Shown here: piece by piece, positions 1 through 64,000 of the stretch | Numbering within the stretch: the stretch's first letter is position 1 | Layout: each line of letters begins with the position of its first letter | NCBI RefSeq assembly: GCF_021608225.1 | Contig: NZ_JAKIJS010000003.1 | Location: forward strand, 1-64,000 | Reading direction: 5' to 3' | DNA: 64,000 nucleotides | Source: Pseudalkalibacillus berkeleyi | Lineage (GTDB): Bacteria; Bacillota; Bacilli; Bacillales; Fictibacillaceae | Program-made: the position numbers and the translations under genes | Notes under the pieces: model-generated | Told to the model about the DNA's origin: nothing | The model's database searches: none | What the model saw: only the letters and a program-made list of their open reading frames with translations

Positions 1-130
1 TTGACTTGCTCATAATTTTAAATCGAAATTGATTCAGGGTTCTTTATAAAAAGACCCGTGTTTCACGCTTGGCTTTTGTTCAGTTTTCAAAGAGCTGATC
101 GTCCGATTCGACTGCAAATGCTGTCGTTTA
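1..130 (-). other. rRNA operon leader (upstream of 16S rRNA)
   Basis: Read on the minus strand, this stretch contains the CTCTTTGAAAACTGAAC element and the AT-rich leader typical of Bacillus 16S rRNA precursors, ending in GAGCAAGTCAA close to where the mature 16S should begin. The 16S gene itself lies beyond the left edge. The leader places an rRNA operon directly downstream of the tRNA cluster. This is inferred from leader similarity; no mature rRNA sequence is visible. Confidence 0.65.
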
Positions 131-166
131 TCGGCGTGTTTGTTTGTCGTTTTTTGCGACTTAATT

Positions 167-196
167 AATGTATCATTTTCGCAAATACAATGTCAA
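167..196 (-). promoter_or_regulatory. Probable SigA promoter of the rRNA operon
   Basis: On the minus strand a perfect -35 TTGACA (191-196) is followed after 18 bp by TACATT (167-172), between tRNA-Ile and the 16S leader. A promoter here would let the rRNA operon be transcribed independently of the upstream tRNA genes. Confidence 0.5.
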
Positions 197-288
197 TAAC
201 TTTTTTGAATGAATTATTGGATTGTTTTAATCGATGATAAAGAGAATCAAATTGATAGAGAAACTCAATATTCCAAAGGAGTTGTTAA

Positions 289-365
<77 letters not shown>

Positions 366-374
366 ATTTTTGAA

Positions 375-448
375 TGGAGCGGGTGATGAGAATCGAACTC
401 ACGACCAGAGCTTGGAAGGCTCTTGTTTTACCACTAAACTACACCCGC
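375..448 (-). tRNA. tRNA-Gly (TCC)
   Basis: A 74-nt cloverleaf with the GTTCGATTC T-arm and encoded CCA; the anticodon loop CTTCCAA gives TCC. Confidence 0.97.
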
Positions 449-460
449 ATTAAATTGTGA

Positions 461-537
461 TGGTCGGGAAGACAGGATTTGAACCTGCGACCCCCTGGTC
501 CCAAACCAGGTGCTCTACCAAGCTGAGCCACTTCCCG
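461..537 (-). tRNA. tRNA-Pro (TGG)
   Basis: A 77-nt cloverleaf beginning CGGGAAG with encoded CCA; the anticodon is TGG. Confidence 0.97.
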
Positions 538-541
538 TAAA

Positions 542-618
542 TGGCGCGCCCGAGAGGAGTCGAACCCCTAACCTTCTGATCCGTAGTCAGACACTCTATC
601 CAATTGAGCTACGGGCGC
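542..618 (-). tRNA. tRNA-Arg (ACG)
   Basis: A 77-nt cloverleaf with encoded CCA. The anticodon ACG, read as ICG after A34 editing, decodes CGU/CGC/CGA. This isoacceptor would be the one read by the proposed CGC specifier of the argS T-box elsewhere in this window. Confidence 0.97.
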
Positions 619-650
619 AAAACATATAATGTAGATATGAAATTAATTTA

Positions 651-736
651 TGGTGCGGTCGAGAGGACTCGAACCTCCACGGGTATACACCCACTAGCCC
701 CTCAAGCTAGCGCGTCTGCCATTCCGCCACGACCGC
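651..736 (-). tRNA. tRNA-Leu (GAG)
   Basis: An 86-nt class II tRNA with long variable arm and encoded CCA; anticodon GAG. Its anticodon stem-loop CTAGCTTGAGGGGCTAG closely matches the 17-bp attB of the B. subtilis element ICEBs1 in trnS-Leu2 (recalled as CTAGGTTGAGGGCCTAG). No integrase or element follows, so the site appears unoccupied. Confidence 0.97.
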
Positions 737-806
737 TAAATTGTTGATGTTTAAAACTAGTGATGCACTTTATTGTAAATCCGCATTGCACCATTTAAAT
801 AAATAA

Positions 807-892
807 TGGTGCGGGTGGAGGGACTTGAACCCCCACGTCGCAAGGACACTAGATCCTAAGTCTAGCGCGTCTGCCAATTCCGCCACACCCGC
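807..892 (-). tRNA. tRNA-Leu (TAG)
   Basis: An 86-nt class II tRNA with encoded CCA; the anticodon loop ACTTAGG gives TAG. Confidence 0.97.
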
Positions 893-898
893 AAAAAG

Positions 899-974
899 TG
901 GTGAGCCATGAAGGACTCGAACCTTCGACCCTCTGATTAAAAGTCAGATGCTCTACCGACTGAGCTAATGGCTC
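899..974 (-). tRNA. tRNA-Lys (TTT)
   Basis: A 76-nt cloverleaf with encoded CCA; the loop CTTTTAA gives anticodon TTT. Confidence 0.97.
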
Positions 975-980
975 GTTAAA

Positions 981-1055
981 TGGCTGGGCTAGCTGGATTC
1001 GAACCAACGCATGACGGAATCAAAATCCGTTGCCTTACCGCTTGGCTATAGCCCA
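981..1055 (-). tRNA. tRNA-Gln (TTG)
   Basis: A 75-nt cloverleaf with encoded CCA; the loop TTTTGAT gives anticodon TTG. Confidence 0.97.
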
Positions 1056-1088
1056 ATGATTTAACTTACATTTTAAATTGAATATTAA

Positions 1089-1164
1089 TGGCGGACCCGA
1101 CCGGATTTGAACCGGCGATCTCCTGCGTGACAGGCAGGCATGTTAACCCCTACACCACGGGTCC
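1089..1164 (-). tRNA. tRNA-Asp (GTC)
   Basis: A 76-nt cloverleaf with encoded CCA; the loop CTGTCAC gives anticodon GTC. Confidence 0.97.
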
Positions 1165-1193
1165 AGCTATAAAATCGTTTTGAATCATTTAAA

Positions 1194-1268
1194 TGGTGAC
1201 CCCTACGGGATTCGAACCCGTGTTACCGCCGTGAAAGGGCGGTGTCTTAACCACTTGACCAAGGGGCC
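1194..1268 (-). tRNA. tRNA-Glu (TTC)
   Basis: A 75-nt cloverleaf with encoded CCA; the loop CTTTCAC gives anticodon TTC. Confidence 0.97.
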
Positions 1269-1286
1269 GTTTATTAAAAGTTTGAA

Positions 1287-1377
1287 TGGCGGAGAAGGAG
1301 GGATTTGAACCCTCGCGCCGCTTACACGACCTACACCCTTAGCAGGGGCGCCCCTTCAGCCACTTGGGTACTTCTCC
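1287..1377 (-). tRNA. tRNA-Ser (GCT)
   Basis: A 91-nt class II tRNA with long variable arm and encoded CCA; the loop CTGCTAA gives anticodon GCT. Confidence 0.97.
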
Positions 1378-1378
1378 A

Positions 1379-1453
1379 TGGCTCCACAGGCAGGACTCGA
1401 ACCTGCGACCGATCGGTTAACAGCCGATAGCTCTACCACTGAGCTACTGTGGA
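1379..1453 (-). tRNA. tRNA-Asn (GTT)
   Basis: A 75-nt cloverleaf with encoded CCA; the loop CTGTTAA gives anticodon GTT. It is the promoter-proximal gene of the 12-tRNA cluster; only one base separates it from tRNA-Ser. Confidence 0.97.
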
Positions 1454-1487
1454 ATAACGTGTAATTCGTTTTTTGGCGACAATAAGT

Positions 1488-1516
1488 ATCTTACAACAGA
1501 TGAAAAGCGAAGTCAA
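1488..1516 (-). promoter_or_regulatory. SigA-type promoter of the tRNA cluster
   Basis: On the minus strand TTGACT (1511-1516) and TAAGAT (1488-1493) are separated by 17 bp, about 35 bp upstream of tRNA-Asn. The position fits transcription of the whole cluster. Confidence 0.6.
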
Positions 1517-1623
1517 TAGCTTTTTTTATGTTTTAAAATCTTTTTGTTAAGCCTTGTCGAATGAGCGCTTGTCTCCATTAGCGACTTAATAAAAGTAACA
1601 TAACCCATAATCTTAGTCAATAT

Positions 1624-2073
1624 CTATTTAAGAATTAATTTACCACTACATTTACCACAAGCATACTTATTCGTATCTACTCTGCGTTTTCTCCGATACT
1701 CTATACCACAAGCCTTGCAACGGTATAAGTATTTAATGGATTCCTGCCTACGTTGACCAGGGATGATCTGGCAGTATCTACTCCCGCCAACCGCTTCTAA
1801 TAGTTGCTTAAAATCTTGATCCCGATGACGATATCCTCTATTTAAGATATGTAGATGATAATGGCACAGCTCGTGCTTAATAATTTTTTTGAACTCCTCT
1901 ATCCCATGAACCTCTAACTGTTTTGGATTGAATTCTAGGTCATGACTTTTTAGGAGATATCGACCACCTGTTGTTTTAAGGCGCTGGTTAAATCGTGCGT
2001 TATGGGTAAATGACCGATTAAACGACTGTAATGATATTTCTTCTACTAGTTGTTGCAGCTCGCTTTGCTCCAT
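1624..2073 (-). CDS. ydcK: SprT-like zinc metalloprotease family protein
   Basis: This 149-residue protein belongs to the SprT family. The zinc-binding HExxH-type motif appears as HELCHYHLH near residue 67, and the C-terminal third has two CxxC pairs (CKACG and CGKCSG) of a SprT zinc ribbon. The reading frame is open further upstream to 2217, but the start chosen here (ATG at 2073, preceded by GGGTGG) gives the family length and alignment beginning MEQSELQ, whereas the longer frame would run through the divergent cmpA ribosome binding site. It sits between tex/cmpA and the tRNA cluster, as ydcK does in B. subtilis. Its cellular substrate is unknown; SprT relatives are protein-degrading or DNA-protein-crosslink proteases. 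Confidence 0.9.
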   Translation of the reverse strand: MEQSELQQLVEEISLQSFNRSFTHNARFNQRLKTTGGRYLLKSHDLEFNPKQLEVHGIEEFKKIIKHELCHYHLHILNRGYRHRDQDFKQLLEAVGGSRYCQIIPGQRRQESIKYLYRCKACGIEYRRKRRVDTNKYACGKCSGKLILK

Positions 2074-2215
2074 GCTCTTCCACCCTTTGAGATCTTCATC
2101 TCTTTTATTTTGCCAAAATTCCTTCGAAAAGAAAAGTAAAGAATCGTCACGAACATAGGCAAGCCGTCTCACATAGACTAATAACCACCAGTAGCATAGT
2201 GAGGAGGGGCTTATC

Positions 2216-2329
2216 ATGCCTTACTGGTTTAAAAAGCAGTTAAGGAATGCTTATTTCAATAAAGACCGTTATCAAATCAAATTACTTAACCAATGTTGGT
2301 TTTTCTACAGAAAAAAACACTGCTCTTAG
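2216..2329 (+). CDS. cmpA: CmpA, cortex morphogenetic small protein
   Basis: A 37-codon ORF on the plus strand encodes a short basic protein that begins MPYWFKKQLRNAYFNKD and ends in the motif CWFFYRKKHCS. I recognise it as CmpA, the small B. subtilis sporulation protein that couples coat and cortex assembly together with SpoIVA and the ClpX protease. A strong GAGGAGGGG ribosome binding site lies 6-7 bases upstream of the ATG. It lies between the tex and SprT-like genes, the same locus as in B. subtilis, and is divergent from ydcK and convergent with tex. It should be expressed in the mother cell under SigE; I see no clean SigE promoter. The gene is too short for many gene finders. Confidence 0.93.
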   Translation: MPYWFKKQLRNAYFNKDRYQIKLLNQCWFFYRKKHCS

Positions 2330-2345
2330 TAAGCAGTGCTTTTTA
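2311..2345. terminator. Bidirectional terminator between cmpA and tex
   Basis: CACTGCT (2318-2324) pairs with AGCAGTG (2332-2338). The hairpin is preceded by an A-run and followed by a T-run, so it can end transcripts of both cmpA (overlapping its last codons) and tex. Confidence 0.75.
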
Positions 2346-2352
2346 ATGGGTT

Positions 2353-4515
2353 TTAATGATTAACCATCGTTAATGCAATTCTTTGTTTCTTCACATCTAC
2401 TTGGTCCACCCAAACGGTAACAACCTCCCCGACATGGACGACATCCATCGGGTGTTTAACGAATCGGTTACTCAGTTTTGAAATATGGACAAGACCGTCT
2501 TGTTTAACGCCGATATCAACGAACGCACCGAAATCAACAACGTTCCTAACCGTCCCTTCAAGCTCCATACCCTCTTCTAAATCTTCCATTTTGAGTACAT
2601 CTGTCTTCAATAACGGCTTTGCAATTTCATCACGAGGGTCTCGAGACGGCTTAACAAGCGCATCAATAATATCTTTTAAAGTTAATTCTCCAATGTCCAA
2701 CTTGCTCGCATATTCAGCTACATCAAGTGATTGTAATTTTGCTTTGATTTCTTCAGATCCAATATCTTTTGTCGTTGCACCTAATAGTTCGAGTAGCTTC
2801 TTCGTGTCGTTATATGTTTCTGGGTGAATAGGTGTCTGATCTAAAGGGTTTTTCCCTTCCATAATGCGAAGAAACCCGATACACTGCTCATACGTTTTCG
2901 CACCTAGTCTAGGAATTTTCTTAAGCTGCGCACGACTTGTAAACTTTCCTTCTTCTTCCCTTTGCTTGACAACATTATTTGCAACTGTTTTTGATAGCCC
3001 TGCAACATATTGCAGCAAGGATGAGGAGGCGGTATTTACATTCACCCCAACTTGGTTTACTACTGTCTCTACAACGAATGTTAAAGAATCATTCAATTGC
3101 TTCTGAGCAACATCATGTTGATATTGACCGACACCAATTGATTTTGGATCGATTTTTACGAGCTCCGCTAATGGATCTTGGAGTCTTCGCGCGATTGAAA
3201 CCGCACTTCTCTCTTCCACTTTCATATCGGGAAATTCTTGTCTCGCAACATCAGATGCTGAGTAAACACTTGCTCCAGCCTCATTTACAATGATGTAGGC
3301 TAAAGATCGGTTCTGCTCTTTAATTAAGTCTGCCACAAACTGCTCGGTTTCCCTCGAACCTGTACCGTTACCGATTGCGATAATTTCTACGCCATGTTTT
3401 TCAATTAGCTTTTGTAAGATTTCTTTAGATTTCTCAATGTCCGATCGAGGGGGTGTCGGATACATAACGTTGATATCGAGTGTTTTCCCCGTATCGTCAA
3501 CGACTGCAATTTTACAACCTGTTCGGTAGCCCGGATCAATTCCTAGTGCAATCTTACCTTTCAATGGTGGTTGAAGTAATAAGTGCCTCAGATTTTCAGA
3601 GAAAATTCGTATCGCTTGTGCATCTGCTTGTTCGGTTAACTCATTTCGAATATCTCGTTCTATGGAAGGCGCAACTAAACGCTTATATCCGTCTAGAATG
3701 GCTCGTTCAATGTACATTTTCGAAGAAGAGTCAGCCACTACATACTTTTCATTCAGCCTTCGAATAATTTTATCCGAGGGAGCGCTAATTGATACTCTTA
3801 GGATGCCTTCCTTTTCTCCACGGTTAACCGCTAATGTACGATGTGGAACGATTTTCTTGATAGGTTCTTGATAATCGTAGTACATCTCAAATGTCTTTTC
3901 GTCTTCTTCATCCACTTTCTTGGATTTCACTTTCGTTTCCACCATGCCTTCTTGGAAAGTGAGTGTACGAATCCAAGTGCGATTGTCTGAATCATCTGAG
4001 ACACGCTCAGCGATAATATCTTCTGCCCCTTGTATTGCATCCTCTACCGCAACTACTTCATTTTCATCAGATAAAAATGCACGAGCTTCATTTTCAACAT
4101 TTAATCCTTTACGTTGTTCCATAATAAGGTCCGCTAAAGGTTCTAATCCTTTTTCTTTCGCAGTGGTCGCACGAGTACGCTTTTTCTGCTTATAGGGGCG
4201 ATAGAGGTCTTCGACTTGTTGGAGCTTTGTCGCTTTATGTATATCAGACTTCAATTCATCTGTCAGTTTATCCTGTTCTTCAATGAGACGTAACACTTCT
4301 TCTTTACGTTTTTCTAAATTGTTTTTATATTCCCACGCCTCGGACACGTCACGAATTTGAACCTCGTCCGCCGCGCCTGTCATTTCTTTTCTATAACGCG
4401 CGATAAATGGTACCGTATTCCCTTCAACTAATAAATCAATTATATTCTTTACATACTTAATAGAGAGCTTTGTCTCACTTGCGATCTGTTTAATCAATTC
4501 GTTATTAAGCTCCAC
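2353..4515 (-). CDS. tex: Tex family RNA-binding transcription accessory protein
   Basis: A 720-residue Tex protein of normal family length. It has an N-terminal helical region, a YqgF/RNase H-like domain around residues 320-450 (ALGIDPGYRTGCKIAVV, then IAIGNGTGSRETE), helix-hairpin-helix motifs around 490-560 and a C-terminal S1 RNA-binding domain (GTVRNVVDFGAFVDIGV). The start is a GTG at 4515 with GAGGAGGAA seven bases upstream. Tex proteins associate with transcription and RNA metabolism; B. subtilis YdcI occupies this locus. The identification is secure, the precise role in Bacillus less so. Confidence 0.97.
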   Translation of the reverse strand: MELNNELIKQIASETKLSIKYVKNIIDLLVEGNTVPFIARYRKEMTGAADEVQIRDVSEAWEYKNNLEKRKEEVLRLIEEQDKLTDELKSDIHKATKLQQVEDLYRPYKQKKRTRATTAKEKGLEPLADLIMEQRKGLNVENEARAFLSDENEVVAVEDAIQGAEDIIAERVSDDSDNRTWIRTLTFQEGMVETKVKSKKVDEEDEKTFEMYYDYQEPIKKIVPHRTLAVNRGEKEGILRVSISAPSDKIIRRLNEKYVVADSSSKMYIERAILDGYKRLVAPSIERDIRNELTEQADAQAIRIFSENLRHLLLQPPLKGKIALGIDPGYRTGCKIAVVDDTGKTLDINVMYPTPPRSDIEKSKEILQKLIEKHGVEIIAIGNGTGSRETEQFVADLIKEQNRSLAYIIVNEAGASVYSASDVARQEFPDMKVEERSAVSIARRLQDPLAELVKIDPKSIGVGQYQHDVAQKQLNDSLTFVVETVVNQVGVNVNTASSSLLQYVAGLSKTVANNVVKQREEEGKFTSRAQLKKIPRLGAKTYEQCIGFLRIMEGKNPLDQTPIHPETYNDTKKLLELLGATTKDIGSEEIKAKLQSLDVAEYASKLDIGELTLKDIIDALVKPSRDPRDEIAKPLLKTDVLKMEDLEEGMELEGTVRNVVDFGAFVDIGVKQDGLVHISKLSNRFVKHPMDVVHVGEVVTVWVDQVDVKKQRIALTMVNH

Positions 4516-4572
4516 CTGCGTTCCTCCTCATTACATTAACGATATAGAATCAAGTGTACCAAATAAGTAAAG

Positions 4573-5133
4573 GTAAAGAAATCTTAGCGATAGCCAAGCA
4601 TTAGCACAGGCTGAGCTTTAGATGCACTTATACTGGTTTCCTACACTTTTCCTCTACGTCGTTTAATCACCATTGCTGAAAAGTGATCATCAACCACGTA
4701 TAAAGAAATCTTGGTGAAATCAAGTGAAGCGAAGATTGAACCTTAGATGCACTTATACTGGTTTCCTACACTTTTCTTCTACGTCGTTTAATCACCATTG
4801 CTGAAAAGTGATCACCAACCACGTATAAAGAAATCTTAGCGATAGCCAAGCATTAGCGCAGGCTGAGCTTTAGATCCTCGAAAAAGCAGTTGCTTTTTCT
4901 TCGTGCGGTGCATCGCTTCCGTTGCTTCCAGCTTGTGCACTTATACTGGTTTCCTACACTTTTCCTCTACGTCGTTTAATCACCATTGCTGAAAAGTGAT
5001 CACCAACCACGTATAAAGAAATCTTGGTGAAGTCAAGTGAAGCGAAGATTGAACCTTAGATCCTCGAAAAAGCAGTTGCTTTTTCTTCGTGCGGTGCATC
5101 ACTTCCGTTGCTACCAGCTTGTGCACTTATACT
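4573..5133. repeat. Composite modular intergenic repeat
   Basis: This 560-bp gene-free stretch between tex and rsbX is built from repeated modules. Module A (89 bp) occurs three times at 4624-4712, 4749-4837 and 4937-5025, with end fragments at 4573-4585 and 5123-5133. Module B (38 bp) is at 4586-4623 and 4838-4875; module B2 (36 bp) at 4713-4748 and 5026-5061; module C (61 bp) at 4876-4936 and 5062-5122. Copies of a module differ by only a few bases. Module A contains the inverted repeat CACTTTTC...GAAAAGTG and module C contains AAAAAGCAGTTGCTTTTT, so both can fold. I see no ORF in it. Confidence 0.9.
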
Positions 5134-5149
5134 AATTTCACTCACTAAC

Positions 5150-5186
5150 AAAAAAAGAGCTCCCTCATCGTGTGAGAAAACTCTTT
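5150..5186 (-). terminator. Terminator of the sigB operon
   Basis: On the minus strand AAAGAG...CTCTTT forms the base of an imperfect hairpin immediately after the rsbX stop codon, followed by a run of seven T. Confidence 0.7.
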
Positions 5187-5792
5187 CTAAGTTAGCTTAC
5201 CTATTACACAAGTCATGTCATCTTTCGTTGCAAGGGCTTTTTGTTTCAATAAGCTTGCTGCAATTTTAGGGCTCCTTGCTCTCATAACATTCCTTTTGTC
5301 AGGAGAACTTAGCTCTACACCATCTGAATAAGCGACGAACATTGAACCTTCCGGATAATCAACTTGTCTTACTTGAAGCTTTGTCGGCTTCCCTGAAAGG
5401 AATCCCGTCTTAGGGATGGCATGAATTAACTTCCCTGATGGTAGGCCAATAATTAAGCGAATATTACCTACCCCACAGTATTCTAATACATTAGATTTGA
5501 AGTGCACTTTAAACAGTGTTAAAACGGCTCCTCGAGTGTTTGAAAGTGCTTGATTGCATCTTTGGACTAACATTTCCACATCATCATCGTGATGTTCTTC
5601 TACAACTTTAACAGCTTTGGTAGAGGCATCATGAGCCAGCTGCCCACTACCTAGACCATCCGCAACGAGACAAACAAAATAATCATCGGTCTCTTTCGTG
5701 AAAAAGCTATCTCCATTACATTGACCTTCGATTTTCGATCGCTGAAATGTGCTTAAATCGATTCTTTGATCAACTGAATGCTCTTCAATCAT
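5187..5792 (-). CDS. rsbX: RsbX, PP2C-type phosphatase feeding back on the stressosome
   Basis: A 201-residue PP2C-like serine phosphatase, the last gene of the sigB operon. RsbX dephosphorylates phosphorylated RsbS and RsbR to reset the stressosome. Metal-binding PP2C features are visible: VADGLGSG near residue 44, YSDGVE near 155 and a C-terminal DDMTCVIG motif. The ATG overlaps the sigB stop codon and has GGAGG six bases upstream. A SigB-type promoter before rsbV should make rsbX part of the induced transcript. Confidence 0.95.
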   Translation of the reverse strand: MIEEHSVDQRIDLSTFQRSKIEGQCNGDSFFTKETDDYFVCLVADGLGSGQLAHDASTKAVKVVEEHHDDDVEMLVQRCNQALSNTRGAVLTLFKVHFKSNVLEYCGVGNIRLIIGLPSGKLIHAIPKTGFLSGKPTKLQVRQVDYPEGSMFVAYSDGVELSSPDKRNVMRARSPKIAASLLKQKALATKDDMTCVIGKLT

Positions 5793-6594
5793 TTAAAGCC
5801 TCCGAAGAATCGACGCGAATCGCATCTTTTAATTTTTCTAACGCTCTACGTTGTAACCTTGAAACATGCATTTGGGAAATATTTAATCTAGTTCCCGTTT
5901 CCTTCTGACTTAAATTTTCAAAATACGTACATTGAAGAATTTCTTGTTCTCGTTCAGTTAGTACAGCGAACGCCTTTTGCAGGAGCATCCGTTGGTCAGT
6001 CTGTTCGTAACCATTCTCTGTGCTTCCGACAAGATCTAATAACGTGACTGTACTACCTTCTTGATCTGCTTCAATGGAACTATCAACAGATAAGGCTTGA
6101 TAACTCTTGCCCATCTCCATCGTTTCAAGGACTTCCTCTTCAGAGGATTCAAGGTATTCAGCTATTTCAGCAACCTTCGGCGAACGTTGAAGGTCATTGG
6201 TTAATTCCTCAACCGCCCGCTTAATTCGTGGACTTAGCTCTTTTATCCTTCTCGGAACGTGTACGCTCCAAGTTTTATCTCGAATAAATCGCTTAATCTC
6301 ACCGATGATCGTTGGAACAGCAAATGATTCGAAGCTTCTACCGAATTCAGGGTCGTAACGGCGAAATGCAGCTAGAAGACCAATCATTCCAACCTGGACG
6401 AGGTCATCATGAATACTTTTCCCTTTAGAAAATTTTCGAGCAAGAGAGTGAACCAAATCTTTATAGTTCTCAACAAGAATGGTCTGAATCTCCTGATTCT
6501 CAGGATCCTCTCTTAATTGTTCTAGTAATTCATAGATGTGTTCTTTATTGTGACGGGGCTTGCTTGTATTGGTCGACACTTTCATCCACCCCAT
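5785..6594 (-). CDS. sigB: RNA polymerase sigma factor SigB
   Basis: The general stress sigma factor, about 265-269 residues. Conserved region 2 (DDLVQVGMIGLLAAFRRYD, then the FESFAVPTIIGEIKRFIRD block), region 3 (HVPRRIKELSPRIK) and region 4 with the helix-turn-helix (SQKETGTRLNISQMHVSRLQ) are all intact. SigB is held by RsbW and released when unphosphorylated RsbV binds RsbW. The exact start is uncertain: ATG at 6594, ATG at 6585 or GTG at 6579, the last being best placed behind GGGGTGG. The gene overlaps the end of rsbW by up to 50 bp, implying translational coupling. Confidence 0.97.
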   Translation of the reverse strand: MGWMKVSTNTSKPRHNKEHIYELLEQLREDPENQEIQTILVENYKDLVHSLARKFSKGKSIHDDLVQVGMIGLLAAFRRYDPEFGRSFESFAVPTIIGEIKRFIRDKTWSVHVPRRIKELSPRIKRAVEELTNDLQRSPKVAEIAEYLESSEEEVLETMEMGKSYQALSVDSSIEADQEGSTVTLLDLVGSTENGYEQTDQRMLLQKAFAVLTEREQEILQCTYFENLSQKETGTRLNISQMHVSRLQRRALEKLKDAIRVDSSEALND

Positions 6595-7018
6595 CTCTAT
6601 TTAGGTATTTCGTCATCATGACTACAACGCCTGCATCTTCGCGAATATTTACTTCATCCATTAGCGTTTCAATTAAGAAAAGTCCCAACCCTCCTTCGTT
6701 GATTTGCTCAACAGGTTTGCCATTAACTGGTCCGGTTGTTTCCTTAATTTCATTTACGTCAAAGCTCTTTCCTTTATCCATAACAGTAATTTCAAGTTTA
6801 TCTTCAAACTTTCCATAGGATAAACGGATTTCGCCATCTTCATCTGAAACATAAGCATGGTTAACTGCATTCGTAATCGCTTCTGAAATCGCAATTTTAA
6901 TGTCTTCTATTTCATCAAATGTATAGCCCATTCGACTCGCTATGCCAGACACAGTCAAACGCGCTACACCAACAAAGTCAGGTTTGGCTGGGATCACCAT
7001 TTCAATCATATCACTCAT
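6545..7018 (-). CDS. rsbW: RsbW, anti-sigma B factor and serine kinase
   Basis: A 157-residue GHKL-fold kinase that binds SigB and phosphorylates RsbV. The N box (AISEAITNAVNHAY, near 45-58) and the ATP-lid glycine motifs (VMDKGKSFD and EGGLGLFLIE) are present. The start ATG overlaps the rsbV stop and the 3' end overlaps sigB, so V-W-B are tightly coupled as in B. subtilis. Confidence 0.96.
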   Translation of the reverse strand: MSDMIEMVIPAKPDFVGVARLTVSGIASRMGYTFDEIEDIKIAISEAITNAVNHAYVSDEDGEIRLSYGKFEDKLEITVMDKGKSFDVNEIKETTGPVNGKPVEQINEGGLGLFLIETLMDEVNIREDAGVVVMMTKYLNRDGVDESVDQYKQAPSQ

Positions 7019-7350
7019 CGCGCCTCCCCCTTTGCTGCTGGCTCAATGTTCATAACTTCAGTTAATCCTGTGATTTCAAACAATCGTTGAACTCTTTCGG
7101 TCATACCAGTTAAGATCAGCGTACTGCCGCTTTGTTGAGATGATTTCAATGCTCCAACAAATACACCTAGTCCAGTACTATCCATATAATCTACCCCACT
7201 AAGATTGACAATCACTTTATGACCTTCTTTTTGGGTTAGCCCGATTAATGTTTCTTTTAGCTTAGGTGCTGTATACGCATCTACTTCGCCGTTCAGTAGC
7301 AATTTATCCGTATTTTGATTCGAGTCTTCTATTTGAATTTGTAAGTTCAT
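7015..7350 (-). CDS. rsbV: RsbV, anti-anti-sigma factor
   Basis: A 111-residue single STAS-domain protein that sequesters RsbW when unphosphorylated. The phosphorylated serine is in the motif MDSTGLG (Ser58 here). The ATG at 7350 is chosen because AAGGGGGAA lies seven bases upstream and the N terminus MNLQIQIE matches the family; the longer frame to 7380 has no such site. A SigB-type promoter lies 40-65 bp upstream. Confidence 0.96.
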   Translation of the reverse strand: MNLQIQIEDSNQNTDKLLLNGEVDAYTAPKLKETLIGLTQKEGHKVIVNLSGVDYMDSTGLGVFVGALKSSQQSGSTLILTGMTERVQRLFEITGLTEVMNIEPAAKGEAR

Positions 7351-7390
7351 TGTTCTTCCCCCTTGGTTATAGGCATGCATTTATATATCC

Positions 7391-7416
7391 ATACCACAAT
7401 CGCAACGACCTTAAAC
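7391..7416 (-). promoter_or_regulatory. SigB-dependent promoter upstream of rsbV
   Basis: On the minus strand GTTTAA (7411-7416) and TGGTAT (7391-7396) are 14 bp apart, matching the SigB consensus GTTTAA-N12-14-GGGTAT with one mismatch. It overlaps the rsbU stop codon, the position of the autoregulatory promoter in B. subtilis, and would drive rsbV-rsbW-sigB-rsbX. Confidence 0.85.
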
Positions 7417-8427
7417 CGACCTTTTCAAAATGATTAAGGTAAAATCATCCCTTAATTCAAATTCCTGTAATTCCTCAAGGTCAGAATAGACATTGTCAAC
7501 AATCTCTTGTGGTGATAGATGCATATATGATCGAATGAGCGAGATCACTTCATCTCTAGAAATAAAACCGTTGCTAGTTCGACATTCTGTGACACCATCA
7601 GAAAGCAAGACAATCATATCTCCAACTTCTACACTTTTCTCATACTGTGTGTATTTTGTATTTCTTGATACACCTAATACGAGTCCCTTCGCAGTAAACT
7701 CTTCAAACTCATTTGTGTTTGCATTGAAATAAAAACCTGGTTCATGACCAGCCCCAGCATAAAAGAAACGATTCTGATCCATATTATAATGACCATAAAA
7801 CATCGTAATAAACATTGTAGAATCGACATTCTGTTCTACAACTCTATTTAGGTTTTCTAAAACGTAGCTTGGATCATTCTGTTGGTCAGGTAAGCTGTCC
7901 ATCGCATACTTAATCATGGACATACATAATGCCGCAGGAACACCTTTCCCAATGACATCTGCAACCGCAACACTGATTGATGCTGATCCATCTTGAACAA
8001 AGTGATAATAATCTCCACTCATTTTCTTTGCGGCTTTACTAATGACTCCTATTTCCAAACGATCAGTGTTTGGAATATCACCTTGAAGTAAAGTTTGTTG
8101 CATACTTGCTGCAACCTCAATTTCAGACTCTAGCGCCATCTGTTTATCTCGTAATATTTGATGTTCCCTATAAGCCATTCCATAACCCATCATTACTTCA
8201 ATTAAAAAGTCAAAAGAATCCTTGACGTCTTCTGGTATGTCACCATTCAAGGATTCTAAAACCGTATAGTGGATATTAATAACCTCTTCTGGGGAGATAT
8301 TTTGTTCAATCATCTTTCGGCTGAACTGTTGTGCTTTATATAATGCTTGTTCTGTTCTTCCGCTTAAGTAAGCTGATAAGAATTGTTCATATCGCTCTAC
8401 TAGGATTCCTTTATCCCCCAACATCAT
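7411..8427 (-). CDS. rsbU: RsbU, PP2C phosphatase activating RsbV
   Basis: A 338-residue environmental-stress phosphatase. Residues 1-85 form the helical RsbT-binding domain (QALYKAQQFSRKMIEQ), followed by a short coiled linker and a SpoIIE/PP2C domain with DYYHFV, VADVIGKGVPAALCM and LSDGVTECR metal-site motifs. RsbT released from the stressosome binds and activates RsbU, which dephosphorylates RsbV. The first ATG is only four bases after AGGAGG, so the adjacent second ATG (8424) may be the true start. Confidence 0.96.
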   Translation of the reverse strand: MMLGDKGILVERYEQFLSAYLSGRTEQALYKAQQFSRKMIEQNISPEEVINIHYTVLESLNGDIPEDVKDSFDFLIEVMMGYGMAYREHQILRDKQMALESEIEVAASMQQTLLQGDIPNTDRLEIGVISKAAKKMSGDYYHFVQDGSASISVAVADVIGKGVPAALCMSMIKYAMDSLPDQQNDPSYVLENLNRVVEQNVDSTMFITMFYGHYNMDQNRFFYAGAGHEPGFYFNANTNEFEEFTAKGLVLGVSRNTKYTQYEKSVEVGDMIVLLSDGVTECRTSNGFISRDEVISLIRSYMHLSPQEIVDNVYSDLEELQEFELRDDFTLIILKRSV

Positions 8428-8435
8428 TTATCCTC

Positions 8436-8837
8436 CTACCGGAGCCATTTTGTAATCGATATTTCAGTCCCTACATCCACTGTAGATTGAATCGCGAACT
8501 CATCCATGAGTCGTTTTACGCCTGGCAAACCTGCTCCTAGTCCACCAGATGTTGTATATCCATCTTCCATTACTTTGCGAATATCTTGTATTCCAGGACC
8601 TGTATCGTTCGCACTAATGCGTAGCCCTCTTCTATTACCCTCTTCAATTGGTTCTATGCAAACTCTACCATTACCTGCATATAAGTATATGTTTCGGGCT
8701 AATTCAGATATTGCTGTCGTAATTCTTGCTTGGTCTACACTTGAAAACCCTAATTCTTTCGCAAGGTCTCTTCCAAGTTGTCTTGCGCTGACAATATCCC
8801 ATTCATTTCTTACATCTATACAGGATTGGACGGCCAT
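8436..8837 (-). CDS. rsbT: RsbT, serine/threonine kinase of the stressosome
   Basis: A 133-residue GHKL kinase that phosphorylates RsbR and RsbS and then leaves the stressosome to activate RsbU. The N box (AISELARNIYLYAG) and glycine-rich G boxes (NDTGPGIQD and GGLGAGLPGVKRL) are present. An ATG at 8843 overlaps the rsbS stop but sits directly on the GGAGGG ribosome binding site, so the ATG at 8837, six bases from it, is preferred. Confidence 0.96.
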   Translation of the reverse strand: MAVQSCIDVRNEWDIVSARQLGRDLAKELGFSSVDQARITTAISELARNIYLYAGNGRVCIEPIEEGNRRGLRISANDTGPGIQDIRKVMEDGYTTSGGLGAGLPGVKRLMDEFAIQSTVDVGTEISITKWLR

Positions 8838-8839
8838 CG

Positions 8840-9196
8840 TCATCCCTCCAAATCCAGTTGAAGTTTGTCTAAACCTTGTTCAAGGTCTAGAGCTGTAGGC
8901 ACATCTCGCATATGAATTCCTAAATCAATAAGTGTAATCGCAACTGGAGGTTGTATACCAGTTAATACGACCTTTGCTCCCATCAAATTAGACATTTTAA
9001 CAACATCGCCTAATACTTTTGCAATAAAAGAATCCACCATATCGACAGATGTCAAATCAATAACGATTCCCTTTGCTCCAGTATCGTGTATTTTCGTTAA
9101 TAAATCCTCTTGAAATTGTAGCGCAGTCTTATCATCTAACTCTACTTGTATTGAAATTAAAAGATACTCATGTAACTTTAGAATAGGTACTCTCAT
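8840..9196 (-). CDS. rsbS: RsbS, STAS scaffold protein of the stressosome
   Basis: A 118-residue single STAS-domain protein, the core stressosome partner of RsbR and a substrate of RsbT. The phosphoacceptor serine lies in [11 protein letters not shown] (Ser56, equivalent to Ser59 of B. subtilis). It is preceded by GGAGGG and follows rsbR after 11 bp. Confidence 0.96.
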
Positions 9197-9207
9197 CCGT
9201 AGCCCTC

Positions 9208-10032
9208 CTAGGATAAGGTTTCAATTTTTTTATTTGTTATTTCTAATGCAGACTCAATCCCCTTAAGTAGCGTACTTCTGGTTGGAAAGTCACTTAGATC
9301 AATTCCCAAGTTGACAATTGTTTGTGCGATTTCCGGACGAATCCCAACTAAAATACATTTCGATCCGATTAAACGGACAGCTTCAGCTGCTTGAATGATA
9401 TGATGAGCAACCATTGTATCTACAACAGGTACTCCTGTAATATCAATCAATACAACCTGAGATCGATTTTCAATGACACCATCTAAAAGGTTTTCCATAA
9501 TTAATTTTGCTCTTTCGGTATCAATCGTTCCGATTAGAGGCATTACACTAATGTTTTCAAAAACAGGTATTAAAGGTGCAGACAGTTCAAGCAATGCTTT
9601 CTTCTGAACCGAAACTGTATTTCTCCAGTTTTGTGTAGAATAAGAAACAATCGCTTCAAAAAGGTTGTCCACAGAACGGTCAAATGCATCAAACGTATCC
9701 ATTACTTCATCTAAATCTTCCTTGTCATTAATAATTGTTTTAAGACCGATCCGTCTGAAAACTTGTAGACCTTTTGTTACGTAGCTAAGCGGCCAACCAA
9801 TTTGTACTGTTCTTTCAAAGAAATCTTGAAGATCAGGTCCAACATCACTTCGTTGCTCTACTACATGTTTCATTAAATTATTTATAAACTCAGTATTCGA
9901 ATTAAGGAATACATCTTTCGTCACATTCGATAGTTCACGTTCTTCTTCTCTGAAGTTTAACATTTTATCTTGCCACGCTTCTTCTATAGAAGAACGATTC
10001 TTCTGCATAACTTCATATACACTTGAATTCAT
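9208..10032 (-). CDS. rsbRA: RsbR (RsbRA), stressosome sensor protein
   Basis: A 274-residue protein of exactly the family length, with an N-terminal non-heme globin-like sensor domain (about 1-135), a linker helix and a C-terminal STAS domain. Both RsbT phosphorylation threonines are present, in IDTERAK (Thr172) and VVDTMVA (Thr206). The ATG at 10032 with GGAGG seven bases upstream is chosen over an open frame extending to 10116. This heads the rsb operon, with an AT-rich upstream stretch and a possible TTGAAA-17-AATAAT promoter. Confidence 0.96.
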
Positions 10033-10144
10033 CCATATGCCTCCGATCGATATCATACATAAAAATATTATTTCATTATTATCCAAATCTTTCAATGGTT
10101 TTGATCTTAGAGCCACAATTTAACAAACAAAAGAAATTTAAACA

Positions 10145-10174
10145 ATAAAAAAAGCCGCCATAATTAGCAGCTTA
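10145..10174 (-). terminator. Terminator after the toxin gene ndoA
   Basis: On the minus strand AAGCTGC and GCGGCTT pair around TAATTATG with one G-U pair, followed by TTTTTTATT. It separates ndoA from the rsb operon. Confidence 0.75.
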
Positions 10175-10190
10175 CTTGGAGCAATCAAAT

Positions 10191-10541
10191 CTAGAAATCA
10201 ATGAGTCCTAAACTTATTTGTAGAGCATCATCGACTTTTTTCATCATTTCGTCATCTAAATGTGTGATTTTGTCTGTCAGTCTCTGTTTATCTATGGTAC
10301 GAATTTGCTCCAACAATATAACAGAATCACGTTCAAACTTATATTTCTTAGCACTAATTTCAACGTGAGTAGGTAGTTTAGCCTTTTGAATCTGGGCTGT
10401 AATGGCCGCGACGATTACAGTAGGACTAAACCGGTTACCGATATCATTTTGTATAATCAATACCGGGCGGATTCCGCCTTGTTCCGACCCTACTACTGGA
10501 GAAAGATCTGCAAAGTAAACGTCGCCACGCTTAACTATCAA
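10191..10541 (-). CDS. ndoA: EndoA, MazF/PemK-type mRNA interferase toxin
   Basis: A 116-residue ribosome-independent endoribonuclease of the MazF family, with the conserved N terminus [23 protein letters not shown] (shown to residue 20 as [20 protein letters not shown]) and the RPVLIIQND strand. The B. subtilis homologue cuts at UACAU. It follows its antitoxin after a 4-bp gap, the normal order for this pair upstream of rsbR. Confidence 0.97.
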
Positions 10542-10545
10542 ATCA

Positions 10546-10824
10546 TTACACCCCGCTTACTAAGCGGTCCAAAGTTAGATCAGCTTCCTCCTCAGCAAGA
10601 AAGGCTTCTGATGCAATATTTAAGTTGATCTTAGCCATTTCCATATACCCCTGACGCATGGATTCACGGATATGCCGGCTTTCCCGTTCCTGCAGATACA
10701 TTTCGGTTGCTTGATGAATAAACTCGCTTCTGTTCAAGTTCTCGTTCATAATCGCTCCGTCCACCTTTTTTATCAGTTGCTCCGGTAAGCTTATTACGAT
10801 TTGCTTTTTGTGCATATCTGACAC
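10546..10824 (-). CDS. ndoAI: EndoAI antitoxin (ribbon-helix-helix)
   Basis: A 92-residue antitoxin whose N-terminal ribbon-helix-helix ([17 protein letters not shown]) binds DNA and whose C terminus (RLVSGV) wraps EndoA. A GTG at 10824 is chosen because GGAGGTGG lies six bases upstream and the product length matches the family; the open frame to 10884 includes this ribosome binding site and is unlikely to be translated. Confidence 0.93.
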
Positions 10825-10958
10825 AAAAATCCACCTCCAGCTAACTGCTTCGCTCTCTGTAAAATCCCTTATTAATAGTACCATTAGACACGATATATTG
10901 CAAAGCCATCTTTATATCAGTCATTCGCCAAAATTAGCCTAATTCCTTTAAAAACTTA

Positions 10959-12113
10959 CTAATTATTAAGGATTTGATTCACTGTTTCAATAATTTGGTT
11001 GTTTTTTTTGTAGACTCTTGGCACTCTAGAAGAAATTAAGCATGGAACTTCATAGTTAATCGTATCATTTTGCTGGGCAATTTCATCGATCGTAATTTCA
11101 TCATCTGCCTGCTTCCCAACTAATGTGACTTGTGTTCCAACATCTACTTGGAACGGTAATTTCACGATTAGTTGATCCATACAAATTCTCCCTACAATTT
11201 TACAACGATGACCTTGAACAAGGATATGACCTTTTTCTGCATATCGGCGAATCCATCCATCCGCATATCCAATTGGTACAGTACCAACCCATTCTGTTTC
11301 ATCAGCTTGATATGTTGCACCATAGCTAATGGTGTCCCCTGGGCTTATTTGCTTAACATGGGTCAATTTACTATGGAGAGAGAAAGCCTGTTTAAGAGAG
11401 AAAGGAATAACGCTCTTCATTTCCTCCGAAGGCGAAAGGCCGTAAAGCGATATGCCGACCCTTACATAATGCTGCTCATCATCTGGAAACCGAATTGCAC
11501 CTGCACTATTACCGAAGTGAACCATTTCTACTGAAAGCCCCTCGGCATTAATTAATGACAAGTAGTTTGAGAACCTGTTCTTCTGAAGTTGAACAAGCTC
11601 AGAATCTAGTTCATCTGCTGTTGCGAAGTGGGAAAAAGCGCCTTCTAACTTTAAACTCGGATTTTCTTTTATTTTATTAATGATTAGCTTTGCCTCATTT
11701 TCATCATTTATACCAAGACGTCCCATTCCAGTGTCAAATTTGACATGAAGATTCAATGGATTCTCTTGGAGAGCGACCTGTTGTAACCACTCATTTTGGA
11801 AGATTGTGAGTGAAATACCATTCTTTGAAGCAATCGGCGCATGTTCAGGAGCTACCCATCCTAGAACAAGAATGGGGACCTCGATTCCACTCTGCCTCAA
11901 AGCAATTGCCTCATCTAGAAGAGCAACACCCAGATAGTCAACGCCACTTTCAATTAAGTGGTTTGCCACCTGGTAAGCCCCATGTCCATATCCATCTGCT
12001 TTAACTATGGCCATGACCTTAGTGCCATCTCGTTGATGATGTTGTATTTTTAGATAATTTTCACTAATATCATCCAGATTCACTTCTATCCATGTATCTC
12101 TGAAATAATGCAT
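10959..12113 (-). CDS. alr: Alanine racemase
   Basis: A 384-residue PLP enzyme that converts L- to D-alanine for peptidoglycan. The PLP lysine is Lys38 in VKADGYGHG, and the second catalytic base is in the SYGATY motif of the C-terminal beta domain. GTAGGAG precedes the ATG by eight bases. It lies between ydcC and the endoA pair, as in B. subtilis. Confidence 0.97.
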   Translation of the reverse strand: MHYFRDTWIEVNLDDISENYLKIQHHQRDGTKVMAIVKADGYGHGAYQVANHLIESGVDYLGVALLDEAIALRQSGIEVPILVLGWVAPEHAPIASKNGISLTIFQNEWLQQVALQENPLNLHVKFDTGMGRLGINDENEAKLIINKIKENPSLKLEGAFSHFATADELDSELVQLQKNRFSNYLSLINAEGLSVEMVHFGNSAGAIRFPDDEQHYVRVGISLYGLSPSEEMKSVIPFSLKQAFSLHSKLTHVKQISPGDTISYGATYQADETEWVGTVPIGYADGWIRRYAEKGHILVQGHRCKIVGRICMDQLIVKLPFQVDVGTQVTLVGKQADDEITIDEIAQQNDTINYEVPCLISSRVPRVYKKNNQIIETVNQILNN

Positions 12114-12223
12114 GAAAACGACTCCTACACAATAAGTTTCTCTCTATTGTACATGAACTCTTTCTCAGTTTCATTATCCTTTATATTGTGTAGGCGTTTC
12201 ATGCTCGTGATCTATAAAGAAAG

Positions 12224-12259
12224 TAAGGCTCATCCAAGCCCTGGCATAGATGAGCCTTA
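12224..12259 (-). terminator. Hairpin upstream of alr
   Basis: An 11-bp perfect stem, TAAGGCTCATC with GATGAGCCTTA, is followed on the minus strand by CTTTCTTT. It may end readthrough from the lipoprotein gene, or act in the alr leader. Confidence 0.5.
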
Positions 12260-12309
12260 TATGTCCTTACACGTTATACGTAACTTTTAACTAATCAACA
12301 AAGCCTAAG

Positions 12310-12354
12310 TGTAAAAACAGGCTGAGAAGAATGTTTGTGCCATTCTTCCAGCCT
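12310..12354 (-). terminator. Terminator of the ydcC-like lipoprotein gene
   Basis: On the minus strand AGGCTG-GAAGAATG pairs with CATTCTTC-CAGCCT (one bulge), followed by GTTTTTAC, ten bases after the stop codon. Confidence 0.75.
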
Positions 12355-12363
12355 CCGAGTTTT

Positions 12364-13362
12364 CTATTTACCTTGTGTACTCATCATAGAGGAAGCGATT
12401 GCGGCCATATCTTCTTGTGTAAGTTCACTCGATGAAAGGTAATAATCTACCCCATCTACCGACCAGTTCAAAGTTTTCCCACTAAGTACACCCACTGCGA
12501 AACCTAAATCAACTAGGTTTCCTTCATGCATCGTAAGCATTTTCATTGCAGGCGCAACGACTGCTTGACGTTGAATGATTGTAAATGGTTTGTCTCCGGC
12601 ATATGTTAAGATGATCTCATCCCCATCATCATTTGCTAATTGATTCAATAGCGAGGATCCTTCAGGTATGAACTTCGGAAATAATGGAGTTAGCTCTTTC
12701 TCTCCTGCCGCCATCGTTGGCACTTCAAGTTGAGCACCTTCCATATTTCTTTCCATATCGAAAGCCCCATCATCAATCTTAGAATTCAGCTTTGTTTTCT
12801 TAAACTTCACATCTACTAGAATTTTCATATCTTTATCCATAACCTTGACTTTACTTGGCATCAAGTTAGATTTATCTAGGGTGATTTCTTGTTTGTATAG
12901 ATTCTTATTTTGATAATTGGTTTTCGTATTGAAAACGTATCCCTTTTCCCCTGCTTTAAAGTTCCGTTCATCATCATTTAAAATGTCGCTTATTAGCGAC
13001 TCCATTAAATAAACTTGGCTACTGTTCTCCGGCCATTCGCTTTGGAATCGAAAGCTCTTATTTAAGGCAGGAGTTAGCACAAACACACCATCACTGTTTC
13101 TCAAAATCATTTGGCTCTGGTCTTTCTCAGCATTCTTTAGGCTCACTTTATAGAAATTTGGTTTCTTATGCCAAATCTCAATATTGTAAGTAATCGGTTG
13201 CTCTCCAGTTTGCAACGTCATTGTAGCTTCTGATTTATAACTGGACATTTTCTTCATCGTACCTTCGAGATCAGAAAGTACATCCTTTTGACTCTTCGAA
13301 CCACATGCCGCCAATACCGTAATCAAAAGTGCAATAACTAGAAGTGAGAGTGCTCTTTTCAA
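12364..13362 (-). CDS. ydcC: LolA-like sporulation lipoprotein (YdcC family)
   Basis: A 332-residue secreted lipoprotein: the signal peptide ends in the lipobox LAAC, and the mature part resembles LolA-type lipoprotein-carrier folds (residues 25-215) followed by a DUF4367-like domain with the TAAGEKEL-type linker. In B. subtilis ydcC belongs to the SigE mother-cell regulon; a SigE-type promoter lies about 240 bp upstream here. AAAGGAG abuts the ATG at 13371 with no spacing, so the TTG at 13362 (nine-base spacing) is preferred. The molecular role is unknown; a cell-envelope role during sporulation is inferred. Confidence 0.85.
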   Translation of the reverse strand: MKRALSLLVIALLITVLAACGSKSQKDVLSDLEGTMKKMSSYKSEATMTLQTGEQPITYNIEIWHKKPNFYKVSLKNAEKDQSQMILRNSDGVFVLTPALNKSFRFQSEWPENSSQVYLMESLISDILNDDERNFKAGEKGYVFNTKTNYQNKNLYKQEITLDKSNLMPSKVKVMDKDMKILVDVKFKKTKLNSKIDDGAFDMERNMEGAQLEVPTMAAGEKELTPLFPKFIPEGSSLLNQLANDDGDEIILTYAGDKPFTIIQRQAVVAPAMKMLTMHEGNLVDLGFAVGVLSGKTLNWSVDGVDYYLSSSELTQEDMAAIASSMMSTQGK

Positions 13363-13604
13363 ATTATTCATCTCCTTTGCCTCATATAGATGACAAAAGA
13401 GGGACGTTTCATATGCTCAGGTTCAGATGGTCTGCGACATTCCCGCCACGGGGTATACCTTCATAGGAATGCTTTTTCGATTCATCTTTATCGTGAATGC
13501 AAACATCTTTTTTACCTCTACACCCCCTTGTTTAAAACCTTTGGCGGTTGCATCCACAAGACCAACTGCGCATATGCATCAGCGTTCCCTCTAACCGCAC
13601 TACA

Positions 13605-13633
13605 AATATATGAGACAACTTCTAGCAATATGC
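13605..13633 (-). promoter_or_regulatory. SigE-type promoter for the ydcC-like gene
   Basis: On the minus strand GCATATT (13627-13633) matches the SigE -35 consensus KMATATT and CATATATT (13605-13612) resembles CATACANT, with 14 bp between. It starts just after the acpS stop and would produce a leader of roughly 230 nt before ydcC. Confidence 0.6.
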
Positions 13634-13636
13634 AGA

Positions 13637-13996
13637 CTAGCTTGACGGGCTTTCGAGGATTACTTGTGCGACTACATACTCTTTGCTATGAGATATCGAT
13701 ACGTGGGCAATGTTTTCGGAGTTTGAACGCAAGGTTGGTTTCCCCATATTATCAGGGACAATTTCGATATCCTGCCAACTTAAGCTTTCTCCTATTCCGG
13801 TTCCTGTCGCTTTCGCATATGCTTCTTTTACAGCAAATCGTCCAGCAAGGAATTCAATTCGCCTTCTTTCATTTAAGGATAAAAAGTGTCCCATCTCTTG
13901 ATCCGTTAAAATTCGTTCTACAAATTTCGGTTGACGTTTATATGTATGTTCAATTCGTTCAATTTCAATGATATCTATACCAATTCCGACGATCAT
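13637..13996 (-). CDS. acpS: Holo-[acyl-carrier-protein] synthase
   Basis: A 119-residue phosphopantetheinyl transferase that converts apo-ACP to holo-ACP for fatty acid synthesis. The metal-binding motifs GIGIDIIEIERI near the N terminus and AGRFAVKEAYAKATGTGIG (residues about 50-68) are intact. The ATG at 13996 with AGGAG upstream gives the family length; a frame open to 14182 crosses the divergent rhomboid start and is rejected. Confidence 0.96.
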   Translation of the reverse strand: MIVGIGIDIIEIERIEHTYKRQPKFVERILTDQEMGHFLSLNERRRIEFLAGRFAVKEAYAKATGTGIGESLSWQDIEIVPDNMGKPTLRSNSENIAHVSISHSKEYVVAQVILESPSS

Positions 13997-14107
13997 TACA
14001 ATACAACTCCTATTTAATAAAAGTGAATAAAACCTACATTCAGACTGTCTGATGTGAATATGGTAAAATAAATGGATCAAATCAAATTCGAAAATGAGGG
14101 ATTCGTC

Positions 14108-14695
14108 ATGTTTGTCCGGACTGAGAATTTTCGTTCTTTCATCCGTCTTTATCCTATTATCACCATAATTATCGCCATTCACATCCTTTTCTTTATTGGC
14201 GTGAACTTATCCACAGATTTACTAAGATTAACAGCAGGGTTTAACATATATATTTTAGCAGGTGAATATTGGAGGCTCGTAACACCTATATTCGTGCACG
14301 AAGCATTCCCTCACTTCCTGTTCAATTCGTTCTCACTATTCCTTTTCGGACCAGCATTAGAACGTATTCTAGGGAAATATAAATTTATCATTGGTTATAT
14401 TGGGGCAGGTGTCATTGCAAATATCGCAACGCTCTTTCTACAAGGACCTGGGTATTCACATATCGGTGCTTCAGGATCCATCTTCGGATTATTTGGTCTT
14501 TATGTCTACATTATTTATGCTCGTAAAGAACTTATAGATCAACAGAATTCACAACTCGTGATGACAATTCTTGTGCTAAGTCTTGTTATGACATTCGTTA
14601 CACCAAGAATCAACATTCTCGGTCATTTATTCGGACTTGTTGGGGGCGCAGCTTTAGGACCAATCCTTTTAATGTCCCGTAAATCACGGTATTAA
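14108..14695 (+). CDS. ydcA: Rhomboid-family intramembrane serine protease
   Basis: A 195-residue six-helix rhomboid. The catalytic serine is in GASGSIFGLFG and the catalytic histidine in ILGHLFGLVGG; the HxxxN motif appears as HFLFNSFSLFLFG. The ATG at 14108 follows GAGGG by seven bases and matches the N terminus of B. subtilis YdcA (MF-RTENF). It is divergent from acpS. The substrate is unknown. Confidence 0.93.
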   Translation: MFVRTENFRSFIRLYPIITIIIAIHILFFIGVNLSTDLLRLTAGFNIYILAGEYWRLVTPIFVHEAFPHFLFNSFSLFLFGPALERILGKYKFIIGYIGAGVIANIATLFLQGPGYSHIGASGSIFGLFGLYVYIIYARKELIDQQNSQLVMTILVLSLVMTFVTPRINILGHLFGLVGGAALGPILLMSRKSRY

Positions 14696-14711
14696 TTGTT
14701 CCACCGTATAA

Positions 14712-14761
14712 AAGAAGGGGCCCGATTATCCATTGCGGTGGATACATTGGGTCCCTTTCTT
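14712..14761. terminator. Long hairpin between the convergent rhomboid and STAS genes
   Basis: AAGAAGGGGCCCGAT pairs with ATTGGGTCCCTTTCTT and an inner TATCCA pairs with TGGATA, giving a hairpin of about 50 nt that touches the stop codon of the minus-strand STAS gene. It can serve both strands. Confidence 0.65.
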
Positions 14762-15521
14762 ACACTTTCTGATATAAATCTTTAATTGCATCTTTTAAAG
14801 TAGATACAAATTTCAGTGGATATTGAGTATCTAGATGGTTCAGCACTACCGCTTGTTTAGGTGTAATTCCAATAATAATCGCTTCGATTTGTCCCATGTA
14901 CCAAAGTGTTTTAAACAATCCCTGTAATTCATCAACCCCTTCTTGGGTTACTTCTCCCACACCTGTGAAATCAAAATATAAACGTTCTTGATTTTTCTCA
15001 TGGGCAATACGCAAAATCTTTTCTGCAATATAATGCATTTTTTCATCGGTTAGCTCACCAAAGAGTGGTACGAGAGCGACTTTTTCTGTTAAAGAAATAA
15101 TAGGACCTGAGAGTTCATTAATTTTTTGCATCGCATACTCTAATTCATTCTTTTTCTCCAGCAGCTCATAGTTTGTATTTTCTAATCTAGAGTGCAGGCG
15201 GTCAACTTGCTTGAACAACTGATTGCTTTGATCGTCTTTGTTGATACAAACAATTTCACAAGTATGATCCATATTCCATGAAAGGTGAACTTCAAATAGC
15301 GAGAAGGGGTTCGTTGTCGTTTGCATTACAAGCTCAAATTGAGATGTACCACTTTTGATACGCAAGTATTTCGTAGCCTTCGTCATACTGTCGCCGTCTA
15401 CAAGCTCAAGAAAACCCGCTACCAAAGGAAAGAGCTCGTCTGCCACTTTAGAACGTGCTAAAATCTTATAATCATGATTGATTTGAAAGTATGGAACTGG
15501 AATGTTGGTTACGTGTGACAT
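14760..15521 (-). CDS. PAS-like/coiled-coil/STAS protein (RsbR paralogue-like)
   Basis: A 253-residue cytosolic protein. Residues 1-110 look like a PAS-type sensor fold, 113-140 form a coiled coil (LFKQVDRLHSRLENTNYELL) and 145-253 a STAS domain whose opening resembles RsbR (GPIISLTEKVALVPLFGEL). Where RsbR has phosphorylatable threonines, this protein has Asp (LTDEK) and Gln (EVTQEG), so the usual RsbT sites are missing or mimicked. The ATG at 15521 follows GAGGGG; the gene overlaps the cobalamin-binding gene by 50 bp. It is probably the output of that sensor operon, perhaps docking on stressosomes. Family assignment is firm for STAS, inferred for function. Confidence 0.85.
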   Translation of the reverse strand: MSHVTNIPVPYFQINHDYKILARSKVADELFPLVAGFLELVDGDSMTKATKYLRIKSGTSQFELVMQTTTNPFSLFEVHLSWNMDHTCEIVCINKDDQSNQLFKQVDRLHSRLENTNYELLEKKNELEYAMQKINELSGPIISLTEKVALVPLFGELTDEKMHYIAEKILRIAHEKNQERLYFDFTGVGEVTQEGVDELQGLFKTLWYMGQIEAIIIGITPKQAVVLNHLDTQYPLKFVSTLKDAIKDLYQKV

Positions 15522-16167
15522 TAGAATTCCCCTCACTACTTACTTGATCTAACCAGTCTTGAACATCTTTAATATCCTTCATAATCACGGTTTCCTTAGA
15601 ACAATACGGCCTCAAATCATAAATTCCAGCAAGACGGCCGCCTACTAACATACACGGTTGAATAGAAGTTTGACTCAGTGTATCGATATAGCTTTTCAGT
15701 TTAGGTAAATGGTACATGATCGCAACGGAAATACCGATTAAATCCGGCTTCCATTCTTCTGCTTGAGACTGAGCATACTCAAGCGGTAAGTTCGCTCCGA
15801 ATAACCGAACATCCCATCCATTATATTCAAACAAGCTAGCAATCATTTTCGTTCCTAAATAATGTTGTTCATTCTCTAAGCAGAAAAACATCGCTTTTTT
15901 CTCGTTTTTCTTAGTTTGCTTTTTCGTAATATACCTATATTTATATTGGGAAAGAATGAAGTCACAAGTAGCTGTTGCAAGGTGTTCATCAGCAACTGAA
16001 ATCTCATTGTTTTCCCATAACTCACCTATACGCTGCATGGACCGAGTTAGTAGTTGAAAAACGATGAAAATATTACCTTTGTCGGGCAAATCCTCAATAA
16101 GCATTTCGCAACTTGCCTCATCACCCGCAAGTAGGTAATTTGTAAACAAATTAACTTTCCCTTCCAT
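15472..16167 (-). CDS. CarH-like cobalamin-binding sensor protein without DNA-binding domain
   Basis: A 231-residue protein with a four-helix B12-binding cap (about 1-85) and a Rossmann cobalamin-binding domain (about 92-205). It carries the histidine-on signature EQHYLG (His102) and the Wx9EH motif (Trp51, Glu61, His62) that marks the CarH/LitR family of adenosylcobalamin photoreceptors. Unlike CarH it has no MerR DNA-binding domain. The ATG at 16167 follows GGGGGAA by six bases. It lies in an operon with an ABM monooxygenase, a helical protein and a STAS protein, suggesting a light or cobalamin signal passed by protein contact. Fold and motif are seen; light sensing is inferred. Confidence 0.85.
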   Translation of the reverse strand: MEGKVNLFTNYLLAGDEASCEMLIEDLPDKGNIFIVFQLLTRSMQRIGELWENNEISVADEHLATATCDFILSQYKYRYITKKQTKKNEKKAMFFCLENEQHYLGTKMIASLFEYNGWDVRLFGANLPLEYAQSQAEEWKPDLIGISVAIMYHLPKLKSYIDTLSQTSIQPCMLVGGRLAGIYDLRPYCSKETVIMKDIKDVQDWLDQVSSEGNSNVTRNQHSSSILSNQS

Positions 16168-16183
16168 CGTAATTCCCCCACAT

Positions 16184-16546
16184 TTATTTTGATTCAATAT
16201 TCTCTAACTCTACAAACGCCTGGGCTAATGATTGTTTATAGTGGTTTTTTCTATCTGTACCTATGTCTTGAGTAATGACTTGTTCAATGATTTTGAAGTT
16301 ATTGTATAAATGCTCGGATGTCATACCGTGCTTTTGAAGAATGCCGTTTAACCAGTGTGCATAGTCTACAAAAAATTGGGTGTTTTGCAGTTCATAAGAT
16401 GTTTCTAAATGAGCGAAATGATGTTCATTATCTTCACGGCATTTTTTCTTACCCTTTTCACCAAAACGTTCCTCAAGTGAGGGGTACATTTCGTAAAGCC
16501 GTTCAATTACTTGATCTATTATTTGAGGGTCAATCACTTTATTCAT
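16184..16546 (-). CDS. Small all-helical protein, possible sensor domain
   Basis: A 120-residue, His- and charge-rich protein predicted all-helical. The pattern HHFAHLETSYELQNTQFFVD followed by WLNGILQKHGMTSEHL faintly resembles the N-terminal sensor domains of RsbRD-type proteins and of bacterial signalling proteins that precede B12 domains. The ATG overlaps the stop of the preceding ABM gene (ATGA) and has no clear ribosome binding site of its own, so translation is probably coupled. It may supply the sensor or adaptor part of the cobalamin-STAS operon; I do not recognise it with certainty. Confidence 0.75.
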   Translation of the reverse strand: MNKVIDPQIIDQVIERLYEMYPSLEERFGEKGKKKCREDNEHHFAHLETSYELQNTQFFVDYAHWLNGILQKHGMTSEHLYNNFKIIEQVITQDIGTDRKNHYKQSLAQAFVELENIESK

Positions 16547-16848
16547 GTAGCCACAACACTATACATCTGGACTTTTGGTATAATGTCAGCTAGTTCTTTG
16601 TCAGGGTATTTCTTTTCAAGTTCGTGAATACGTTTGAAATCATCACTTCGGACCCATTCCAAATAACTTTTCTTATTCGTAAATTTAATTTGCACAGTCA
16701 ATTCTTCAGGGGATTTATCATTTTGTAATAATTCGAAAGAGTGGAACCCTTCTGCTTGATCTACTTGTCGTGACCGATTTCGATAAATATCAATGACTTC
16801 CTCTGTCTTATCAATTGGTACTTTAACTGTAGAGTGGACAATGAACAT
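16543..16848 (-). CDS. ABM-domain monooxygenase, IsdG/HmoB-like
   Basis: A 101-residue antibiotic-biosynthesis-monooxygenase fold protein. It keeps the Trp-x9-His spacing of the heme-degrading IsdG family (Trp65 and His75 in EWVRSDDFKRIHE) but has Ser/Thr where IsdG has the catalytic Asn7, so heme degradation is plausible, not certain. It is the first gene of the four-gene cobalamin/STAS operon; TGAGGT precedes the ATG. A 14-bp palindrome lies 39 bp upstream. Confidence 0.8.
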   Translation of the reverse strand: MFIVHSTVKVPIDKTEEVIDIYRNRSRQVDQAEGFHSFELLQNDKSPEELTVQIKFTNKKSYLEWVRSDDFKRIHELEKKYPDKELADIIPKVQMYSVVAT

Positions 16849-16886
16849 ACAATGACCTCATTTCCTGATTAATATTACTCGTTTCT

Positions 16887-16900
16887 ACACTTATAAGTGT
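16887..16900. promoter_or_regulatory. 14-bp palindrome, candidate operator
   Basis: ACACTTATAAGTGT is a perfect palindrome about 40 bp upstream of the ABM/cobalamin/STAS operon and contains a TATAAG that could be a -10 box. No matching regulator family is evident to me. Confidence 0.5.
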
Positions 16901-16916
16901 GATCCTTTAAAAACTT

Positions 16917-16950
16917 TTGTAATTAAAGAAAACTCCAATGATTGGAGCTT
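16917..16950 (-). terminator. Terminator of ydbT
   Basis: CTCCA and TGGAG pair around ATGAT (within 16933-16947), followed on the minus strand by TTTTCTTTAATT. Confidence 0.65.
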
Positions 16951-16979
16951 TCTTATCCTTACATTAACATTCTCTTTCG

Positions 16980-18404
16980 TTATTCTCGAGTATACCAGTT
17001 AAACACGTCTTTTCCTTCATCCCGGTCAACATCCATAAGTCGAAATGCTTTTCCGACTCCAGCGGACAATATGGATGTCTTTAATGATGTAAGTTGATGC
17101 CTTTTCTGAAAGAAGGATTCAGTCACCTCAAAGTCCTGCATACGCCTTTTCTCAGTAATAAGTAATGATCTTGAAAGGCCACGCGATTGTATATAGAAGG
17201 CTTTATCGTTCACAAACCATTTGCCATCCTTATATCTAAGAACGCCCCACAATGCCAACGTTGCAATCGGAACGATTAATAATACCCATAAGCTAGACGG
17301 TAACCACCAAAGGAGAGGGAGTAAGAGTACGGACGGCAGAACCCCTCTTAAAATATAGCGTTTCATTGATCGTCTTGGTAAAGTGTTCATCTGGTCAGGC
17401 AACTGATAACCAGACATGATTTTGTGCAGTTCGCGATTAAGGTGCTTGCGCTTGATAATTGGTAGCAGCATGGCTGACATGCCTGCTTCCGGTCCAGCAC
17501 CACCTGCACTTTCAACGTGAACTGTTGCATATCCAAACGGTTGTCGTAATACATTCTCCACAATGCGAATTCCCTGGACTCTATGCAACGGAAAAGTTAG
17601 TTCTCTTTTCTCAAGCAAGCCTCGTGTGATCACGATTCGGTCATCATATCGCTTCAATTGGAAGTTCGCATATTTCAAGATCACACCCATAAAGGATGCG
17701 AACCAAGCAACGAATACAGAAATGAATGCCAATGCCGCAATAATGACCCAGCTGAACCCACTTAACCAATTAAATGCAATTACGTAAAAGTCTTCTGGGA
17801 TGATGGAATCTAGTTGTGATGCGAAGGTACCAACTAGTGGTAACATCACACCAATTCCCCCTGAAGTTGAAGCGGCAATTAATAGATCCTTCATTGATAA
17901 CGTGTATGTGTATAAAGGACTTTCAATAGTAGAAGGGGTGGATTCCTCAGGGGACTCTGTCCTCTTATTATCACGCAAAACTTCAGACAATTGATCTGCA
18001 TCCATTTTACGAATAGCCGCTAAAGATGCTTCAGCTCCCATACCACCACCGGCTGTTTCGATATTAACTTTTACAACTTTAAAAAAACGATGAAAAATGC
18101 CTTGCGTATAGTCTATAGACTGAATTCTTTTCTGAGGTATGTATCGTTTCTTTCGCACAAAAACTCCATGCTCAATCTTCAATTCATCCCCTTCTATATG
18201 ATAAGTGAAGCGGAACCATTGAATGAGTCCATAAACAGCGAGTAAACCAATGAACAAAAACGGAGCAAATTTGACCCAAAACATATCCGTTTCATTTCCT
18301 GGACCAATAAAGAAAAAGATAATAAGCGGAATAAACCATTCCTTAAGTAATTTCAAAAAAGATAACCCTGCAGCTAACGGATGTAATCTTGTAGGCTTAT
18401 ACAT
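16980..18404 (-). CDS. ydbT: bPH2-domain membrane protein (YdbT)
   Basis: A 474-residue membrane protein with paired N-terminal helices (about 10-58), three bacterial PH (bPH2) modules recognisable by the repeated IP..RIQSIDYTQGI and LHRVQGIRIVENVLRQPFG motifs, and further helix pairs near 175-240 and 345-385. B. subtilis ydbS-ydbT encode paired proteins of this kind, implicated in resistance to some bacteriocins. It overlaps ydbS by eight bases. Confidence 0.9.
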   Translation of the reverse strand: MYKPTRLHPLAAGLSFLKLLKEWFIPLIIFFFIGPGNETDMFWVKFAPFLFIGLLAVYGLIQWFRFTYHIEGDELKIEHGVFVRKKRYIPQKRIQSIDYTQGIFHRFFKVVKVNIETAGGGMGAEASLAAIRKMDADQLSEVLRDNKRTESPEESTPSTIESPLYTYTLSMKDLLIAASTSGGIGVMLPLVGTFASQLDSIIPEDFYVIAFNWLSGFSWVIIAALAFISVFVAWFASFMGVILKYANFQLKRYDDRIVITRGLLEKRELTFPLHRVQGIRIVENVLRQPFGYATVHVESAGGAGPEAGMSAMLLPIIKRKHLNRELHKIMSGYQLPDQMNTLPRRSMKRYILRGVLPSVLLLPLLWWLPSSLWVLLIVPIATLALWGVLRYKDGKWFVNDKAFYIQSRGLSRSLLITEKRRMQDFEVTESFFQKRHQLTSLKTSILSAGVGKAFRLMDVDRDEGKDVFNWYTRE

Positions 18405-18876
18405 CTTCTTCTGTCACCCTAGCCATTTGTGAGATGTAATCTCTCACTTGATCCGCCGTTTCATTATCTAAAGCAGGAATTTCATGAACCGTTGCAGCAG
18501 TTGAGATGGTTACACTGGACAAATCATAATGACGAAGTAAAGGACCTTGCTTCGTATCTACGTGCTGCACTCTAATCATCGGAATCAGTACTCTCCGAAT
18601 AATAAACAGTCCGTATTTCAACTCAATTTCATATTCTCTAACTTCATACCGCCAAACACGATAACGGATTTTCGGTACGACTTGAATCATGATGTATGAA
18701 ACAATAACAGATAGGATGATGGCAATAACAGAAACCCAAAAAGGTACCTCAGTTAATACGACGAGAACAACACTTCCAATTGAAGCAAGTAAAAAGATAA
18801 GACTATTGAAAATACCGTTCAATCGCCATACTGTCAAAGCTCTCTTAGCAATTTGATTGGATGGTTCATAACGCAT
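18397..18876 (-). CDS. ydbS: bPH2-domain membrane protein (YdbS)
   Basis: A 159-residue protein with two transmembrane helices near the N terminus (about 18-62) and one bPH2 domain containing LIPMIRVQHVDTKQGPLLRH. It is the partner of ydbT in the same transcript and would act at the membrane. GAGAGG lies 11 bases before the ATG, a rather long spacing. Confidence 0.9.
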   Translation of the reverse strand: MRYEPSNQIAKRALTVWRLNGIFNSLIFLLASIGSVVLVVLTEVPFWVSVIAIILSVIVSYIMIQVVPKIRYRVWRYEVREYEIELKYGLFIIRRVLIPMIRVQHVDTKQGPLLRHYDLSSVTISTAATVHEIPALDNETADQVRDYISQMARVTEEDV

Positions 18877-18985
18877 ATATCATTGATCCTCTCTGACAGA
18901 ATAATGTCGATAATATGAATGTATTATAACGTATCCATACATAATTTCCTATAATAGTAAGCTGGCTTCACTTTACAAATTTGAA

Positions 18986-19044
18986 CAAAAAAATAAACAG
19001 CCTGCCCCATTCTTATTGCTAAGAAACGAAGCAGTGCTGTTTTG
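18986..19044 (-). terminator. Terminator of the carboxypeptidase gene
   Basis: On the minus strand AAACAGC-A-CTGC pairs with GCAG-GCTGTTT and is followed by ATTTTTTTG. Confidence 0.75.
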
Positions 19045-19048
19045 TGAT

Positions 19049-20278
19049 TTATCTTTTGAATTCGTTCATCATTCGTTGAACCCGTAATTTTTTTCGCTTT
19101 AATTTAATTCGATACCAATTTACGAGAAGTAATATAAAGAGGAGACAAAAACTCACGAACGTTAGGGTAACCCACAATGTTCCCTGTTCCGTTTCATCCT
19201 CTGGCTGCAAATTGCCCATAGCAGCTTGAGTCGGTTGAGAAGTATCGCCTACCTCATCCTGAGCTGTCGCATCTGGCAATATTGGAAAAGTAGCAATTTC
19301 TTCATCAAGTTCATTGCTAACGACAAGGTTTCCCTCTTTATCAACAAATGTGTTGAACTTTTCTCCAATAATATTGGTGAAGAACTTATCTTCTTTTAAC
19401 GTATATTCCTTTCCATCTTCATCAGTAACTACCGTACCCTTTGCCACTTTCTTTGTCTCAAAATGTTCAAAGCCATAGTCTAATAACTCTACCGTGTCTG
19501 CATATGCTTGTTCAGATGTGTCACTTTTCATCGTAACTGCAATGTAGCTTGTATCCTCTTTCTTTGCAGCTGTAACAAGAGTATGTTGAGATTCACTTGT
19601 GTATCCGTTCTTCACTCCAACTACTCCATCGTATCTCCAAAGGAGTTTATGATGATTCACAAGTGTCGTATCCCAACCCTTACCTTTCCAAGCTAGTTTT
19701 TTCGTTTTAACGATGTCCCTGAATGTCTCGTTTTCTAATGAATATTGGGCAATCTTTGCCATATCCGAGGCTGTGGAGTAATGTTCTTTATCATGCAATC
19801 CACTCGGATTTACAAAATGGGTATTCTCTAAACCTAAACGCTCTTCTGCGAATGCATTCATTTCTTTAGAAAAATCCTCAACACTACCAGATAAATGTTC
19901 AGCAATAGCGATTGCAGCATCATTCCCAGAATTAATCATTAATCCTTGAACAAGTTGTCGAAGAGGCAGCTTTTCTCCTTCAAGCAGATACACTCTCGTC
20001 CCTTCAACAGAAGCTGCATTTTCACTAATTGTAACCATTTCATTCATCTTACCTGATTCAATTGCAATAATTGCTGTCACCATCTTCGTAATACTTGCAG
20101 GGTACATCCTTCGGTCTGAGTCTTCTTCCGCTATGACTTGACCCGTAGACGCATCCATAAGCATATACGATTCACTAAACAAGTTCTCAGGTTGACCCGA
20201 TTCAGCATTCGCACTTAACGGTATGAGCCAAAAAAAACCAATGAGTAAAGATGTAAGGATGTAATTCATCTTTTTCAT
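19049..20278 (-). CDS. D-alanyl-D-alanine carboxypeptidase (peptidase S11)
   Basis: A 409-residue low-molecular-weight penicillin-binding protein that trims the terminal D-Ala of peptidoglycan stem peptides. A signal peptide ends near ANA-E (residue 25). The active-site motifs are SITK (Ser62, Lys65), SGN (117-119) and KNG (223-225, in place of the usual KTG). After a PBP5 C-terminal beta domain there is an acidic linker and a transmembrane helix at about 372-392 with a basic tail, so it is membrane anchored. In B. subtilis this position is occupied by cshA rather than a carboxypeptidase gene. Confidence 0.93.
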   Translation of the reverse strand: MKKMNYILTSLLIGFFWLIPLSANAESGQPENLFSESYMLMDASTGQVIAEEDSDRRMYPASITKMVTAIIAIESGKMNEMVTISENAASVEGTRVYLLEGEKLPLRQLVQGLMINSGNDAAIAIAEHLSGSVEDFSKEMNAFAEERLGLENTHFVNPSGLHDKEHYSTASDMAKIAQYSLENETFRDIVKTKKLAWKGKGWDTTLVNHHKLLWRYDGVVGVKNGYTSESQHTLVTAAKKEDTSYIAVTMKSDTSEQAYADTVELLDYGFEHFETKKVAKGTVVTDEDGKEYTLKEDKFFTNIIGEKFNTFVDKEGNLVVSNELDEEIATFPILPDATAQDEVGDTSQPTQAAMGNLQPEDETEQGTLWVTLTFVSFCLLFILLLVNWYRIKLKRKKLRVQRMMNEFKR

Positions 20279-20399
20279 TTGATTAGCCCCTAATTTTTTA
20301 TAGTTGTATTTATACTATTCGTAAGGTGTTGGTAATTTGACAGGACCGTTCATAAATTACCATTTTCTTTTTATTAGAGGCTTTTCACCACACAACAAA

Positions 20400-20819
20400 C
20401 TATTCTAAAGTTACAAAATTGGAGTCACACTTTTCTAGTTCTTCAACTAGGAATGCCAAATCTTCTGGAAACGAGAGGTCTAACTTATGTAATTCACTTG
20501 AGGTGATCCACCGAATCTCATGAATGAGTTCATCGGGATCTTGAATGGTTGGTCGTCCGCCCACAATATCCACCTCGTAATAATGAACGATCACCTGAAT
20601 TCCGTATGATTCACCATGCTTAACGTGCAACCGCCTTTTAATGTCACCTTTATAGCCCGTTTCTTCAAATAATTCTCTTAAGCAACATGCTTCATCAGAT
20701 TCCCCATCATGCTTCCCTCCAGATGGGATTGTCCACCTCTTCGGTTCATTCGGCTTTCCTTGTAGAACCATCAATACCTTGCCTTCATTCATACATAAAG
20801 CAGCAGAGCCTTTCCACAT
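20400..20819 (-). CDS. Nudix hydrolase
   Basis: A 139-residue Nudix pyrophosphohydrolase with a perfect Nudix box: the Gx5Ex7REUxEExGU pattern is met from GGKHDGESDEACCLRELFEE through TGY. The ATG at 20819 follows AGAGGGG; the frame is open further to 20864 but that start would include the ribosome binding site. The nucleotide substrate cannot be told from sequence. Confidence 0.88.
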   Translation of the reverse strand: MWKGSAALCMNEGKVLMVLQGKPNEPKRWTIPSGGKHDGESDEACCLRELFEETGYKGDIKRRLHVKHGESYGIQVIVHYYEVDIVGGRPTIQDPDELIHEIRWITSSELHKLDLSFPEDLAFLVEELEKCDSNFVTLE

Positions 20820-20914
20820 CACCCAACACCCCTCTCTACTACTCCTTTGCCAAAAGTTAGACAATCCCTTGCAGGTTCTGTGAACAATTCATGAAACTAG
20901 AACTTAATAAGTAT

Positions 20915-20950
20915 TGAAAAACAGTAAAGAGCAGTCTCTCGACTACTCTT
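20915..20950 (-). terminator. Terminator of the hypothetical gene at 20951-21754
   Basis: A 10-bp stem (AAGAGTAGTC with GACTGCTCTT, one G-U) with a GAGA tetraloop starts directly after the stop codon and is followed by TACTGTTTTTC. Confidence 0.8.
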
Positions 20951-21754
20951 CTAAAAGTTTACAATTCTAAGTGGCATACTTCTTTTTGATACCATTTCTT
21001 CACCAGAATTTAAGTTTAATAGAGAATAACGATCGGATCTTCCAGTCTTCACATCAAGCTCTTGTATTAAGATGTCCTCACCATTCTCAAACAAAAACCT
21101 CGGACAAATGGATACTCCAAATTTCTTCTCTATGTCGTATTCCTCATCCACCATTAAGATTTGTTTCGGGCTGTTTTCTGATAAAGGATAGGATGAGATA
21201 AACAGTCGTTCATTCAACACGAGTAGATCAGAAGGGGCAAAGTGCGTCCCGAGCTCTACAAAATCAACCGATCGACCATTAAGTATATAAAGTCTAGCTG
21301 TATCAAGATCCACTACATACGCTGAGACACAAACCGAACCATTATATTCAATTACACCCCAAATGAATCCATCGATTTCCCATTCGTTCAACAGTTTTAA
21401 GTTGTCTTTGGAAAATTGATACACATAACCAACTTCACCATTTCCTTCACATGCAATGACAACACTGTTCTCAAATTCATAAATATTTGGGGTACCCTTC
21501 ACTTTCTTATTCATGATTGTTCCTGTTTGATCATTCGTTGCTACAAGGTCAAATTTCCCTTTTCTGTCAATCGGATAATAATACCAGTTATTGTTACTTC
21601 GATCTACTAGAAGCTTTCTTTTGCTGACCTGGGTATTTCTTATCATTTTATGATCTAACGTTTTCGCCGTTATTCCTATTCTTTTTCCATGAGAAGCATA
21701 AAACGGGTCTTTCGTTTCGTGGTGGCTGAAAAATAAATTGTTCATTTTTCCCAT
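20951..21754 (-). CDS. Hypothetical protein, possible beta-propeller-like fold
   Basis: A 267-residue cytosolic protein I do not recognise. It is rich in short beta strands with repeated aromatic-hydrophobic blocks (NNNWYYYPIDRKGKFDLVAT, YVYQFSKDNLKLLNEWEIDG, VSAYVVDLDTARLYIL), which suggests a WD-like or YncE-like propeller. There is no signal peptide or catalytic motif. GGGAGG lies eight bases before the ATG. It is divergent from the TPR regulator at 21994 and shares its upstream region. Confidence 0.7.
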   Translation of the reverse strand: MGKMNNLFFSHHETKDPFYASHGKRIGITAKTLDHKMIRNTQVSKRKLLVDRSNNNWYYYPIDRKGKFDLVATNDQTGTIMNKKVKGTPNIYEFENSVVIACEGNGEVGYVYQFSKDNLKLLNEWEIDGFIWGVIEYNGSVCVSAYVVDLDTARLYILNGRSVDFVELGTHFAPSDLLVLNERLFISSYPLSENSPKQILMVDEEYDIEKKFGVSICPRFLFENGEDILIQELDVKTGRSDRYSLLNLNSGEEMVSKRSMPLRIVNF

Positions 21755-21821
21755 TATGATATCCTCCCATTCATGTCATAATTATAACAAGAACATTCTT
21801 ACTACAAACAATGTTGCAATC

Positions 21822-21920
21822 TTCCCAATATAGTGAAAAACTAGTTTGAAAGGCTAACTGAGATTTCCTTTTTGTGTTATATTAATTTTATCAAAGGAAC
21901 ATACGGTCCTGTATTGGGAA
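21822..21920. promoter_or_regulatory. Paired inverted repeat in the regulator promoter region
   Basis: TTCCCAATA (21822-21830) is repeated in exact inverse as TATTGGGAA (21912-21920), 81 bp apart, enclosing the likely promoter region of the TPR regulator gene. This arrangement could bind a dimer and loop DNA. No known operator is recognised. Confidence 0.45.
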
Positions 21921-21993
21921 AAATGGTAGTTTTGATAGACAATATTTGATGGTTTTTCGGGTCGATTTTCCCAAGTTAGGGAGGGGGGATATT

Positions 21994-23250
21994 TTGATAG
22001 GACAGAGAATAAGATATTATAGAAAGACAAAAAGCCTCACTCAAGAAGAGCTAGCAAAAGGAATATGCTCCGTCTCCTACCTAAGTAAAATAGAAAACGG
22101 CGACGCAAAATCCAGTGATGACGTCATCCAGCTCTTGTGTGAGAGACTAGGGATCTCTCCGGAAAGTCAGGAATTAGATGTTAATTTTATTGGATTGTTA
22201 AATGAATGGAACTACTATCTAACTTTAAGAAAAAGTAAAGAAGCTAAAGAAATATACTTAAAAATAGAAGATCAAATACCTTTTATTGAGGATCCCAATA
22301 TCATATTAAGATATAAATTGTTCCTTACTCGACAGTATCTCACTGAAAAAAAAGCAGAAGATGCATATAATCTATTAAAAGATTTAAAGAAATATAAAGA
22401 TATTGATTTTGATTCCTCATTAAAGTTTTATCATTATTTTATTTTGGGACTGTACAACTATATCACTTACGATTACAGGGAATCTATTGATTACTTCTAT
22501 AAAGCTGAGCCATACTTAGTTCAAACCCCTTTAACTGAAGTTGAAATTGCAACATTTTATTATAATATTGCGCTCACTCTTACTCACTTAACCCATAATA
22601 CTTCAGTTATTAGCTATGCTAACAAAGCTCTCAATATTTTCGATAAAGATTATCACTTCACCAGAAGTTCTGATTGCCAAATTTTACTAGGTATTGTTAA
22701 CCGGCGTATTAAAAACTATTCCCAGTCAGAGTATCACTTCTCCCAAGCACTTAAATTTGCAGAGTCCTTTAATGATAGTAAAGGGTTATCTGTTATATAC
22801 CATAATTTGGGATATGTACATTCAAGTAAGGGTGATGGCAAAAAGGCTATAGAATTCTATCATAAATCAATAAAAATTAAAGAAAAAATAAAAGATCAAA
22901 GTATACACATAACATACTATCTTATTGCCCAAGAGTATTTTAATTTAGGAGAACCCACCTCCTCTTCTATGTGGCTTGAAAAAACGTTCAATAATCTAGA
23001 AAAGAACCCTGACAAAGAATATTTAATCCATTATAAAGTATTAAAATATCGACTAGATAATGATCACGGAAAGGAATATGAGCAATTTATAAAAAAAGAA
23101 GCTATTCCTTTTTTTCAAGAACAAAATATATTAGAACGTGTTTGTGAATATGCCACATTGCTGGCAGAATACTATTTTAATAACTCACAATATAAAAGCT
23201 CGAGTGAGTATTATAAATTAGCATTAGAAGCAAGCCAACAATATTTTTAA
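21994..23250 (+). CDS. RNPP-type regulator: XRE helix-turn-helix plus TPR domain
   Basis: A 418-residue cytosolic regulator. Residues 1-65 form an XRE helix-turn-helix (RIRYYRKTKSLTQEELAKGI, VSYLSKIENG) and the rest is a TPR array with A-F-Y-rich helices typical of peptide-pheromone receptors (PlcR, NprR, AimR-like). A TTG at 21994 behind AGGGAGGGGGG is taken as the start; the upstream ATG at 21946 lacks a ribosome binding site. The gene is visibly more AT-rich than its neighbours, suggesting transfer. It is followed after 14 bp by a repeat-containing secreted precursor on the same strand, the receptor-then-pheromone order of RNPP systems. Binding of that peptide is inferred. Confidence 0.88.
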   Translation: MIGQRIRYYRKTKSLTQEELAKGICSVSYLSKIENGDAKSSDDVIQLLCERLGISPESQELDVNFIGLLNEWNYYLTLRKSKEAKEIYLKIEDQIPFIEDPNIILRYKLFLTRQYLTEKKAEDAYNLLKDLKKYKDIDFDSSLKFYHYFILGLYNYITYDYRESIDYFYKAEPYLVQTPLTEVEIATFYYNIALTLTHLTHNTSVISYANKALNIFDKDYHFTRSSDCQILLGIVNRRIKNYSQSEYHFSQALKFAESFNDSKGLSVIYHNLGYVHSSKGDGKKAIEFYHKSIKIKEKIKDQSIHITYYLIAQEYFNLGEPTSSSMWLEKTFNNLEKNPDKEYLIHYKVLKYRLDNDHGKEYEQFIKKEAIPFFQEQNILERVCEYATLLAEYYFNNSQYKSSSEYYKLALEASQQYF

Positions 23251-23264
23251 AGGAGAGTACTTAA

Positions 23265-23753
23265 ATGAAAAAATTAATTACCTTATCTGTAGGGCTAGTA
23301 GTATTATTTTCTGTTCATAGTTTAGTTCAAGGCCACAATAGCACTATCGATCAAACACCTGAGCCTACCAGCAACCCAAGTACAGTTGCTATTGATCAAA
23401 CGCCTGAGCCTACTAGTAATCCAAGTGCAGTCGCTATTGATCAAACGCCTGATCCTACTAGCAACCCTAGTGCAGTCGCTATTGATCAAACGCCTGAGCC
23501 TACTAGTAATCCAAGTGCAGTCGCTATTGATCAAACGCCTGATCCTACTAGCAATCCAAGTGCAGTTGCTATTGATCAAACGCCTGAGCCTACTAGCAAT
23601 CCAAGTGCAGTTGCTATTGATCAAACGCCTGAGCCTACTAGCAACCCTAGTGCAGTTGCTATTGATCAAACGCCTGAACCTACTATCAATCCAAGTGCAG
23701 TTGCTATTGATCAAACGCCTGAACCAGGCAGTAGTCCTTTTACAAAAATTTAA
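23265..23753 (+). CDS. Secreted nine-repeat peptide precursor, candidate multi-copy pheromone
   Basis: A 162-residue protein: a signal peptide (basic MKK, hydrophobic core LITLSVGLVVLFSVHSLV) followed from residue 28 by nine tandem 15-residue units of consensus IDQTPEPTSNPSAVA. Position 6 alternates Glu and Asp, the eighth unit has Ile for Ser, and the ninth ends divergently in GSSPFTKI. Each unit junction is AVA-I, an AxA signal-peptidase-like site, so processing could free up to nine near-identical Pro/acid-rich peptides reminiscent of NprX or PapR. AAAGGAG precedes the ATG, 14 bp after the TPR regulator. No other domain is present. Function is inferred from layout. Confidence 0.85.
   Translation: MKKLITLSVGLVVLFSVHSLVQGHNSTIDQTPEPTSNPSTVAIDQTPEPTSNPSAVAIDQTPDPTSNPSAVAIDQTPEPTSNPSAVAIDQTPDPTSNPSAVAIDQTPEPTSNPSAVAIDQTPEPTSNPSAVAIDQTPEPTINPSAVAIDQTPEPGSSPFTKI
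23346..23750 (+). repeat. 45-bp coding tandem repeat array (nine units)
   Basis: Nine direct repeats of 45 bp encode the 15-residue units of the precursor. Units 2 and 4, and 3 and 5, are most alike, pointing to duplication of a 90-bp block. Most differences are synonymous third-position changes in the Ser-Asn-Pro codons, so the amino acid sequence appears conserved by selection. Confidence 0.95.
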
Positions 23754-23777
23754 CAGCTTGAACAGAAGAGGCAACCG

Positions 23778-24305
23778 CTATAGGTTTCCTCTATTTTTTG
23801 TCTTAAAACACTCCTCACTATGATCTGGCTGGATATATCCTGCTGCCATAAGGAAACTTTCGGCTGTTGTGAGTCCGACGTGTTTGAATGTTTTCTTTAT
23901 TTCTTTTTGTTTTTCTAATGTTTCTTTAGGTAACGAATCAAAATAGTTTTTAAGACTTCCATGATCTTTAATCAACTCTAGTGCTATGTTTGCATTATGA
24001 ATCGTCGCTTCTATTTTCCGTCTATGTCGAACAATTCCTTTGTTTTGCAACAATTCCTCAATCTTCTCTTCTTTATATTCACTCACCTTATGAATCTCAA
24101 ATCCATCAAATGCTGTACGGAAGTTTTCCCTTTTATGAAGAATCGTTTTCCAGCTTAGTCCTGCTTGGAAGATTTCGAGTGTCAATGCCTCAAACAGATC
24201 GTTATCATCATCCAATGGCTGCCCCCATTCGTGATCATGATAATCCATAAGCATTGGATCATCCTCACACCAGTTACATCTTCTTCGTTTTTTCGTCGTT
24301 TCCAT
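23778..24305 (-). CDS. tag: DNA-3-methyladenine glycosylase I
   Basis: A 175-residue base-excision repair enzyme that removes 3-methyladenine. The zinc-snap ligands are visible: Cys in RCNWC and His in HDHEWG near the N terminus, and HSEEC near the C terminus. The ATG at 24305 follows GAGGGGG by seven bases. It is convergent with the repeat-peptide gene and only 24 bp from it. Confidence 0.93.
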   Translation of the reverse strand: METTKKRRRCNWCEDDPMLMDYHDHEWGQPLDDDNDLFEALTLEIFQAGLSWKTILHKRENFRTAFDGFEIHKVSEYKEEKIEELLQNKGIVRHRRKIEATIHNANIALELIKDHGSLKNYFDSLPKETLEKQKEIKKTFKHVGLTTAESFLMAAGYIQPDHSEECFKTKNRGNL

Positions 24306-24401
24306 ATACAATCCCCCTCTACCATCAATCAGTTATATAATGGATAATAAGCACGTTTAACTATTACTTTACTTGTTTTAATCAATTAATTCCATCATTC
24401 A

Positions 24402-24428
24402 TGAAACGTATTTGAAATGGGCTACGTC
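24402..24428 (+). promoter_or_regulatory. ECF sigma-type autoregulatory promoter
   Basis: TGAAAC (24402-24407) and CGTC (24425-24428) are 17 bp apart, a match to the ECF consensus TGAAAC-N16/17-CGTC of Bacillus SigW/SigM/SigX-type factors. It lies 35 bp before the ECF sigma gene, implying autoregulation. Confidence 0.75.
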
Positions 24429-24462
24429 TGATTATTAAAGGACGCTAAAGGAGGTTACCAGG

Positions 24463-25053
24463 TTGGAGGAATATCAGCCGCGGCAACGGTCGAATATCCA
24501 GTTGGATAAGATCATCGGTCGTTACCCGAAAGAAGAAGTCATTGAACATATGATGGACCAATACGGGGAGAAACTGACTCGCCTTGCCTACACTTATGTA
24601 AAGGACTGGGGAAGAGCTGAGGATATCGTTCAGGAAGTCTTTGTTACTTGCTATACGAAATTAGATACTTTCCGGGGTGAATCTTCTGTAAAGACTTGGA
24701 TTTACCGGATTACGATTAACCGTTGTCATGATTATCATAGAACCTGGTCTTTCCGTAATCTACAATTTACAGATAAAATCTCTCGATGGATGAAGGGAGA
24801 TTTAAAAACACCCGAGAGTGATCTGTTGGCAAAGGATGAGAAACAGGTACTCGCCAATCAAGTGCTCTCATTGCCAATAAAATATCGAGAAATGCTACTG
24901 CTCTATTATTTTGAAGAGCTTTCCGTACAAGAAATTAGCTTAATGCTTCTTATAAATGAATCGACTATAAAAACCCGCTTACATCGTGGCAGACAACTAT
25001 TAAAAGAAGTCATCACATCAGAAAGGAGCATGGATGATGGAAGATCAACTTAA
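24463..25053 (+). CDS. ECF RNA polymerase sigma factor
   Basis: A 196-residue ECF sigma factor with region 2 (LTRLAYTYVKDWGRAEDIVQ, FRGESSVKTWIYRITINRCHDY) and region 4 (LPIKYREMLLLYYFEELSVQ, STIKTRLHRGRQLL). The start is a TTG with AAAGGAGG eight bases upstream. It overlaps the anti-sigma gene by 20 bp. The autoregulatory-looking promoter suggests a cell-envelope stress sigma; which B. subtilis ECF it corresponds to is not clear. Confidence 0.93.
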   Translation: MEEYQPRQRSNIQLDKIIGRYPKEEVIEHMMDQYGEKLTRLAYTYVKDWGRAEDIVQEVFVTCYTKLDTFRGESSVKTWIYRITINRCHDYHRTWSFRNLQFTDKISRWMKGDLKTPESDLLAKDEKQVLANQVLSLPIKYREMLLLYYFEELSVQEISLMLLINESTIKTRLHRGRQLLKEVITSERSMDDGRST

Positions 25054-25882
25054 AGATTTAAACAAAACACTTAATACGATGATGTCAAATGAAAGTAGAT
25101 TTACAGATAAGCAACGAAAACAAATAAGAGATAAGATTGCAAAAAAACGTACAGGTAGGTTTTCATTCCTACGTACGAACTGGAAACCAATCATGAGTAC
25201 AGCCGTCAGCCTTGTCCTCCTTCTTGCCATCGTGCAAATCGCATTTGATAACATGCCTGCAGATCATGCTAGCAATTCACCTGACCAAGGCGAATCGTCC
25301 GCACAGTTAGCAACGAGTGAAAGCTTAAATGACCAAGATCAAAATGGTCCTAGCTCTGATAAGGCTTTAACCGCACAGGAAAGTAAACTACCGAAGGCCG
25401 GTTCAGAAAAACTTTCTCCTCCAGCAAATGAAGATATTGAGAAGACAACGATTCACGAACCTATATTACCGTTGCCAGACAAACTAGTAGCGGTTTATGA
25501 AACGCTCAAAGCGGAACAGGACCAAAAGGTATTAAAGGACCTTAGCGCTTTTCAAGTCATGCAAATTTATTTTTACGCCTCTCAAAATGAAGACCACGAG
25601 ACACAATATCATATGTTTTATCAAGATCCAGCTGGAGTAATGCCATCAAAACAATTTTATTTTGATGGAGTAGATACGCCAGAAGCTAAAGCGGGGACTG
25701 AAAAATTCCTTAAAGAATTGAAGAAGGTTAAAGAAGTAGATGTAACCTATCAAATAGACGAATTTGGATCCTCCTATGCATATATTACATGGGGCGGTAC
25801 AGGAGAAAATCAGAAATTCTTCCGACTTATTCGTGATCAACAAAAAGACGTTTGGACAGTTACACTCGTGCCGATGCAGTAA
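25034..25882 (+). CDS. Membrane anti-sigma factor
   Basis: A 282-residue partner of the ECF sigma. Residues 1-48 are a charged cytoplasmic anti-sigma region, 52-72 a transmembrane helix (STAVSLVLLLAIVQIAF), followed by a low-complexity Ser/Asp/Gln linker and an extracellular domain at about 140-282 with no motif I recognise. Position after the sigma gene and topology make the role likely; the first ATG and the next codon are both possible starts behind AGGAG. Confidence 0.8.
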   Translation: MMEDQLKDLNKTLNTMMSNESRFTDKQRKQIRDKIAKKRTGRFSFLRTNWKPIMSTAVSLVLLLAIVQIAFDNMPADHASNSPDQGESSAQLATSESLNDQDQNGPSSDKALTAQESKLPKAGSEKLSPPANEDIEKTTIHEPILPLPDKLVAVYETLKAEQDQKVLKDLSAFQVMQIYFYASQNEDHETQYHMFYQDPAGVMPSKQFYFDGVDTPEAKAGTEKFLKELKKVKEVDVTYQIDEFGSSYAYITWGGTGENQKFFRLIRDQQKDVWTVTLVPMQ

Positions 25883-25910
25883 TAATTAAAGTTTATTGAA
25901 AATCATGAAA

Positions 25911-25954
25911 TTAGCGCTCACCCTCTCTTAAAGGTGAGCGCTAAACCTTTTTGC
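25911..25954 (+). terminator. Terminator of the ECF sigma operon
   Basis: A perfect 12-bp stem, TTAGCGCTCACC with GGTGAGCGCTAA, is followed by ACCTTTTT. Confidence 0.85.
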
Positions 25955-26019
25955 GAGTACTGAAATAAGCCCGCTCTCTTTTTCAGGATAAGCAAGGACC
26001 TCTCTCTGAGTCCTTTTAC

Positions 26020-26433
26020 TTAAGGGGCAACAATTTCTACTTTTATTCTATCCGGGTCTTCAAAATAGACGGCGTAATAGTTCATCCCTCCAGCGTACGG
26101 GTGTCGATCTTCGTAAAGTATATTCGTCCCCTTCGCTTTCAGATCTTTTGTCAGCTCGTCTACATGCTCTCGGCTTTCTGCATAAAATGCTAAATGGTTT
26201 AAACCTACTCGACATCGATGGTAAGGAACATCTAAATATTTTTGTTCAGTTTGAACGAATACGAGATAAGAATCGTTTAGTTTGTAGCTTATGCCCTGCT
26301 CCCATTTCTGGAATTCAGAATATCCAAGCTCTGTAAGGAGCCATCCCCAAAAATCCACTGATCGTTCTAAATCTGAAACATATAACTCAATATGATGAAT
26401 GCATCCCCTCTTCTTCTTGCTCAATCCTCTCAC
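26020..26433 (-). CDS. VOC family (glyoxalase-like) protein
   Basis: A 137-residue vicinal-oxygen-chelate protein. Metal-ligand positions are visible in IHHIELYVSDLERSVDFWGW (His14), in the LNHLAFYAES strand and in the C-terminal Glu of RIKVEIVAP. GTG at 26433 or TTG at 26424 may start it, the latter better placed behind AGGTGA. It follows argS after five bases and may be cotranscribed. The substrate is unknown. Confidence 0.85.
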   Translation of the reverse strand: MRGLSKKKRGCIHHIELYVSDLERSVDFWGWLLTELGYSEFQKWEQGISYKLNDSYLVFVQTEQKYLDVPYHRCRVGLNHLAFYAESREHVDELTKDLKAKGTNILYEDRHPYAGGMNYYAVYFEDPDRIKVEIVAP

Positions 26434-26438
26434 CTACT

Positions 26439-28136
26439 TTACATTTTCTCTGGAGCCTTTATACCAAGCAATCTAAGTCCTTCTTTTAAGACGACCGTTA
26501 CCGATTTAACGAGATGAAGTCTGGCTTGTTGTTCCTCATCAGTGCCAGATAATATGCGGACTTTTCCGTAATACTGATTGAAGTAACGTGCTAATACAAT
26601 TAAATAACGAGAAAGAATAGAGGGCTCATATTCATGAAATGCGCGCTCTACTATGCTCGGAAAATGTTCTAGCGTTAAAATAAGATCCCATAAGTACGCT
26701 TCATCTATATTATATGGTGGATTTGTTTCTTTCATTTCTCCCCAAGAGCCTTTCGTTAATAACGTACAAGCTCTTGCATAGGTATATTGAATATAAGGAC
26801 CTGTTTCCCCTTCAAATCGAAGCATTTGTTCAATGTCAAACTCCACGTCATTTAGACGAGATTGTTTCAAATCATTGAAAATGACTGCACCTACACCGAT
26901 TATTTCTGCTACTTGCTCTTTTGCTTTAAGCGTCGGGTTCTTCTCTTCAATATTCCGTTTTGCTTGTTCAATCGTCTGCTTTAATACTTCTTCAAGTAGT
27001 ACCGTCTTTCCTTTACGCGTAGACATCTTCTTCCCATCTTGTAGGATCATCCCGAAAGGAATGTGTTTCATGTCCTCTGCCCAATCGTAACCTAGCTTGA
27101 GCAATACTTTCTTCACTTGTTGGAAATGAAGGGACTGTTCATGACCGACCACATATAATGATTCTGCAAAATGATATGTGCTCTTTCGATACTTAGCTGC
27201 TGCCAAATCCCGCGTTGCATATAAGGAAGCGCCATCTTTCTTTTGAATTAATGCAGGCGGCATATCGAATTCCTCTAAATCAACGACCATCGCCCCATCA
27301 GATTCAACTAACAGCTTTTTCTCGTTGAGCTCATCTACAATGGCTTGCATTTTATCATTGTAAAAAGATTCTCCAGGATACGCGTCAAAAGATACATCCA
27401 AGAGTTCATAAATTTTTTCAAATTCCTTTAAGGATTCCTCTCTGAACCATTTCCATAAAGCTGTTGCGTTGGAATCTCCGCCTTCAAGCTTTTTGAACCA
27501 AGCTCTACCTTCGTCATCTAGGCTAGGGTCTTCCTTCGCTTTTTCATGAAATAAGACATATAGTGCATTCAATTCTTTAATCGGGCTCTTTCTTACGGCG
27601 TGTTCATTTCCCCATTTTTCATAAGCGGTCATTAGTTTGCCAAATTGTGTGCCCCAGTCACCTAGGTGATTGATGCGTATTGGTTTATAGCCATTCTTTT
27701 CTGCTAGGTTCGCGACCGCATTTCCGATCACTGTAGATCGTAAATGTCCCATTGAAAACGGTTTGGCGATATTCGGTGAAGATAAATCGATTGGTATCTG
27801 GTGACCGCTCGCTTTCACACTTCCGTATTGCTCGCCATCAACCAATATTTCGCTGATGACTTGCTCTGTCAGTTTTCTCTTCGGTAAAAACAAATTCAAA
27901 TAAGGTCCCGTAGCCTCTACTCGGTCAAATACGTCCGAACTTGAAAGCTTTCCCTCTAGCTCTTTTGCAATTTGTACAGGTGATTGTTTCAAATGCTTTG
28001 CCAGTATGAAGCAAGGAAAAGCGAGATCACCCATTTCTCGATTTGGAGGGACCTCTAAGGATTTTTTCAAATCTTCTTCTGACAAAGAATCTATAATGAT
28101 ACTTAATTGATGCGCTGTATAATCTTTAATCGACAT
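26439..28136 (-). CDS. argS: Arginyl-tRNA synthetase
   Basis: A 565-residue class I synthetase of normal length. The HIGH-type signature appears as SPNIAKPFSMGHLRSTVIGN (about 119-138), the KMSKS-like element as KKMSTRKGK (about 371-379), and the C-terminal DALR anticodon-binding domain starts near 450 (YIQYTYARACTLL). AAGGAG precedes the ATG. The leader carries a T-box, so expression should rise when uncharged tRNA-Arg accumulates. Confidence 0.98.
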   Translation of the reverse strand: MSIKDYTAHQLSIIIDSLSEEDLKKSLEVPPNREMGDLAFPCFILAKHLKQSPVQIAKELEGKLSSSDVFDRVEATGPYLNLFLPKRKLTEQVISEILVDGEQYGSVKASGHQIPIDLSSPNIAKPFSMGHLRSTVIGNAVANLAEKNGYKPIRINHLGDWGTQFGKLMTAYEKWGNEHAVRKSPIKELNALYVLFHEKAKEDPSLDDEGRAWFKKLEGGDSNATALWKWFREESLKEFEKIYELLDVSFDAYPGESFYNDKMQAIVDELNEKKLLVESDGAMVVDLEEFDMPPALIQKKDGASLYATRDLAAAKYRKSTYHFAESLYVVGHEQSLHFQQVKKVLLKLGYDWAEDMKHIPFGMILQDGKKMSTRKGKTVLLEEVLKQTIEQAKRNIEEKNPTLKAKEQVAEIIGVGAVIFNDLKQSRLNDVEFDIEQMLRFEGETGPYIQYTYARACTLLTKGSWGEMKETNPPYNIDEAYLWDLILTLEHFPSIVERAFHEYEPSILSRYLIVLARYFNQYYGKVRILSGTDEEQQARLHLVKSVTVVLKEGLRLLGIKAPEKM

Positions 28137-28159
28137 CCGTTTTCACTCCTTTTTTGTGT

Positions 28160-28410
28160 ATAAAAAAACGCCTCTCAATAAATTGAGAGACGAGTTATGC
28201 CCGCGGTACCACTCTAATTATCCAAAATTAAATTTGGATCCACTTAACCCATTAACGCTGGGAACGGCTTAATCTACTTGTTTTCAAATAAGCATCTCAG
28301 AGGTGCGGTTCAATTTCAGCTCATACTGGACTTCCACCAACTCCAGCTCGCTAGCATGTGCCCTGAAATTTACTCTCCTCATCATCAAATGTAATTGGTA
28401 ATTTTTAATC
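28160..28410 (-). promoter_or_regulatory. T-box riboswitch (arginine) upstream of argS
   Basis: Read on the minus strand: a Stem I with AGTA and AGCGAG elements, the T-box antiterminator sequence AGAGTGGTACCGCGGGC (about 28199-28215), and a terminator hairpin CTCTCAATTTATTGAGAG followed by GCGTTTTTTT (28166-28190). The 3' side of the specifier region reads GAACCGCACCTC; the codon CGC is the likely specifier, matching tRNA-Arg(ACG). An ORF crossing this region at 28284-28556 is not considered coding. Confidence 0.93.
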
Positions 28411-28439
28411 ATTATAGTTAGATTTTGTGTACTTGGCAA
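28411..28439 (-). promoter_or_regulatory. SigA promoter of argS
   Basis: TTGCCA (28434-28439) and a perfect TATAAT (28411-28416) are separated by 17 bp on the minus strand, directly upstream of the T-box leader. Confidence 0.85.
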
Positions 28440-28623
28440 TAGCAAAGGGTAAAGAAATAGGAAAGTAGCACGAATACTTTTGTTATGACACTTTTCCATA
28501 TACAGGAATTTTGCTATGATAATGAATAGTCTACTTGAATACAAATAAGAATTCATGGAACTTTCTTCGTTCCTAATCGTCTATAAAATGAATGTATGTC
28601 TTTAGCAATTCGGAGGTTTTCTC

Positions 28624-30468
28624 ATGAAAGAGCGTTGGATCAGGAACAGCTTGGTGATCACTGCAACAATATTGTGGATCAAAACCTACGTCGTTTATAA
28701 ATTAAGCTTTAATTTGCCTACAAGTAACTGGATACAGGAATTGATTCTTATCATCAATCCTTTAAGTTCCGTTATCTTCACAATGGCACTCGTTTTCCTA
28801 TTCCCCAAAAAGCTCCAAAAACGTATGACTTGGATTTTGGCCCTAATCTTCTCAATCGTCCTTTATTCCAATACGTTGTATTACAGATTTTTCAATGATT
28901 TCATTACTGTACCTGTATTATTTCAGACAAACAATGTTGGCGACATCGGCAATAGTCTAGTCGCACAAACCTATTGGTATGACATTTTCTTCTTTCTGGA
29001 TATTATTGTCATTTCCTATTTCGTTAAACGAGGAACCTTGAAACCGTCGTCGTTTACGAACAAAAGCTTTATGAAGCTTGCGATCATTGCCACCCTTTTT
29101 CTAGCAATCAATCTAGGTCTAGCCGAGTCCGAAAGACCACAACTGCTTACTCGGACGTTTGACCGAGAACTACTCGTGAAAAATCTCGGAACTTATAACT
29201 ATCACGTCTACGATCTCTTGTTGCAATCCAAAACAAAGGCTCAAAAAGCACTGGCCAACAACTCTGACGTAGAAGAAATTATAGAATATACGAAAAATAA
29301 AGATGTACCAGTCAATGACGAATTGTACGGAATTGCTGAAGGAAAGAACATTATATTGATCTCAATGGAATCAACACAACAATTCGTAATTGGAAAAGAG
29401 GTTCGCGGGAAAGAGATTACACCTTTCTTGAATGATTTCATAAAGGACAGCTATTATTTCGATAATTTTTATCATCAAACTGGACAAGGGAAGACCTCTG
29501 ATTCTGAATTCCTACTCGATAATTCATTATATCCATTACCGAGGGGCGCTGTATTCCAAACACATCCGTTGAATGAATACTTCGCTACTCCTGAAATTCT
29601 GAAAAAACAGGGATATCACAGCGCGGTCTTTCATGGAAACAATAAGAGTTTCTGGAACCGGGACATTATGTATAATACGATGGGCTATGATGAATATATT
29701 TCTCAAGAGTATTACACAATCAATGAAAACAACCAAATCAATTATGGATTAAAGGATCGACCTTTCTTTAAGCAATCCATGGATTATTTAAGTGAAATGT
29801 CGCAACCATTTTATTCGAGATTTATTACATTAACGAACCACCATCCCTACAAGTATGATGAGAGCGACCAATTGGTCCCAACATTCGAGACAAATGATCC
29901 CATTGTCGATCGGTATCCTGTAACCGTAAGCTATACGGATAAAGCGATAAAAGAATTTATTGGTCAGCTGAAAGCTAACGGATTGTATGAGAATTCGGTG
30001 ATCATCATTTATGGAGATCATTATGGCATTTCTGAGCGACATAATGACGCACTTGCTCAAGTATTAAATAAAGAAGAAATTACGCCTTACGATAATGTCC
30101 AGTTGCAACGAGTGCCACTTATCATTCATATACCAGGTCAAAAAGGGAAAACCATTTCAAAGGTTTCTGGTCAAATCGACTTAAAGCCGACAATCTTGAA
30201 TTTACTTGGTATCGGACAACAAGGTATTCAATTTGGAACTGACCTCTTTTCAGAGCAGCATAAGAACGTTGCAATATTCAGAGATAGAAGTGTTGTCACT
30301 GACGCTTACGTCTACACGAAAGATACGTGCTATGACCGAGCATCTGGTGCAGAGGTGAATCCCGAATCCTGTACCGAAGCTCAGCAACACTTACAAGAAC
30401 TCGAACTCTCAGACAGTTTGATATACGGTGATTTATTACGATTCTTAAATATGGCAAGAAATAACTAA
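28624..30468 (+). CDS. Lipoteichoic acid synthase family protein
   Basis: A 614-residue LtaS-type membrane enzyme with five N-terminal helices (about 8-165) and an extracellular alkaline-phosphatase-fold domain. The catalytic threonine is Thr291 in GQGKTSDSE, metal ligands include Glu249 in SMESTQQF and the IIYGDHYG motif. It would polymerise or prime glycerol phosphate from phosphatidylglycerol. Bacillus genomes carry several paralogues (LtaS, YfnI, YqgS, YvgJ); which one this equals is not resolved. GGAGG lies seven bases before the ATG. Confidence 0.93.
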   Translation: MKERWIRNSLVITATILWIKTYVVYKLSFNLPTSNWIQELILIINPLSSVIFTMALVFLFPKKLQKRMTWILALIFSIVLYSNTLYYRFFNDFITVPVLFQTNNVGDIGNSLVAQTYWYDIFFFLDIIVISYFVKRGTLKPSSFTNKSFMKLAIIATLFLAINLGLAESERPQLLTRTFDRELLVKNLGTYNYHVYDLLLQSKTKAQKALANNSDVEEIIEYTKNKDVPVNDELYGIAEGKNIILISMESTQQFVIGKEVRGKEITPFLNDFIKDSYYFDNFYHQTGQGKTSDSEFLLDNSLYPLPRGAVFQTHPLNEYFATPEILKKQGYHSAVFHGNNKSFWNRDIMYNTMGYDEYISQEYYTINENNQINYGLKDRPFFKQSMDYLSEMSQPFYSRFITLTNHHPYKYDESDQLVPTFETNDPIVDRYPVTVSYTDKAIKEFIGQLKANGLYENSVIIIYGDHYGISERHNDALAQVLNKEEITPYDNVQLQRVPLIIHIPGQKGKTISKVSGQIDLKPTILNLLGIGQQGIQFGTDLFSEQHKNVAIFRDRSVVTDAYVYTKDTCYDRASGAEVNPESCTEAQQHLQELELSDSLIYGDLLRFLNMARNN

Positions 30469-30475
30469 CATCCAT

Positions 30476-30516
30476 ACAAAAAAGACCTTCATCTGCTCAG
30501 GAGAAGGTCTTTTTCA
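30476..30516. terminator. Bidirectional terminator after the LTA synthase gene
   Basis: AAAGACCTTC (30481-30490) pairs with GAAGGTCTTT (30503-30512), flanked by A and T runs. Confidence 0.85.
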
Positions 30517-30568
30517 TGTTTATTTGTATGCTTTTTACGATATTTCTTCGCAAAAAAGCAATATAGTC

Positions 30569-30588
30569 GATTTTTGTGTACAAAAATC
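30569..30588. repeat. Near-perfect 20-bp inverted repeat
   Basis: GATTTTTGT and ACAAAAATC are 9-bp perfect arms around GT, in the gap between two convergent genes. It may be a further hairpin or a protein site; no T-run follows. Confidence 0.5.
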
Positions 30589-30624
30589 ATCATCACTATG
30601 TTTGAAAGCTTGTGTTTGATGCAG

Positions 30625-30676
30625 TTATCTAGAAAAAATGATTTTTATCTAGAAAAACGAAATTTTATCTAGAAAA
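30625..30676. repeat. 20-bp periodic array of TTATCTAGAAAA (three copies)
   Basis: The 12-mer TTATCTAGAAAA starts at 30625, 30645 and 30665, an exact 20-bp period, just beyond the 3' end of the glutamate dehydrogenase gene and between convergent genes. Confidence 0.85.
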
Positions 30677-30684
30677 TAGCATGA

Positions 30685-32070
30685 TTAGCAGTCAATTGGC
30701 ATCTCCCAGTTTTTAATCCATCCTCTTGCGATCATCGCTTTGGCTAATCTCCCTACACCAACAAGGTATGCGGCTTCACGCATTTTCACCTTTTTGGCGT
30801 CACGCATATCATAAACGGCTTTAAATGCATCTACCATTTTTTCTTCGAGCTTTTCGGCCACTTCTTTTTCTTTCCATGAGTAGTGCATCGCATTTTGTAC
30901 CCATTCGAAATAGGACACGGTTACACCACCTGCATTACATAAAATATCTGGGATCACAAAGACGCCGTTGTCCTCCAGTAGTTTGTTACCTTGTGGTGTA
31001 GTCGGTCCATTAGCAGCCTCCGCAACAATTTTCGCTTTAATTTGGTTCGCGTTATCTCCTGTAATCTGATTCTCTAATGCTGCAGGTATGAGAATATCAC
31101 ATTCCAATGAGAATAAATCGTCATTCGATAGATCTTCACTACCCGGAAATCCTTTGACTGTCTTGGTTTCCTTGGCATACTCAATTAAGCTCGCAATATC
31201 CAACCCGTTTTCATTGTATACGCCGCCCTTCGCATCAGTGATCCCGATTACCTTCACGCCACTTTCCTCTAAGTATTTGGCTGCATTCGATCCAACGTTT
31301 CCGAAGCCTTGGATGACAGCTGTCATTTTGTTGAGATCATAATCCAATCGTTTAGCAGCTTCACGAATGGTAATGACTACCCCTCGTCCAGTCGCTTCGA
31401 CTCTTCCTTCTGAACCACCAATAATTAACGGCTTGCCAGTGATAAAACCAGGAACATTATGTCCTCTCAGTCGGTCGAACTCATCGAGCATCCAGCCCAT
31501 GATTTTTGGATTCGTATTCACATCTGGTGCAGGTATGTCCTTTTCGGGCCCCATGATCGGCTCTAACTCACGAATGAACCCACGACTAAGCTCTTCAATT
31601 TCCCGTTCTGAAAGCTCTTCTGGATTAACGATAATACCGCCTTTTCCTCCACCAAATGGTATCCCGACAATTGCGGTTTTAAGTGACATCCACATAGAAA
31701 GGGCGATGACTTCATCTTCATTTACACCTGGATGAAAACGAACCCCACCTTTCGTCGGTCCAAGTATATCGGTATGTTGCGCACGAATACCTGTATAATT
31801 CACAACGTCTCCATTATCTCTCCGAACAGGAATGGAAACTTTCATGACTCGTTTCGGCTTTTTCAAAATATCATACACACCTTCTTGAAGCTCTAATGTC
31901 TCGGTTGCTCTCTCAATGAGACGTTGTGCAATATGATACGGATTCGTTATTTCATCCCCATCCTTCTCTTCTTTAGCTGGCATTTCGGACTTCACATCTC
32001 CAGCCAATTCTTTTTTGAATTCATCATCAATCATCTCTCTTAAAATCTGAATGTCTTTATCATTCGTCAT
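30685..32070 (-). CDS. gudB: Glutamate dehydrogenase (GudB/RocG type)
   Basis: A 461-residue NAD-type glutamate dehydrogenase that interconverts glutamate and 2-oxoglutarate plus ammonia. The substrate site GGGKGGI and the catalytic lysine region of GPTKGGVRFHPGV are present, as is the dinucleotide motif GFGNVGS. The N terminus has about 35 extra acidic residues compared with typical 425-residue GudB proteins. The ATG at 32070 follows GGGAGG by eight bases. Whether it is the gudB or rocG orthologue is not settled. Confidence 0.9.
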   Translation of the reverse strand: MTNDKDIQILREMIDDEFKKELAGDVKSEMPAKEEKDGDEITNPYHIAQRLIERATETLELQEGVYDILKKPKRVMKVSIPVRRDNGDVVNYTGIRAQHTDILGPTKGGVRFHPGVNEDEVIALSMWMSLKTAIVGIPFGGGKGGIIVNPEELSEREIEELSRGFIRELEPIMGPEKDIPAPDVNTNPKIMGWMLDEFDRLRGHNVPGFITGKPLIIGGSEGRVEATGRGVVITIREAAKRLDYDLNKMTAVIQGFGNVGSNAAKYLEESGVKVIGITDAKGGVYNENGLDIASLIEYAKETKTVKGFPGSEDLSNDDLFSLECDILIPAALENQITGDNANQIKAKIVAEAANGPTTPQGNKLLEDNGVFVIPDILCNAGGVTVSYFEWVQNAMHYSWKEKEVAEKLEEKMVDAFKAVYDMRDAKKVKMREAAYLVGVGRLAKAMIARGWIKNWEMPIDC

Positions 32071-32209
32071 ATGACAACCTCCCTTAAACAATACCTAATC
32101 TCTATGTTTCCGAGTACGGCTTTGCCCAAACTTCAATTCGCACTTTGATGTGTAGTATGTCCATGGATGGTTATTTTCACTTATGTATGTACAACTCACA
32201 AATCCCTAT

Positions 32210-32237
32210 TAAACAATTACGGTCAAGATGTCGATAT
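32210..32237 (+). promoter_or_regulatory. SigD-type promoter of motAB
   Basis: TAAA (32210-32213) and GTCGATAT (32230-32237) are 16 bp apart, close to the SigD consensus TAAA-N15-GCCGATAT, about 70 bp before motA. This is the regulation expected for motility genes. Confidence 0.75.
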
Positions 32238-32308
32238 GAGTAGTAACGAAAGATTATGATCGAACTTCAAGGATCAACAGAATGTTTATAGTGAGGATGA
32301 CATTTTTT

Positions 32309-33109
32309 ATGGATAAAGCTTCAGTAATCGGAGTCATACTTGGCGTAATCGCAATCGGCGTAGGAATGATACTAAAAGGGGTTAACCCTACAGCGTTATT
32401 CAACCCAGCTGCTTTGTTGATAATATTTGCAGGAACAGCCGCATCTGTCTTGATTGCCTTTCCTTTGCAAGAAGTGAAAAAGCTTCCGAAGTTATTCAAA
32501 ATATTGTTTACAGATAAAAAAACAACCACTGTCGAAGAGTTGGTTCCTATATTTTCTGACTGGGCAACGATCGCAAGAAAAGAAGGGTTACTTGCATTAG
32601 AAACACACGCAGATGAAATTGACGATCCATTCTTAAAAAATGGAATGAAGATGGTCATTGATGGTCAAACACCGGAATTCATCCGGGACGTGATGGTAGA
32701 AGACCTTGTCGCGATGGAAGAACGACATGAAAGCTCAGCAGCGATCTTTACACAAGCGGGTACATACGCACCGACGTTAGGCGTCCTAGGAGCTGTAGTC
32801 GGTCTCATTGCCGCTCTTGGAAACTTAGATGACATTGAAGCGTTAGGTCATGCCATTGCAGCTGCATTTATTGCAACGTTGTTCGGAATTTTCACAGGTT
32901 ATGTACTATGGCATCCATTTGCTAACAAACTAAAGCGGAAATCAAAGCAAGAAGTAATGGTCAAGCAAGTAATGGTTGAAGGCATCTTATCAATCCAAGA
33001 TGGAGCTTCACCTAGAGTCATTGAAGATAAGTTAAAAATCTATATCCCAGCGAACCAAAGAAACGTTGAACCTCCTGTTACTCAGGAAGGAGAGGGGTTA
33101 AATGCTTAA
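32309..33109 (+). CDS. motA: Flagellar motor stator protein MotA
   Basis: A 266-residue stator subunit with four membrane segments and the cytoplasmic loop that contacts FliG. The end is highly conserved (TLGVLGAVVGLIAAL, AFIATLFGIFTGYVLWHPFA). The N terminus MDKASVIGVILG matches B. subtilis MotA, hence the ATG at 32309 although GAGG is 12 bases away. It overlaps motB by eight bases and follows a SigD-type promoter. Sequence is closer to proton-type MotA than to sodium-type MotP. Confidence 0.95.
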   Translation: MDKASVIGVILGVIAIGVGMILKGVNPTALFNPAALLIIFAGTAASVLIAFPLQEVKKLPKLFKILFTDKKTTTVEELVPIFSDWATIARKEGLLALETHADEIDDPFLKNGMKMVIDGQTPEFIRDVMVEDLVAMEERHESSAAIFTQAGTYAPTLGVLGAVVGLIAALGNLDDIEALGHAIAAAFIATLFGIFTGYVLWHPFANKLKRKSKQEVMVKQVMVEGILSIQDGASPRVIEDKLKIYIPANQRNVEPPVTQEGEGLNA

Positions 33110-33860
33110 AACACGAAAGAAGAAACACGAAGAGCACATTGATGAATCCTGGCTCATTCCTTATGCAGACATGCTAACGTTACTGCTCGCATTATTTATT
33201 GTGTTGTTCGCAGTGAGTACAGTTGATGCTGCAAAGTTTGAAAACATGGCGAATTCATTTAAATCCGCACTTAACGGCGGAACGGGACCGCTTGATTACA
33301 CAAGCCCTGTTAGCATTGTGGAACAGACTTCTATCCCTACAAGTGAAAGTGCGATCATACCAATTGATGACCAAGAGAAAACAAATGGTGAATTTGACCA
33401 AAATCAATTAAAAGAAATCAAAGAGAAAATTGATGCTTATATTAACGAAAACAAGCTTAACAAGAGTTTGAAAACGACTCTGACGGAAAGCGGCTTAATC
33501 ATCACAATCTTAGACCGCGCCTTGTTTGACTCAGGTAGCGCAGTCGTTAAGAAAGAATCAATCACACTAGCAAAAGAGATTTCCCAATTGCTCGTGACTG
33601 ATCCACCAAGACGGATCGTGATCGCAGGACATACAGATAATATCCCGATTAAGAACCATGATTTCCGCTCCAATTGGGAGCTTAGCGCACAGCGTTCCAT
33701 CAATTTCATGGAACTATTATTACAAAACGAAAAGCTCGACCCTACTAAATTTAGTCAATCAGGATTCGGTGAATTCCAACCGGTTGCTTCTAACGATACA
33801 AATGAAGGACGAGCGAAAAACAGACGTGTAGAAGTAAAAATACTGCCTTTTGGTGAATAA
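33102..33860 (+). CDS. motB: Flagellar motor stator protein MotB
   Basis: A 252-residue partner of MotA: one transmembrane helix near residues 20-38 with the ion-binding aspartate in YADMLTLLLALFIVLFAVS, and a C-terminal OmpA-like peptidoglycan-binding domain (about 125-250, VIAGHTDNIPI, NRRVEVKIL). GGAGAGGGG precedes the ATG inside the end of motA. Confidence 0.96.
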   Translation: MLKTRKKKHEEHIDESWLIPYADMLTLLLALFIVLFAVSTVDAAKFENMANSFKSALNGGTGPLDYTSPVSIVEQTSIPTSESAIIPIDDQEKTNGEFDQNQLKEIKEKIDAYINENKLNKSLKTTLTESGLIITILDRALFDSGSAVVKKESITLAKEISQLLVTDPPRRIVIAGHTDNIPIKNHDFRSNWELSAQRSINFMELLLQNEKLDPTKFSQSGFGEFQPVASNDTNEGRAKNRRVEVKILPFGE

Positions 33861-33893
33861 AAGTGCTGATCCAGATGGATCAGCACTTTTTGT
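33858..33893. terminator. Bidirectional terminator after motB
   Basis: AAGTGCTGATCC pairs with GGATCAGCACTT around AGAT, followed by TTTTTG; it also serves the convergent rsiX. Confidence 0.88.
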
Positions 33894-33900
33894 ATACATT

Positions 33901-35112
33901 CTATTCAGTTATGGGTTCCACTAGATTCGGTGCTTTTAATACAGGGATCGACTCTTTTAGAGAATAAGGTCCAATTTGATCAATGGTTGCCCCTTTGAAT
34001 TGTACATGTTCATATCCAAACTGACTTGCCGTCCACAGTATGGATTCGATCATCGCCAAGTACCTCGTATGATTTTCTAATTTCGTACCCTCTGAGAACT
34101 CAACCGTAGCCGTATTATTTTCATCTGTTACATTTTTGATATACACATTCTTTGGTATCGTTGCTTGATATCCGAAGCCTTCGACTACGTTCCCCATCCA
34201 TTGTAGGGTCTCATCTAAAGATTCAGGTTGTGCGTTGTTTAACGGTATTCCGTTGATCAGGAATAACGTTCCTTTACTCGATATCTGACTGAAGACGCCC
34301 TTTTCTGGTGCTTTTACAGTTTCAGAACTCATCTTTCCGTAATGAGAGAATTCGTATCCATCTTGTCCATTTGATTTAAAGTAGATATGATCATAACCTA
34401 GCTGGTAAGCTGTATTTTTCACAGTATCTAGAAAGATTCGGTCACCCGTCGATCCTTGGATAGAGCCTGGTTCAATATCGACAACTAATGCATTATCTGG
34501 TGTGTTTTCTGAAAGTTTCACATCTCCAAGTACTGATTCTGATAAGCCCAATTCTTCGGCGGAAATTATGTCTAGCGCTTCTTCGATTCCTGTTACTCTA
34601 TTCATTTCTTTATCCGTTAATATTGAAACCGGAACTACACCCATTGCTTCCTGATCTGGATAATATACGGTGATCACTTGCTTTTCTTCTGGCACTTCTA
34701 TTATCCCGGGATGATACGTAATGCCTTCATCATAGGCCATCGGTCCAATTTCACTTGCTGGTGGTGCTTCTTCAGCTGGTGGTGCTGCCTGTTCGGTATT
34801 TTCATTAGCATCGCCATTCTTTTCAGGTGCTAATTTTGTGCTGTTTTGTAAATCTGTTTGTGAAGATTCAGGCACCTTCGAATCAAAAAGTGTACTGTTC
34901 ATGATTGTTGGAGAGATGATGGCTGCAATTGCAAGTACGCAAGCAACCGCGAAGACTGGCATAAACCGAAATGGCTTCTTGTTCTTTTGTTTTTGTTCCA
35001 TTCTATTTTGAATTTGGTCAAACAACTCTTCCTTAGGTTTCGGGTCTTCCACCTTCGGAAATTCCCGGAGTGTTTGAATGATCTTTTCCTCATTCCATTT
35101 AGATTGTCCCAT
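33901..35112 (-). CDS. rsiX: Anti-sigma-X factor RsiX
   Basis: A 403-residue membrane anti-sigma factor with an N-terminal cytoplasmic region beginning WNEEKIIQTLREFPKV, a transmembrane helix near 55-75 (PVFAVACVLAIAAIIS), an Ala/Pro/Glu-rich linker and two GerMN-like extracellular modules (about 175-285 and 295-395). It overlaps the end of sigX by 14 bp. The ATG at 35112 is chosen because its N terminus MGQSKWNEE matches RsiX. It sequesters SigX until envelope stress. Confidence 0.9.
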   Translation of the reverse strand: MGQSKWNEEKIIQTLREFPKVEDPKPKEELFDQIQNRMEQKQKNKKPFRFMPVFAVACVLAIAAIISPTIMNSTLFDSKVPESSQTDLQNSTKLAPEKNGDANENTEQAAPPAEEAPPASEIGPMAYDEGITYHPGIIEVPEEKQVITVYYPDQEAMGVVPVSILTDKEMNRVTGIEEALDIISAEELGLSESVLGDVKLSENTPDNALVVDIEPGSIQGSTGDRIFLDTVKNTAYQLGYDHIYFKSNGQDGYEFSHYGKMSSETVKAPEKGVFSQISSKGTLFLINGIPLNNAQPESLDETLQWMGNVVEGFGYQATIPKNVYIKNVTDENNTATVEFSEGTKLENHTRYLAMIESILWTASQFGYEHVQFKGATIDQIGPYSLKESIPVLKAPNLVEPITE

Positions 35113-35647
35113 TTGACAATTCTTCCTCCTTCTTGGTGTCATCAAGGATACCCTTCAAAGTTTTCAACGTCCGATGCTGGACCGTTTTCACTTTTCCTTC
35201 AGTCCATCCCATGATGGAGGCAGATTCTCGGATGGAAAAGCCGTGGATATACCTGAGAAGAATTAATTCACGATGCTCCGCTTTACATTGTTCTAATGCA
35301 GCATACAACTGTCTTACAGCTTCATTCTGTTCTAAGATCTCATCCGGAAGACGATCAGGATGGATCCACTGATTCTTATGATCGTCTAGATTAATTGAGC
35401 TTAATAATGTTTTCTTTTGCCGCTTCTGTTTTCTTATATAGTCGATCGCCACATTTCGTGCAATCGAGAACAACCAAGTCTTCTCACTGCTATCCCCTTT
35501 AAACTTGTCATAAGCGTGCATCACTCTAATGTACACGTCCTGAACGAGTTCTTCAGCTGTATCTTTATCTCGTAATAAATAAACTAGAAATTGATATAGC
35601 GACTGGTGATAGTCCACGTATAACCGGTTAAATAAGTGTTCCACCAC
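35099..35647 (-). CDS. sigX: ECF sigma factor SigX
   Basis: A 182-residue ECF sigma factor close to B. subtilis SigX, with region 2 (YHQSLYQFLVYLLRDKDTAE, SSEKTWLFSIARNVAIDYIR) and region 4 (ALEQCKAEHRELILLRYIHG, GKVKTVQHRTLKTLKG). SigX controls genes that change envelope charge, including resistance to cationic peptides. Two adjacent GTG codons (35647, 35644) can start it behind AGGGGGAG. An autoregulatory promoter lies upstream. Confidence 0.93.
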   Translation of the reverse strand: MVEHLFNRLYVDYHQSLYQFLVYLLRDKDTAEELVQDVYIRVMHAYDKFKGDSSEKTWLFSIARNVAIDYIRKQKRQKKTLLSSINLDDHKNQWIHPDRLPDEILEQNEAVRQLYAALEQCKAEHRELILLRYIHGFSIRESASIMGWTEGKVKTVQHRTLKTLKGILDDTKKEEELSNGTI

Positions 35648-35673
35648 GTTATTCTCCCCCTCTTACTTATATA

Positions 35674-35699
35674 GTCGTTTATCCAATCAAAAAGTTTCA
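35674..35699 (-). promoter_or_regulatory. SigX-type autoregulatory promoter
   Basis: On the minus strand TGAAAC (35694-35699) and CGAC (35674-35677) are 16 bp apart; CGAC in the -10 region favours SigX over SigW. Confidence 0.78.
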
Positions 35700-35863
35700 T
35701 GTTGTGATTAAGAAGAACCTTGACTTAAGTGTCCGTATGGATATGACCCTATTCAGTTTGGTGTTCGAAATGTTTACTTCAGTATCGCATACTTCCGACA
35801 ATAATTGGTAAACGTAAAAGAAAAGTGGAATCGTTCACTCTAGATTCGAGAGGAACTTTACAT

Positions 35864-37360
35864 ATGATGAATTGGTTGAAGAAGAAGAGTAAACAATCAG
35901 ATGAAGAGCCTAAGAATCTTAATGAACTCTTTGAGCTCGCGGATCAATCAGAAGATTTTGTGAGATATGAAATGGTCAGTCAACATGGGTCGTTATGGAT
36001 TTCATATATGAAGACACTCATTGATATTGAAACGTTGCACAGAGATATTTTGCCTCATTTACAGAAGATGAAAACGCGCTCGTTAGAAGACTTCAAAATG
36101 GGTATTCCAATAGAAGACTTAGAAATAACTAAGGATATTAAGAAAATTAAAACACACTTTTTGAAGGGTTACCTCGTTCTCCAAATAAATCAAAAAAGCC
36201 AAGAATGTCTTTTAGTTAAAGCCTTATCAAGCTCAACGAGAAGCATTGGGGCTCCAGAAATTGAATTTAGTGTATTAGGTCCAAAAGAGGCTTTCATAGA
36301 ATCCTTGGATACGAACATCCATTTAATTAGAAAACGGTTGCCAGATATCAATTTGACAGTAAAGGAATTTAAAATTGGCACAAAATCACAGACGCGCATT
36401 AATGTATTGTATCTCGATCATATTGCTAATGACGAGAACGTCCAAACCGTCCTGCAGCGTATTAAGGATATCGAATATGACCAAATCAGTGATAGCTCCT
36501 TCATTACGCAAATGATTGCTGACAATCAAAATTCACCTTTTCCTCAATTAATCGATACAGAAAGGCCTGATCGTGTGGCATCTGTCTTGGGAGAAGGAAA
36601 AATTGCAATTGCAGTAGACGGATCTCCCCAAGTTTTAATAGGACCGACCAACTTATTAGAATTCTTCTCGGCTTTTGAGGACTACTTTCTAAGCTGGCAC
36701 ATTGCAACAGCGTTTCGATTAATTCGAATCTTTTCCGTTCTATTTTCTGTTTTGGCCACACCGATTTATGTGGCCATCATGACGTTTCATTATGAGTTAA
36801 TTCCAAAGGACCTTTTAAGTACATTGATTACTTCAAGAAGTACTGTCCCTTTCCCCCCTATATTGGAAGCACTCATTCTAGAGCTAACAATTGAATTGCT
36901 TCGGGAGGCTGGGGCTAGGCTTCCAACAAAAGTCGGACAAACGATTGGTATCGTTGGAGGTATCGTAATTGGAACGGCTTCGGTTGAAGCTGGATTGACG
37001 AGTAACGTGTTACTCATTATCGTGGCACTTTCTGCACTAGCCTCCTTTACGACACCTGTCTATAAAATGGGTAATACCATTCGGCTGATTCGCTTCCCTT
37101 TTCTGTTCTTTGCACAATTATGGGGTCTGATTGGCATCGTTATTGCCTTTTGCTTTGTCATGGTACATCTCATAAAGCTCAAGTCACTTGGACGACCTTA
37201 TCTTCAGCCTCTATATCCTCCGAGGATAACAGACTTTAAAGATACAATCATTCGTTTACCGTTTACGTCACAATCGCTTCGTCCTCTCAATCTTCAGACA
37301 GAAGACACGAGAAGATTTAGCAAAAAGAAAGCAAAGCAGAAAAAGGATATTGATGAGTAA
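35864..37360 (+). CDS. Spore germination protein, GerA family A subunit
   Basis: A 498-residue A subunit of a nutrient germinant receptor: a hydrophilic N-terminal domain (about 1-240) and four or five membrane helices (about 255-445), with the hallmark motif PFPPILEALILELTIELLRE. It lies in an A-B-C operon and would sit in the spore inner membrane. The ATG at 35864 follows AGAGGA; an earlier GTG at 35825 lacks a ribosome binding site. A CATACTT at about 35789 hints at a SigG promoter, but no good -35 is seen. Confidence 0.93.
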   Translation: MMNWLKKKSKQSDEEPKNLNELFELADQSEDFVRYEMVSQHGSLWISYMKTLIDIETLHRDILPHLQKMKTRSLEDFKMGIPIEDLEITKDIKKIKTHFLKGYLVLQINQKSQECLLVKALSSSTRSIGAPEIEFSVLGPKEAFIESLDTNIHLIRKRLPDINLTVKEFKIGTKSQTRINVLYLDHIANDENVQTVLQRIKDIEYDQISDSSFITQMIADNQNSPFPQLIDTERPDRVASVLGEGKIAIAVDGSPQVLIGPTNLLEFFSAFEDYFLSWHIATAFRLIRIFSVLFSVLATPIYVAIMTFHYELIPKDLLSTLITSRSTVPFPPILEALILELTIELLREAGARLPTKVGQTIGIVGGIVIGTASVEAGLTSNVLLIIVALSALASFTTPVYKMGNTIRLIRFPFLFFAQLWGLIGIVIAFCFVMVHLIKLKSLGRPYLQPLYPPRITDFKDTIIRLPFTSQSLRPLNLQTEDTRRFSKKKAKQKKDIDE

Positions 37361-37377
37361 GATGAAAGGAGCATCGC

Positions 37378-38463
37378 ATGAGTACGCAAGTAAAGAACCG
37401 ATTCCTCGTTTCCGCTGGTTTAGCATTCTTTCTGACTCATACGATGCAAATCGGTATTGGAGTCTTAGGTTATGAACGATATATTGCAAAAGATGCGGGA
37501 TATGATGCATGGATTTCAATCATCATTACCGGGTTGTCCATCCATATTATTCTCTGGATGATGTACTCGATGATGAATAAAGAAAATGGTGATTTAATCG
37601 CTATCCATAGAAGAGTGTTCGGAAAGTGGGTTGGAGGGGCTTTGAGTTTCTTCTTCGTCATCTACTTCCTAACATTAGGCATAACGGTCCTTCGTTCCTA
37701 TATCGAAACGGTGCAAGCATGGATGTTCCCTAACCTGAATATGACCTTGTTTTTGCTCGTATTTCTTACCTTAATTTATTACACCGTTTCTGGAGGGTTT
37801 AGGGTCGTCACTGGGGTCGCATTCTTTGGAGTGCTCCTCCCTTCTTTTTTGTTATTCTTTTTATATTTTCCCTTTCGTTATGGTCAGTGGGATTTTCTTC
37901 AACCTGTATTAAACCATTCACCTAAAGAAATATTCGCATCTTCTAAAGTTGCTGTATTAGAATACATCGGCTTTGAAGTCCTTCTGATCATTTATCCGTT
38001 TATAAAAAATCCCGAGAAATCACAAAAATGGGCGCAATTAGGCATACTTTTTTCAACCTTTATATATGTAATGGTAGCAATCGCTTCATTCGTATACTTT
38101 AGTGAGGAACAGCTTGAACGTAAAATTTGGGCTACGTTAAGTATGTTCAAAATTGTTGAGTTTCCTTTTGTCGAGCGGTTTGAATATATCGCGATTGCAA
38201 CTTGGATTCTCATCATCTTCCCTAACATTTGTATAGCCTTATGGTGTTCGAGTCGTGCAATGAAACAACTTGTTCCAATCAGCCAAAGGAAGCTGTTAAT
38301 CGGAATGATCATCATTTCGTTTGCTGTCAATTTATATCTGAGGGACAGGCAATTGATTGATGTGTTCATCACCACCATTTCTCAAGCAGGGTTATATATC
38401 CTTTACGTATATATTCCGATTTTATTTATCTTGTTCCATTTAAAATTTAGAAGGAGCTCCTAG
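37378..38463 (+). CDS. Spore germination permease, GerB family
   Basis: A 361-residue integral membrane protein with about ten helices of the APC-type GerAB family, the likely ligand-binding subunit. AAAGGAG lies six bases before the ATG and the gene follows the A subunit by 17 bp. Confidence 0.93.
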   Translation: MSTQVKNRFLVSAGLAFFLTHTMQIGIGVLGYERYIAKDAGYDAWISIIITGLSIHIILWMMYSMMNKENGDLIAIHRRVFGKWVGGALSFFFVIYFLTLGITVLRSYIETVQAWMFPNLNMTLFLLVFLTLIYYTVSGGFRVVTGVAFFGVLLPSFLLFFLYFPFRYGQWDFLQPVLNHSPKEIFASSKVAVLEYIGFEVLLIIYPFIKNPEKSQKWAQLGILFSTFIYVMVAIASFVYFSEEQLERKIWATLSMFKIVEFPFVERFEYIAIATWILIIFPNICIALWCSSRAMKQLVPISQRKLLIGMIIISFAVNLYLRDRQLIDVFITTISQAGLYILYVYIPILFILFHLKFRRSS

Positions 38464-38464
38464 T

Positions 38465-39547
38465 ATGAAACGACTATTTCTGTTATTTCTCGTTTGTATC
38501 CTGATTAGTGGTTGTTCCGTCAGCAGAAAAATCTTGGATGATATTTCTCTCGTGACATTTGTTGGGTATGACTTAGTTGAAGACGACGATCAACTAATTG
38601 AAGCAACCATCTCTATTCCAATATTTCAAGCAGACGGAGTCATTCAAAACGAATTGTTCACGGAAAATGGGGAGTTCGGAAAAGATTTAGAAAAGAAATT
38701 TATGTTAAATGCGCCTAAACCAATCGGTAACGGAAAATTAGAAATCGCGTTATACGGAGAGGCTTTTGCCCGAAAAGGCGTACTTGAATCAACAGATGTC
38801 ACTCAACGAGATCCAAGTGTGAGTGCCAACTTAAAGTTAGCGGTTTACGAAGGGAAAATAAGTGAGTTTATTGAGAAACAAAATGTGGAGAATCAAGATC
38901 TTGGTATGTACGTTTCAAAAATCATTGAAAACAACATAGATTCTGAAATTATACCGAGAACTAACATCCACTTATTTCTTCAATCTCATTATGCTGAAGG
39001 TGTTGATCCTTTCTTACCATTGTTTACGATTCACAATCAAAAGGTTAAATTAAAAGGCCTTGCATTATTTAAAGGGGATCAAATGGTTTCAAGTATTGAT
39101 GAAGCGATCATTTTTCGGTTCACGATGCTTAAGCAAAGGGAGTCCAATGGGAAGTTAATCATAAATTTGAAAAAGCTAAATACCAGCGTTTCCTTAGACC
39201 ACATTGATTCTAGCCGCGATGTAGAAATCCGTGGTTCATCAGAATCACCAGAAATAAGCATAAACCTGAAGCTTAAAGGAATCATAAATGAAAATTATGG
39301 AGAGATCAAAAGTTTAGGAAAACAAGTACCAAAAATAGAAAAAGCGATAGACAAACAGCTTAGAAAAGAATTGTTACAGATAATCAAGACCTTTCAAGAG
39401 GAAAATATTGATCCAATCGGATTCGGTAGAGAGGCTAAAGCCCATTTTCGAGACTGGGAATTGAAGAAGTGGGAGGAAATTTATCCTGAATTAAAGATTA
39501 GTGTGAATGTGAAAACGGATATTATTGAATCTGGGGTCATTGAATAA
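38465..39547 (+). CDS. Ger(x)C family germination lipoprotein
   Basis: A 360-residue lipoprotein with signal peptide and lipobox ISGC (Cys17), and the C-terminal Ger(x)C domain (LLQIIKTFQEENIDPIGFGR, WELKKWEEIYPELKISVNVK). It completes the germinant receptor operon; spacing to the B subunit is one base. Confidence 0.93.
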   Translation: MKRLFLLFLVCILISGCSVSRKILDDISLVTFVGYDLVEDDDQLIEATISIPIFQADGVIQNELFTENGEFGKDLEKKFMLNAPKPIGNGKLEIALYGEAFARKGVLESTDVTQRDPSVSANLKLAVYEGKISEFIEKQNVENQDLGMYVSKIIENNIDSEIIPRTNIHLFLQSHYAEGVDPFLPLFTIHNQKVKLKGLALFKGDQMVSSIDEAIIFRFTMLKQRESNGKLIINLKKLNTSVSLDHIDSSRDVEIRGSSESPEISINLKLKGIINENYGEIKSLGKQVPKIEKAIDKQLRKELLQIIKTFQEENIDPIGFGREAKAHFRDWELKKWEEIYPELKISVNVKTDIIESGVIE

Positions 39548-39605
39548 CATAATCCACAAGATATTGGTTTACACTAACGATATCCTCTATGTGGAGGTGA
39601 ACCGA

Positions 39606-39947
39606 ATGGATCATAAAAAAGATCAGCAAGTTTCAATAGATGGAACCATGCCTCACCAAGCGAATGCGCCGATTTTCAAAAAGGTTGATGAGAAGGATCG
39701 ACAGCCTTTCGTTAATGAATATGGCGTTACAATCGGAGATAGCCATTACGAGTCAGACAACTCTCCATTACAAAATTGGAGTGATGATGTAGATCCCGCA
39801 ATCATGTCTGGTGATCAATGGGTCCATCCTCATAATGATATTGGATGGAATTCTACTGAGAACCGCGCGCTGGCTGAGAAAAATCATGTTCCAAAGGACA
39901 AAACATTCATGCATGCTACTAAAGATGTCAGTTATGCCCGTGATTAG
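39606..39947 (+). CDS. DUF3905-like small acidic protein
   Basis: A 113-residue hydrophilic protein with the sequence PLQNWSDDVDPAIMSGDQWV followed by HPHNDIGWNSTENR, which I recall from DUF3905 proteins of spore formers. GGAGGTGA precedes the ATG by five bases. It follows the germination operon by about 60 bp and may belong to the spore proteins; function is unknown. Confidence 0.75.
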   Translation: MDHKKDQQVSIDGTMPHQANAPIFKKVDEKDRQPFVNEYGVTIGDSHYESDNSPLQNWSDDVDPAIMSGDQWVHPHNDIGWNSTENRALAEKNHVPKDKTFMHATKDVSYARD

Positions 39948-39962
39948 TTGATGATTTTTTAG

Positions 39963-40008
39963 AAGCTGACTCAAAAGGATCTTGTCTTCCTTTTATAGTC
40001 AGCTTTTT
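39963..40008 (+). terminator. Terminator after the DUF3905-like gene
   Basis: AAGCTGACT pairs with AGTCAGCTT and an inner AAAAGGA pairs with TCCTTTT, followed by TTTTAAAG. Confidence 0.82.
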
Positions 40009-40027
40009 AAAGTTAGATTTGCGGTTT

Positions 40028-40140
40028 GATCGATAAACTTGGCTTTTTGCACGATAAATTTCGAGTTTTGATCGATAAATTTACAGTTTTGCACGATAAA
40101 ATCCGAGTTTTGATCGATAAATCTCCAGTTTTGCACGATA
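40028..40140. repeat. 21-bp periodic array alternating GATCGATAAA and GCACGATAAA
   Basis: Six units begin at 40028, 40049, 40070, 40091, 40112 and 40133, exactly 21 bp apart. The first two bases after G alternate AT and CA, so the true period is 42 bp. The array lies between the convergent DUF3905-like and SDR genes, beyond the terminator. Confidence 0.92.
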
Positions 40141-40169
40141 TCTACACTAGTGCTTCCAGAGCAATCTTT

Positions 40170-40943
40170 TTAAAAGCCGTAAATGGTCATGCCTCCGTCT
40201 ACAAACAATGTTTGCCCCGTTACATAAGAAGAGGCATCTGAAGCTAGAAAAACAGCTGGACCAACGAGCTCCGGCAGTTCCCCAACACGTTTCAGTGGGG
40301 TTCGATCAAGGATGTCATTTAAATACTTTTCGTCAGACAAGAGCTTTTCTGTTAATGGCGTACGGAAATACCAAGGTCCGATCGCATTAACTTGAATGCC
40401 ATGTTCGCCCCATTCTAACGCAAGATTCTTCGTCATTTGGATCATCGCAGCTTTCGTTGCAGCATAAACAACACCTGTTCTTAAAGCTGTTGTCCCAGCT
40501 ACAGAAGCTATGTTGATTATGCGCCCACCACCAGTTTCTTTCATATGCTGACCAAATTGCTGAGATAGCATAAACGCAGATTGGAGATTCGTGTCCATGA
40601 TTGATTTCCATTCGTCTTCCGTTACCTTAAAGGCAGGCGTTCGGATATTCATTCCTGCATTATTGACGAGAATATCTACCTTTCCGTGTGTTTCGATAAC
40701 TTGACTCACGATTTCGTTGACTTGGTCACGGTCTGTAACATCGGTCGGATGAATAAACGCTTTACGACCGTGTTCCTTTACAGCTTCAGCTGTTTGCTCA
40801 AGATCCGTTTCTGTTCTAGATAGAAGGACAACATCTGCTCCTGCTTCGGCAAATCCAATGGCAATCGCCTGGCCGATTCCTCTTCCCGCTCCTGTAATGA
40901 CAGCAAGCTTACCGTCTAATCGGAAATTCGGTAATACATCCAT
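40170..40943 (-). CDS. SDR family oxidoreductase
   Basis: A 257-residue classical short-chain dehydrogenase with the cofactor motif TGAGRGIG (18-25), NNAG (near 92), catalytic Ser in NIASVAG and YAATK (near 161). It resembles gluconate 5-dehydrogenase and similar sugar-acid SDRs ending in FVDGGMTIYGF. It appears to be a single-gene unit; substrate not determinable. Confidence 0.9.
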   Translation of the reverse strand: MDVLPNFRLDGKLAVITGAGRGIGQAIAIGFAEAGADVVLLSRTETDLEQTAEAVKEHGRKAFIHPTDVTDRDQVNEIVSQVIETHGKVDILVNNAGMNIRTPAFKVTEDEWKSIMDTNLQSAFMLSQQFGQHMKETGGGRIINIASVAGTTALRTGVVYAATKAAMIQMTKNLALEWGEHGIQVNAIGPWYFRTPLTEKLLSDEKYLNDILDRTPLKRVGELPELVGPAVFLASDASSYVTGQTLFVDGGMTIYGF

Positions 40944-41054
40944 ACAATCTCCTCCATGAAAAAAAAGTCAGAATCATCTTAGCTTCAAGGTTACACCATA
41001 AGTCATAAAGTGCAAACCAAGTCGTTTCAGACGATCTGACTCTTTCGGTTTTTT

Positions 41055-43694
41055 TTATAAGTAGGAGGTTCTACGGTATTTTCGTTCAGTAAGTAACCGC
41101 TTCTGTTTCTTGTTCTCCTTAAAGAAATGCTCAATTGAACTGAAAGAATCGTACAGGAACAACAGCAAGTCCCCAGGTCTAGACGTTTCCCAGGCAACCT
41201 GAAAAGCTTTACGTTCATCCAATTCAAGGATTCGCCGATCGGATGGGATTTTATCAGATAAAACTTCCTCTAATATCGATGCCACTTCTTTCGGCTTTCG
41301 TCCTCGTAAATTTCCGTCCTCTTTAATGACTACGATATGCGTTTCCTTCCCAATGATCTCTCCCATATTACGGATATCTTCATCCAAACGGTCTCCAGGT
41401 GCTGACACAGCCGTTATGATCCGCTCACATGGAATTGAGCGAATCGTATCATAAACAGCCTTCAATCCAGCCGTATTATGGGCATAATCAACGATGATCG
41501 TTCTTCCCTCTTGGTCGATTTTATTAAAGCGGCCAGGGCTTTGTAGGAAATCAGGAAAGAATGTTAATACTTTTTTACATAGACGCTCATCTGATACACC
41601 TAATAAGTGTGCAGATGCTAATGCTTGTAGTAGATTGCTGACGTTATGCTTTGCATGTCCATTGAACGTAATCGGAATATCAGCATACTTCATTAACCGC
41701 ATGGTTTGTCCGTCTTTCGCATGAACAATCCAGTCTTCATCAACATACCAACATTCCCCATGCTTACTCACATGTTTTTGAATAATTGGGTTGTCTGCTG
41801 TCATTGACGTGTATACGATCGAACCCTTCGTATAACCTGCCATTTCTGCAACTGCAGCGTCGTCTGCATTCAGTATGCAGTACCCATCAGGATGTACGAT
41901 TTCGGGAATCAGACGCTTCAGCTTAATGAGTTCCTCTAACGTTTCAATGCCGTCGAGTCCGAGGTGATCTTCCGAAACATTCGTCACGATCCCGACGTCA
42001 CAGTAACGAAAAGCCGTCCCTTCCCGTAACATGCCCCCACGAGCAGTTTCTAAAACGGCTGCATCTACTTCAGGATGATTAAGTACTTTACGAGCACTTA
42101 CAGGACCACTGCAGTCGCCTTTGTCTATGCATTGCTTCCCAATATAAACCCCATCAGAGTGCGCCATACCCACGATTTTCCCTTTCTGTTGCAGAAAGTG
42201 TGAGATTAATCGGACTGTTGTCGTTTTCCCATTTGTTCCAGTCACTGCAACAGTTGGTATAGCCGCATCGCGATAATCTTCAAAAAGATAATCAACGATG
42301 GCTCCTCCTACATCTCTCGGTGTTCCAGAACTAGGGTGATGATGCATTCTGATTCCAGGGGCTGCATTTACCTCAAGCACTGCTGCTCGACCTGGCTTGT
42401 ATTCAGCGTTAATATCCTCAATAATCATATCAACCCCTGCGATGTCTAGACCAATCGTCTTCGCTGAGCTTTCTGCAATTGTACGATAAGAAGGGTGAAC
42501 CTCATCTGTGACATCAATAGCAAGACCACCTGTAGACAAATTGGCATTCCCTAACAAATGAATGACTTGTCCATTTTCAATAATCGAATGAAAGTCTAAG
42601 CCCGCATGCTTCAGGTATTGTTGAACTGATTCATTCATCGGTATTTTCGTCATTGGCTTTTCATGCCCGTTCCCTCTTAATGGGTTTTCGTTCTCTTTTT
42701 CAATCAAGGTCTTGATGGTATCTTTTCCGTTACCAATGACATAAGGAGGTAAACGGAGACTGACTGCAACCATCTTTCCATCTACAATGGTGAATCTGTA
42801 ATCATCTCCAGAATAATAACGCTCTACAATGAGCTGGTCGGTGTTTTTATGCTGTGCGTAGGCAAGCTTTAACTCCTGAATGCTACGGATATTTGTACAA
42901 ACCCCTTGTCCTTGCCTGCCATTAATCGGTTTAATGACCAATGGGAACCCTAAAGACTCAGCTTCTTCTAATAGTTCTTCTTCTGTTGTAATGACGCTGC
43001 CTTCAGGTACGGGTAGACTAACACCTTTTAACATCGATTTCGTCATTTCTTTATCACATGCATATTCGACGGATAAGAATGAGGTCTGACTGGACATCGT
43101 CGCTTCCATTCTCTTCTGTTTTCGCCCTGTACCCAGTTGTAGGACACACTCATCGCCGAGTTGTTGAACGGGAATTTTACGTTCATATGCGGCATGATAT
43201 AACGCCTCAGTACTCGGTCCCAGTTTATTTGCATAATATAGATCTTCAATTTTCTTGATAAAAGGATCTAGAGAAATTGCTTGTCCGTCCAAAACAGCAT
43301 AAACAATCTCCATCGCTGCTTCGAATGCATAAATTCCTGATTTCTTCTCTTCATATCGATAGGTTACATAGTAGATCCCTTTACGATCACTGGTAACGGT
43401 TTTCCCTCGCTTCACATCTATACCCGCAAGAGACTGGAGTTCAATCGCCATATGCTCAAGAATGTGCCCCATCCAAGTCCCTTCTTTCAAACGCTCGACA
43501 AATCCACCCTCATAACCGCGTGAACACGTATGAGTATACAAGGTTGGCATCGTTTCTAGTAGCCGGTCTGTAAAATGCGGAATTTCGTTTGACGGCATCT
43601 CCTCAAATTTTCCAATGTCTAACTCAAGCCAAATCGTCGGTTTATAACTATAATAATTGGGCCCGGTTAGATACTTTACTTTGTTGATTTTCAT
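41055..43694 (-). CDS. cphA: Cyanophycin synthetase
   Basis: An 879-residue two-domain ligase that polymerises aspartate and arginine into the storage polymer cyanophycin. Order: N-terminal domain (1-160), ATP-grasp domain (about 215-475; PLVIKPINGRQGQGV, VLEVNAAPGIRMHHH) and Mur ligase-like domain (about 480-860; VTGTNGKTTTVRLI, NVSEDHLG). Length is normal. Its start overlaps the cyanophycinase stop by four bases, so synthesis and breakdown enzymes are coexpressed. Confidence 0.96.
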   Translation of the reverse strand: MKINKVKYLTGPNYYSYKPTIWLELDIGKFEEMPSNEIPHFTDRLLETMPTLYTHTCSRGYEGGFVERLKEGTWMGHILEHMAIELQSLAGIDVKRGKTVTSDRKGIYYVTYRYEEKKSGIYAFEAAMEIVYAVLDGQAISLDPFIKKIEDLYYANKLGPSTEALYHAAYERKIPVQQLGDECVLQLGTGRKQKRMEATMSSQTSFLSVEYACDKEMTKSMLKGVSLPVPEGSVITTEEELLEEAESLGFPLVIKPINGRQGQGVCTNIRSIQELKLAYAQHKNTDQLIVERYYSGDDYRFTIVDGKMVAVSLRLPPYVIGNGKDTIKTLIEKENENPLRGNGHEKPMTKIPMNESVQQYLKHAGLDFHSIIENGQVIHLLGNANLSTGGLAIDVTDEVHPSYRTIAESSAKTIGLDIAGVDMIIEDINAEYKPGRAAVLEVNAAPGIRMHHHPSSGTPRDVGGAIVDYLFEDYRDAAIPTVAVTGTNGKTTTVRLISHFLQQKGKIVGMAHSDGVYIGKQCIDKGDCSGPVSARKVLNHPEVDAAVLETARGGMLREGTAFRYCDVGIVTNVSEDHLGLDGIETLEELIKLKRLIPEIVHPDGYCILNADDAAVAEMAGYTKGSIVYTSMTADNPIIQKHVSKHGECWYVDEDWIVHAKDGQTMRLMKYADIPITFNGHAKHNVSNLLQALASAHLLGVSDERLCKKVLTFFPDFLQSPGRFNKIDQEGRTIIVDYAHNTAGLKAVYDTIRSIPCERIITAVSAPGDRLDEDIRNMGEIIGKETHIVVIKEDGNLRGRKPKEVASILEEVLSDKIPSDRRILELDERKAFQVAWETSRPGDLLLFLYDSFSSIEHFFKENKKQKRLLTERKYRRTSYL

Positions 43695-44518
43695 TGGGCT
43701 GTTCCCTTCTCTTTCATAATTAACTGGCGCTTCTCCATGTCAAATTGATAGCCTTTTGCGATAGAATGTAACGATACACCTGCAATGGTAACTTCATCAC
43801 TTTCTGCTTCATCAGCAATATCGACAAATGAAAGCTTACAGCCATCAATCACAGTAACTGAATGTTCACCAATGACCTCGAAGTATTTCCCCCCATCTTT
43901 TACCCATATCGCAGTATTTTCATCAATACCAACGCCTATGATTTGTGGGTTCTGAGCGATTGCATATAATAAACGCCCAAATCGGGCTCGTTGTGAAAAG
44001 TGTTGGTCGATGACGACATCTTCTAGGAAACCAAATCCAACTCCGATTTCTACGTTGATTTTGTCGTGCTTAACTTTCGTTTTACCAGAAATAATCATAT
44101 GTCGGCTCATGATAGCTGCACCAGCACTCGTACCAGCAATGATCATTCCATTTTGCCAAGCCTTCTGAACTTCCTTAAAAAAGGTCGTACCTCCGATAAT
44201 ACTCGATAGCCTGTTCTGATCTCCCCCAGTAATGAATAAGGCAGAAAGCGAACTGACCACTTGTGTATACCGGTCTTCTTCCGCTTTAGTACGGGTATCA
44301 ATATGTACGAGCTCTACATTTGAAGCTCCGAGCTTCAGGAACAAATCCCGATACTCCCCACCAACTTCTTCAGGATAGCCCGTTGCTGTTGTCAGCACAC
44401 CAATCGTACCGCCATTTTGTATGGCATCCTGTACGAAGATTGATAAAACTTCTAAGTCGCCTTCTTTATCTTCATTCCCACCTATGATGAACAAATCTCC
44501 ACTACTGTTAGATGTCAC
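43691..44518 (-). CDS. cphB: Cyanophycinase
   Basis: A 275-residue peptidase of family S51 that cuts cyanophycin to beta-Asp-Arg dipeptides. The nucleophile serine is in GTSAGAAIM and the family motifs FIIGGNEDK and FITGGDQNRL are present. A GTG start follows AGGGTGAG by eight bases. It precedes cphA in one transcript. Confidence 0.95.
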   Translation of the reverse strand: MTSNSSGDLFIIGGNEDKEGDLEVLSIFVQDAIQNGGTIGVLTTATGYPEEVGGEYRDLFLKLGASNVELVHIDTRTKAEEDRYTQVVSSLSALFITGGDQNRLSSIIGGTTFFKEVQKAWQNGMIIAGTSAGAAIMSRHMIISGKTKVKHDKINVEIGVGFGFLEDVVIDQHFSQRARFGRLLYAIAQNPQIIGVGIDENTAIWVKDGGKYFEVIGEHSVTVIDGCKLSFVDIADEAESDEVTIAGVSLHSIAKGYQFDMEKRQLIMKEKGTAQ

Positions 44519-44578
44519 GGTTTAACTCACCCTTTAACTTGAAGTGATAACACTTATGAACAATGAAACACGCAAAAT

Positions 44579-44618
44579 CGAAAAATCACCCACTTTTCTA
44601 AAATGAGTGATTTTTACT
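44579..44618. other. Hairpin in the divergent cphB / membrane protein gap
   Basis: AAAAATCAC pairs with GTGATTTTT around a 17-nt loop that has further pairing (CTTTT with AAAAT). It looks like a terminator but lies upstream of both flanking genes, so it may act in a 5' leader or on antisense transcription. Confidence 0.5.
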
Positions 44619-44716
44619 ATTTTATTCATAAAACCGAAGAAATATACTCCCAAGGTAATCAGATAGACTGATGGTGTCAGACACTCTGATACAATAGTGC
44701 TGATGGGGTGATATTT

Positions 44717-45220
44717 GTGAGTGCGCTGATATTGCGTTTTTTGTTTCGTTTGAATGTGTGGAGAAGTACCGGCATTACGATTATACTTTTCATGCCATGG
44801 TTCATTTATATGTTTTCTCGTCCCTATAATCTTTCAACGGCGATTTTATGGGCATATACTGCGCTATCCTGTTTCGTATTAGCTTTTATATTATATATAT
44901 TCTTAAGGTTAATTGGTCGTCTTGGTAGAACAGACATGCGTAGGAAGCTCGTGGTATTCACTCGGGTGTACATACGTTTTCATATCGCTATCGCGCTGAT
45001 AGGCGTTGCTTCGTTGTTCATGCATATGAAATATATGCTCTCAAATGGATGGGCAAGTACATTAACTGGACAACTAGGTTTGGTGGCTGTTGCAGCATTG
45101 GTTGCTCTTCTTGCTACGGGGTACTTGAGAAAGATAAAATCCTCCGGGAAACGCAGGAGATATCACCGTTACGCATCCTACATCTTTCTGCTTATTACAA
45201 TTCTACATATGCTTATTTGA
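44717..45220 (+). CDS. Multi-helix membrane protein, ferric reductase/cytochrome b-like
   Basis: A 167-residue protein with about five transmembrane helices. Histidines in two helices (FHIAIALIGVASLFMHMKY and RYHRYASYIFLLITILHMLI) are spaced as in heme-b binding membrane domains. The GTG at 44717 has GGGGTGA six bases upstream and is preferred over GTG at 44708. A possible promoter with TACAAT (about 44690) and the inverted repeat GTGTC-A-GACAC precede it. Function is inferred only from the helix/His pattern. Confidence 0.7.
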   Translation: MSALILRFLFRLNVWRSTGITIILFMPWFIYMFSRPYNLSTAILWAYTALSCFVLAFILYIFLRLIGRLGRTDMRRKLVVFTRVYIRFHIAIALIGVASLFMHMKYMLSNGWASTLTGQLGLVAVAALVALLATGYLRKIKSSGKRRRYHRYASYIFLLITILHMLI

Positions 45221-45240
45221 GATTAAAGCCGAATTAATAC

Positions 45241-45330
45241 TTATCGTGCATTTATTTGATTTATTGTGCATATATCCAGATTATCGTGCATATATCCAGA
45301 TTATCGTGCATATATCGAAATTATCGTGCA
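45241..45330. repeat. 20-bp periodic array of TTATCGTGCA (five copies)
   Basis: TTATCGTGCA (second copy TTATTGTGCA) starts at 45241, 45261, 45281, 45301 and 45321, an exact 20-bp period. It is the reverse complement of the TGCACGATAA core in the array at 40028-40140, and again lies between convergent genes. Confidence 0.93.
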
Positions 45331-45351
45331 TTTAGCATTTTCAAACACAAA

Positions 45352-45385
45352 AGTACCCTGAGCGTAACTTTTCGCTCAGGGTTTT
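45352..45385. terminator. Terminator of nadE
   Basis: CCCTGAGCG and CGCTCAGGG form a 9-bp stem, with T-rich sequence on both exits. Confidence 0.82.
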
Positions 45386-45399
45386 CAAATTCAATTTAT

Positions 45400-46242
45400 T
45401 TATGCTCTTTGTTTCCACCAGTCGTCATATAGGGTGACTTCACTTTCCCGCTTATGACGGGTTTTCAGATAATGGCTTTCGATCTTTTCCTTCGCCATAG
45501 GTACCACTTCTTTACCTTCTAAATAGCTATCGATTTCATCATAAGAGACTCCAAGTGCTTCTTCATCTGGTAGACCTGGTCGATCATCTTCTAGGTCTGC
45601 GGTCGGCACCTTCGTATACAATGCCTCATCTGCCCCTAATTCCTTCAACAGTTGCTTCCCTTGACGCTTATTTAGGCCAAATAGTGGCGCTATGTCACAA
45701 GCTCCATCACCATGCTTCGTGTAAAATCCTGTGACAGCTTCCGCAGCATGGTCTGTTCCGATGACCAGTAAATTATAGTGCGCAGCTAAATCGTACTGCA
45801 CTTTCATGCGCTCACGTGCTTTCGTGTTCCCTTTCAGAAAATCGCTTAAATCTTCCCCTGTTGCATCTCTATAAGATTGGTACGAAGCATCAACCGCTTC
45901 TTTTATGTTAAAAGTGAGCTTTCGATCAGGTCCAATGAAATCAAGTGCTTTCTGTGCATCATCTTCATCTTTCTGTACACCATACGGTAGTCTCACGGCA
46001 ATGAACGTATAATCTTTTCCAGACTCTGCTCTCATCTCCTCAACTGCTAATTGAGCAAGTTTTCCTGCTAAAGATGAGTCTTGACCTCCACTTATGCCTA
46101 ATACGTAACCTTTCATGCCAGTTGTTTTCGCGTAATCCTTCAACAACCCTACTCTTTTCTGGATTTCTTCAGCTGGGTCAATGGTTGGTTCAACATGTAA
46201 CTTTTGAATAATCTCATTTTGTAACGTTTGTAAGCTCATCAT
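45400..46242 (-). CDS. nadE: Ammonia-dependent NAD synthetase
   Basis: A 280-residue enzyme making NAD from deamido-NAD, ATP and ammonia. The ATP-pyrophosphatase P-loop is [15 protein letters not shown] (49-63), with the [20 protein letters not shown] block typical of the NH3-dependent form; no glutaminase domain is present. Two ATGs occur in tandem. Confidence 0.96.
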
Positions 46243-46496
46243 TCTCCTCCATCAATAAAGTATGTTTGTCTCTATTTACTTTACCCGAATTTACGCACAT
46301 ACACACTAACCAAGACTATCATCCTATTTAACGAAACAGGATAGCTTATCCGTCAAAATTGTAGTAAATTCGACGTGATATAAGTGGTTCATATGTATCA
46401 TGAGAAAATTTTCCATTAGTGATAGAATTGTATAAATACGATAAGTTTAGCTACTCAAGGGCGGTCGGCACTACACTCGAAAGGGGTGGTGTAACA

Positions 46497-46580
46497 ATGA
46501 CAGTGTTTCAAACGTTGATGGTTACCATCTCGTTTGCCACGTTGATAATCAGCGTATTGTCATTCCCGAATAAAAAATAG
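46497..46580 (+). CDS. Type I toxin, putative holin-like membrane peptide
   Basis: A 27-codon ORF begins MTVFQTLMVTISFATLIISV and ends SFPNKK, one hydrophobic helix with a basic tail, matching the Bacillales putative holin-like toxin family. AAAGGGGTGG lies seven bases before the ATG, and the upstream sequence GGTCGGCACTACACTC is characteristic of this family. CTCAAGG..GGTC (46454-46466) and GACC..CCTTGAG (46580-46592) can pair across the mRNA and hide translation signals. A convergent antisense RNA gene overlaps its 3' end. Confidence 0.85.
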   Translation: MTVFQTLMVTISFATLIISVLSFPNKK

Positions 46581-46706
46581 ACCGTCCTTGAGCATGCACA
46601 CTTAGGTTCCGGTCTACTTTTCGTCCAAGCCGATCCCGCTTAGAGGAACGAGCTTATCGTATGATACGCAGGTGCGCCAACACCTGCGTTTTTTATTTGG
46701 AAATCT
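46570..46706 (-). ncRNA. Antisense RNA antitoxin of the type I module
   Basis: On the minus strand a strong promoter (next entries) would start an RNA near 46706. A hairpin TAGACCG/CGGTCTA (46578-46616) followed by TTTTTTATT ends it near 46570, inside the toxin stop region. The RNA of about 135 nt would be fully complementary to the toxin mRNA 3' part, the layout of TxpA/RatA and BsrG/SR4. Promoter and terminator are seen; activity is inferred. Confidence 0.72.
46666..46699 (+). terminator. Terminator of the toxin mRNA
   Basis: ACGCAGGTG and CACCTGCGT form a 9-bp stem around CGCCAA, followed by TTTTTTATTT on the plus strand. Confidence 0.85.
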
Positions 46707-46712
46707 TTTTTT

Positions 46713-46741
46713 ATTATACCACCACTAGGACAGGTTGTCAT
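46713..46741 (-). promoter_or_regulatory. Promoter of the antisense RNA
   Basis: On the minus strand ATGACA (46736-46741) and a perfect TATAAT (46713-46718) with upstream TGG are 17 bp apart. The rest of the gap to 46885 shows no gene. Confidence 0.8.
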
Positions 46742-46885
46742 TGTATAAGTCATCATAAAGTAGACATTTGTACGAGTATATTTCCCGTCAAACTAACGCA
46801 CGAAACGCATAGTTCAATTTGTCATCTAAATGTAATCTGTTAAACACAATTATTCTATTCTATGCGGTCACGAAAAATTTAGAAG

Positions 46886-47269
46886 TTAAACGCTTTTGTC
46901 GATACACGCGATTAATCTATGCTCAATATCTTCTGCCATATTCGTAATTTCCTCATCATCCACCATCGTTACTAATGAAGTAGGTTTCGGCATACCGATC
47001 TTCGTTTTGTCTCCGTCTTTATAAACGACCATTTTACACGGCAAGAAATAGCCAACCATTACATTTTGGTTCAATACACGTTGTGCTTCTTGAGGATTAC
47101 AGACTTCTAAAATTCTAAAGTCACGATCAAATTCTAGACCTTTTTCATTCAACTTACCTTTCAAATCAAAATTCCATAGGACTCCGAATTTCTCTTCTTT
47201 TAATTGAGCTTCCAATACTTCACTTGCTTCTTCAATATTTTTGTCGGTTTCTACTGTGTAATGGAACAT
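46886..47269 (-). CDS. DUF302 domain protein
   Basis: A 127-residue DUF302 protein (FGVLWNFDLKGKLNEKG, NPQEAQRVLN, FLPCKMVVY). DUF302 proteins bind small ligands or metals in some species and often lie near sulfur or metal genes; the role here is unknown. The ATG at 47269 has GGAGGAGA eight bases upstream; the frame is open back to 47395 but overlaps the preceding gene. Confidence 0.88.
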   Translation of the reverse strand: MFHYTVETDKNIEEASEVLEAQLKEEKFGVLWNFDLKGKLNEKGLEFDRDFRILEVCNPQEAQRVLNQNVMVGYFLPCKMVVYKDGDKTKIGMPKPTSLVTMVDDEEITNMAEDIEHRLIACIDKSV

Positions 47270-47364
47270 GAAAATCATCTCCTCCATAAAAATTCTTTCA
47301 TAATCATATACCCTGCTACGTATTCCGTTATTCCCGTGACTTCCTTTTTTTAAACACGTGTCCT

Positions 47365-48405
47365 CTATTCTGAAAGGATGTTCTTTTCCATCCATTCATA
47401 TGACATCGGTCCAGCCATTTTCTCTATAATGACACCATTTTCATCAAGAACATATGTGGTTGGAATGGTAAAGGCTTGATAAGCCGATGCAACGGCTCCA
47501 TCTTCATCTAATAAAATCGGGAAGTTCATATTGTACGCTTCCTTAAAACGGCGCACATCATTCATTCCCTTTTCGGTATTCGTCAAATTAACAGCTAAAA
47601 TTTCAAGATCTTCATCTTCATACGTATCATAAAACTTCACCATCTCAGGCACTTCTGCCTTACACGGTGGACACCAAGTTGCCCAGAAGTTTACTACGAC
47701 CTTCTTACCCTTTAAATCAGCCAATGAAATCGTTTCATCTTCGCTCGTCTTTAATGAAAAATGGGGCGCACGATTTCCGATCTTTACTCCTACTGAGATG
47801 TCACCTTGAACGTTTGAATCATCTTGAACGACCTGCTTTTGCAATAAATGATTATATACTGACCAACTGATCAATCCAACCAAACCAACTACGATCAATA
47901 ACTTGCCACCGCGGGCAAAACCATGCTGTTTCATTGAAAAAATCAAAAATACAAGTAAGCCAATGATAAAAGTAGATAACTGTAATATTGAAATGTTTAA
48001 TCCAAAGAGCCATTCTGTAATTAGTTTAAAACCCGAACCTACCAAAAAGCCGACTAAAATAGAACTGATTAGTGATTCAGAATAAAGTTGTTTCCGTTTC
48101 GTCTGATAAACGAATAGGGTGATTGAAACGACGAAAGCCAGCAAAACGCCTTTAGCGCCACCCGTAAAATAAAGTAATGCCATTGGATTTTCAATCACAT
48201 AAATTGGTTGGAACAAGGCGATACTCAGCTTCCAAACGAGAATGCCAGTCATAAATACATTGAATAACATATCTACTATTTGTTTCTTGCATTCATGTTC
48301 GTGTAATATCAACCAAACCGTGAATAGGCCAACTATAGCAGCTACGACTAATGTAATCCATTCAGTCCTGAGCACAACCGAGCCGATTTCAAAATAACTC
48401 ATCAT
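47365..48405 (-). CDS. Membrane protein with C-terminal TlpA/ResA-like thioredoxin domain
   Basis: A 346-residue fusion: six or seven membrane helices in residues 1-195, then an extracytoplasmic TlpA-type thioredoxin domain (about 205-345) with active site ATWCPPCKAEVP and cis-Pro in TIPTTYVLD. The membrane part resembles the small multi-helix domains fused to thiol-disulfide proteins. It probably handles disulfides on the outer face. It is upstream of DUF302 in the same direction. Confidence 0.88.
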   Translation of the reverse strand: MMSYFEIGSVVLRTEWITLVVAAIVGLFTVWLILHEHECKKQIVDMLFNVFMTGILVWKLSIALFQPIYVIENPMALLYFTGGAKGVLLAFVVSITLFVYQTKRKQLYSESLISSILVGFLVGSGFKLITEWLFGLNISILQLSTFIIGLLVFLIFSMKQHGFARGGKLLIVVGLVGLISWSVYNHLLQKQVVQDDSNVQGDISVGVKIGNRAPHFSLKTSEDETISLADLKGKKVVVNFWATWCPPCKAEVPEMVKFYDTYEDEDLEILAVNLTNTEKGMNDVRRFKEAYNMNFPILLDEDGAVASAYQAFTIPTTYVLDENGVIIEKMAGPMSYEWMEKNILSE

Positions 48406-48438
48406 TTACCCTCTCATCTCTTTTACATGTGTTAATCA

Positions 48439-49008
48439 TTACGTAAGAGAGGCCGAAAGTCCATACGTCTTTTCATTCTCAAGGATAATAGATGAACGAA
48501 AACCATTTCTGTTCAGGATGTCACTTAATTTCTCAGAAGAAATTCTTTCGTGAGAAGGAGGTCCCATTTTAGGATTTTCTAAAGGCTTCCATTCTAAAAC
48601 AACTAACTTACCATCAGGCTTTAGAATTCTTTTAACCTCAGAAAGAGCTTTCTCTATATGCTCTACCTCATGTATGACAAAGGCGATAAAAGCTAAATCT
48701 ACTTTATCTGAGTCGATATTTATCTCCTCTACCCCACTAACGACATATTCTATGTTAGATGTATTTTCTTGGTCTGCATATTCTTTCAATAGATCTAACA
48801 TTTTCGGTTCGATATCCAAAGCGAATACCTTTTGAGAAGCTTTCGCAAATGGAACGGTGAAATAACCATTTCCTGCTCCAAGATCGGCAATGACATCTCC
48901 CTTATTTATTTCAATGGAACTGATGATTTCATCAGGTGGAAGTAGCTTCTTCCGTTCATCACTAAATAACTTTTCCGCTAATTCTGGATTGAATCGTTTA
49001 TCTGACAA
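48439..49008 (-). CDS. Class I SAM-dependent methyltransferase
   Basis: A 189-residue methyltransferase with motif I VIADLGAGNGYFTVPFAKA, the acidic LDIEPKML strand end and a HEVEHIEKALSEVKRILKPD core of the UbiE/Methyltransf_11 type. A TTG start follows AAGGAG by nine bases. The substrate is unknown. Confidence 0.88.
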   Translation of the reverse strand: MSDKRFNPELAEKLFSDERKKLLPPDEIISSIEINKGDVIADLGAGNGYFTVPFAKASQKVFALDIEPKMLDLLKEYADQENTSNIEYVVSGVEEINIDSDKVDLAFIAFVIHEVEHIEKALSEVKRILKPDGKLVVLEWKPLENPKMGPPSHERISSEKLSDILNRNGFRSSIILENEKTYGLSASLT

Positions 49009-49104
49009 GATCGACCACTCCTTAAGAATAGAAAAACAAGTAAATACATGTTATAATTCCTAGTAATCACATATGAATTAAAAATCGTGGAGGTGTAATT
49101 CAAA

Positions 49105-49281
49105 ATGAGCCTTCTGAAAGAGAATTGTCCCGTTTGTCAGAAAGCATTATTAAGTAAGAGGCAGGGGTTCTTCAATTTGAAGACGATCAAACACTGTCCT
49201 GATCTTCACTTCGAAAAAGAGTACCACCCTGCCTTAGAAACGTATATAGAAACTTACAATGACCTAAGCGTTATCCGCTAA
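49105..49281 (+). CDS. Small Cys-containing protein (58 residues)
   Basis: A 58-codon ORF starts with ATG nine bases after GGAGGTG. The protein begins [20 protein letters not shown] and has CPVC plus [13 protein letters not shown], giving four Cys/His groups that could bind zinc, followed by an acidic helix ([11 protein letters not shown]). I do not recognise the family. Its 3' end overlaps the convergent TauE gene by 11 bp, and it is divergent from the methyltransferase. Confidence 0.7.
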
Positions 49282-50053
49282 ATACATCCAACCATATTTT
49301 GATGGATGTACCTGCTATAAGTAAGGCAAGAATCCATTGTAAAATCTTTGTGTTCACTCTTTTGCCTGCTTGTGCACCAAGTGGTGAAGCAATTAAGCTT
49401 GCTACAACCATAATCAATGCCGGAATAAGCATCACTTGACCTGTAGAAAGCTTACCAACTGTTGATCCAATTGAAGAGATGAATGTAATTGCCAGTGAGG
49501 TTGCAATCGTCATTCTAGTAGGGATCTTCAATACGACTAGCATGATTGGTACTAAGATAAATGCACCCGCTGCACCAACAATACCTGCACCAATTCCTAC
49601 GACAAATGCGAGGCCAGCTGCTAACCATTTGTTAAACGTGACACTATGCATATCCTGATCATCTAGTCCTTTTTTAGGAATAAACATCATAATAGCAGCA
49701 ATCGTTGCAAGTCCGCCATATACAATGTTGATTCCATCTTCAGATAGTAACTTCGAGCCATATGCACCGATGAAACTACCAAGTAAAATACTCGTACCCA
49801 TATAAATAATTAACGTTTTGTTCAAATATCCACCTTTACGATATGCCCATACACCACCAATGGTAGCAAAGAATACTTGAACAGCACTAATGCCAGAAAC
49901 TTCATGTGATGTAAAAGCTGAGAAACCGAGTAACGCAGGTATATATAAAAGCATTGGATACTTGATGATGGATCCACCGATTCCCACCATTCCGGAAACG
50001 AAGGAGCCAACAAACCCAATTAGGAATATGGTTATCATAAATCCTATTTCCAT
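49271..50053 (-). CDS. TauE/SafE family sulfite or sulfur-anion exporter
   Basis: A 260-residue TSUP protein with eight helices and the duplicated motif seen in [18 protein letters not shown] and [30 protein letters not shown] lies six bases before the ATG. Directly downstream of the persulfide gene cluster but separated from it by a terminator; it probably exports sulfite or thiosulfate formed there (inferred from context). Confidence 0.92.
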
Positions 50054-50079
50054 GTTTCATCACCCTCCTATTTCTATCA

Positions 50080-50120
50080 AATAGAAAAGGGGCTGCCATT
50101 CTGTGAAGGCCAGCCCCTTA
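50080..50120 (-). terminator. Terminator of the sulfur operon
   Basis: On the minus strand AAGGGGCTG pairs with CAGCCCCTT, followed by TTCTATTT. Confidence 0.78.
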
Positions 50121-50146
50121 AATTGTGTTTCATTCTGGTTGGCTTC

Positions 50147-50374
50147 TTATGCTTTCTTGATCCAGAATTTAAAGACGCCGTCTTCCTCAGCATCTTGAAG
50201 AAGTTCGTGACCACCTGATTTCACCCATGCTGTAAGGTCGCTTTTCGCACCTTTATCTGTTGCGTGAATTTCAAGCACTTGACCAGAATCGATTTCATCG
50301 ATAGCTTTCTTCGTTTTGACGATTGGCATTGGACATGCAAGTCCTTTTGCGTCTAATACTTTATCTGCGTTCAT
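50147..50374 (-). CDS. tusA: TusA-family sulfur carrier protein
   Basis: A 75-residue TusA/SirA protein with the persulfide-carrying cysteine in LACPMPIVKTKKA (Cys14). Last gene of the CstR-linked cluster. It and the N-terminal domain of the protein at 51970-52533 are near duplicates. Confidence 0.94.
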   Translation of the reverse strand: MNADKVLDAKGLACPMPIVKTKKAIDEIDSGQVLEIHATDKGAKSDLTAWVKSGGHELLQDAEEDGVFKFWIKKA

Positions 50375-50397
50375 ATTGTAAAACCTCCTAGTATTGT

Positions 50398-51531
50398 TTA
50401 CCCTTCAACCGCACAGCGGTTTGGTCCAATTTCCATTTCACGTTGTTCTTCTTCTTCAGGGTTGATTTTACCCATGTTCGTTTCACGAATCTCTTGATAT
50501 GCATTTGGCTGAGGAGGAAGGTTCTCAGTAACCATCTTACGGAATTCACCCTCATCATCAACGTTCAACCCTGTATTTTCAGCATAGAGAGTCCCAAGTT
50601 TTGCTTTCACAGATCCGTCATTGTTCAATTCTGTCACTTTTGAGAAGTGAGCAGGAAGAACAACCAATTCATCTGATAGATCTTTATATTTACGATATAA
50701 CGTATCTCTCAAGTCACCGACCCAATCTTCTGCTTTTCCTGCTAAGTCTGGACGACCGATGGATTTGACGAACAGAATATCACCTGTTAATAGATATTGA
50801 TCATCAACAATAAATGACGTACTTCCAATCGTGTGTCCAGGTGAGTAGATCGGTTGGACTTGAATACTCGTGTTTCCTACAGTTAAATCATTGCCTTCTT
50901 CAAGCTGGTTATAATCGAAAGTAACTTCCGTCGCATCCTTTGGTGGAAGGTAATATTCTGCGCCGAATAATTCGGCAAGTGTACGTCCACCAGAGATGTG
51001 GTCTGCGTGCAGGTGCGTATCGGCAAGGTATTTCACCTTCAAGTCATTTTCACTAACAAACTTTTCATATGGTTCTGTCATACGGTTACTATCAATAATC
51101 ATCGCTTCACCATTTGATTCCACGAGATAAGATAGGCAACCTTTTCCGATGCGAACGAATTGATAAATCGCACCGCCATCTTTCAAATCACCAATTTTGA
51201 CTGGCTCAAGGTGTTCACTCCATGATTTCATTCCACCTTGGAGATATGAAACATTCTCAACACCAGCTTCAACGAGCTGTTCAGCTACGAATTTAGATGA
51301 TCCTTCCTTCGCACAGACAACAAGCTTTTCTGTATCATCAGGTAATTGATCAAGAATGTCATCGACACCTTCAAGCAACTCAAAATATGGGACGTTGATC
51401 GTTTCCACTGAATCCCCTTCAATTTTCCAATCTTGATGTGCTTCTTCATTCCGAACATCTAGAATGAACAAGTTTTGTTTATTGATTACTTTTTCTGCAA
51501 CTTGCTTTGCAGTCATTTCTTTCAATGCCAT
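50398..51531 (-). CDS. Rhodanese-metallo-beta-lactamase fusion, persulfide dioxygenase-like
   Basis: A 377-residue protein: N-terminal rhodanese domain (1-110) with cysteine in VVCAKEGSS (about Cys73), then an ETHE1-like metallo-beta-lactamase domain with [11 protein letters not shown] and the ligands in [10 protein letters not shown] and GDILF. It would oxidise persulfide to sulfite and move sulfane sulfur. In S. aureus CstB the order is dioxygenase first, rhodanese last; here it is reversed. AGGAGAG precedes the ATG. Confidence 0.93.
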
Positions 51532-51549
51532 TCTTCATCTCTCCTTTTC

Positions 51550-51945
51550 TTAAAACGTTAGCGTAACGTCTGCATCCTCTGCATAATCAAGGAATGTCAC
51601 AGCTCCGCCAACTTCAATTCCATCTACAAAATGTTCTTTCTCTAGACCCATGACGTCCATTGTCATTTGACAACCGATCAATCTAACATTCAATTCTTTT
51701 GCCATTTCAACGAGCTCTGGAATGGATGGTACGTTAGATTTTTCGAATCCTTCTTGATAGTGCTCTTTACCTTCTGGAATCGGTAATTGCTTGTGTCCCT
51801 CTTTATGAATCAGATTCAAACCTTCGAATGTGAAGAAGATTGCTACCTCCGAATCAGATGCTGCCGCAGCTGTTGCTACGTTCATCACCTTGTATGCGTC
51901 AAATAAGCTTCCATTACTTGCGATAATTGCTACTTTCTTTGCCAT
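51550..51945 (-). CDS. DsrE/DsrF/DrsH-like family protein
   Basis: A 131-residue DsrE2-type protein with the conserved cysteine in LIGCQMTMDVMGL. Such proteins pass persulfide sulfur between carriers. It lies between the TusA-rhodanese and rhodanese-MBL genes. Confidence 0.92.
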   Translation of the reverse strand: MAKKVAIIASNGSLFDAYKVMNVATAAAASDSEVAIFFTFEGLNLIHKEGHKQLPIPEGKEHYQEGFEKSNVPSIPELVEMAKELNVRLIGCQMTMDVMGLEKEHFVDGIEVGGAVTFLDYAEDADVTLTF

Positions 51946-51969
51946 GTTAAAAAACCTCCTATTTAATGA

Positions 51970-52533
51970 TTAGTCGTTTTCTGTTTGGCCTTTCCAGTCG
52001 GACATTCCAGGAACAACATTCCATACATTGTTGAAGCCTTTGTCCGATAATAGTTGCGATGCACGATCACTACGGTTTCCTGTTCTGCACACAACATGAA
52101 TATTGTCATCTTTATTCAATTCACTATGACGCTCTTCAAGCTCACCTAAAGGAATCGATTTTGCTCCAGGAATTCTGCTGAACGCATATTCTGCTGGTTC
52201 TCTTACGTCTAATACGACGATATCATCATTTTCGAGTTTCGATTGTAACTCCTCGTTATTGATTACATGTGGATATTCTGTATCTTCTTTCGTCTCTTCA
52301 GGGCTTGCTTTTCGAAGGTAATGTTTCAGTACATCCCCTTCTTCTTTCGTTCCTAAATATTGATGTCCAGTTGACTTAGCCCACGCTTGAATATCTGCAG
52401 TGGAGCCTTTGTCAGTAGCTTGCACTTCAAGTACTTGCCCTGGTTCCACTTCTCCTAGCGCTTTTTTCGTTTTTACGATTGGCATAGGACAAGCAAGTCC
52501 TTTTGCATCTAATAATTTGTCTGTTTTAATCAT
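51970..52533 (-). CDS. TusA-rhodanese fusion sulfurtransferase
   Basis: A 187-residue fusion of a TusA domain (1-75; LACPMPIVKTKKA) and a rhodanese domain (about 90-185; active-site loop CRTGNRSD). It resembles S. aureus CstA but lacks the DsrE part, which is encoded separately here. Confidence 0.93.
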   Translation of the reverse strand: MIKTDKLLDAKGLACPMPIVKTKKALGEVEPGQVLEVQATDKGSTADIQAWAKSTGHQYLGTKEEGDVLKHYLRKASPEETKEDTEYPHVINNEELQSKLENDDIVVLDVREPAEYAFSRIPGAKSIPLGELEERHSELNKDDNIHVVCRTGNRSDRASQLLSDKGFNNVWNVVPGMSDWKGQTEND

Positions 52534-52556
52534 TTCTGATTTCCTCCTTAAAGTGA

Positions 52557-52865
52557 TTACTTCTTAGGTTCAGTTTGACCGTTCCATTTCAACATGCCGC
52601 CATCCATGTTCAGTACTGAGAAACCTTTCTCTTGTAAGAACTGAGCGGCTTTTCCACTACGATTACCTGAACGACAAACCATTACATGCTCTTCACCTTT
52701 TGGTATTTCGTTATAACGTTCTGGTAGTTCATCAAGAGGAATATGAGTCGCTTCAGGAATCATTCCGTTCGCAACTTCCTCGTTTTGACGAACATCGATA
52801 ATACTAATCTTTTCATTGTTTGTTAATTGTTCTTCTACTTGTTTTGGTTGAATTGTTTTCACCAT
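52557..52865 (-). CDS. Single-domain rhodanese
   Basis: A 102-residue rhodanese with active-site loop VCRSGNRSGKA (Cys about 69). The ATG at 52865 follows GAGGAGG by nine bases. Thiosulfate or persulfide sulfurtransferase in the CstR-linked operon. Confidence 0.93.
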   Translation of the reverse strand: MVKTIQPKQVEEQLTNNEKISIIDVRQNEEVANGMIPEATHIPLDELPERYNEIPKGEEHVMVCRSGNRSGKAAQFLQEKGFSVLNMDGGMLKWNGQTEPKK

Positions 52866-52936
52866 TTGGAAATTCCTCCTCATATGGGATGACATTTGTA
52901 CAATAGCCCTCAGGGTATTTTTTTTAAACGTAAAAA

Positions 52937-53422
52937 TTAAATAAATAGGTTCACTTTACCTTCGTTTGCTTCTCCAAGGTAAGCAGCAACGCCGGCATAA
53001 TCGATATCATCAAGGAGTTCTTCTTTTTGCAATCCTAGAAGATCCATTGTCATCGTACAAGCGACAAGATTAACGCCTTGTTCTTGAGCCATTTCGACTA
53101 GATCAGGAAGTGATTGGACGTTGTGCTTTTTCATGACTTTTTTGATCATTTTTGGACCCATTCCAGCCATGTGCATTTTTGAAAGTCCTAGCTTATTTGT
53201 TCCACGAGGCATCATTTTGCCAAACATTTTCTCAAGCATTCCTTTTTTCACAGGTACTTGCTCATCTTTACGAAGTGTATTTAATCCCCAGAATGTGTGG
53301 AAAATTGTCACCTCATGGTCGTAAGCTGCAGCACCGTTAGCAATGATATATGCTGCGATCGCTTTGTCTAAATCTCCACTAAACAGTACAATCGTTGTCT
53401 TATCTTTCTTTACTTCAGTCAT
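52937..53422 (-). CDS. DsrE/DsrF-like protein
   Basis: A 161-residue DsrE-like protein with cysteine in LVACTMTMDLLGL and a basic methionine-rich insert (LEKMFGKMMPRGTNKLGLSK). First gene of the persulfide operon; GGAGGG lies six bases before the ATG at 53422, and two CstR-type operators precede it. Confidence 0.92.
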   Translation of the reverse strand: MTEVKKDKTTIVLFSGDLDKAIAAYIIANGAAAYDHEVTIFHTFWGLNTLRKDEQVPVKKGMLEKMFGKMMPRGTNKLGLSKMHMAGMGPKMIKKVMKKHNVQSLPDLVEMAQEQGVNLVACTMTMDLLGLQKEELLDDIDYAGVAAYLGEANEGKVNLFI

Positions 53423-53450
53423 AATATTCCCTCCAATAATTTGTATACTC

Positions 53451-53466
53451 ATACCCCTATAGGTAT
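53451..53466. promoter_or_regulatory. CstR-type operator
   Basis: ATACCCCTATAGGTAT, a GC-tract palindrome identical to the one before the CstR-like gene, about 30 bp upstream of the operon start codon. Confidence 0.75.
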
Positions 53467-53499
53467 TAATTTATTTAAAAATAAAAAGGTGTTTTTTTG

Positions 53500-53542
53500 A
53501 TACCCCTAAGGGTATATTATTACACATCAGCCAATGTGTCAA
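53500..53542 (-). promoter_or_regulatory. Promoter and operator of the persulfide operon
   Basis: On the minus strand TTGACA (53537-53542) and TAATAT (53514-53519) are 17 bp apart; the operator ATACCCTTAGGGGTAT (53500-53515) overlaps the end of the -10 box and the start site, so repressor binding would block initiation. Confidence 0.85.
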
Positions 53543-53587
53543 CACCTTTGTTTTATATTTAATAGTGATGCCTTTGCAAAGTCGCCT

Positions 53588-53848
53588 TTAGCGGCTCTTT
53601 ACAAGTAAGTTCACGGCTTCTTGAATCATTTCATCCGTGCTTTCGCCTTTAGACATTTGCTCGCGTACACATTGTTCAAGGTTGCTTCCGACGACTAAAC
53701 CAATTGTACGATCCAACGCGCTGCGTACAGCAGACATTTGCGTCACAAGATCTTTACAATCCTTCTCTTCTTCCATCATCTTTAAAAGCCCTCGAACTTG
53801 TCCTTCAATTCTTTTGACGCGGTTCTTCATTTGATCTGTATATTCCAT
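53588..53848 (-). CDS. cstR: CstR-like persulfide-sensing repressor (CsoR/FrmR family)
   Basis: An 86-residue all-helical DUF156 repressor. It has the two cysteines Cys31 (KDCKD) and Cys60 (LEQCV) of CstR, while the copper-ligand histidine of CsoR is replaced by Asn56, which favours persulfide rather than copper sensing. Per- or polysulfide bridging of the cysteines should release it from the ATACCCC palindromes upstream of itself and of the sulfur operon. AAGGAGG precedes the ATG. Confidence 0.9.
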   Translation of the reverse strand: MEYTDQMKNRVKRIEGQVRGLLKMMEEEKDCKDLVTQMSAVRSALDRTIGLVVGSNLEQCVREQMSKGESTDEMIQEAVNLLVKSR

Positions 53849-53878
53849 GAGGGAACGCCCTCCTTTATGTTTTCTTTA

Positions 53879-53921
53879 ATACCCCTATAGGTATAATACA
53901 ACAGTTATTAAATATATGCAA
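53879..53921 (-). promoter_or_regulatory. Promoter and operator of cstR
   Basis: On the minus strand TTGCAT (53916-53921) and TATTAT (53893-53898) are 17 bp apart, with the operator ATACCTATAGGGGTAT (53879-53894) overlapping the -10. A degenerate copy, ATACCCCCTTGCGTAT, lies at 53984-53999. Confidence 0.83.
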
Positions 53922-54006
53922 ATTCACTTTGTATCTTGATTCGAGTTTAAGGGTTATGGAACGTTTAATCAACTGTTCTGTTTATACCCCCTTGCGTATA
54001 AAATAA

Positions 54007-54035
54007 GAGTTGGCTCCTAGGTGAGAAGCCAACTC
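54007..54035 (-). terminator. Terminator of the cadCA operon
   Basis: GAGTTGGCT and AGCCAACTC form a 9-bp stem, followed on the minus strand by TTATTTTAT. Confidence 0.83.
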
Positions 54036-54040
54036 CGTTC

Positions 54041-56173
54041 TTATTTTTCTTTTAACCGCAACAGTCTTAGACTGTTTAAGGTGACGATCAAGGTAGCACC
54101 CATATCGGCAAAGATTGCAATCCATAATGTCAGCCAACCAGGCACAACGAGTAGAAGTGCAAGTACCTTTATTCCGATTGAAAAGCTTATGTTCTGTTTA
54201 ATGATGTTCAATGTTTTACGGCTAAGCCTGATTGCATAAGGAAGCTTGCGTAGATCATCGCCCATTAATGCGATATCAGCTGTTTCAATCGCAGTATCTG
54301 TTCCTGCTCCTCCCATTGCGAATCCAACAGTAGATGCAGCTAAGGCAGGTGCATCATTCACTCCATCTCCGATCATCGCTACTTTTCCATACTTTTGCTC
54401 ATATTGTTTAATGTATTCAAGCTTTTCTTCTGGAAGCAATTCTGCTTTTACAGTTGTGAGGTTCATTTGTTTGGCGATACTTTGTGCCGTACGTTCATGA
54501 TCCCCAGTAAGCATAATCGTATTTTGAATACCTAATTGGTGTAGTGATTTTATAACGTCAGCACTTTCTTTACGAATTGTATCCGCTACAGCTATCATCG
54601 CAAGCAGTTCCTTATCTGAACCAACGGCAAGAACAGTCTTCCCTTCTTCACGTAATCGATCGATTGTTTCAACCGTTGTTGAAGGTACATCCAACTTTAA
54701 GTCATCCGTAAATAAGGATAGGCTTCCTGCATAATAAACGACATCTCCCATCGTCCCTTTAATACCCTTACCGGTAATCGATTGAAAGTCATCGAGATCG
54801 TTTGAATGAAAGCTGATGTTCTCACTATCCGCTTTCTTTATGATTGCTGATGCCAGTGGATGCTGCGATCTACTTTCAAGAAGGGCCGTAATTCGTAGAA
54901 CATGGTCATCTTCTTGGTCTGAAAGGTTGATGATGTCCGTTACTTCAGGAACACCTTTCGTTAAAGTCCCTGTTTTATCAAAAGCAATAGACTTTAATTT
55001 ACCTGCTTCTTCTAGATATACGCCGCCTTTTACTAAAATTCCGTTTCGTGCGGCATTACCAACTGCCGTCACGATTGATACAGGTGTAGAAATGACGAGT
55101 GCACACGGACAACCGACGACAAGTACGGCTAATCCTTGATATACCCATTCACTCCAGCTTGCACCGAATAATGGTGGAATAGTCGCAACACCAATGGCTA
55201 CTAAAATAATTGCAGGTGTGTAATACTTGGCGAATTTATCTACGAAAGATTGTGAAGGCGCACGCTCTTCTTGCGCTTCTTCTACAAGATGTATGATTTT
55301 CGCCAACGTCGTATCTTCAACCCTTTTCGTCACTCTAACCTCTAAATATCCTTCTTCATTTAAGGTGCCAGCAAACACTTCATCATCTGTTGTCATCGTT
55401 ACAGGTACAGATTCACCTGTGATCGCTGATTGATTAATGGAAGAGGTACCGTTTGTGACAACTCCGTCCATCGCCAGTTTCTGACCAGGTTTGACGATCA
55501 TCGTATCACCAATTTGGACGTCATCAACGGGTATTGTCAATTCCTCATTGTTTCGACGAATGGTCGCTTCTTTCGGCGCAATCTCCATTAAGCCTTTGAT
55601 CGATTGACGCGCTTTATCCATGGAATAAGCTTCGAGAATTTCACTGATCGCAAACAGAATTACGACCATCGCGCCTTCTCCCCACTCGCCTATAATTGCA
55701 GCACCTATAATCGCGATCGTCATTAATGTTCTCATATCAAAATCAAATCGCACTAAGTTCTTTAAACCGGTCTGGAATAAACGATACCCACCGACGAGAA
55801 TCGAACCAGCATAAAGTCCGTTTGAGAGTATAGAACTTTCACCACTTGTTAGACTTACTGTCCACCCAAGTACGAGTAAGATTGCAGAAATAATGACATT
55901 TAGATGTTGTTTCCAAAAAGGTTCTTTCGTTTCTTCTTCTTGTTCATGTTCCGGGCGTACTTTCAAATTCTCAAACGCCCCGGCTTTTTCAATATCCTTG
56001 ATTTCAGCACTTCCTGTTATAGTTAGCTTGGAGGCTGTGAAGTTTACTTTTGCATCATAAACACCATCCAGGTGCTTAACGTTCGTTTCGAACTTTTTCG
56101 CACAGTTCGCTCAGGTAAATCCTGAAATTCGAAATACATGTTGGGGTTGATTCATATGTTCAGCTTGTGCCAA
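54041..56173 (-). CDS. cadA: CadA-type Cd/Zn P1B-ATPase with in-frame TGA at the first HMA cysteine
   Basis: A metal-exporting P1B ATPase. The frame from 55966 to 54041 (641 codons) has the CPC ion motif ([11 protein letters not shown]), the phosphorylated Asp in DKTGTLTKG, and [10 protein letters not shown]. The same frame continues upstream to a TTG at 56173 (GAGGAGGGG seven bases before) and encodes the expected heavy-metal-associated domain, giving 710 codons. Codon 21 is TGA (56111-56113) exactly where CadA has the first Cys of GFTCANC. Either the gene is a fresh nonsense mutant restarting downstream, or UGA is read through, for example as selenocysteine. No good internal start is visible. 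It follows cadC with overlap. Confidence 0.85.
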
Positions 56174-56534
56174 GATGTTTCCCCTCCTCTGCATGAGAGA
56201 ATGCCATTTGAATGATTTTCCGAACATGATCATCATCCAATGAATAATAAACGAGCTTTCCCTCTTTTCTATATTTCGCTAGCCCCATATTTCGTAGTAA
56301 TCGTAAATGATGGGAAGCAGTTGCAACCGTACACTCTACAATATTTGAGACGTCACAAACACATAGCTCCTCTTCAATCGATAAAGCATATGCAATCTTA
56401 ATCCGTGTATCTTCAGATAACGCTTTGAAGATTTTGGCGGCAGTCATCGTATCCCGTTCTTTTATATCTGTTGAAATGCGTTCGACTTTATCTTCATGAA
56501 CACACGTCACTTTGCACACATCTTCTTTTGCCAA
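56160..56534 (-). CDS. cadC: CadC/ArsR-family metal-responsive repressor
   Basis: A 124-residue winged-helix repressor with all four CadC metal-ligand cysteines at the standard positions: Cys7 and Cys11 (EDVCKVTC) and Cys58 and Cys60 (ELCVCD). A TTG at 56534, five bases after AGAGGTGA, gives the N terminus that aligns with plasmid pI258 CadC; the GTG at 56543 would include the ribosome binding site. Its stop overlaps the cadA start. Confidence 0.92.
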   Translation of the reverse strand: MAKEDVCKVTCVHEDKVERISTDIKERDTMTAAKIFKALSEDTRIKIAYALSIEEELCVCDVSNIVECTVATASHHLRLLRNMGLAKYRKEGKLVYYSLDDDHVRKIIQMAFSHAEEGKHLGTS

Positions 56535-56556
56535 TATATTCACCTCTCACTTATAC

Positions 56557-56609
56557 ATTCAAACGTTCATTTGAATATTAGTATATTAGTGGTCCAGTCT
56601 AAATGTCAA
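56557..56609 (-). promoter_or_regulatory. cadC promoter and CadC operator
   Basis: On the minus strand TTGACA (56604-56609) and TATACT (56580-56585) are 18 bp apart. The inverted repeat ATTCAAA-N6-TTTGAAT (56557-56576) covers the start site and matches the TCAAATA-type CadC operator. Confidence 0.82.
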
Positions 56610-56661
56610 GACGTTTGGCACGAACGATATTAGGCAGTGGTACCATATATCTTTGTTACGA

Positions 56662-57282
56662 TTACCATTTTTCAATCTCCCCATAGGTTGTGAGTTTGGT
56701 GTCATGGCTTAGGATGATACCTGCACCGTCTTTGCACGTATAAACAGGAGCACCAAGCTCTGATACAATTTTTCGTATATCGTGTTTCTCCTCATCATAA
56801 TGGGGCAGAAAATGAAACGGAATGAAGTTCAATGCATCCAAATCTTTTAACGCTATGTCGTTAGGATCAAGATTCGCTGCGATCTCAATCGTATGGGACA
56901 TCATCATTGCTCCTGCACTTACTCCAATCAGTAATCCTCCATTCTGTACAAACCTTTGTAAGACCGAAATCAGTCCTCGATTCTTGAGATTATTTAAAAA
57001 GTAATATGTATTGCCACCAGAGAGAAAAATGGCGTCACATGTTTCTAGCGATTTTACGTATTTTTGTTCAAACGCTTGATCAATATCTACATATATAAAC
57101 TCCTCAAACCCTAAGCGTTCTAAATGAGGTCTCATTTTATTAAAGTAATATTTCGTTTCATCATATTGGGATGGCACATAACCTAGTTTGGTACCTTTCT
57201 TGGAAATCATTCGTTTCATATGATCTGCTAAATGTTGATCAATTGACGCATCTAAACTGCTTAGCATGATGAGTTGGCTCAT
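56662..57282 (-). CDS. Peptidase E-like protein (family S51)
   Basis: A 206-residue S51 peptidase-like protein, a relative of cyanophycinase and dipeptidase E. The nucleophile serine is in GVSAGAMMM and the loop IFLSGGNTYYF is present. The family includes aspartyl dipeptidases, so a link to cyanophycin dipeptide use is possible but only inferred, as it lies 12 kb from cphAB. GGGGGAG precedes the ATG. Confidence 0.88.
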   Translation of the reverse strand: MSQLIMLSSLDASIDQHLADHMKRMISKKGTKLGYVPSQYDETKYYFNKMRPHLERLGFEEFIYVDIDQAFEQKYVKSLETCDAIFLSGGNTYYFLNNLKNRGLISVLQRFVQNGGLLIGVSAGAMMMSHTIEIAANLDPNDIALKDLDALNFIPFHFLPHYDEEKHDIRKIVSELGAPVYTCKDGAGIILSHDTKLTTYGEIEKW

Positions 57283-57398
57283 CTGTATCAGCTCCCCCTT
57301 CTTTTTTAAAATAATGAAACCTTATTTGCTTGTGTTCGTATGGTACTATAACTATAGAATACATTATTTGGAATGTTTGATTAAATGGGGGTTTTAAA

Positions 57399-58955
57399 AT
57401 GGTTCGTCACATTAAGCGAAAGAGGTCACTCTATTTACCTGTATTGTTGCTTGTAATTATGGTTGGCTTACTTACGTTTCACCACGCTTCAAAGGAAAAG
57501 AACTTAACACCTGAAGGATTAAGTAGAAATACTGAAGTCGTTAATGACGCAAAAGGAAAGGTACTGTCAGTCAGTAAGCTCGATTCAGGATATGATGTCC
57601 ATTATAATGAAGACGATCAACTGACTAATGTACATGTTAATGAAACATTGGAAGTTACACATAAAGAAACACTTCCAGTCGAATTAGATCTAACCGCTAC
57701 ATACTGGGCAAAACAAAATCAAGCCATCTACTTAAATGAAGAAAAACTCATTTATTACGATGGTAAGAAAAATCAAACACTCGACACGAACATAAATGGA
57801 TTAACTGTAGGGTTGGATACTGTTTACTATTGGAAAGACAATCAAATCTTTTCTATGAATCCAAGTACCCAAAAATCTACTCTCGTTGCTAAAACTGAAC
57901 AAGCTGTTATGAAACTGTTTACGAGCGAGGATACAAAAGGGCTTTTCATCGCAACTGTAAAAAAACAAGATCTCTCAAGCGATGTTTATGTTTATCAACA
58001 AAGCGACCAAGACAGCCAACTGTTGCAAAAGTTTAATATACCGTCATTAAGTGGAGAACGAATCCATACGGTTGATGCTTCACAAACCCAACAAGGCACG
58101 CACTTGATTTATACGACAAAACAAACCCACGCTGGAACAGTTACGGTTCGAGGTTATTACAATTTATTTGAAAGCCCAAAAGAGGAACCTAAATTCCAAA
58201 AAATTAAAATATATGATAGCTTCACGAACGATCAAATGCGCGTCATCGATAACCTTGACCTCGTATTAACAGAGGATGGTCCCGAAATCATTCTTTCCGC
58301 TAGGGGGATGATTACAGCCAAGGTTAGAAGCTGGAACATATACAGGGCAAAGCAACAGCAGAGCGAGAAGTGGATTGCCAATCATATTAGTACATCGACT
58401 TCGATATCAAGAAATCACGTATACGTATCCGAGCATGAGTTGTTTTGGTTGGATTCAAGAGGGAAAAAAGCAAAGATTATGGCTGTATCCAATCACCCTG
58501 AACTTCTTCAAAAGGCAGAATCATTCCAAACAGCTGACTTTGTCAATGGATTCTATACTGGTATTTCCTCACTACCCTACGGATTCATCATGTTAATGGT
58601 TGCGATGATGTGGGTAGCACCAAGTGCAATTTTCTTGTTCTGCGTTTCATTTTGGAATGAGGATGCAATGGTTCAAAAGCGGAGCTGGGTACGCTATAGT
58701 ACCATTGGTTTGTTCGCAATTTGCCAATATTATCTGATGCAACAATTCTTTACGCCAATGTTTGAAGCTTTTTCACCAGATTACTTGTCGTTTCAATGGC
58801 ACTCTATCATCTTGCCATTAGGGATTATTTTAATGAGTCTATTGTTTACACAGTTTACTAGACAAAAGCAGTGGAGCATTTATCAAGAGTTCGGTATCTT
58901 TACATTGTTCAATACCCTTTTCATCGTATTCCTTATTTCACCTTATGTGGTGTAG
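57399..58955 (+). CDS. Hypothetical membrane protein with extracytoplasmic beta-rich domain
   Basis: A 518-residue protein I do not recognise. Topology: N-terminal transmembrane anchor (about 10-28), a large extracytoplasmic beta-rich region (35-385) with propeller-like repeats (VSKLDSGYDVHYN, IYLNEEKLIYYDGKK, VYYWKDNQIFSM), then four C-terminal helices (about 392-515). GGGGG lies nine bases before the ATG. It is a single-gene unit convergent with argH. No catalytic motif is visible. Confidence 0.75.
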   Translation: MVRHIKRKRSLYLPVLLLVIMVGLLTFHHASKEKNLTPEGLSRNTEVVNDAKGKVLSVSKLDSGYDVHYNEDDQLTNVHVNETLEVTHKETLPVELDLTATYWAKQNQAIYLNEEKLIYYDGKKNQTLDTNINGLTVGLDTVYYWKDNQIFSMNPSTQKSTLVAKTEQAVMKLFTSEDTKGLFIATVKKQDLSSDVYVYQQSDQDSQLLQKFNIPSLSGERIHTVDASQTQQGTHLIYTTKQTHAGTVTVRGYYNLFESPKEEPKFQKIKIYDSFTNDQMRVIDNLDLVLTEDGPEIILSARGMITAKVRSWNIYRAKQQQSEKWIANHISTSTSISRNHVYVSEHELFWLDSRGKKAKIMAVSNHPELLQKAESFQTADFVNGFYTGISSLPYGFIMLMVAMMWVAPSAIFLFCVSFWNEDAMVQKRSWVRYSTIGLFAICQYYLMQQFFTPMFEAFSPDYLSFQWHSIILPLGIILMSLLFTQFTRQKQWSIYQEFGIFTLFNTLFIVFLISPYVV

Positions 58956-58989
58956 GAGAACATCAAAAAACGGACGATATGAATGAAGA

Positions 58990-59021
58990 AAGGAGCCTCC
59001 ATCAGCGGAAGCTCCTTTTTT
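58990..59021. terminator. Bidirectional terminator before argH
   Basis: AAGGAGC and GCTCCTT form a stem with extra pairing inside (CTCC... GCGG), followed by TTTTTC. Confidence 0.75.
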
Positions 59022-60412
59022 CAAACCGTTTCTTTCTTTTTCAAAATTTTTGTTTCTGCTAGTTCAATTTGTTTTCTTACTTGCTTTTGAGCGGTGCCGC
59101 CAGTACTATCTCTCGCAGCGACGACATTTTCAGGTTTTAACACATCGTAGAGATCTTCTTCAAACAAGTCACTATATCCACGGTATACTGCATATTCAAT
59201 ATCTAACAAATACTTCTTCTCTTGTATCGCCTGTAATACGATTTGACCGATTACTGCGTGTGCTTCTCTAAACGGCATGCCTTTCGTTACGAGATAGTCA
59301 GCTAAATCCGTTGCATTCGAATAATCCTCTGTTACCGCTTTTTTCATCGAGTTATGATTCACTGTCATTGAATCAATCATTGGTGCGAGAAGCTTCAATG
59401 TTCCTTCAACCGTTTTTACCGTATCAAACATGCCTTCCTTATCCTCTTGCATATCCTTGTTATACGCTAACGGCAGTCCTTTAAGAACAGTCAGAAGACC
59501 GATTAAGTTTCCATACGTTCGACCCGTCTTAGCACGAAGTAACTCCGGTACATCCGGGTTCTTTTTCTGTGGCATGATGCTCGAGCCAGTGCAAAATGAA
59601 TCATCAAGCTCGATAAAGTTGAATTCCTCGCTCGACCAAATCACCATCTCTTCTGATAGACGAGAAATATGCGTCATCATTATAGATGAGATTGAAAGGA
59701 ATTCCAAAATGAAATCCCTGTCACTAACGGCATCAATACTGTTTGGATAAATCGAATCAAATCCTAGTAATTCTGCAACGCGCTCTCGATTAATTGAAAA
59801 TGTCGTTCCTGCTAATGCTCCCGCACCGAGCGGTAGGACATCAATTCGTTTCATGCTATCAATGAGACGCTCTTTATCGCGTTCGAGCATCCAGAAATAC
59901 GCCATTAAATGATGGCCAAATGAGATCGGTTGCGCCCTTTGTAAATGTGTATAGCCTGGAAGAATCGTTTCTACATTCGCTTTAGCTTGGTTCAAGATCG
60001 CTTGTTGAACATCGTCAACAAGACTAATCAGTTCAACTGTCTTTCTTTTTAGAAACAAGTGCATATCTGTTGCAACCTGGTCATTCCGACTACGACCTGT
60101 GTGGAGCTTTCCCCCTATAGGACCAATTTCATCTATAAGGTGCTTTTCAATATTCATATGGATGTCTTCATTTGCGACCGAATACTCGATTCCACCGAGC
60201 TCAATTTTGTTTTTGAGTTTGTATAAACCGCGCTGAATCACATCTGCATCCTCACTAGAAATGATGTTGCATTCACCGAGCATTTGCACATGAGCTAAAC
60301 TACCTTCAATATCTTCAATCGCAAGCTGCTGGTCAAACTCTATTGATGCAGTAAATTCTTCAACAAGTTCATTCGTATCTTTAGTAAATCGACCACCCCA
60401 TAGCTTAGACAT
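59021..60412 (-). CDS. argH: Argininosuccinate lyase
   Basis: A 463-residue enzyme that splits argininosuccinate to arginine and fumarate. The fumarase/aspartase signature [12 protein letters not shown] is present, with [10 protein letters not shown] and HTGRSR substrate motifs. The ATG at 60412 overlaps the argG stop by eight bases. Confidence 0.97.
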
Positions 60413-61640
60413 GTGCTTTCCCTTCTTTAACATCATTCTTCGCCTTTTTCTGCGCGACTTCGGCATTCACTTTTGTCGAAAGTCCCCATAGTTTAATAAA
60501 ACCGACCGCCGCATGATGATCAAATAAGTCACCTTTTGAGTAGGTTGCGAGCTCTTCATTATATAAACTATTGTTCGATTTTCGCCCAACTACTGTAGCG
60601 TTACCTTTATGCAGCTTTACTCGTAATGTGCCTGTCACTGCTTTCTGTGATTCATTGATGAAGGCTTCCAGTGCATTTCGTAACGGAGAATACCATAATC
60701 CTTCATAAATAAGCTTCGTTAATTGCTGCTCAACTTGTTGTTTAAATTGACTCGTTTCCCGTGGGAGCGTTAGGAATTCCAGCTCCTTATGCGCATGGAT
60801 AAGCAAAAGCGCGCCTGGATTTTCATACACTTCACGAGATTTAATCCCTACAAGTCGATTTTCTATATGATCAATACGGCCGTATCCGTGCTTTCCACCT
60901 AATTCATTAAGAGATTCTATTAATTCAACGATCGGCAATTCTACTCCATTAATCGACACGGGCTCGCCTTCAACAAACCCTATCTCAATATATTCTGCCT
61001 CATCAGGCGTTAAATGGATTGGATTCGTCCAATCAAATGCATTTTCAGGTGCTTCTTGCCAAGGGTCTTCTAATACGCCCGCCTCACAAGCTCGCCCCCA
61101 AATATTTGCATCAATTGAAAATGGGTTATCAAGATTTACCGGAATCGGAATGCCTTTTTCTTCAGCATAAGCAATTTCCTCGTCTCGTGTCATTCCCCAT
61201 TCTCGAACAGGCGCAATCACCTGCAAGTCAGGGTTCAGTGCTTGTATAGAAACCTCAAAACGAACTTGGTCATTACCTTTTCCTGTGCAGCCATGTGCAA
61301 CAGCGACCGCTCCTTCTTGCTCTGCAACTTCCACTAACAATTTGGAGATAAGTGGGCGTGAAAGAGCAGAAGATAAAGGATATTTACCTTCATAAAGACA
61401 GTTTGCTTTCAAGGCTGTCATTAAGTATTCCTTTGCCAAAAGTTCCTTCGCATCAATCGCAATCGATTTAATCGCACCTACATCCAAAGCCTTCTGTTTG
61501 ATTGTTTCAAGATCTTTACCTTCTCCTACATCAAGACCTAAGGCAATCACATCATATCCGTATTTTTCTTGTATCCATTTAATTGAAACAGAAGTGTCTA
61601 AACCTCCTGAATATGCTAAGACTACTTTATCTTTGCTCAT
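60405..61640 (-). CDS. argG: Argininosuccinate synthase
   Basis: A 411-residue ATP-dependent ligase joining citrulline and aspartate. The ATP motif is [15 protein letters not shown] and the [13 protein letters not shown] block is conserved. The ATG at 61640 is chosen; a GTG nine bases earlier sits on the GGAGGA ribosome binding site. argGH form an operon under a probable ArgR/AhrC box. Confidence 0.97.
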
Positions 61641-61680
61641 TTGCTCCACTCCTCCAATGTTGTATTTTTATTTACTTCTC

Positions 61681-61726
61681 TGTATGTTTATTCATACAAG
61701 TTAAGGGATAATGAGTGGATTGTCAA
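61681..61726 (-). promoter_or_regulatory. argGH promoter with ArgR (AhrC)-type box
   Basis: On the minus strand TTGACA (61721-61726) with TAACTT 17 bp away. TGTATG-AATAAA-CATACA (61681-61698), close to the ARG box consensus with its ATGAATA core, overlaps the downstream side of the promoter; a second partial box, TGTATTTTTATTTAC on the plus strand, follows at 61661. Confidence 0.7.
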
Positions 61727-61793
61727 TACATTTTCGTGAAAGTTATAATAAAATAGGACTGTTTACATATACATTGTTGCTCTTGTAGGAGAT

Positions 61794-61911
61794 TGTTGAA
61801 AAACACTTCGCTTTCCACGGGCGTCCATCAAGCCTCCTCGAGATCGCTTCACTCTCTCTGTGGGGTCTCGATTTGGCCGCTGTTCCCGTAGGAGTCTCGT
61901 GTTTTTCAACA
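61794..61911. repeat. 118-bp element with 13-bp perfect terminal inverted repeats
   Basis: TGTTGAAAAACAC (61794-61806) and GTGTTTTTCAACA (61899-61911) bound a GC-richer core with no ORF. The termini and core resemble a small dispersed repeat I know from many Bacillaceae intergenic regions. It may be a miniature transposable element or a stable RNA hairpin. Confidence 0.8.
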
Positions 61912-61987
61912 GCTCATTACATGCTATAATCACCTAAAAGCAACAATCATTTAGACATGATATGAGCAAGAAAAGAGGGGTGTCGTT

Positions 61988-62863
61988 TTGAAACCATTGG
62001 AAAATCAAATTGCCGTTGTGACAGGTGCAACGCGTGGTGCAGGCAGGGGTATTGCTATGATGCTTGGTGAAGCAGGCGCTACTGTTTATGTAACGGGAAG
62101 AAGTACGAGAACAAACACCTCTGAAATGGGACGTTCTGAAACGATTGAAGAGACTGCAGAACTCGTCAACGCACAAGGTGGAATCGGTATTCCAGTGCGC
62201 GTTGATCATACAATAGAATCTGATGTGAAAGACTTATTTCAACAAATTGAACAAGAACAAAATGGAAAACTAGATATACTTGTAAACGATGTTTGGGGCG
62301 GTGACCCGCTCACGGATTGGACATCCCCATTTTGGGAACACAGCCTCGAAAACGGAATGAAGATTCAACGCCAAGCTGTACATTCTCATATGATTACGAG
62401 CTATTATGCTGCACCGCTCATGGTCCGAAACAAGAAAGGTATCATCATAGAAGTAACGGACGGAGTCGACTACTCATATAGAGGGAATTTATATTATAGC
62501 CTTGCAAAAATTTCTGCAATACACCTAGCTGAAGCCATGGCAAAAGACCTCGATGACCACAATGTGACATGCGTTGCCATTAGCCCTGGTTTTCTACGCT
62601 CAGAAGCAATGTTAGACCACTTCGGAGTGACGGAAGAAAATTGGCAAGCTGCTGCTGAACAAGATCCGCATTTCATTGCCTCAGAAACACCTTTTTATAT
62701 TGGTCGTGCGATTGCTTCACTCGCTAGCGATCCAAATGCACATGTCAAAACAGGAAAAGCATTGAGTTCTTGGGAGCTCTCGAGAGAATATCCGTTTAAT
62801 GATATCGATGGACGGAGACCTGATTGGGGTAAATATTTCGAAGAGAATGTGAATCTTGATTAA
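61988..62863 (+). CDS. SDR family oxidoreductase
   Basis: A 291-residue short-chain dehydrogenase: cofactor motif TGATRGAGRG (13-22), catalytic YYSLAK and C-terminal extension ending GRRPDWGKYFEENVNLD. The usual NNAG is replaced by VNDVWGG, as in a subgroup of longer bacterial SDRs. A TTG start follows GAGGGG by seven bases. Confidence 0.88.
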   Translation: MKPLENQIAVVTGATRGAGRGIAMMLGEAGATVYVTGRSTRTNTSEMGRSETIEETAELVNAQGGIGIPVRVDHTIESDVKDLFQQIEQEQNGKLDILVNDVWGGDPLTDWTSPFWEHSLENGMKIQRQAVHSHMITSYYAAPLMVRNKKGIIIEVTDGVDYSYRGNLYYSLAKISAIHLAEAMAKDLDDHNVTCVAISPGFLRSEAMLDHFGVTEENWQAAAEQDPHFIASETPFYIGRAIASLASDPNAHVKTGKALSSWELSREYPFNDIDGRRPDWGKYFEENVNLD

Positions 62864-62975
62864 TTCAACGAGCAACTTGGTATTTTAGAGACTTATTACT
62901 CAGCGCTTTTTTCCTGACAAAATATCTTTCCATTATGATATATTGAACTTAGGATTCAGGAAAGAAGTGGAATGA

Positions 62976-64000
62976 ATGGCAACTTATGATATGTTTCTTA
63001 AACAATTAGTAAAAAATTATTTAATCGGTTCATTCGTGGCGGTTGGTGGCATCGGAAGTATGTTTATCTTTCGAACATTGACGTTATCCGTTGAAGAAAG
63101 CATATATATGTTGATTATTATCCTCATTTCACTGCTCATTATGATTAGCTGTGAATTTATATCGCTTAGAAAGCATTTAGAACCGATTAAATCCATCTTA
63201 CATAACAACATTGAATCTACAGAACAAATTAAGAAAAGCTACCTACATACACAACGTTTTCCTATCTTAGCATTTAAACGAACAATTGGACCCCACCTAC
63301 TCGGTTTATCGATTCCTGCAACTACCTTGTCCTACCTATTTATACAAATCGGATGGTTGAACATTCCTATCATTTATATTGGTTATGCGTTTATCGGCGC
63401 AATTCTCGTTGCAAGTGTCCACGGAATGATAGAATACTATCTCACTTCCAAAAGCATTCTACCTGTTTTAGAGAAGATAAGAACGTTATCACTTCAACAT
63501 TTTCATTTCGATCCGTCCGCTCAACCAGTCATTCAACTTACACTCAGAAAGAAATTTCTATTTGCGACAATATTCATCAGTGTTTTTCCGCTTCTATTAT
63601 TCAGCCTCGCCTCTCAAGTACGATTAGGAGAATTAGAATCCATTCAGCTATTTGAATATTGGAGCTGGGCCATTTTGATCATTGGTATCTCGATTGGATT
63701 TTCACTAATTGGCTCATATTTATTTTACAAGGATGTCGGTAACCCGATTGATCAGTTGACCGATTCCATGAAACAAATTGAACATGGAACGTTACAACAG
63801 ACGTCCAATACATATACAGATGAGTTCTCAAGTCTCGTAAATGGATTTAACCAAATGGTAGAAGGTCTTGAAAAGCGCGATCAAATGAATATGCAATTAA
63901 TAGAAAGCTTCTACTCTGTCTTATCGGCGACACTTGATGCACGTGACCCTTATACAGCCGGCCATTCTAAACGAGTGTCCGAGTATTCTGTCCAAATTGG
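62976..64000 (+). CDS. Membrane HD-GYP domain protein, 3' end beyond the window
   Basis: 341 codons are visible and the frame is open at the window end. The N-terminal part has about six membrane helices in two sets (SYLIGSFVAVGG-type start, then 75-145 and 190-250), followed by a HAMP-like segment (NPIDQLTDSMKQIEHGTLQQ) and the start of an HD-GYP domain (LSATLDARDPYTAGHSKRVS, His-containing). HD-GYP proteins degrade cyclic di-GMP or related dinucleotides; activity cannot be judged without the rest. ATG at 62976 has a weak AGGAAAG upstream. Confidence 0.82.
   Translation, partial: MATYDMFLKQLVKNYLIGSFVAVGGIGSMFIFRTLTLSVEESIYMLIIILISLLIMISCEFISLRKHLEPIKSILHNNIESTEQIKKSYLHTQRFPILAFKRTIGPHLLGLSIPATTLSYLFIQIGWLNIPIIYIGYAFIGAILVASVHGMIEYYLTSKSILPVLEKIRTLSLQHFHFDPSAQPVIQLTLRKKFLFATIFISVFPLLLFSLASQVRLGELESIQLFEYWSWAILIIGISIGFSLIGSYLFYKDVGNPIDQLTDSMKQIEHGTLQQTSNTYTDEFSSLVNGFNQMVEGLEKRDQMNMQLIESFYSVLSATLDARDPYTAGHSKRVSEYSVQI

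Follow-up and report, generated by a model that had tools for sequence, protein, structure and literature searches.

The window analyzed here, a stretch of 64,000 nucleotides from Pseudalkalibacillus berkeleyi (contig NZ_JAKIJS010000003.1, assembly GCF_021608225.1), very probably carries a quorum-sensing pair of the NprR-NprX type, in which a precursor containing multiple copies of a heptapeptide would signal to a cytoplasmic receptor that would act through a bipartite operator to activate protease and Rap-Phr genes. This explanation is built on features read from the sequence, namely the gene pair itself, the copy number and the heptapeptide footprint of the precursor, and the recurrence, spacing, phasing, promoter geometry, and gene neighbors of the operator. 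The coordinates are listed in Table 1. Publications are cited by PMC number from excerpts of their text, and statements about them hold for those excerpts.

Table 1. Positions of the receptor-precursor locus, its putative control elements, and the paired operators upstream of fdhD. Positions are those of the window unless a locus is named.
Feature	Position	Strand	Remark
Divergently transcribed 267-aa protein	20951..21754	-	Possible direct target of the operator
Putative extended -10 TGTTATATT of the nprR-precursor operon	21875..21883	+	Upstream of the operator, by eye; missed by the consensus scan
Putative extended -10 TGATAAAAT of the divergent gene	21885..21893	-	Exactly 20 nt from the operator arm
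Bipartite operator (candidate) TTGGGAAAA-N43-TTTTCCCAA	21914..21974	.	nprR leader / divergent intergenic region
NprR-type receptor/regulator (HTH + TPR)	21994..23250	+	418 aa, TTG start
Secreted-looking pheromone precursor	23265..23753	+	162 aa; ORF and translation; signal-peptide-like N terminus, then nine repeats
Nine-unit repeat array	23346..23750	+	TRF period 45; core selection profile
DNA-3-methyladenine glycosylase (tag), convergent	23778..24311	-	Pfam Adenine_glyco; marks the 3' border of the locus
Paired fdhD operators	L076 1240, 1501; L110 1601, 1865; L123 1601, 1869		

An NprR-type receptor gene precedes a nine-copy precursor gene

The original prediction described an HTH-TPR regulator followed, after 14 bp, by a secreted-looking protein made of nine repeats. 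The ORFs, the Pfam matches, and TRF confirmed this arrangement, including the 14 bp between the stop codon of the regulator and the precursor ORF. The regulator, with an HTH_3 domain at residues 6-57 and TPR_12 matches, has the N-terminal HTH, the TPR domain, and a length within the 250-500 aa expected of NprR among the RRNPP (RRNPPA) proteins. Its best PDB match by sequence was NprR (4gpk, E 3.2e-24); apo NprR (5dbk) and Rap-type proteins came next. An AlphaFold2 model of the regulator (mean pLDDT 78.9, with a poorly modelled HTH region) likewise retrieved NprR with Foldseek, 5dbk being the best match (E 3e-11) and sharing the top of the list with 4gpk. Because NprR leads both the PDB sequence matches and the Foldseek matches, the regulator was filed as NprR-type, its closest characterized relative by sequence and predicted fold being NprR. 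The label had initially been "PlcR/NprR-type", of which only the second half was retained: NprR and Rap proteins lead, no chain named PlcR occurs among the 58 PDB matches, and PlcR was thus rejected as the closest relative.

Residues of NprR involved in the tetramer or in contacts with Spo0F include Y223, F225, D107, Y118, and E188 (PMC4970707). With the numbering anchored on Y223 and F225, which are presumably the pair mutated in 5dbk, the residues Y223, F225, and D107 align to Y220, F222, and D100 of the regulator and are invariant in six orthologues. Among the four Spo0F contacts named, Y118 is not kept in the window receptor, where L111 takes its place, and E188 is ambiguous in the alignment.

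Both genes were previously thought to be AT-rich compared with their neighbors. This holds for the regulator gene (GC 0.305, a value as low being found in 0 of 210 window tiles of the same length) but not for the precursor gene, whose GC of 0.429 is above the window mean of 0.394. No Pfam match was obtained for the divergent 267-aa protein. A sigma-70 consensus scan of the locus was uninformative, with 9 promoter-like sites versus 7.7 in shuffles, and neither of the two terminator-like sites at the locus lies 3' of the precursor. Elsewhere in the window, a T-box leader (28183-28394, minus strand) stands just before the ORF 26439-28136, and the segment 46437-46688 matches the Rfam family BsrG with 95.4 bits (gathering 55).

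A profile search gave a match in all 34 family genomes, with 33 orthologues above 420 bits; in the remaining genome (G010), a contig end cuts the locus, of which the operator and the open beginning of the gene are present. Five named relatives (L008-L012, whose contigs are those of L021-L025 and were counted once) have the same pair, with tag downstream in all five and an ECF sigma factor downstream of the pair in all four whose stretch reaches it.

A bipartite sequence recurs upstream of nprR and at other sites

The intergenic DNA before nprR is 80-94% identical between the window and the five relatives, versus 66-68% for the nprR coding DNA. Within this DNA, 29 of 30 leaders have exact copies of TTGGGAAAA and TTTTCCCAA with 43 bp between them, the other one (L049) having one changed base. 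When two mismatches were tolerated, each of the 34 family genomes contained 2-11 sites, compared with 0-2 for the backwards pattern. In eight genomes of the genus, eight-base arms separated by gaps of 30-60 yielded 61 sites and none in the backwards control, and 58 of the 61 share one gap length out of the 31 permitted. Finally, among 397 genomes of the order, exact sites were present in all 16 family members (4-8 each) and in 23 of the 381 others, mostly once, although sites across genomes are partly orthologous and such counts are therefore not independent events. A 16-bp dyad adjoining the operator, AGGAACATATGGTCCT, was also considered as the operator and dropped, being kept only in part of genus g1.

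The association with the receptor was analyzed in 46 out-of-family genomes. An NprR homologue was detected in 22 of the 23 genomes with a site, and in 15 of the 23 picked as having no exact site, a set defined by eight-base arms and exact N45. Three genomes of the latter set (G128, G053, and G069), searched again since the scan of homologue loci had already shown their sites, do have sites, in which the eight-base arms are separated by gaps of 43-44. In that scan, for which gene starts were taken from tblastn, both arms were found upstream of 12 of 30 out-of-family nprR homologues and were absent in 18. With gaps of 20-79 allowed, 15 of the 16 arm matches have a gap of 42 or 43, and the sixteenth reads the same place off register. 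By comparison, arm matches occurred in 20 of 9000 base-shuffled upstream regions, which keep base composition only, and in 6 of 448 stretches taken from elsewhere in these loci. The homologues preceded by the operator, at similar spacing, belong to families f4, f15, f20, f21, and f37. By genomic association, we infer that TTGGGAAAA-N43-TTTTCCCAA is tied to the regulator as a candidate operator.

Further sites were noted beside other receptor-like genes. One more site lies upstream of a second homologue in G232 (C23). In the source genome, a second HTH-TPR paralogue (L002, C1:537649-538866) has the variant operator TTGAGAAA-N44-TTTCTCAA upstream and no obvious precursor, and inspection by eye of another second HTH-TPR paralogue, L003, revealed neither a comparable inverted repeat nor a signal-like ORF downstream.

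Copies of the candidate operator adjoin protease and rap genes

Genes were sought within 600 bp of each site, and their domains were verified on a single representative of each class, except for S8 with three. On this basis, 20 of the 53 genus sites outside nprR leaders face proteases, of which 15 are S8 (subtilisin-type), 4 M12 (reprolysin-like), and 1 M4 (thermolysin-like). The other genus sites adjoin fdhD (10 sites, in 7 genomes), DUF2188 genes (8, one in each of 8 genomes), rap (7), a C92 peptidase (1), or none of the neighbors sought (7). For the 45 sites of other families, the best-scoring neighbor is an S8 gene in 19 cases, nprR in 8, an M4 gene in 4, rap in 3, a homologue of the window's divergent gene in 2, and none in 9. 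One site in family f20 is common to nprR and an S8 gene. The source genome contains 14 S8 matches, two of them beside a site.

Several of the rap neighbors are followed by Phr-like precursors that are themselves multi-copy, with seven units in L102, four in L134, and three in L080, L125, and L137, and those of L112, L118, L207, and L208 look single. The L080 case (G000, C1:2676861-2678500) is a Rap phosphatase of the source genome itself, with the operator upstream and a three-copy precursor of the RDAIVPDSEK type. Two other neighbors deserve mention in their own right. In genome G030, an operator-linked subtilisin gene is split into separate reading frames (L117, 1218-1529 and 963-1205), and in three genomes two operators, spaced by about 260 bp, precede fdhD, an odd neighbor for a protease regulon.

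These neighbors allow us to predict, from sequence, that the regulator controls extracellular degradative enzymes. As the enzymes that NprR activates in Bacillus thuringiensis are proteases, lipases, and chitinases (PMC3325205), the theme of the predicted regulon is that of NprR. An alternative is that the receptor-pheromone pair is real and that the operator belongs to another stationary-phase regulator, which also controls nprR. In its favor, the association between operator and receptor is a genomic one only, 15 of the 23 genomes picked as having no exact N45 site also possess a homologue, and 18 of 30 homologue loci lack the operator. Against it, the operator precedes nprR homologues in five families, nearly all genomes with a site (22 of 23) possess an NprR homologue, a variant of the operator stands upstream of the HTH-TPR paralogue L002, and the neighboring genes fit the degradative-enzyme theme reported for NprR (PMC3325205). 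We therefore regard control by another regulator as unlikely, and favor the NprR-type receptor as the protein acting at the operator.

The repeats point to a heptapeptide signal

The precursor starts with MKK and a hydrophobic stretch, which by eye resembles a signal peptide, and the protein is thus secreted-looking, with putative export by Sec; no Pfam family was found for it. Its tandem array (TRF score 632, period 45) is the top one of six TRF rows for the window, in which two short arrays with units of 20-42 bp were also noted at 40025-40140 and 45241-45331. A search of the source genome returned a single match to the precursor and no second copy elsewhere. The array comprises nine 15-residue units with the consensus IDQTPEPTSNPSAVA and E/D, S/I, and A/T variants. 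Each unit starts with the heptapeptide core IDQTPEP or IDQTPDP, which is followed by an 8-residue spacer in eight cases and by a different tail in the ninth, the last unit ending in GSSPFTKI. The junctions between units, all initially described as AVA-I, are so in seven of eight cases, the first being TVA-I.

As anticipated, codons vary more than amino acids among the repeats, with a pS of 0.202 and a pN of 0.024 for the core of the window array; nine near-identical copies of a candidate mature peptide thus appear to be under purifying selection. The copies within each precursor were compared by Nei-Gojobori counts in 30 arrays with three or more cores. Pooled over these arrays, pS and pN were 0.669 and 0.071 for the core without its two anchor residues, and 0.423 and 0.268 for the spacer, and in 26 of the 26 arrays whose spacers could be compared, pN was lower in the core than in the spacer. 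By position, pN was 0.244 at -1, then 0.044, 0, 0.004, 0.038, 0, 0.118, and 0.168 along the core (residues 2 and 5 served as anchors for finding the core and are uninformative here), and 0.264, 0.378, and 0.464 right after it. Because amino-acid change is rare in the heptapeptide and rises outside of it, the signal is probably about 7 residues long (IDQTPEP here), and not 15, and starts directly after the xxA junction; the remainder of the unit is likely a spacer differing between species. The description of the 15-residue repeats as a pheromone-like peptide thus stands for the conserved array, and has to be narrowed to the 7-mer for the likely signal. This footprint fits the mature heptapeptide SKPDIVG of NprX (PMC5641580).

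Alternatively, the active signal could be the 15-residue unit in full, or a set of overlapping forms. The window copies are well conserved at all 15 positions, and mature NprX has been presented as presumably an octapeptide (PMC4970707), but the footprint over the 30 arrays drops after the seventh residue and mature NprX is elsewhere given as a heptapeptide (PMC5641580), which makes a longer signal quite improbable. A signal of seven residues is retained in what follows.

Homologous regulator-precursor pairs were then compared for their repeat number, as the original prediction had proposed. The family precursors read came from the window and 29 of the 33 other genomes; these 29 were gathered beside regulators and so say nothing on whether the repeat protein occurs alone. 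Between 3 and 9 lineage-specific heptapeptide cores of the form xDxxPxx were counted in 27 of the 30, by a D/E..P rule with a start filter that gave three copies for L032 and L033, whose sequences show four. There are nine cores in the window, L036, and L040, eight in L041, and one or no clear core in L031, L038, and L049. Nearly all family cores, such as IDQTPEP, YDENPPM, YDENPPA, IDELPPM, HDDTPDL, FDHTPGP, SDNSPGI, and TENNPGI, fit x-D/E-x-x-P-x-x. Outside the family, where the precursors read leave out L147, L160, L164, and L167, the cores include VDKHPDP (L149, eight copies including one variant), HESHPDP (L150, six), and IDQHPDP (L156, five), as well as single copies, e.g., KDQHPDP; EAEHPDP or DAEHPDP is present in five, two, and two copies in L152-L154, whose EAEHPDPTS arrays are outside the core count. 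The comparison with relatives therefore lends good support, at the sequence level, to the reading as an RNPP-type regulator with a multi-copy pheromone precursor.

The candidate operator is helically phased and adjoins putative extended -10 elements

In 58 genus operators, the spacer is A/T-rich with a period of 11.25 bp (power 29.6 versus at most 1.6 in 1000 permutations), and the A/T profile of 48 operators taken from other families looked similar by eye. About five helical turns separate the two half-sites. The promoter geometry was analyzed in the window and in 65 of 98 sites, whose gene and orientation were assigned by hand. Beyond the gene-side arm, TGnTAnnnT begins exactly at +20 in 36 of these 66 sequences and at 19-21 in 40, and occurs only twice elsewhere in the 50 nt; the extended -10 is absent at 19-21 in 26 of the 66, including the S8_b, M12, and fdhD groups. 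The position at +20 implies that the arm adjoins the -35 position, as for an activator at an extended -10 promoter.

In the window, this geometry is that of TGATAAAAT, on the strand of the divergent gene, and is the same as at operator neighbors elsewhere. Homologues of the divergent gene also adjoin their own operator copies in L214 and L216. The minus-strand element at +20 and these homologues make the divergent gene a probable target of the operator.

It was also considered that the conserved inverted repeat might be an RNA leader structure, i.e., an attenuator or a ribosome-site switch, rather than a DNA operator. In the window, the repeat lies just before the ribosome site and its arms can pair. 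However, the fold energy of the leader is no better than that of shuffles (z -0.85), no Rfam family reaches its gathering score near the leader (three weak matches fall below it), and elsewhere the repeat is found at a fixed distance upstream of a -10-like element with a helically A/T-phased spacer. An RNA leader thus appears very unlikely, and a DNA operator is the reading that we keep.

Comparison with known systems

The pair resembles NprR-NprX of the Bacillus cereus group in its HTH and TPR receptor, closest by sequence and fold, in the adjoining precursor gene with a short peptide signal, and in the extracellular proteases among the targets (PMC3325205, PMC5641580), which are predicted here from operator neighbors. 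It differs in its precursor, NprX being 43 aa long (PMC5641580) and the window precursor 162 aa with nine copies, and in its peptide motif, xDxxPxx as against SKPDIVG.

With tandem copies of a putative mature pheromone in one precursor, the window also resembles the published multi-copy RRNPPA propeptides. Known partners had been said to encode normally one or few copies, but in the literature many copies are no rarity for this subfamily: each of the 17 atypically large NprR propeptides studied contained repeats, and copy numbers in the AimR, NprR, PlcR, and Rap classes reached up to six (PMC9765709), with up to eight copies mentioned for Phr (PMC11343458). The nine copies found in the window, L036, and L040 exceed these numbers, and because multi-copy NprR and Phr precursors are already in print, they are a small extension of known propeptides. 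The proposed likeness to fungal alpha-factor precursors is not first drawn here, since NprX duplications and the comparison with fungal pheromones have already been published (PMC5199041). The nine copies could be a passive outcome of tandem expansion. At 162 aa, the precursor would be skipped by RRNPP_detector with its default limits of 10-100 aa for propeptides (PMC10075063).

Repeats rich in P and T are known in surface proteins. Nevertheless, a secreted structural, surface, or antimicrobial role of the repeat protein has hardly any probability left, as related precursors measure 39-161 aa and some are single-copy, the heptapeptide is kept while spacers differ between species, and the precursor, which has no Pfam family, directly follows the receptor gene in the loci read; we retain its reading as a pheromone precursor.

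By analogy, the nearest known arrangement to the window operator is that of AimR in SPbeta-type phages, with 6-bp inverted boxes and a 25-bp spacer (PMC6458997). Both involve an RRNPP-family regulator and two inverted boxes around an unusually long A/T-rich spacer. The window operator, with 9-bp arms and a 43-bp spacer, is about two helical turns longer from center to center; it is therefore not an AimR-type operator, although it may work alike. It also differs in having several chromosomal sites and in its predicted activation by the peptide-bound form, as opposed to release by peptide. A similarity to Rap-Phr systems lies in the rap genes with Phr-like precursors, several of them multi-copy, that adjoin operator copies; Rap proteins are devoid of an HTH, and the window pair is not a Rap. 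The bipartite operator of the nprR leader was not found in the literature searched: among the matches listed, which were mainly open-access, no description of it was found in the NprR literature, in a search that an arm inside a longer string would escape.

Proposed mechanism

From these data, we infer the export, processing, and import of the peptide, its binding to the receptor, the binding of DNA, the sign of regulation, and the protease feedback on the precursor. The precursor would be exported by Sec and cut by signal peptidase, after which extracellular proteases, described as maturing duplicated Phr precursors (PMC11343458), would cut the xxA junctions and release many copies of IDQTPEP from one precursor. 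The heptapeptide would be re-imported and bind the cytoplasmic receptor in its TPR pocket. With the peptide bound, the receptor is predicted to bind the two inverted half-sites (TTGGGAAAA), which are separated by about five helical turns of DNA with phased A/T tracts, one bound half-site being placed right beside the -35 position of extended -10 promoters. The complex would thereby activate genes for secreted proteases as well as Rap-Phr operons and a few others. Towards the divergent gene of the window, the operator may serve as an activator site and, as it lies between the putative nprR promoter and the start codon, as a possible brake on the expression of the nprR-precursor operon itself. 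More tentatively, and with somewhat more doubt than conviction, the complex might bend the 61-bp operator, the proteases of the regulon might cut the precursor and so make its release self-amplifying, and the multi-copy Rap-Phr pairs might form a second tier of signaling.

For receptors of the NprR type beyond the Bacillus cereus group, the analysis provides a candidate 7-mer signal, a DNA site, and a regulon, all testable. It has been suggested that the NprR tetramer binds a pair of DNA sites simultaneously (PMC4970707), and the two-arm operator, with its near-fixed spacing and helical phasing, is a concrete candidate for this double site. The precursors of the family, in which a conserved core and drifting spacers are repeated up to nine times, constitute a data set on why bacteria multiply a pheromone within a single precursor and may also inform on the joint change of receptor and peptide specificities.
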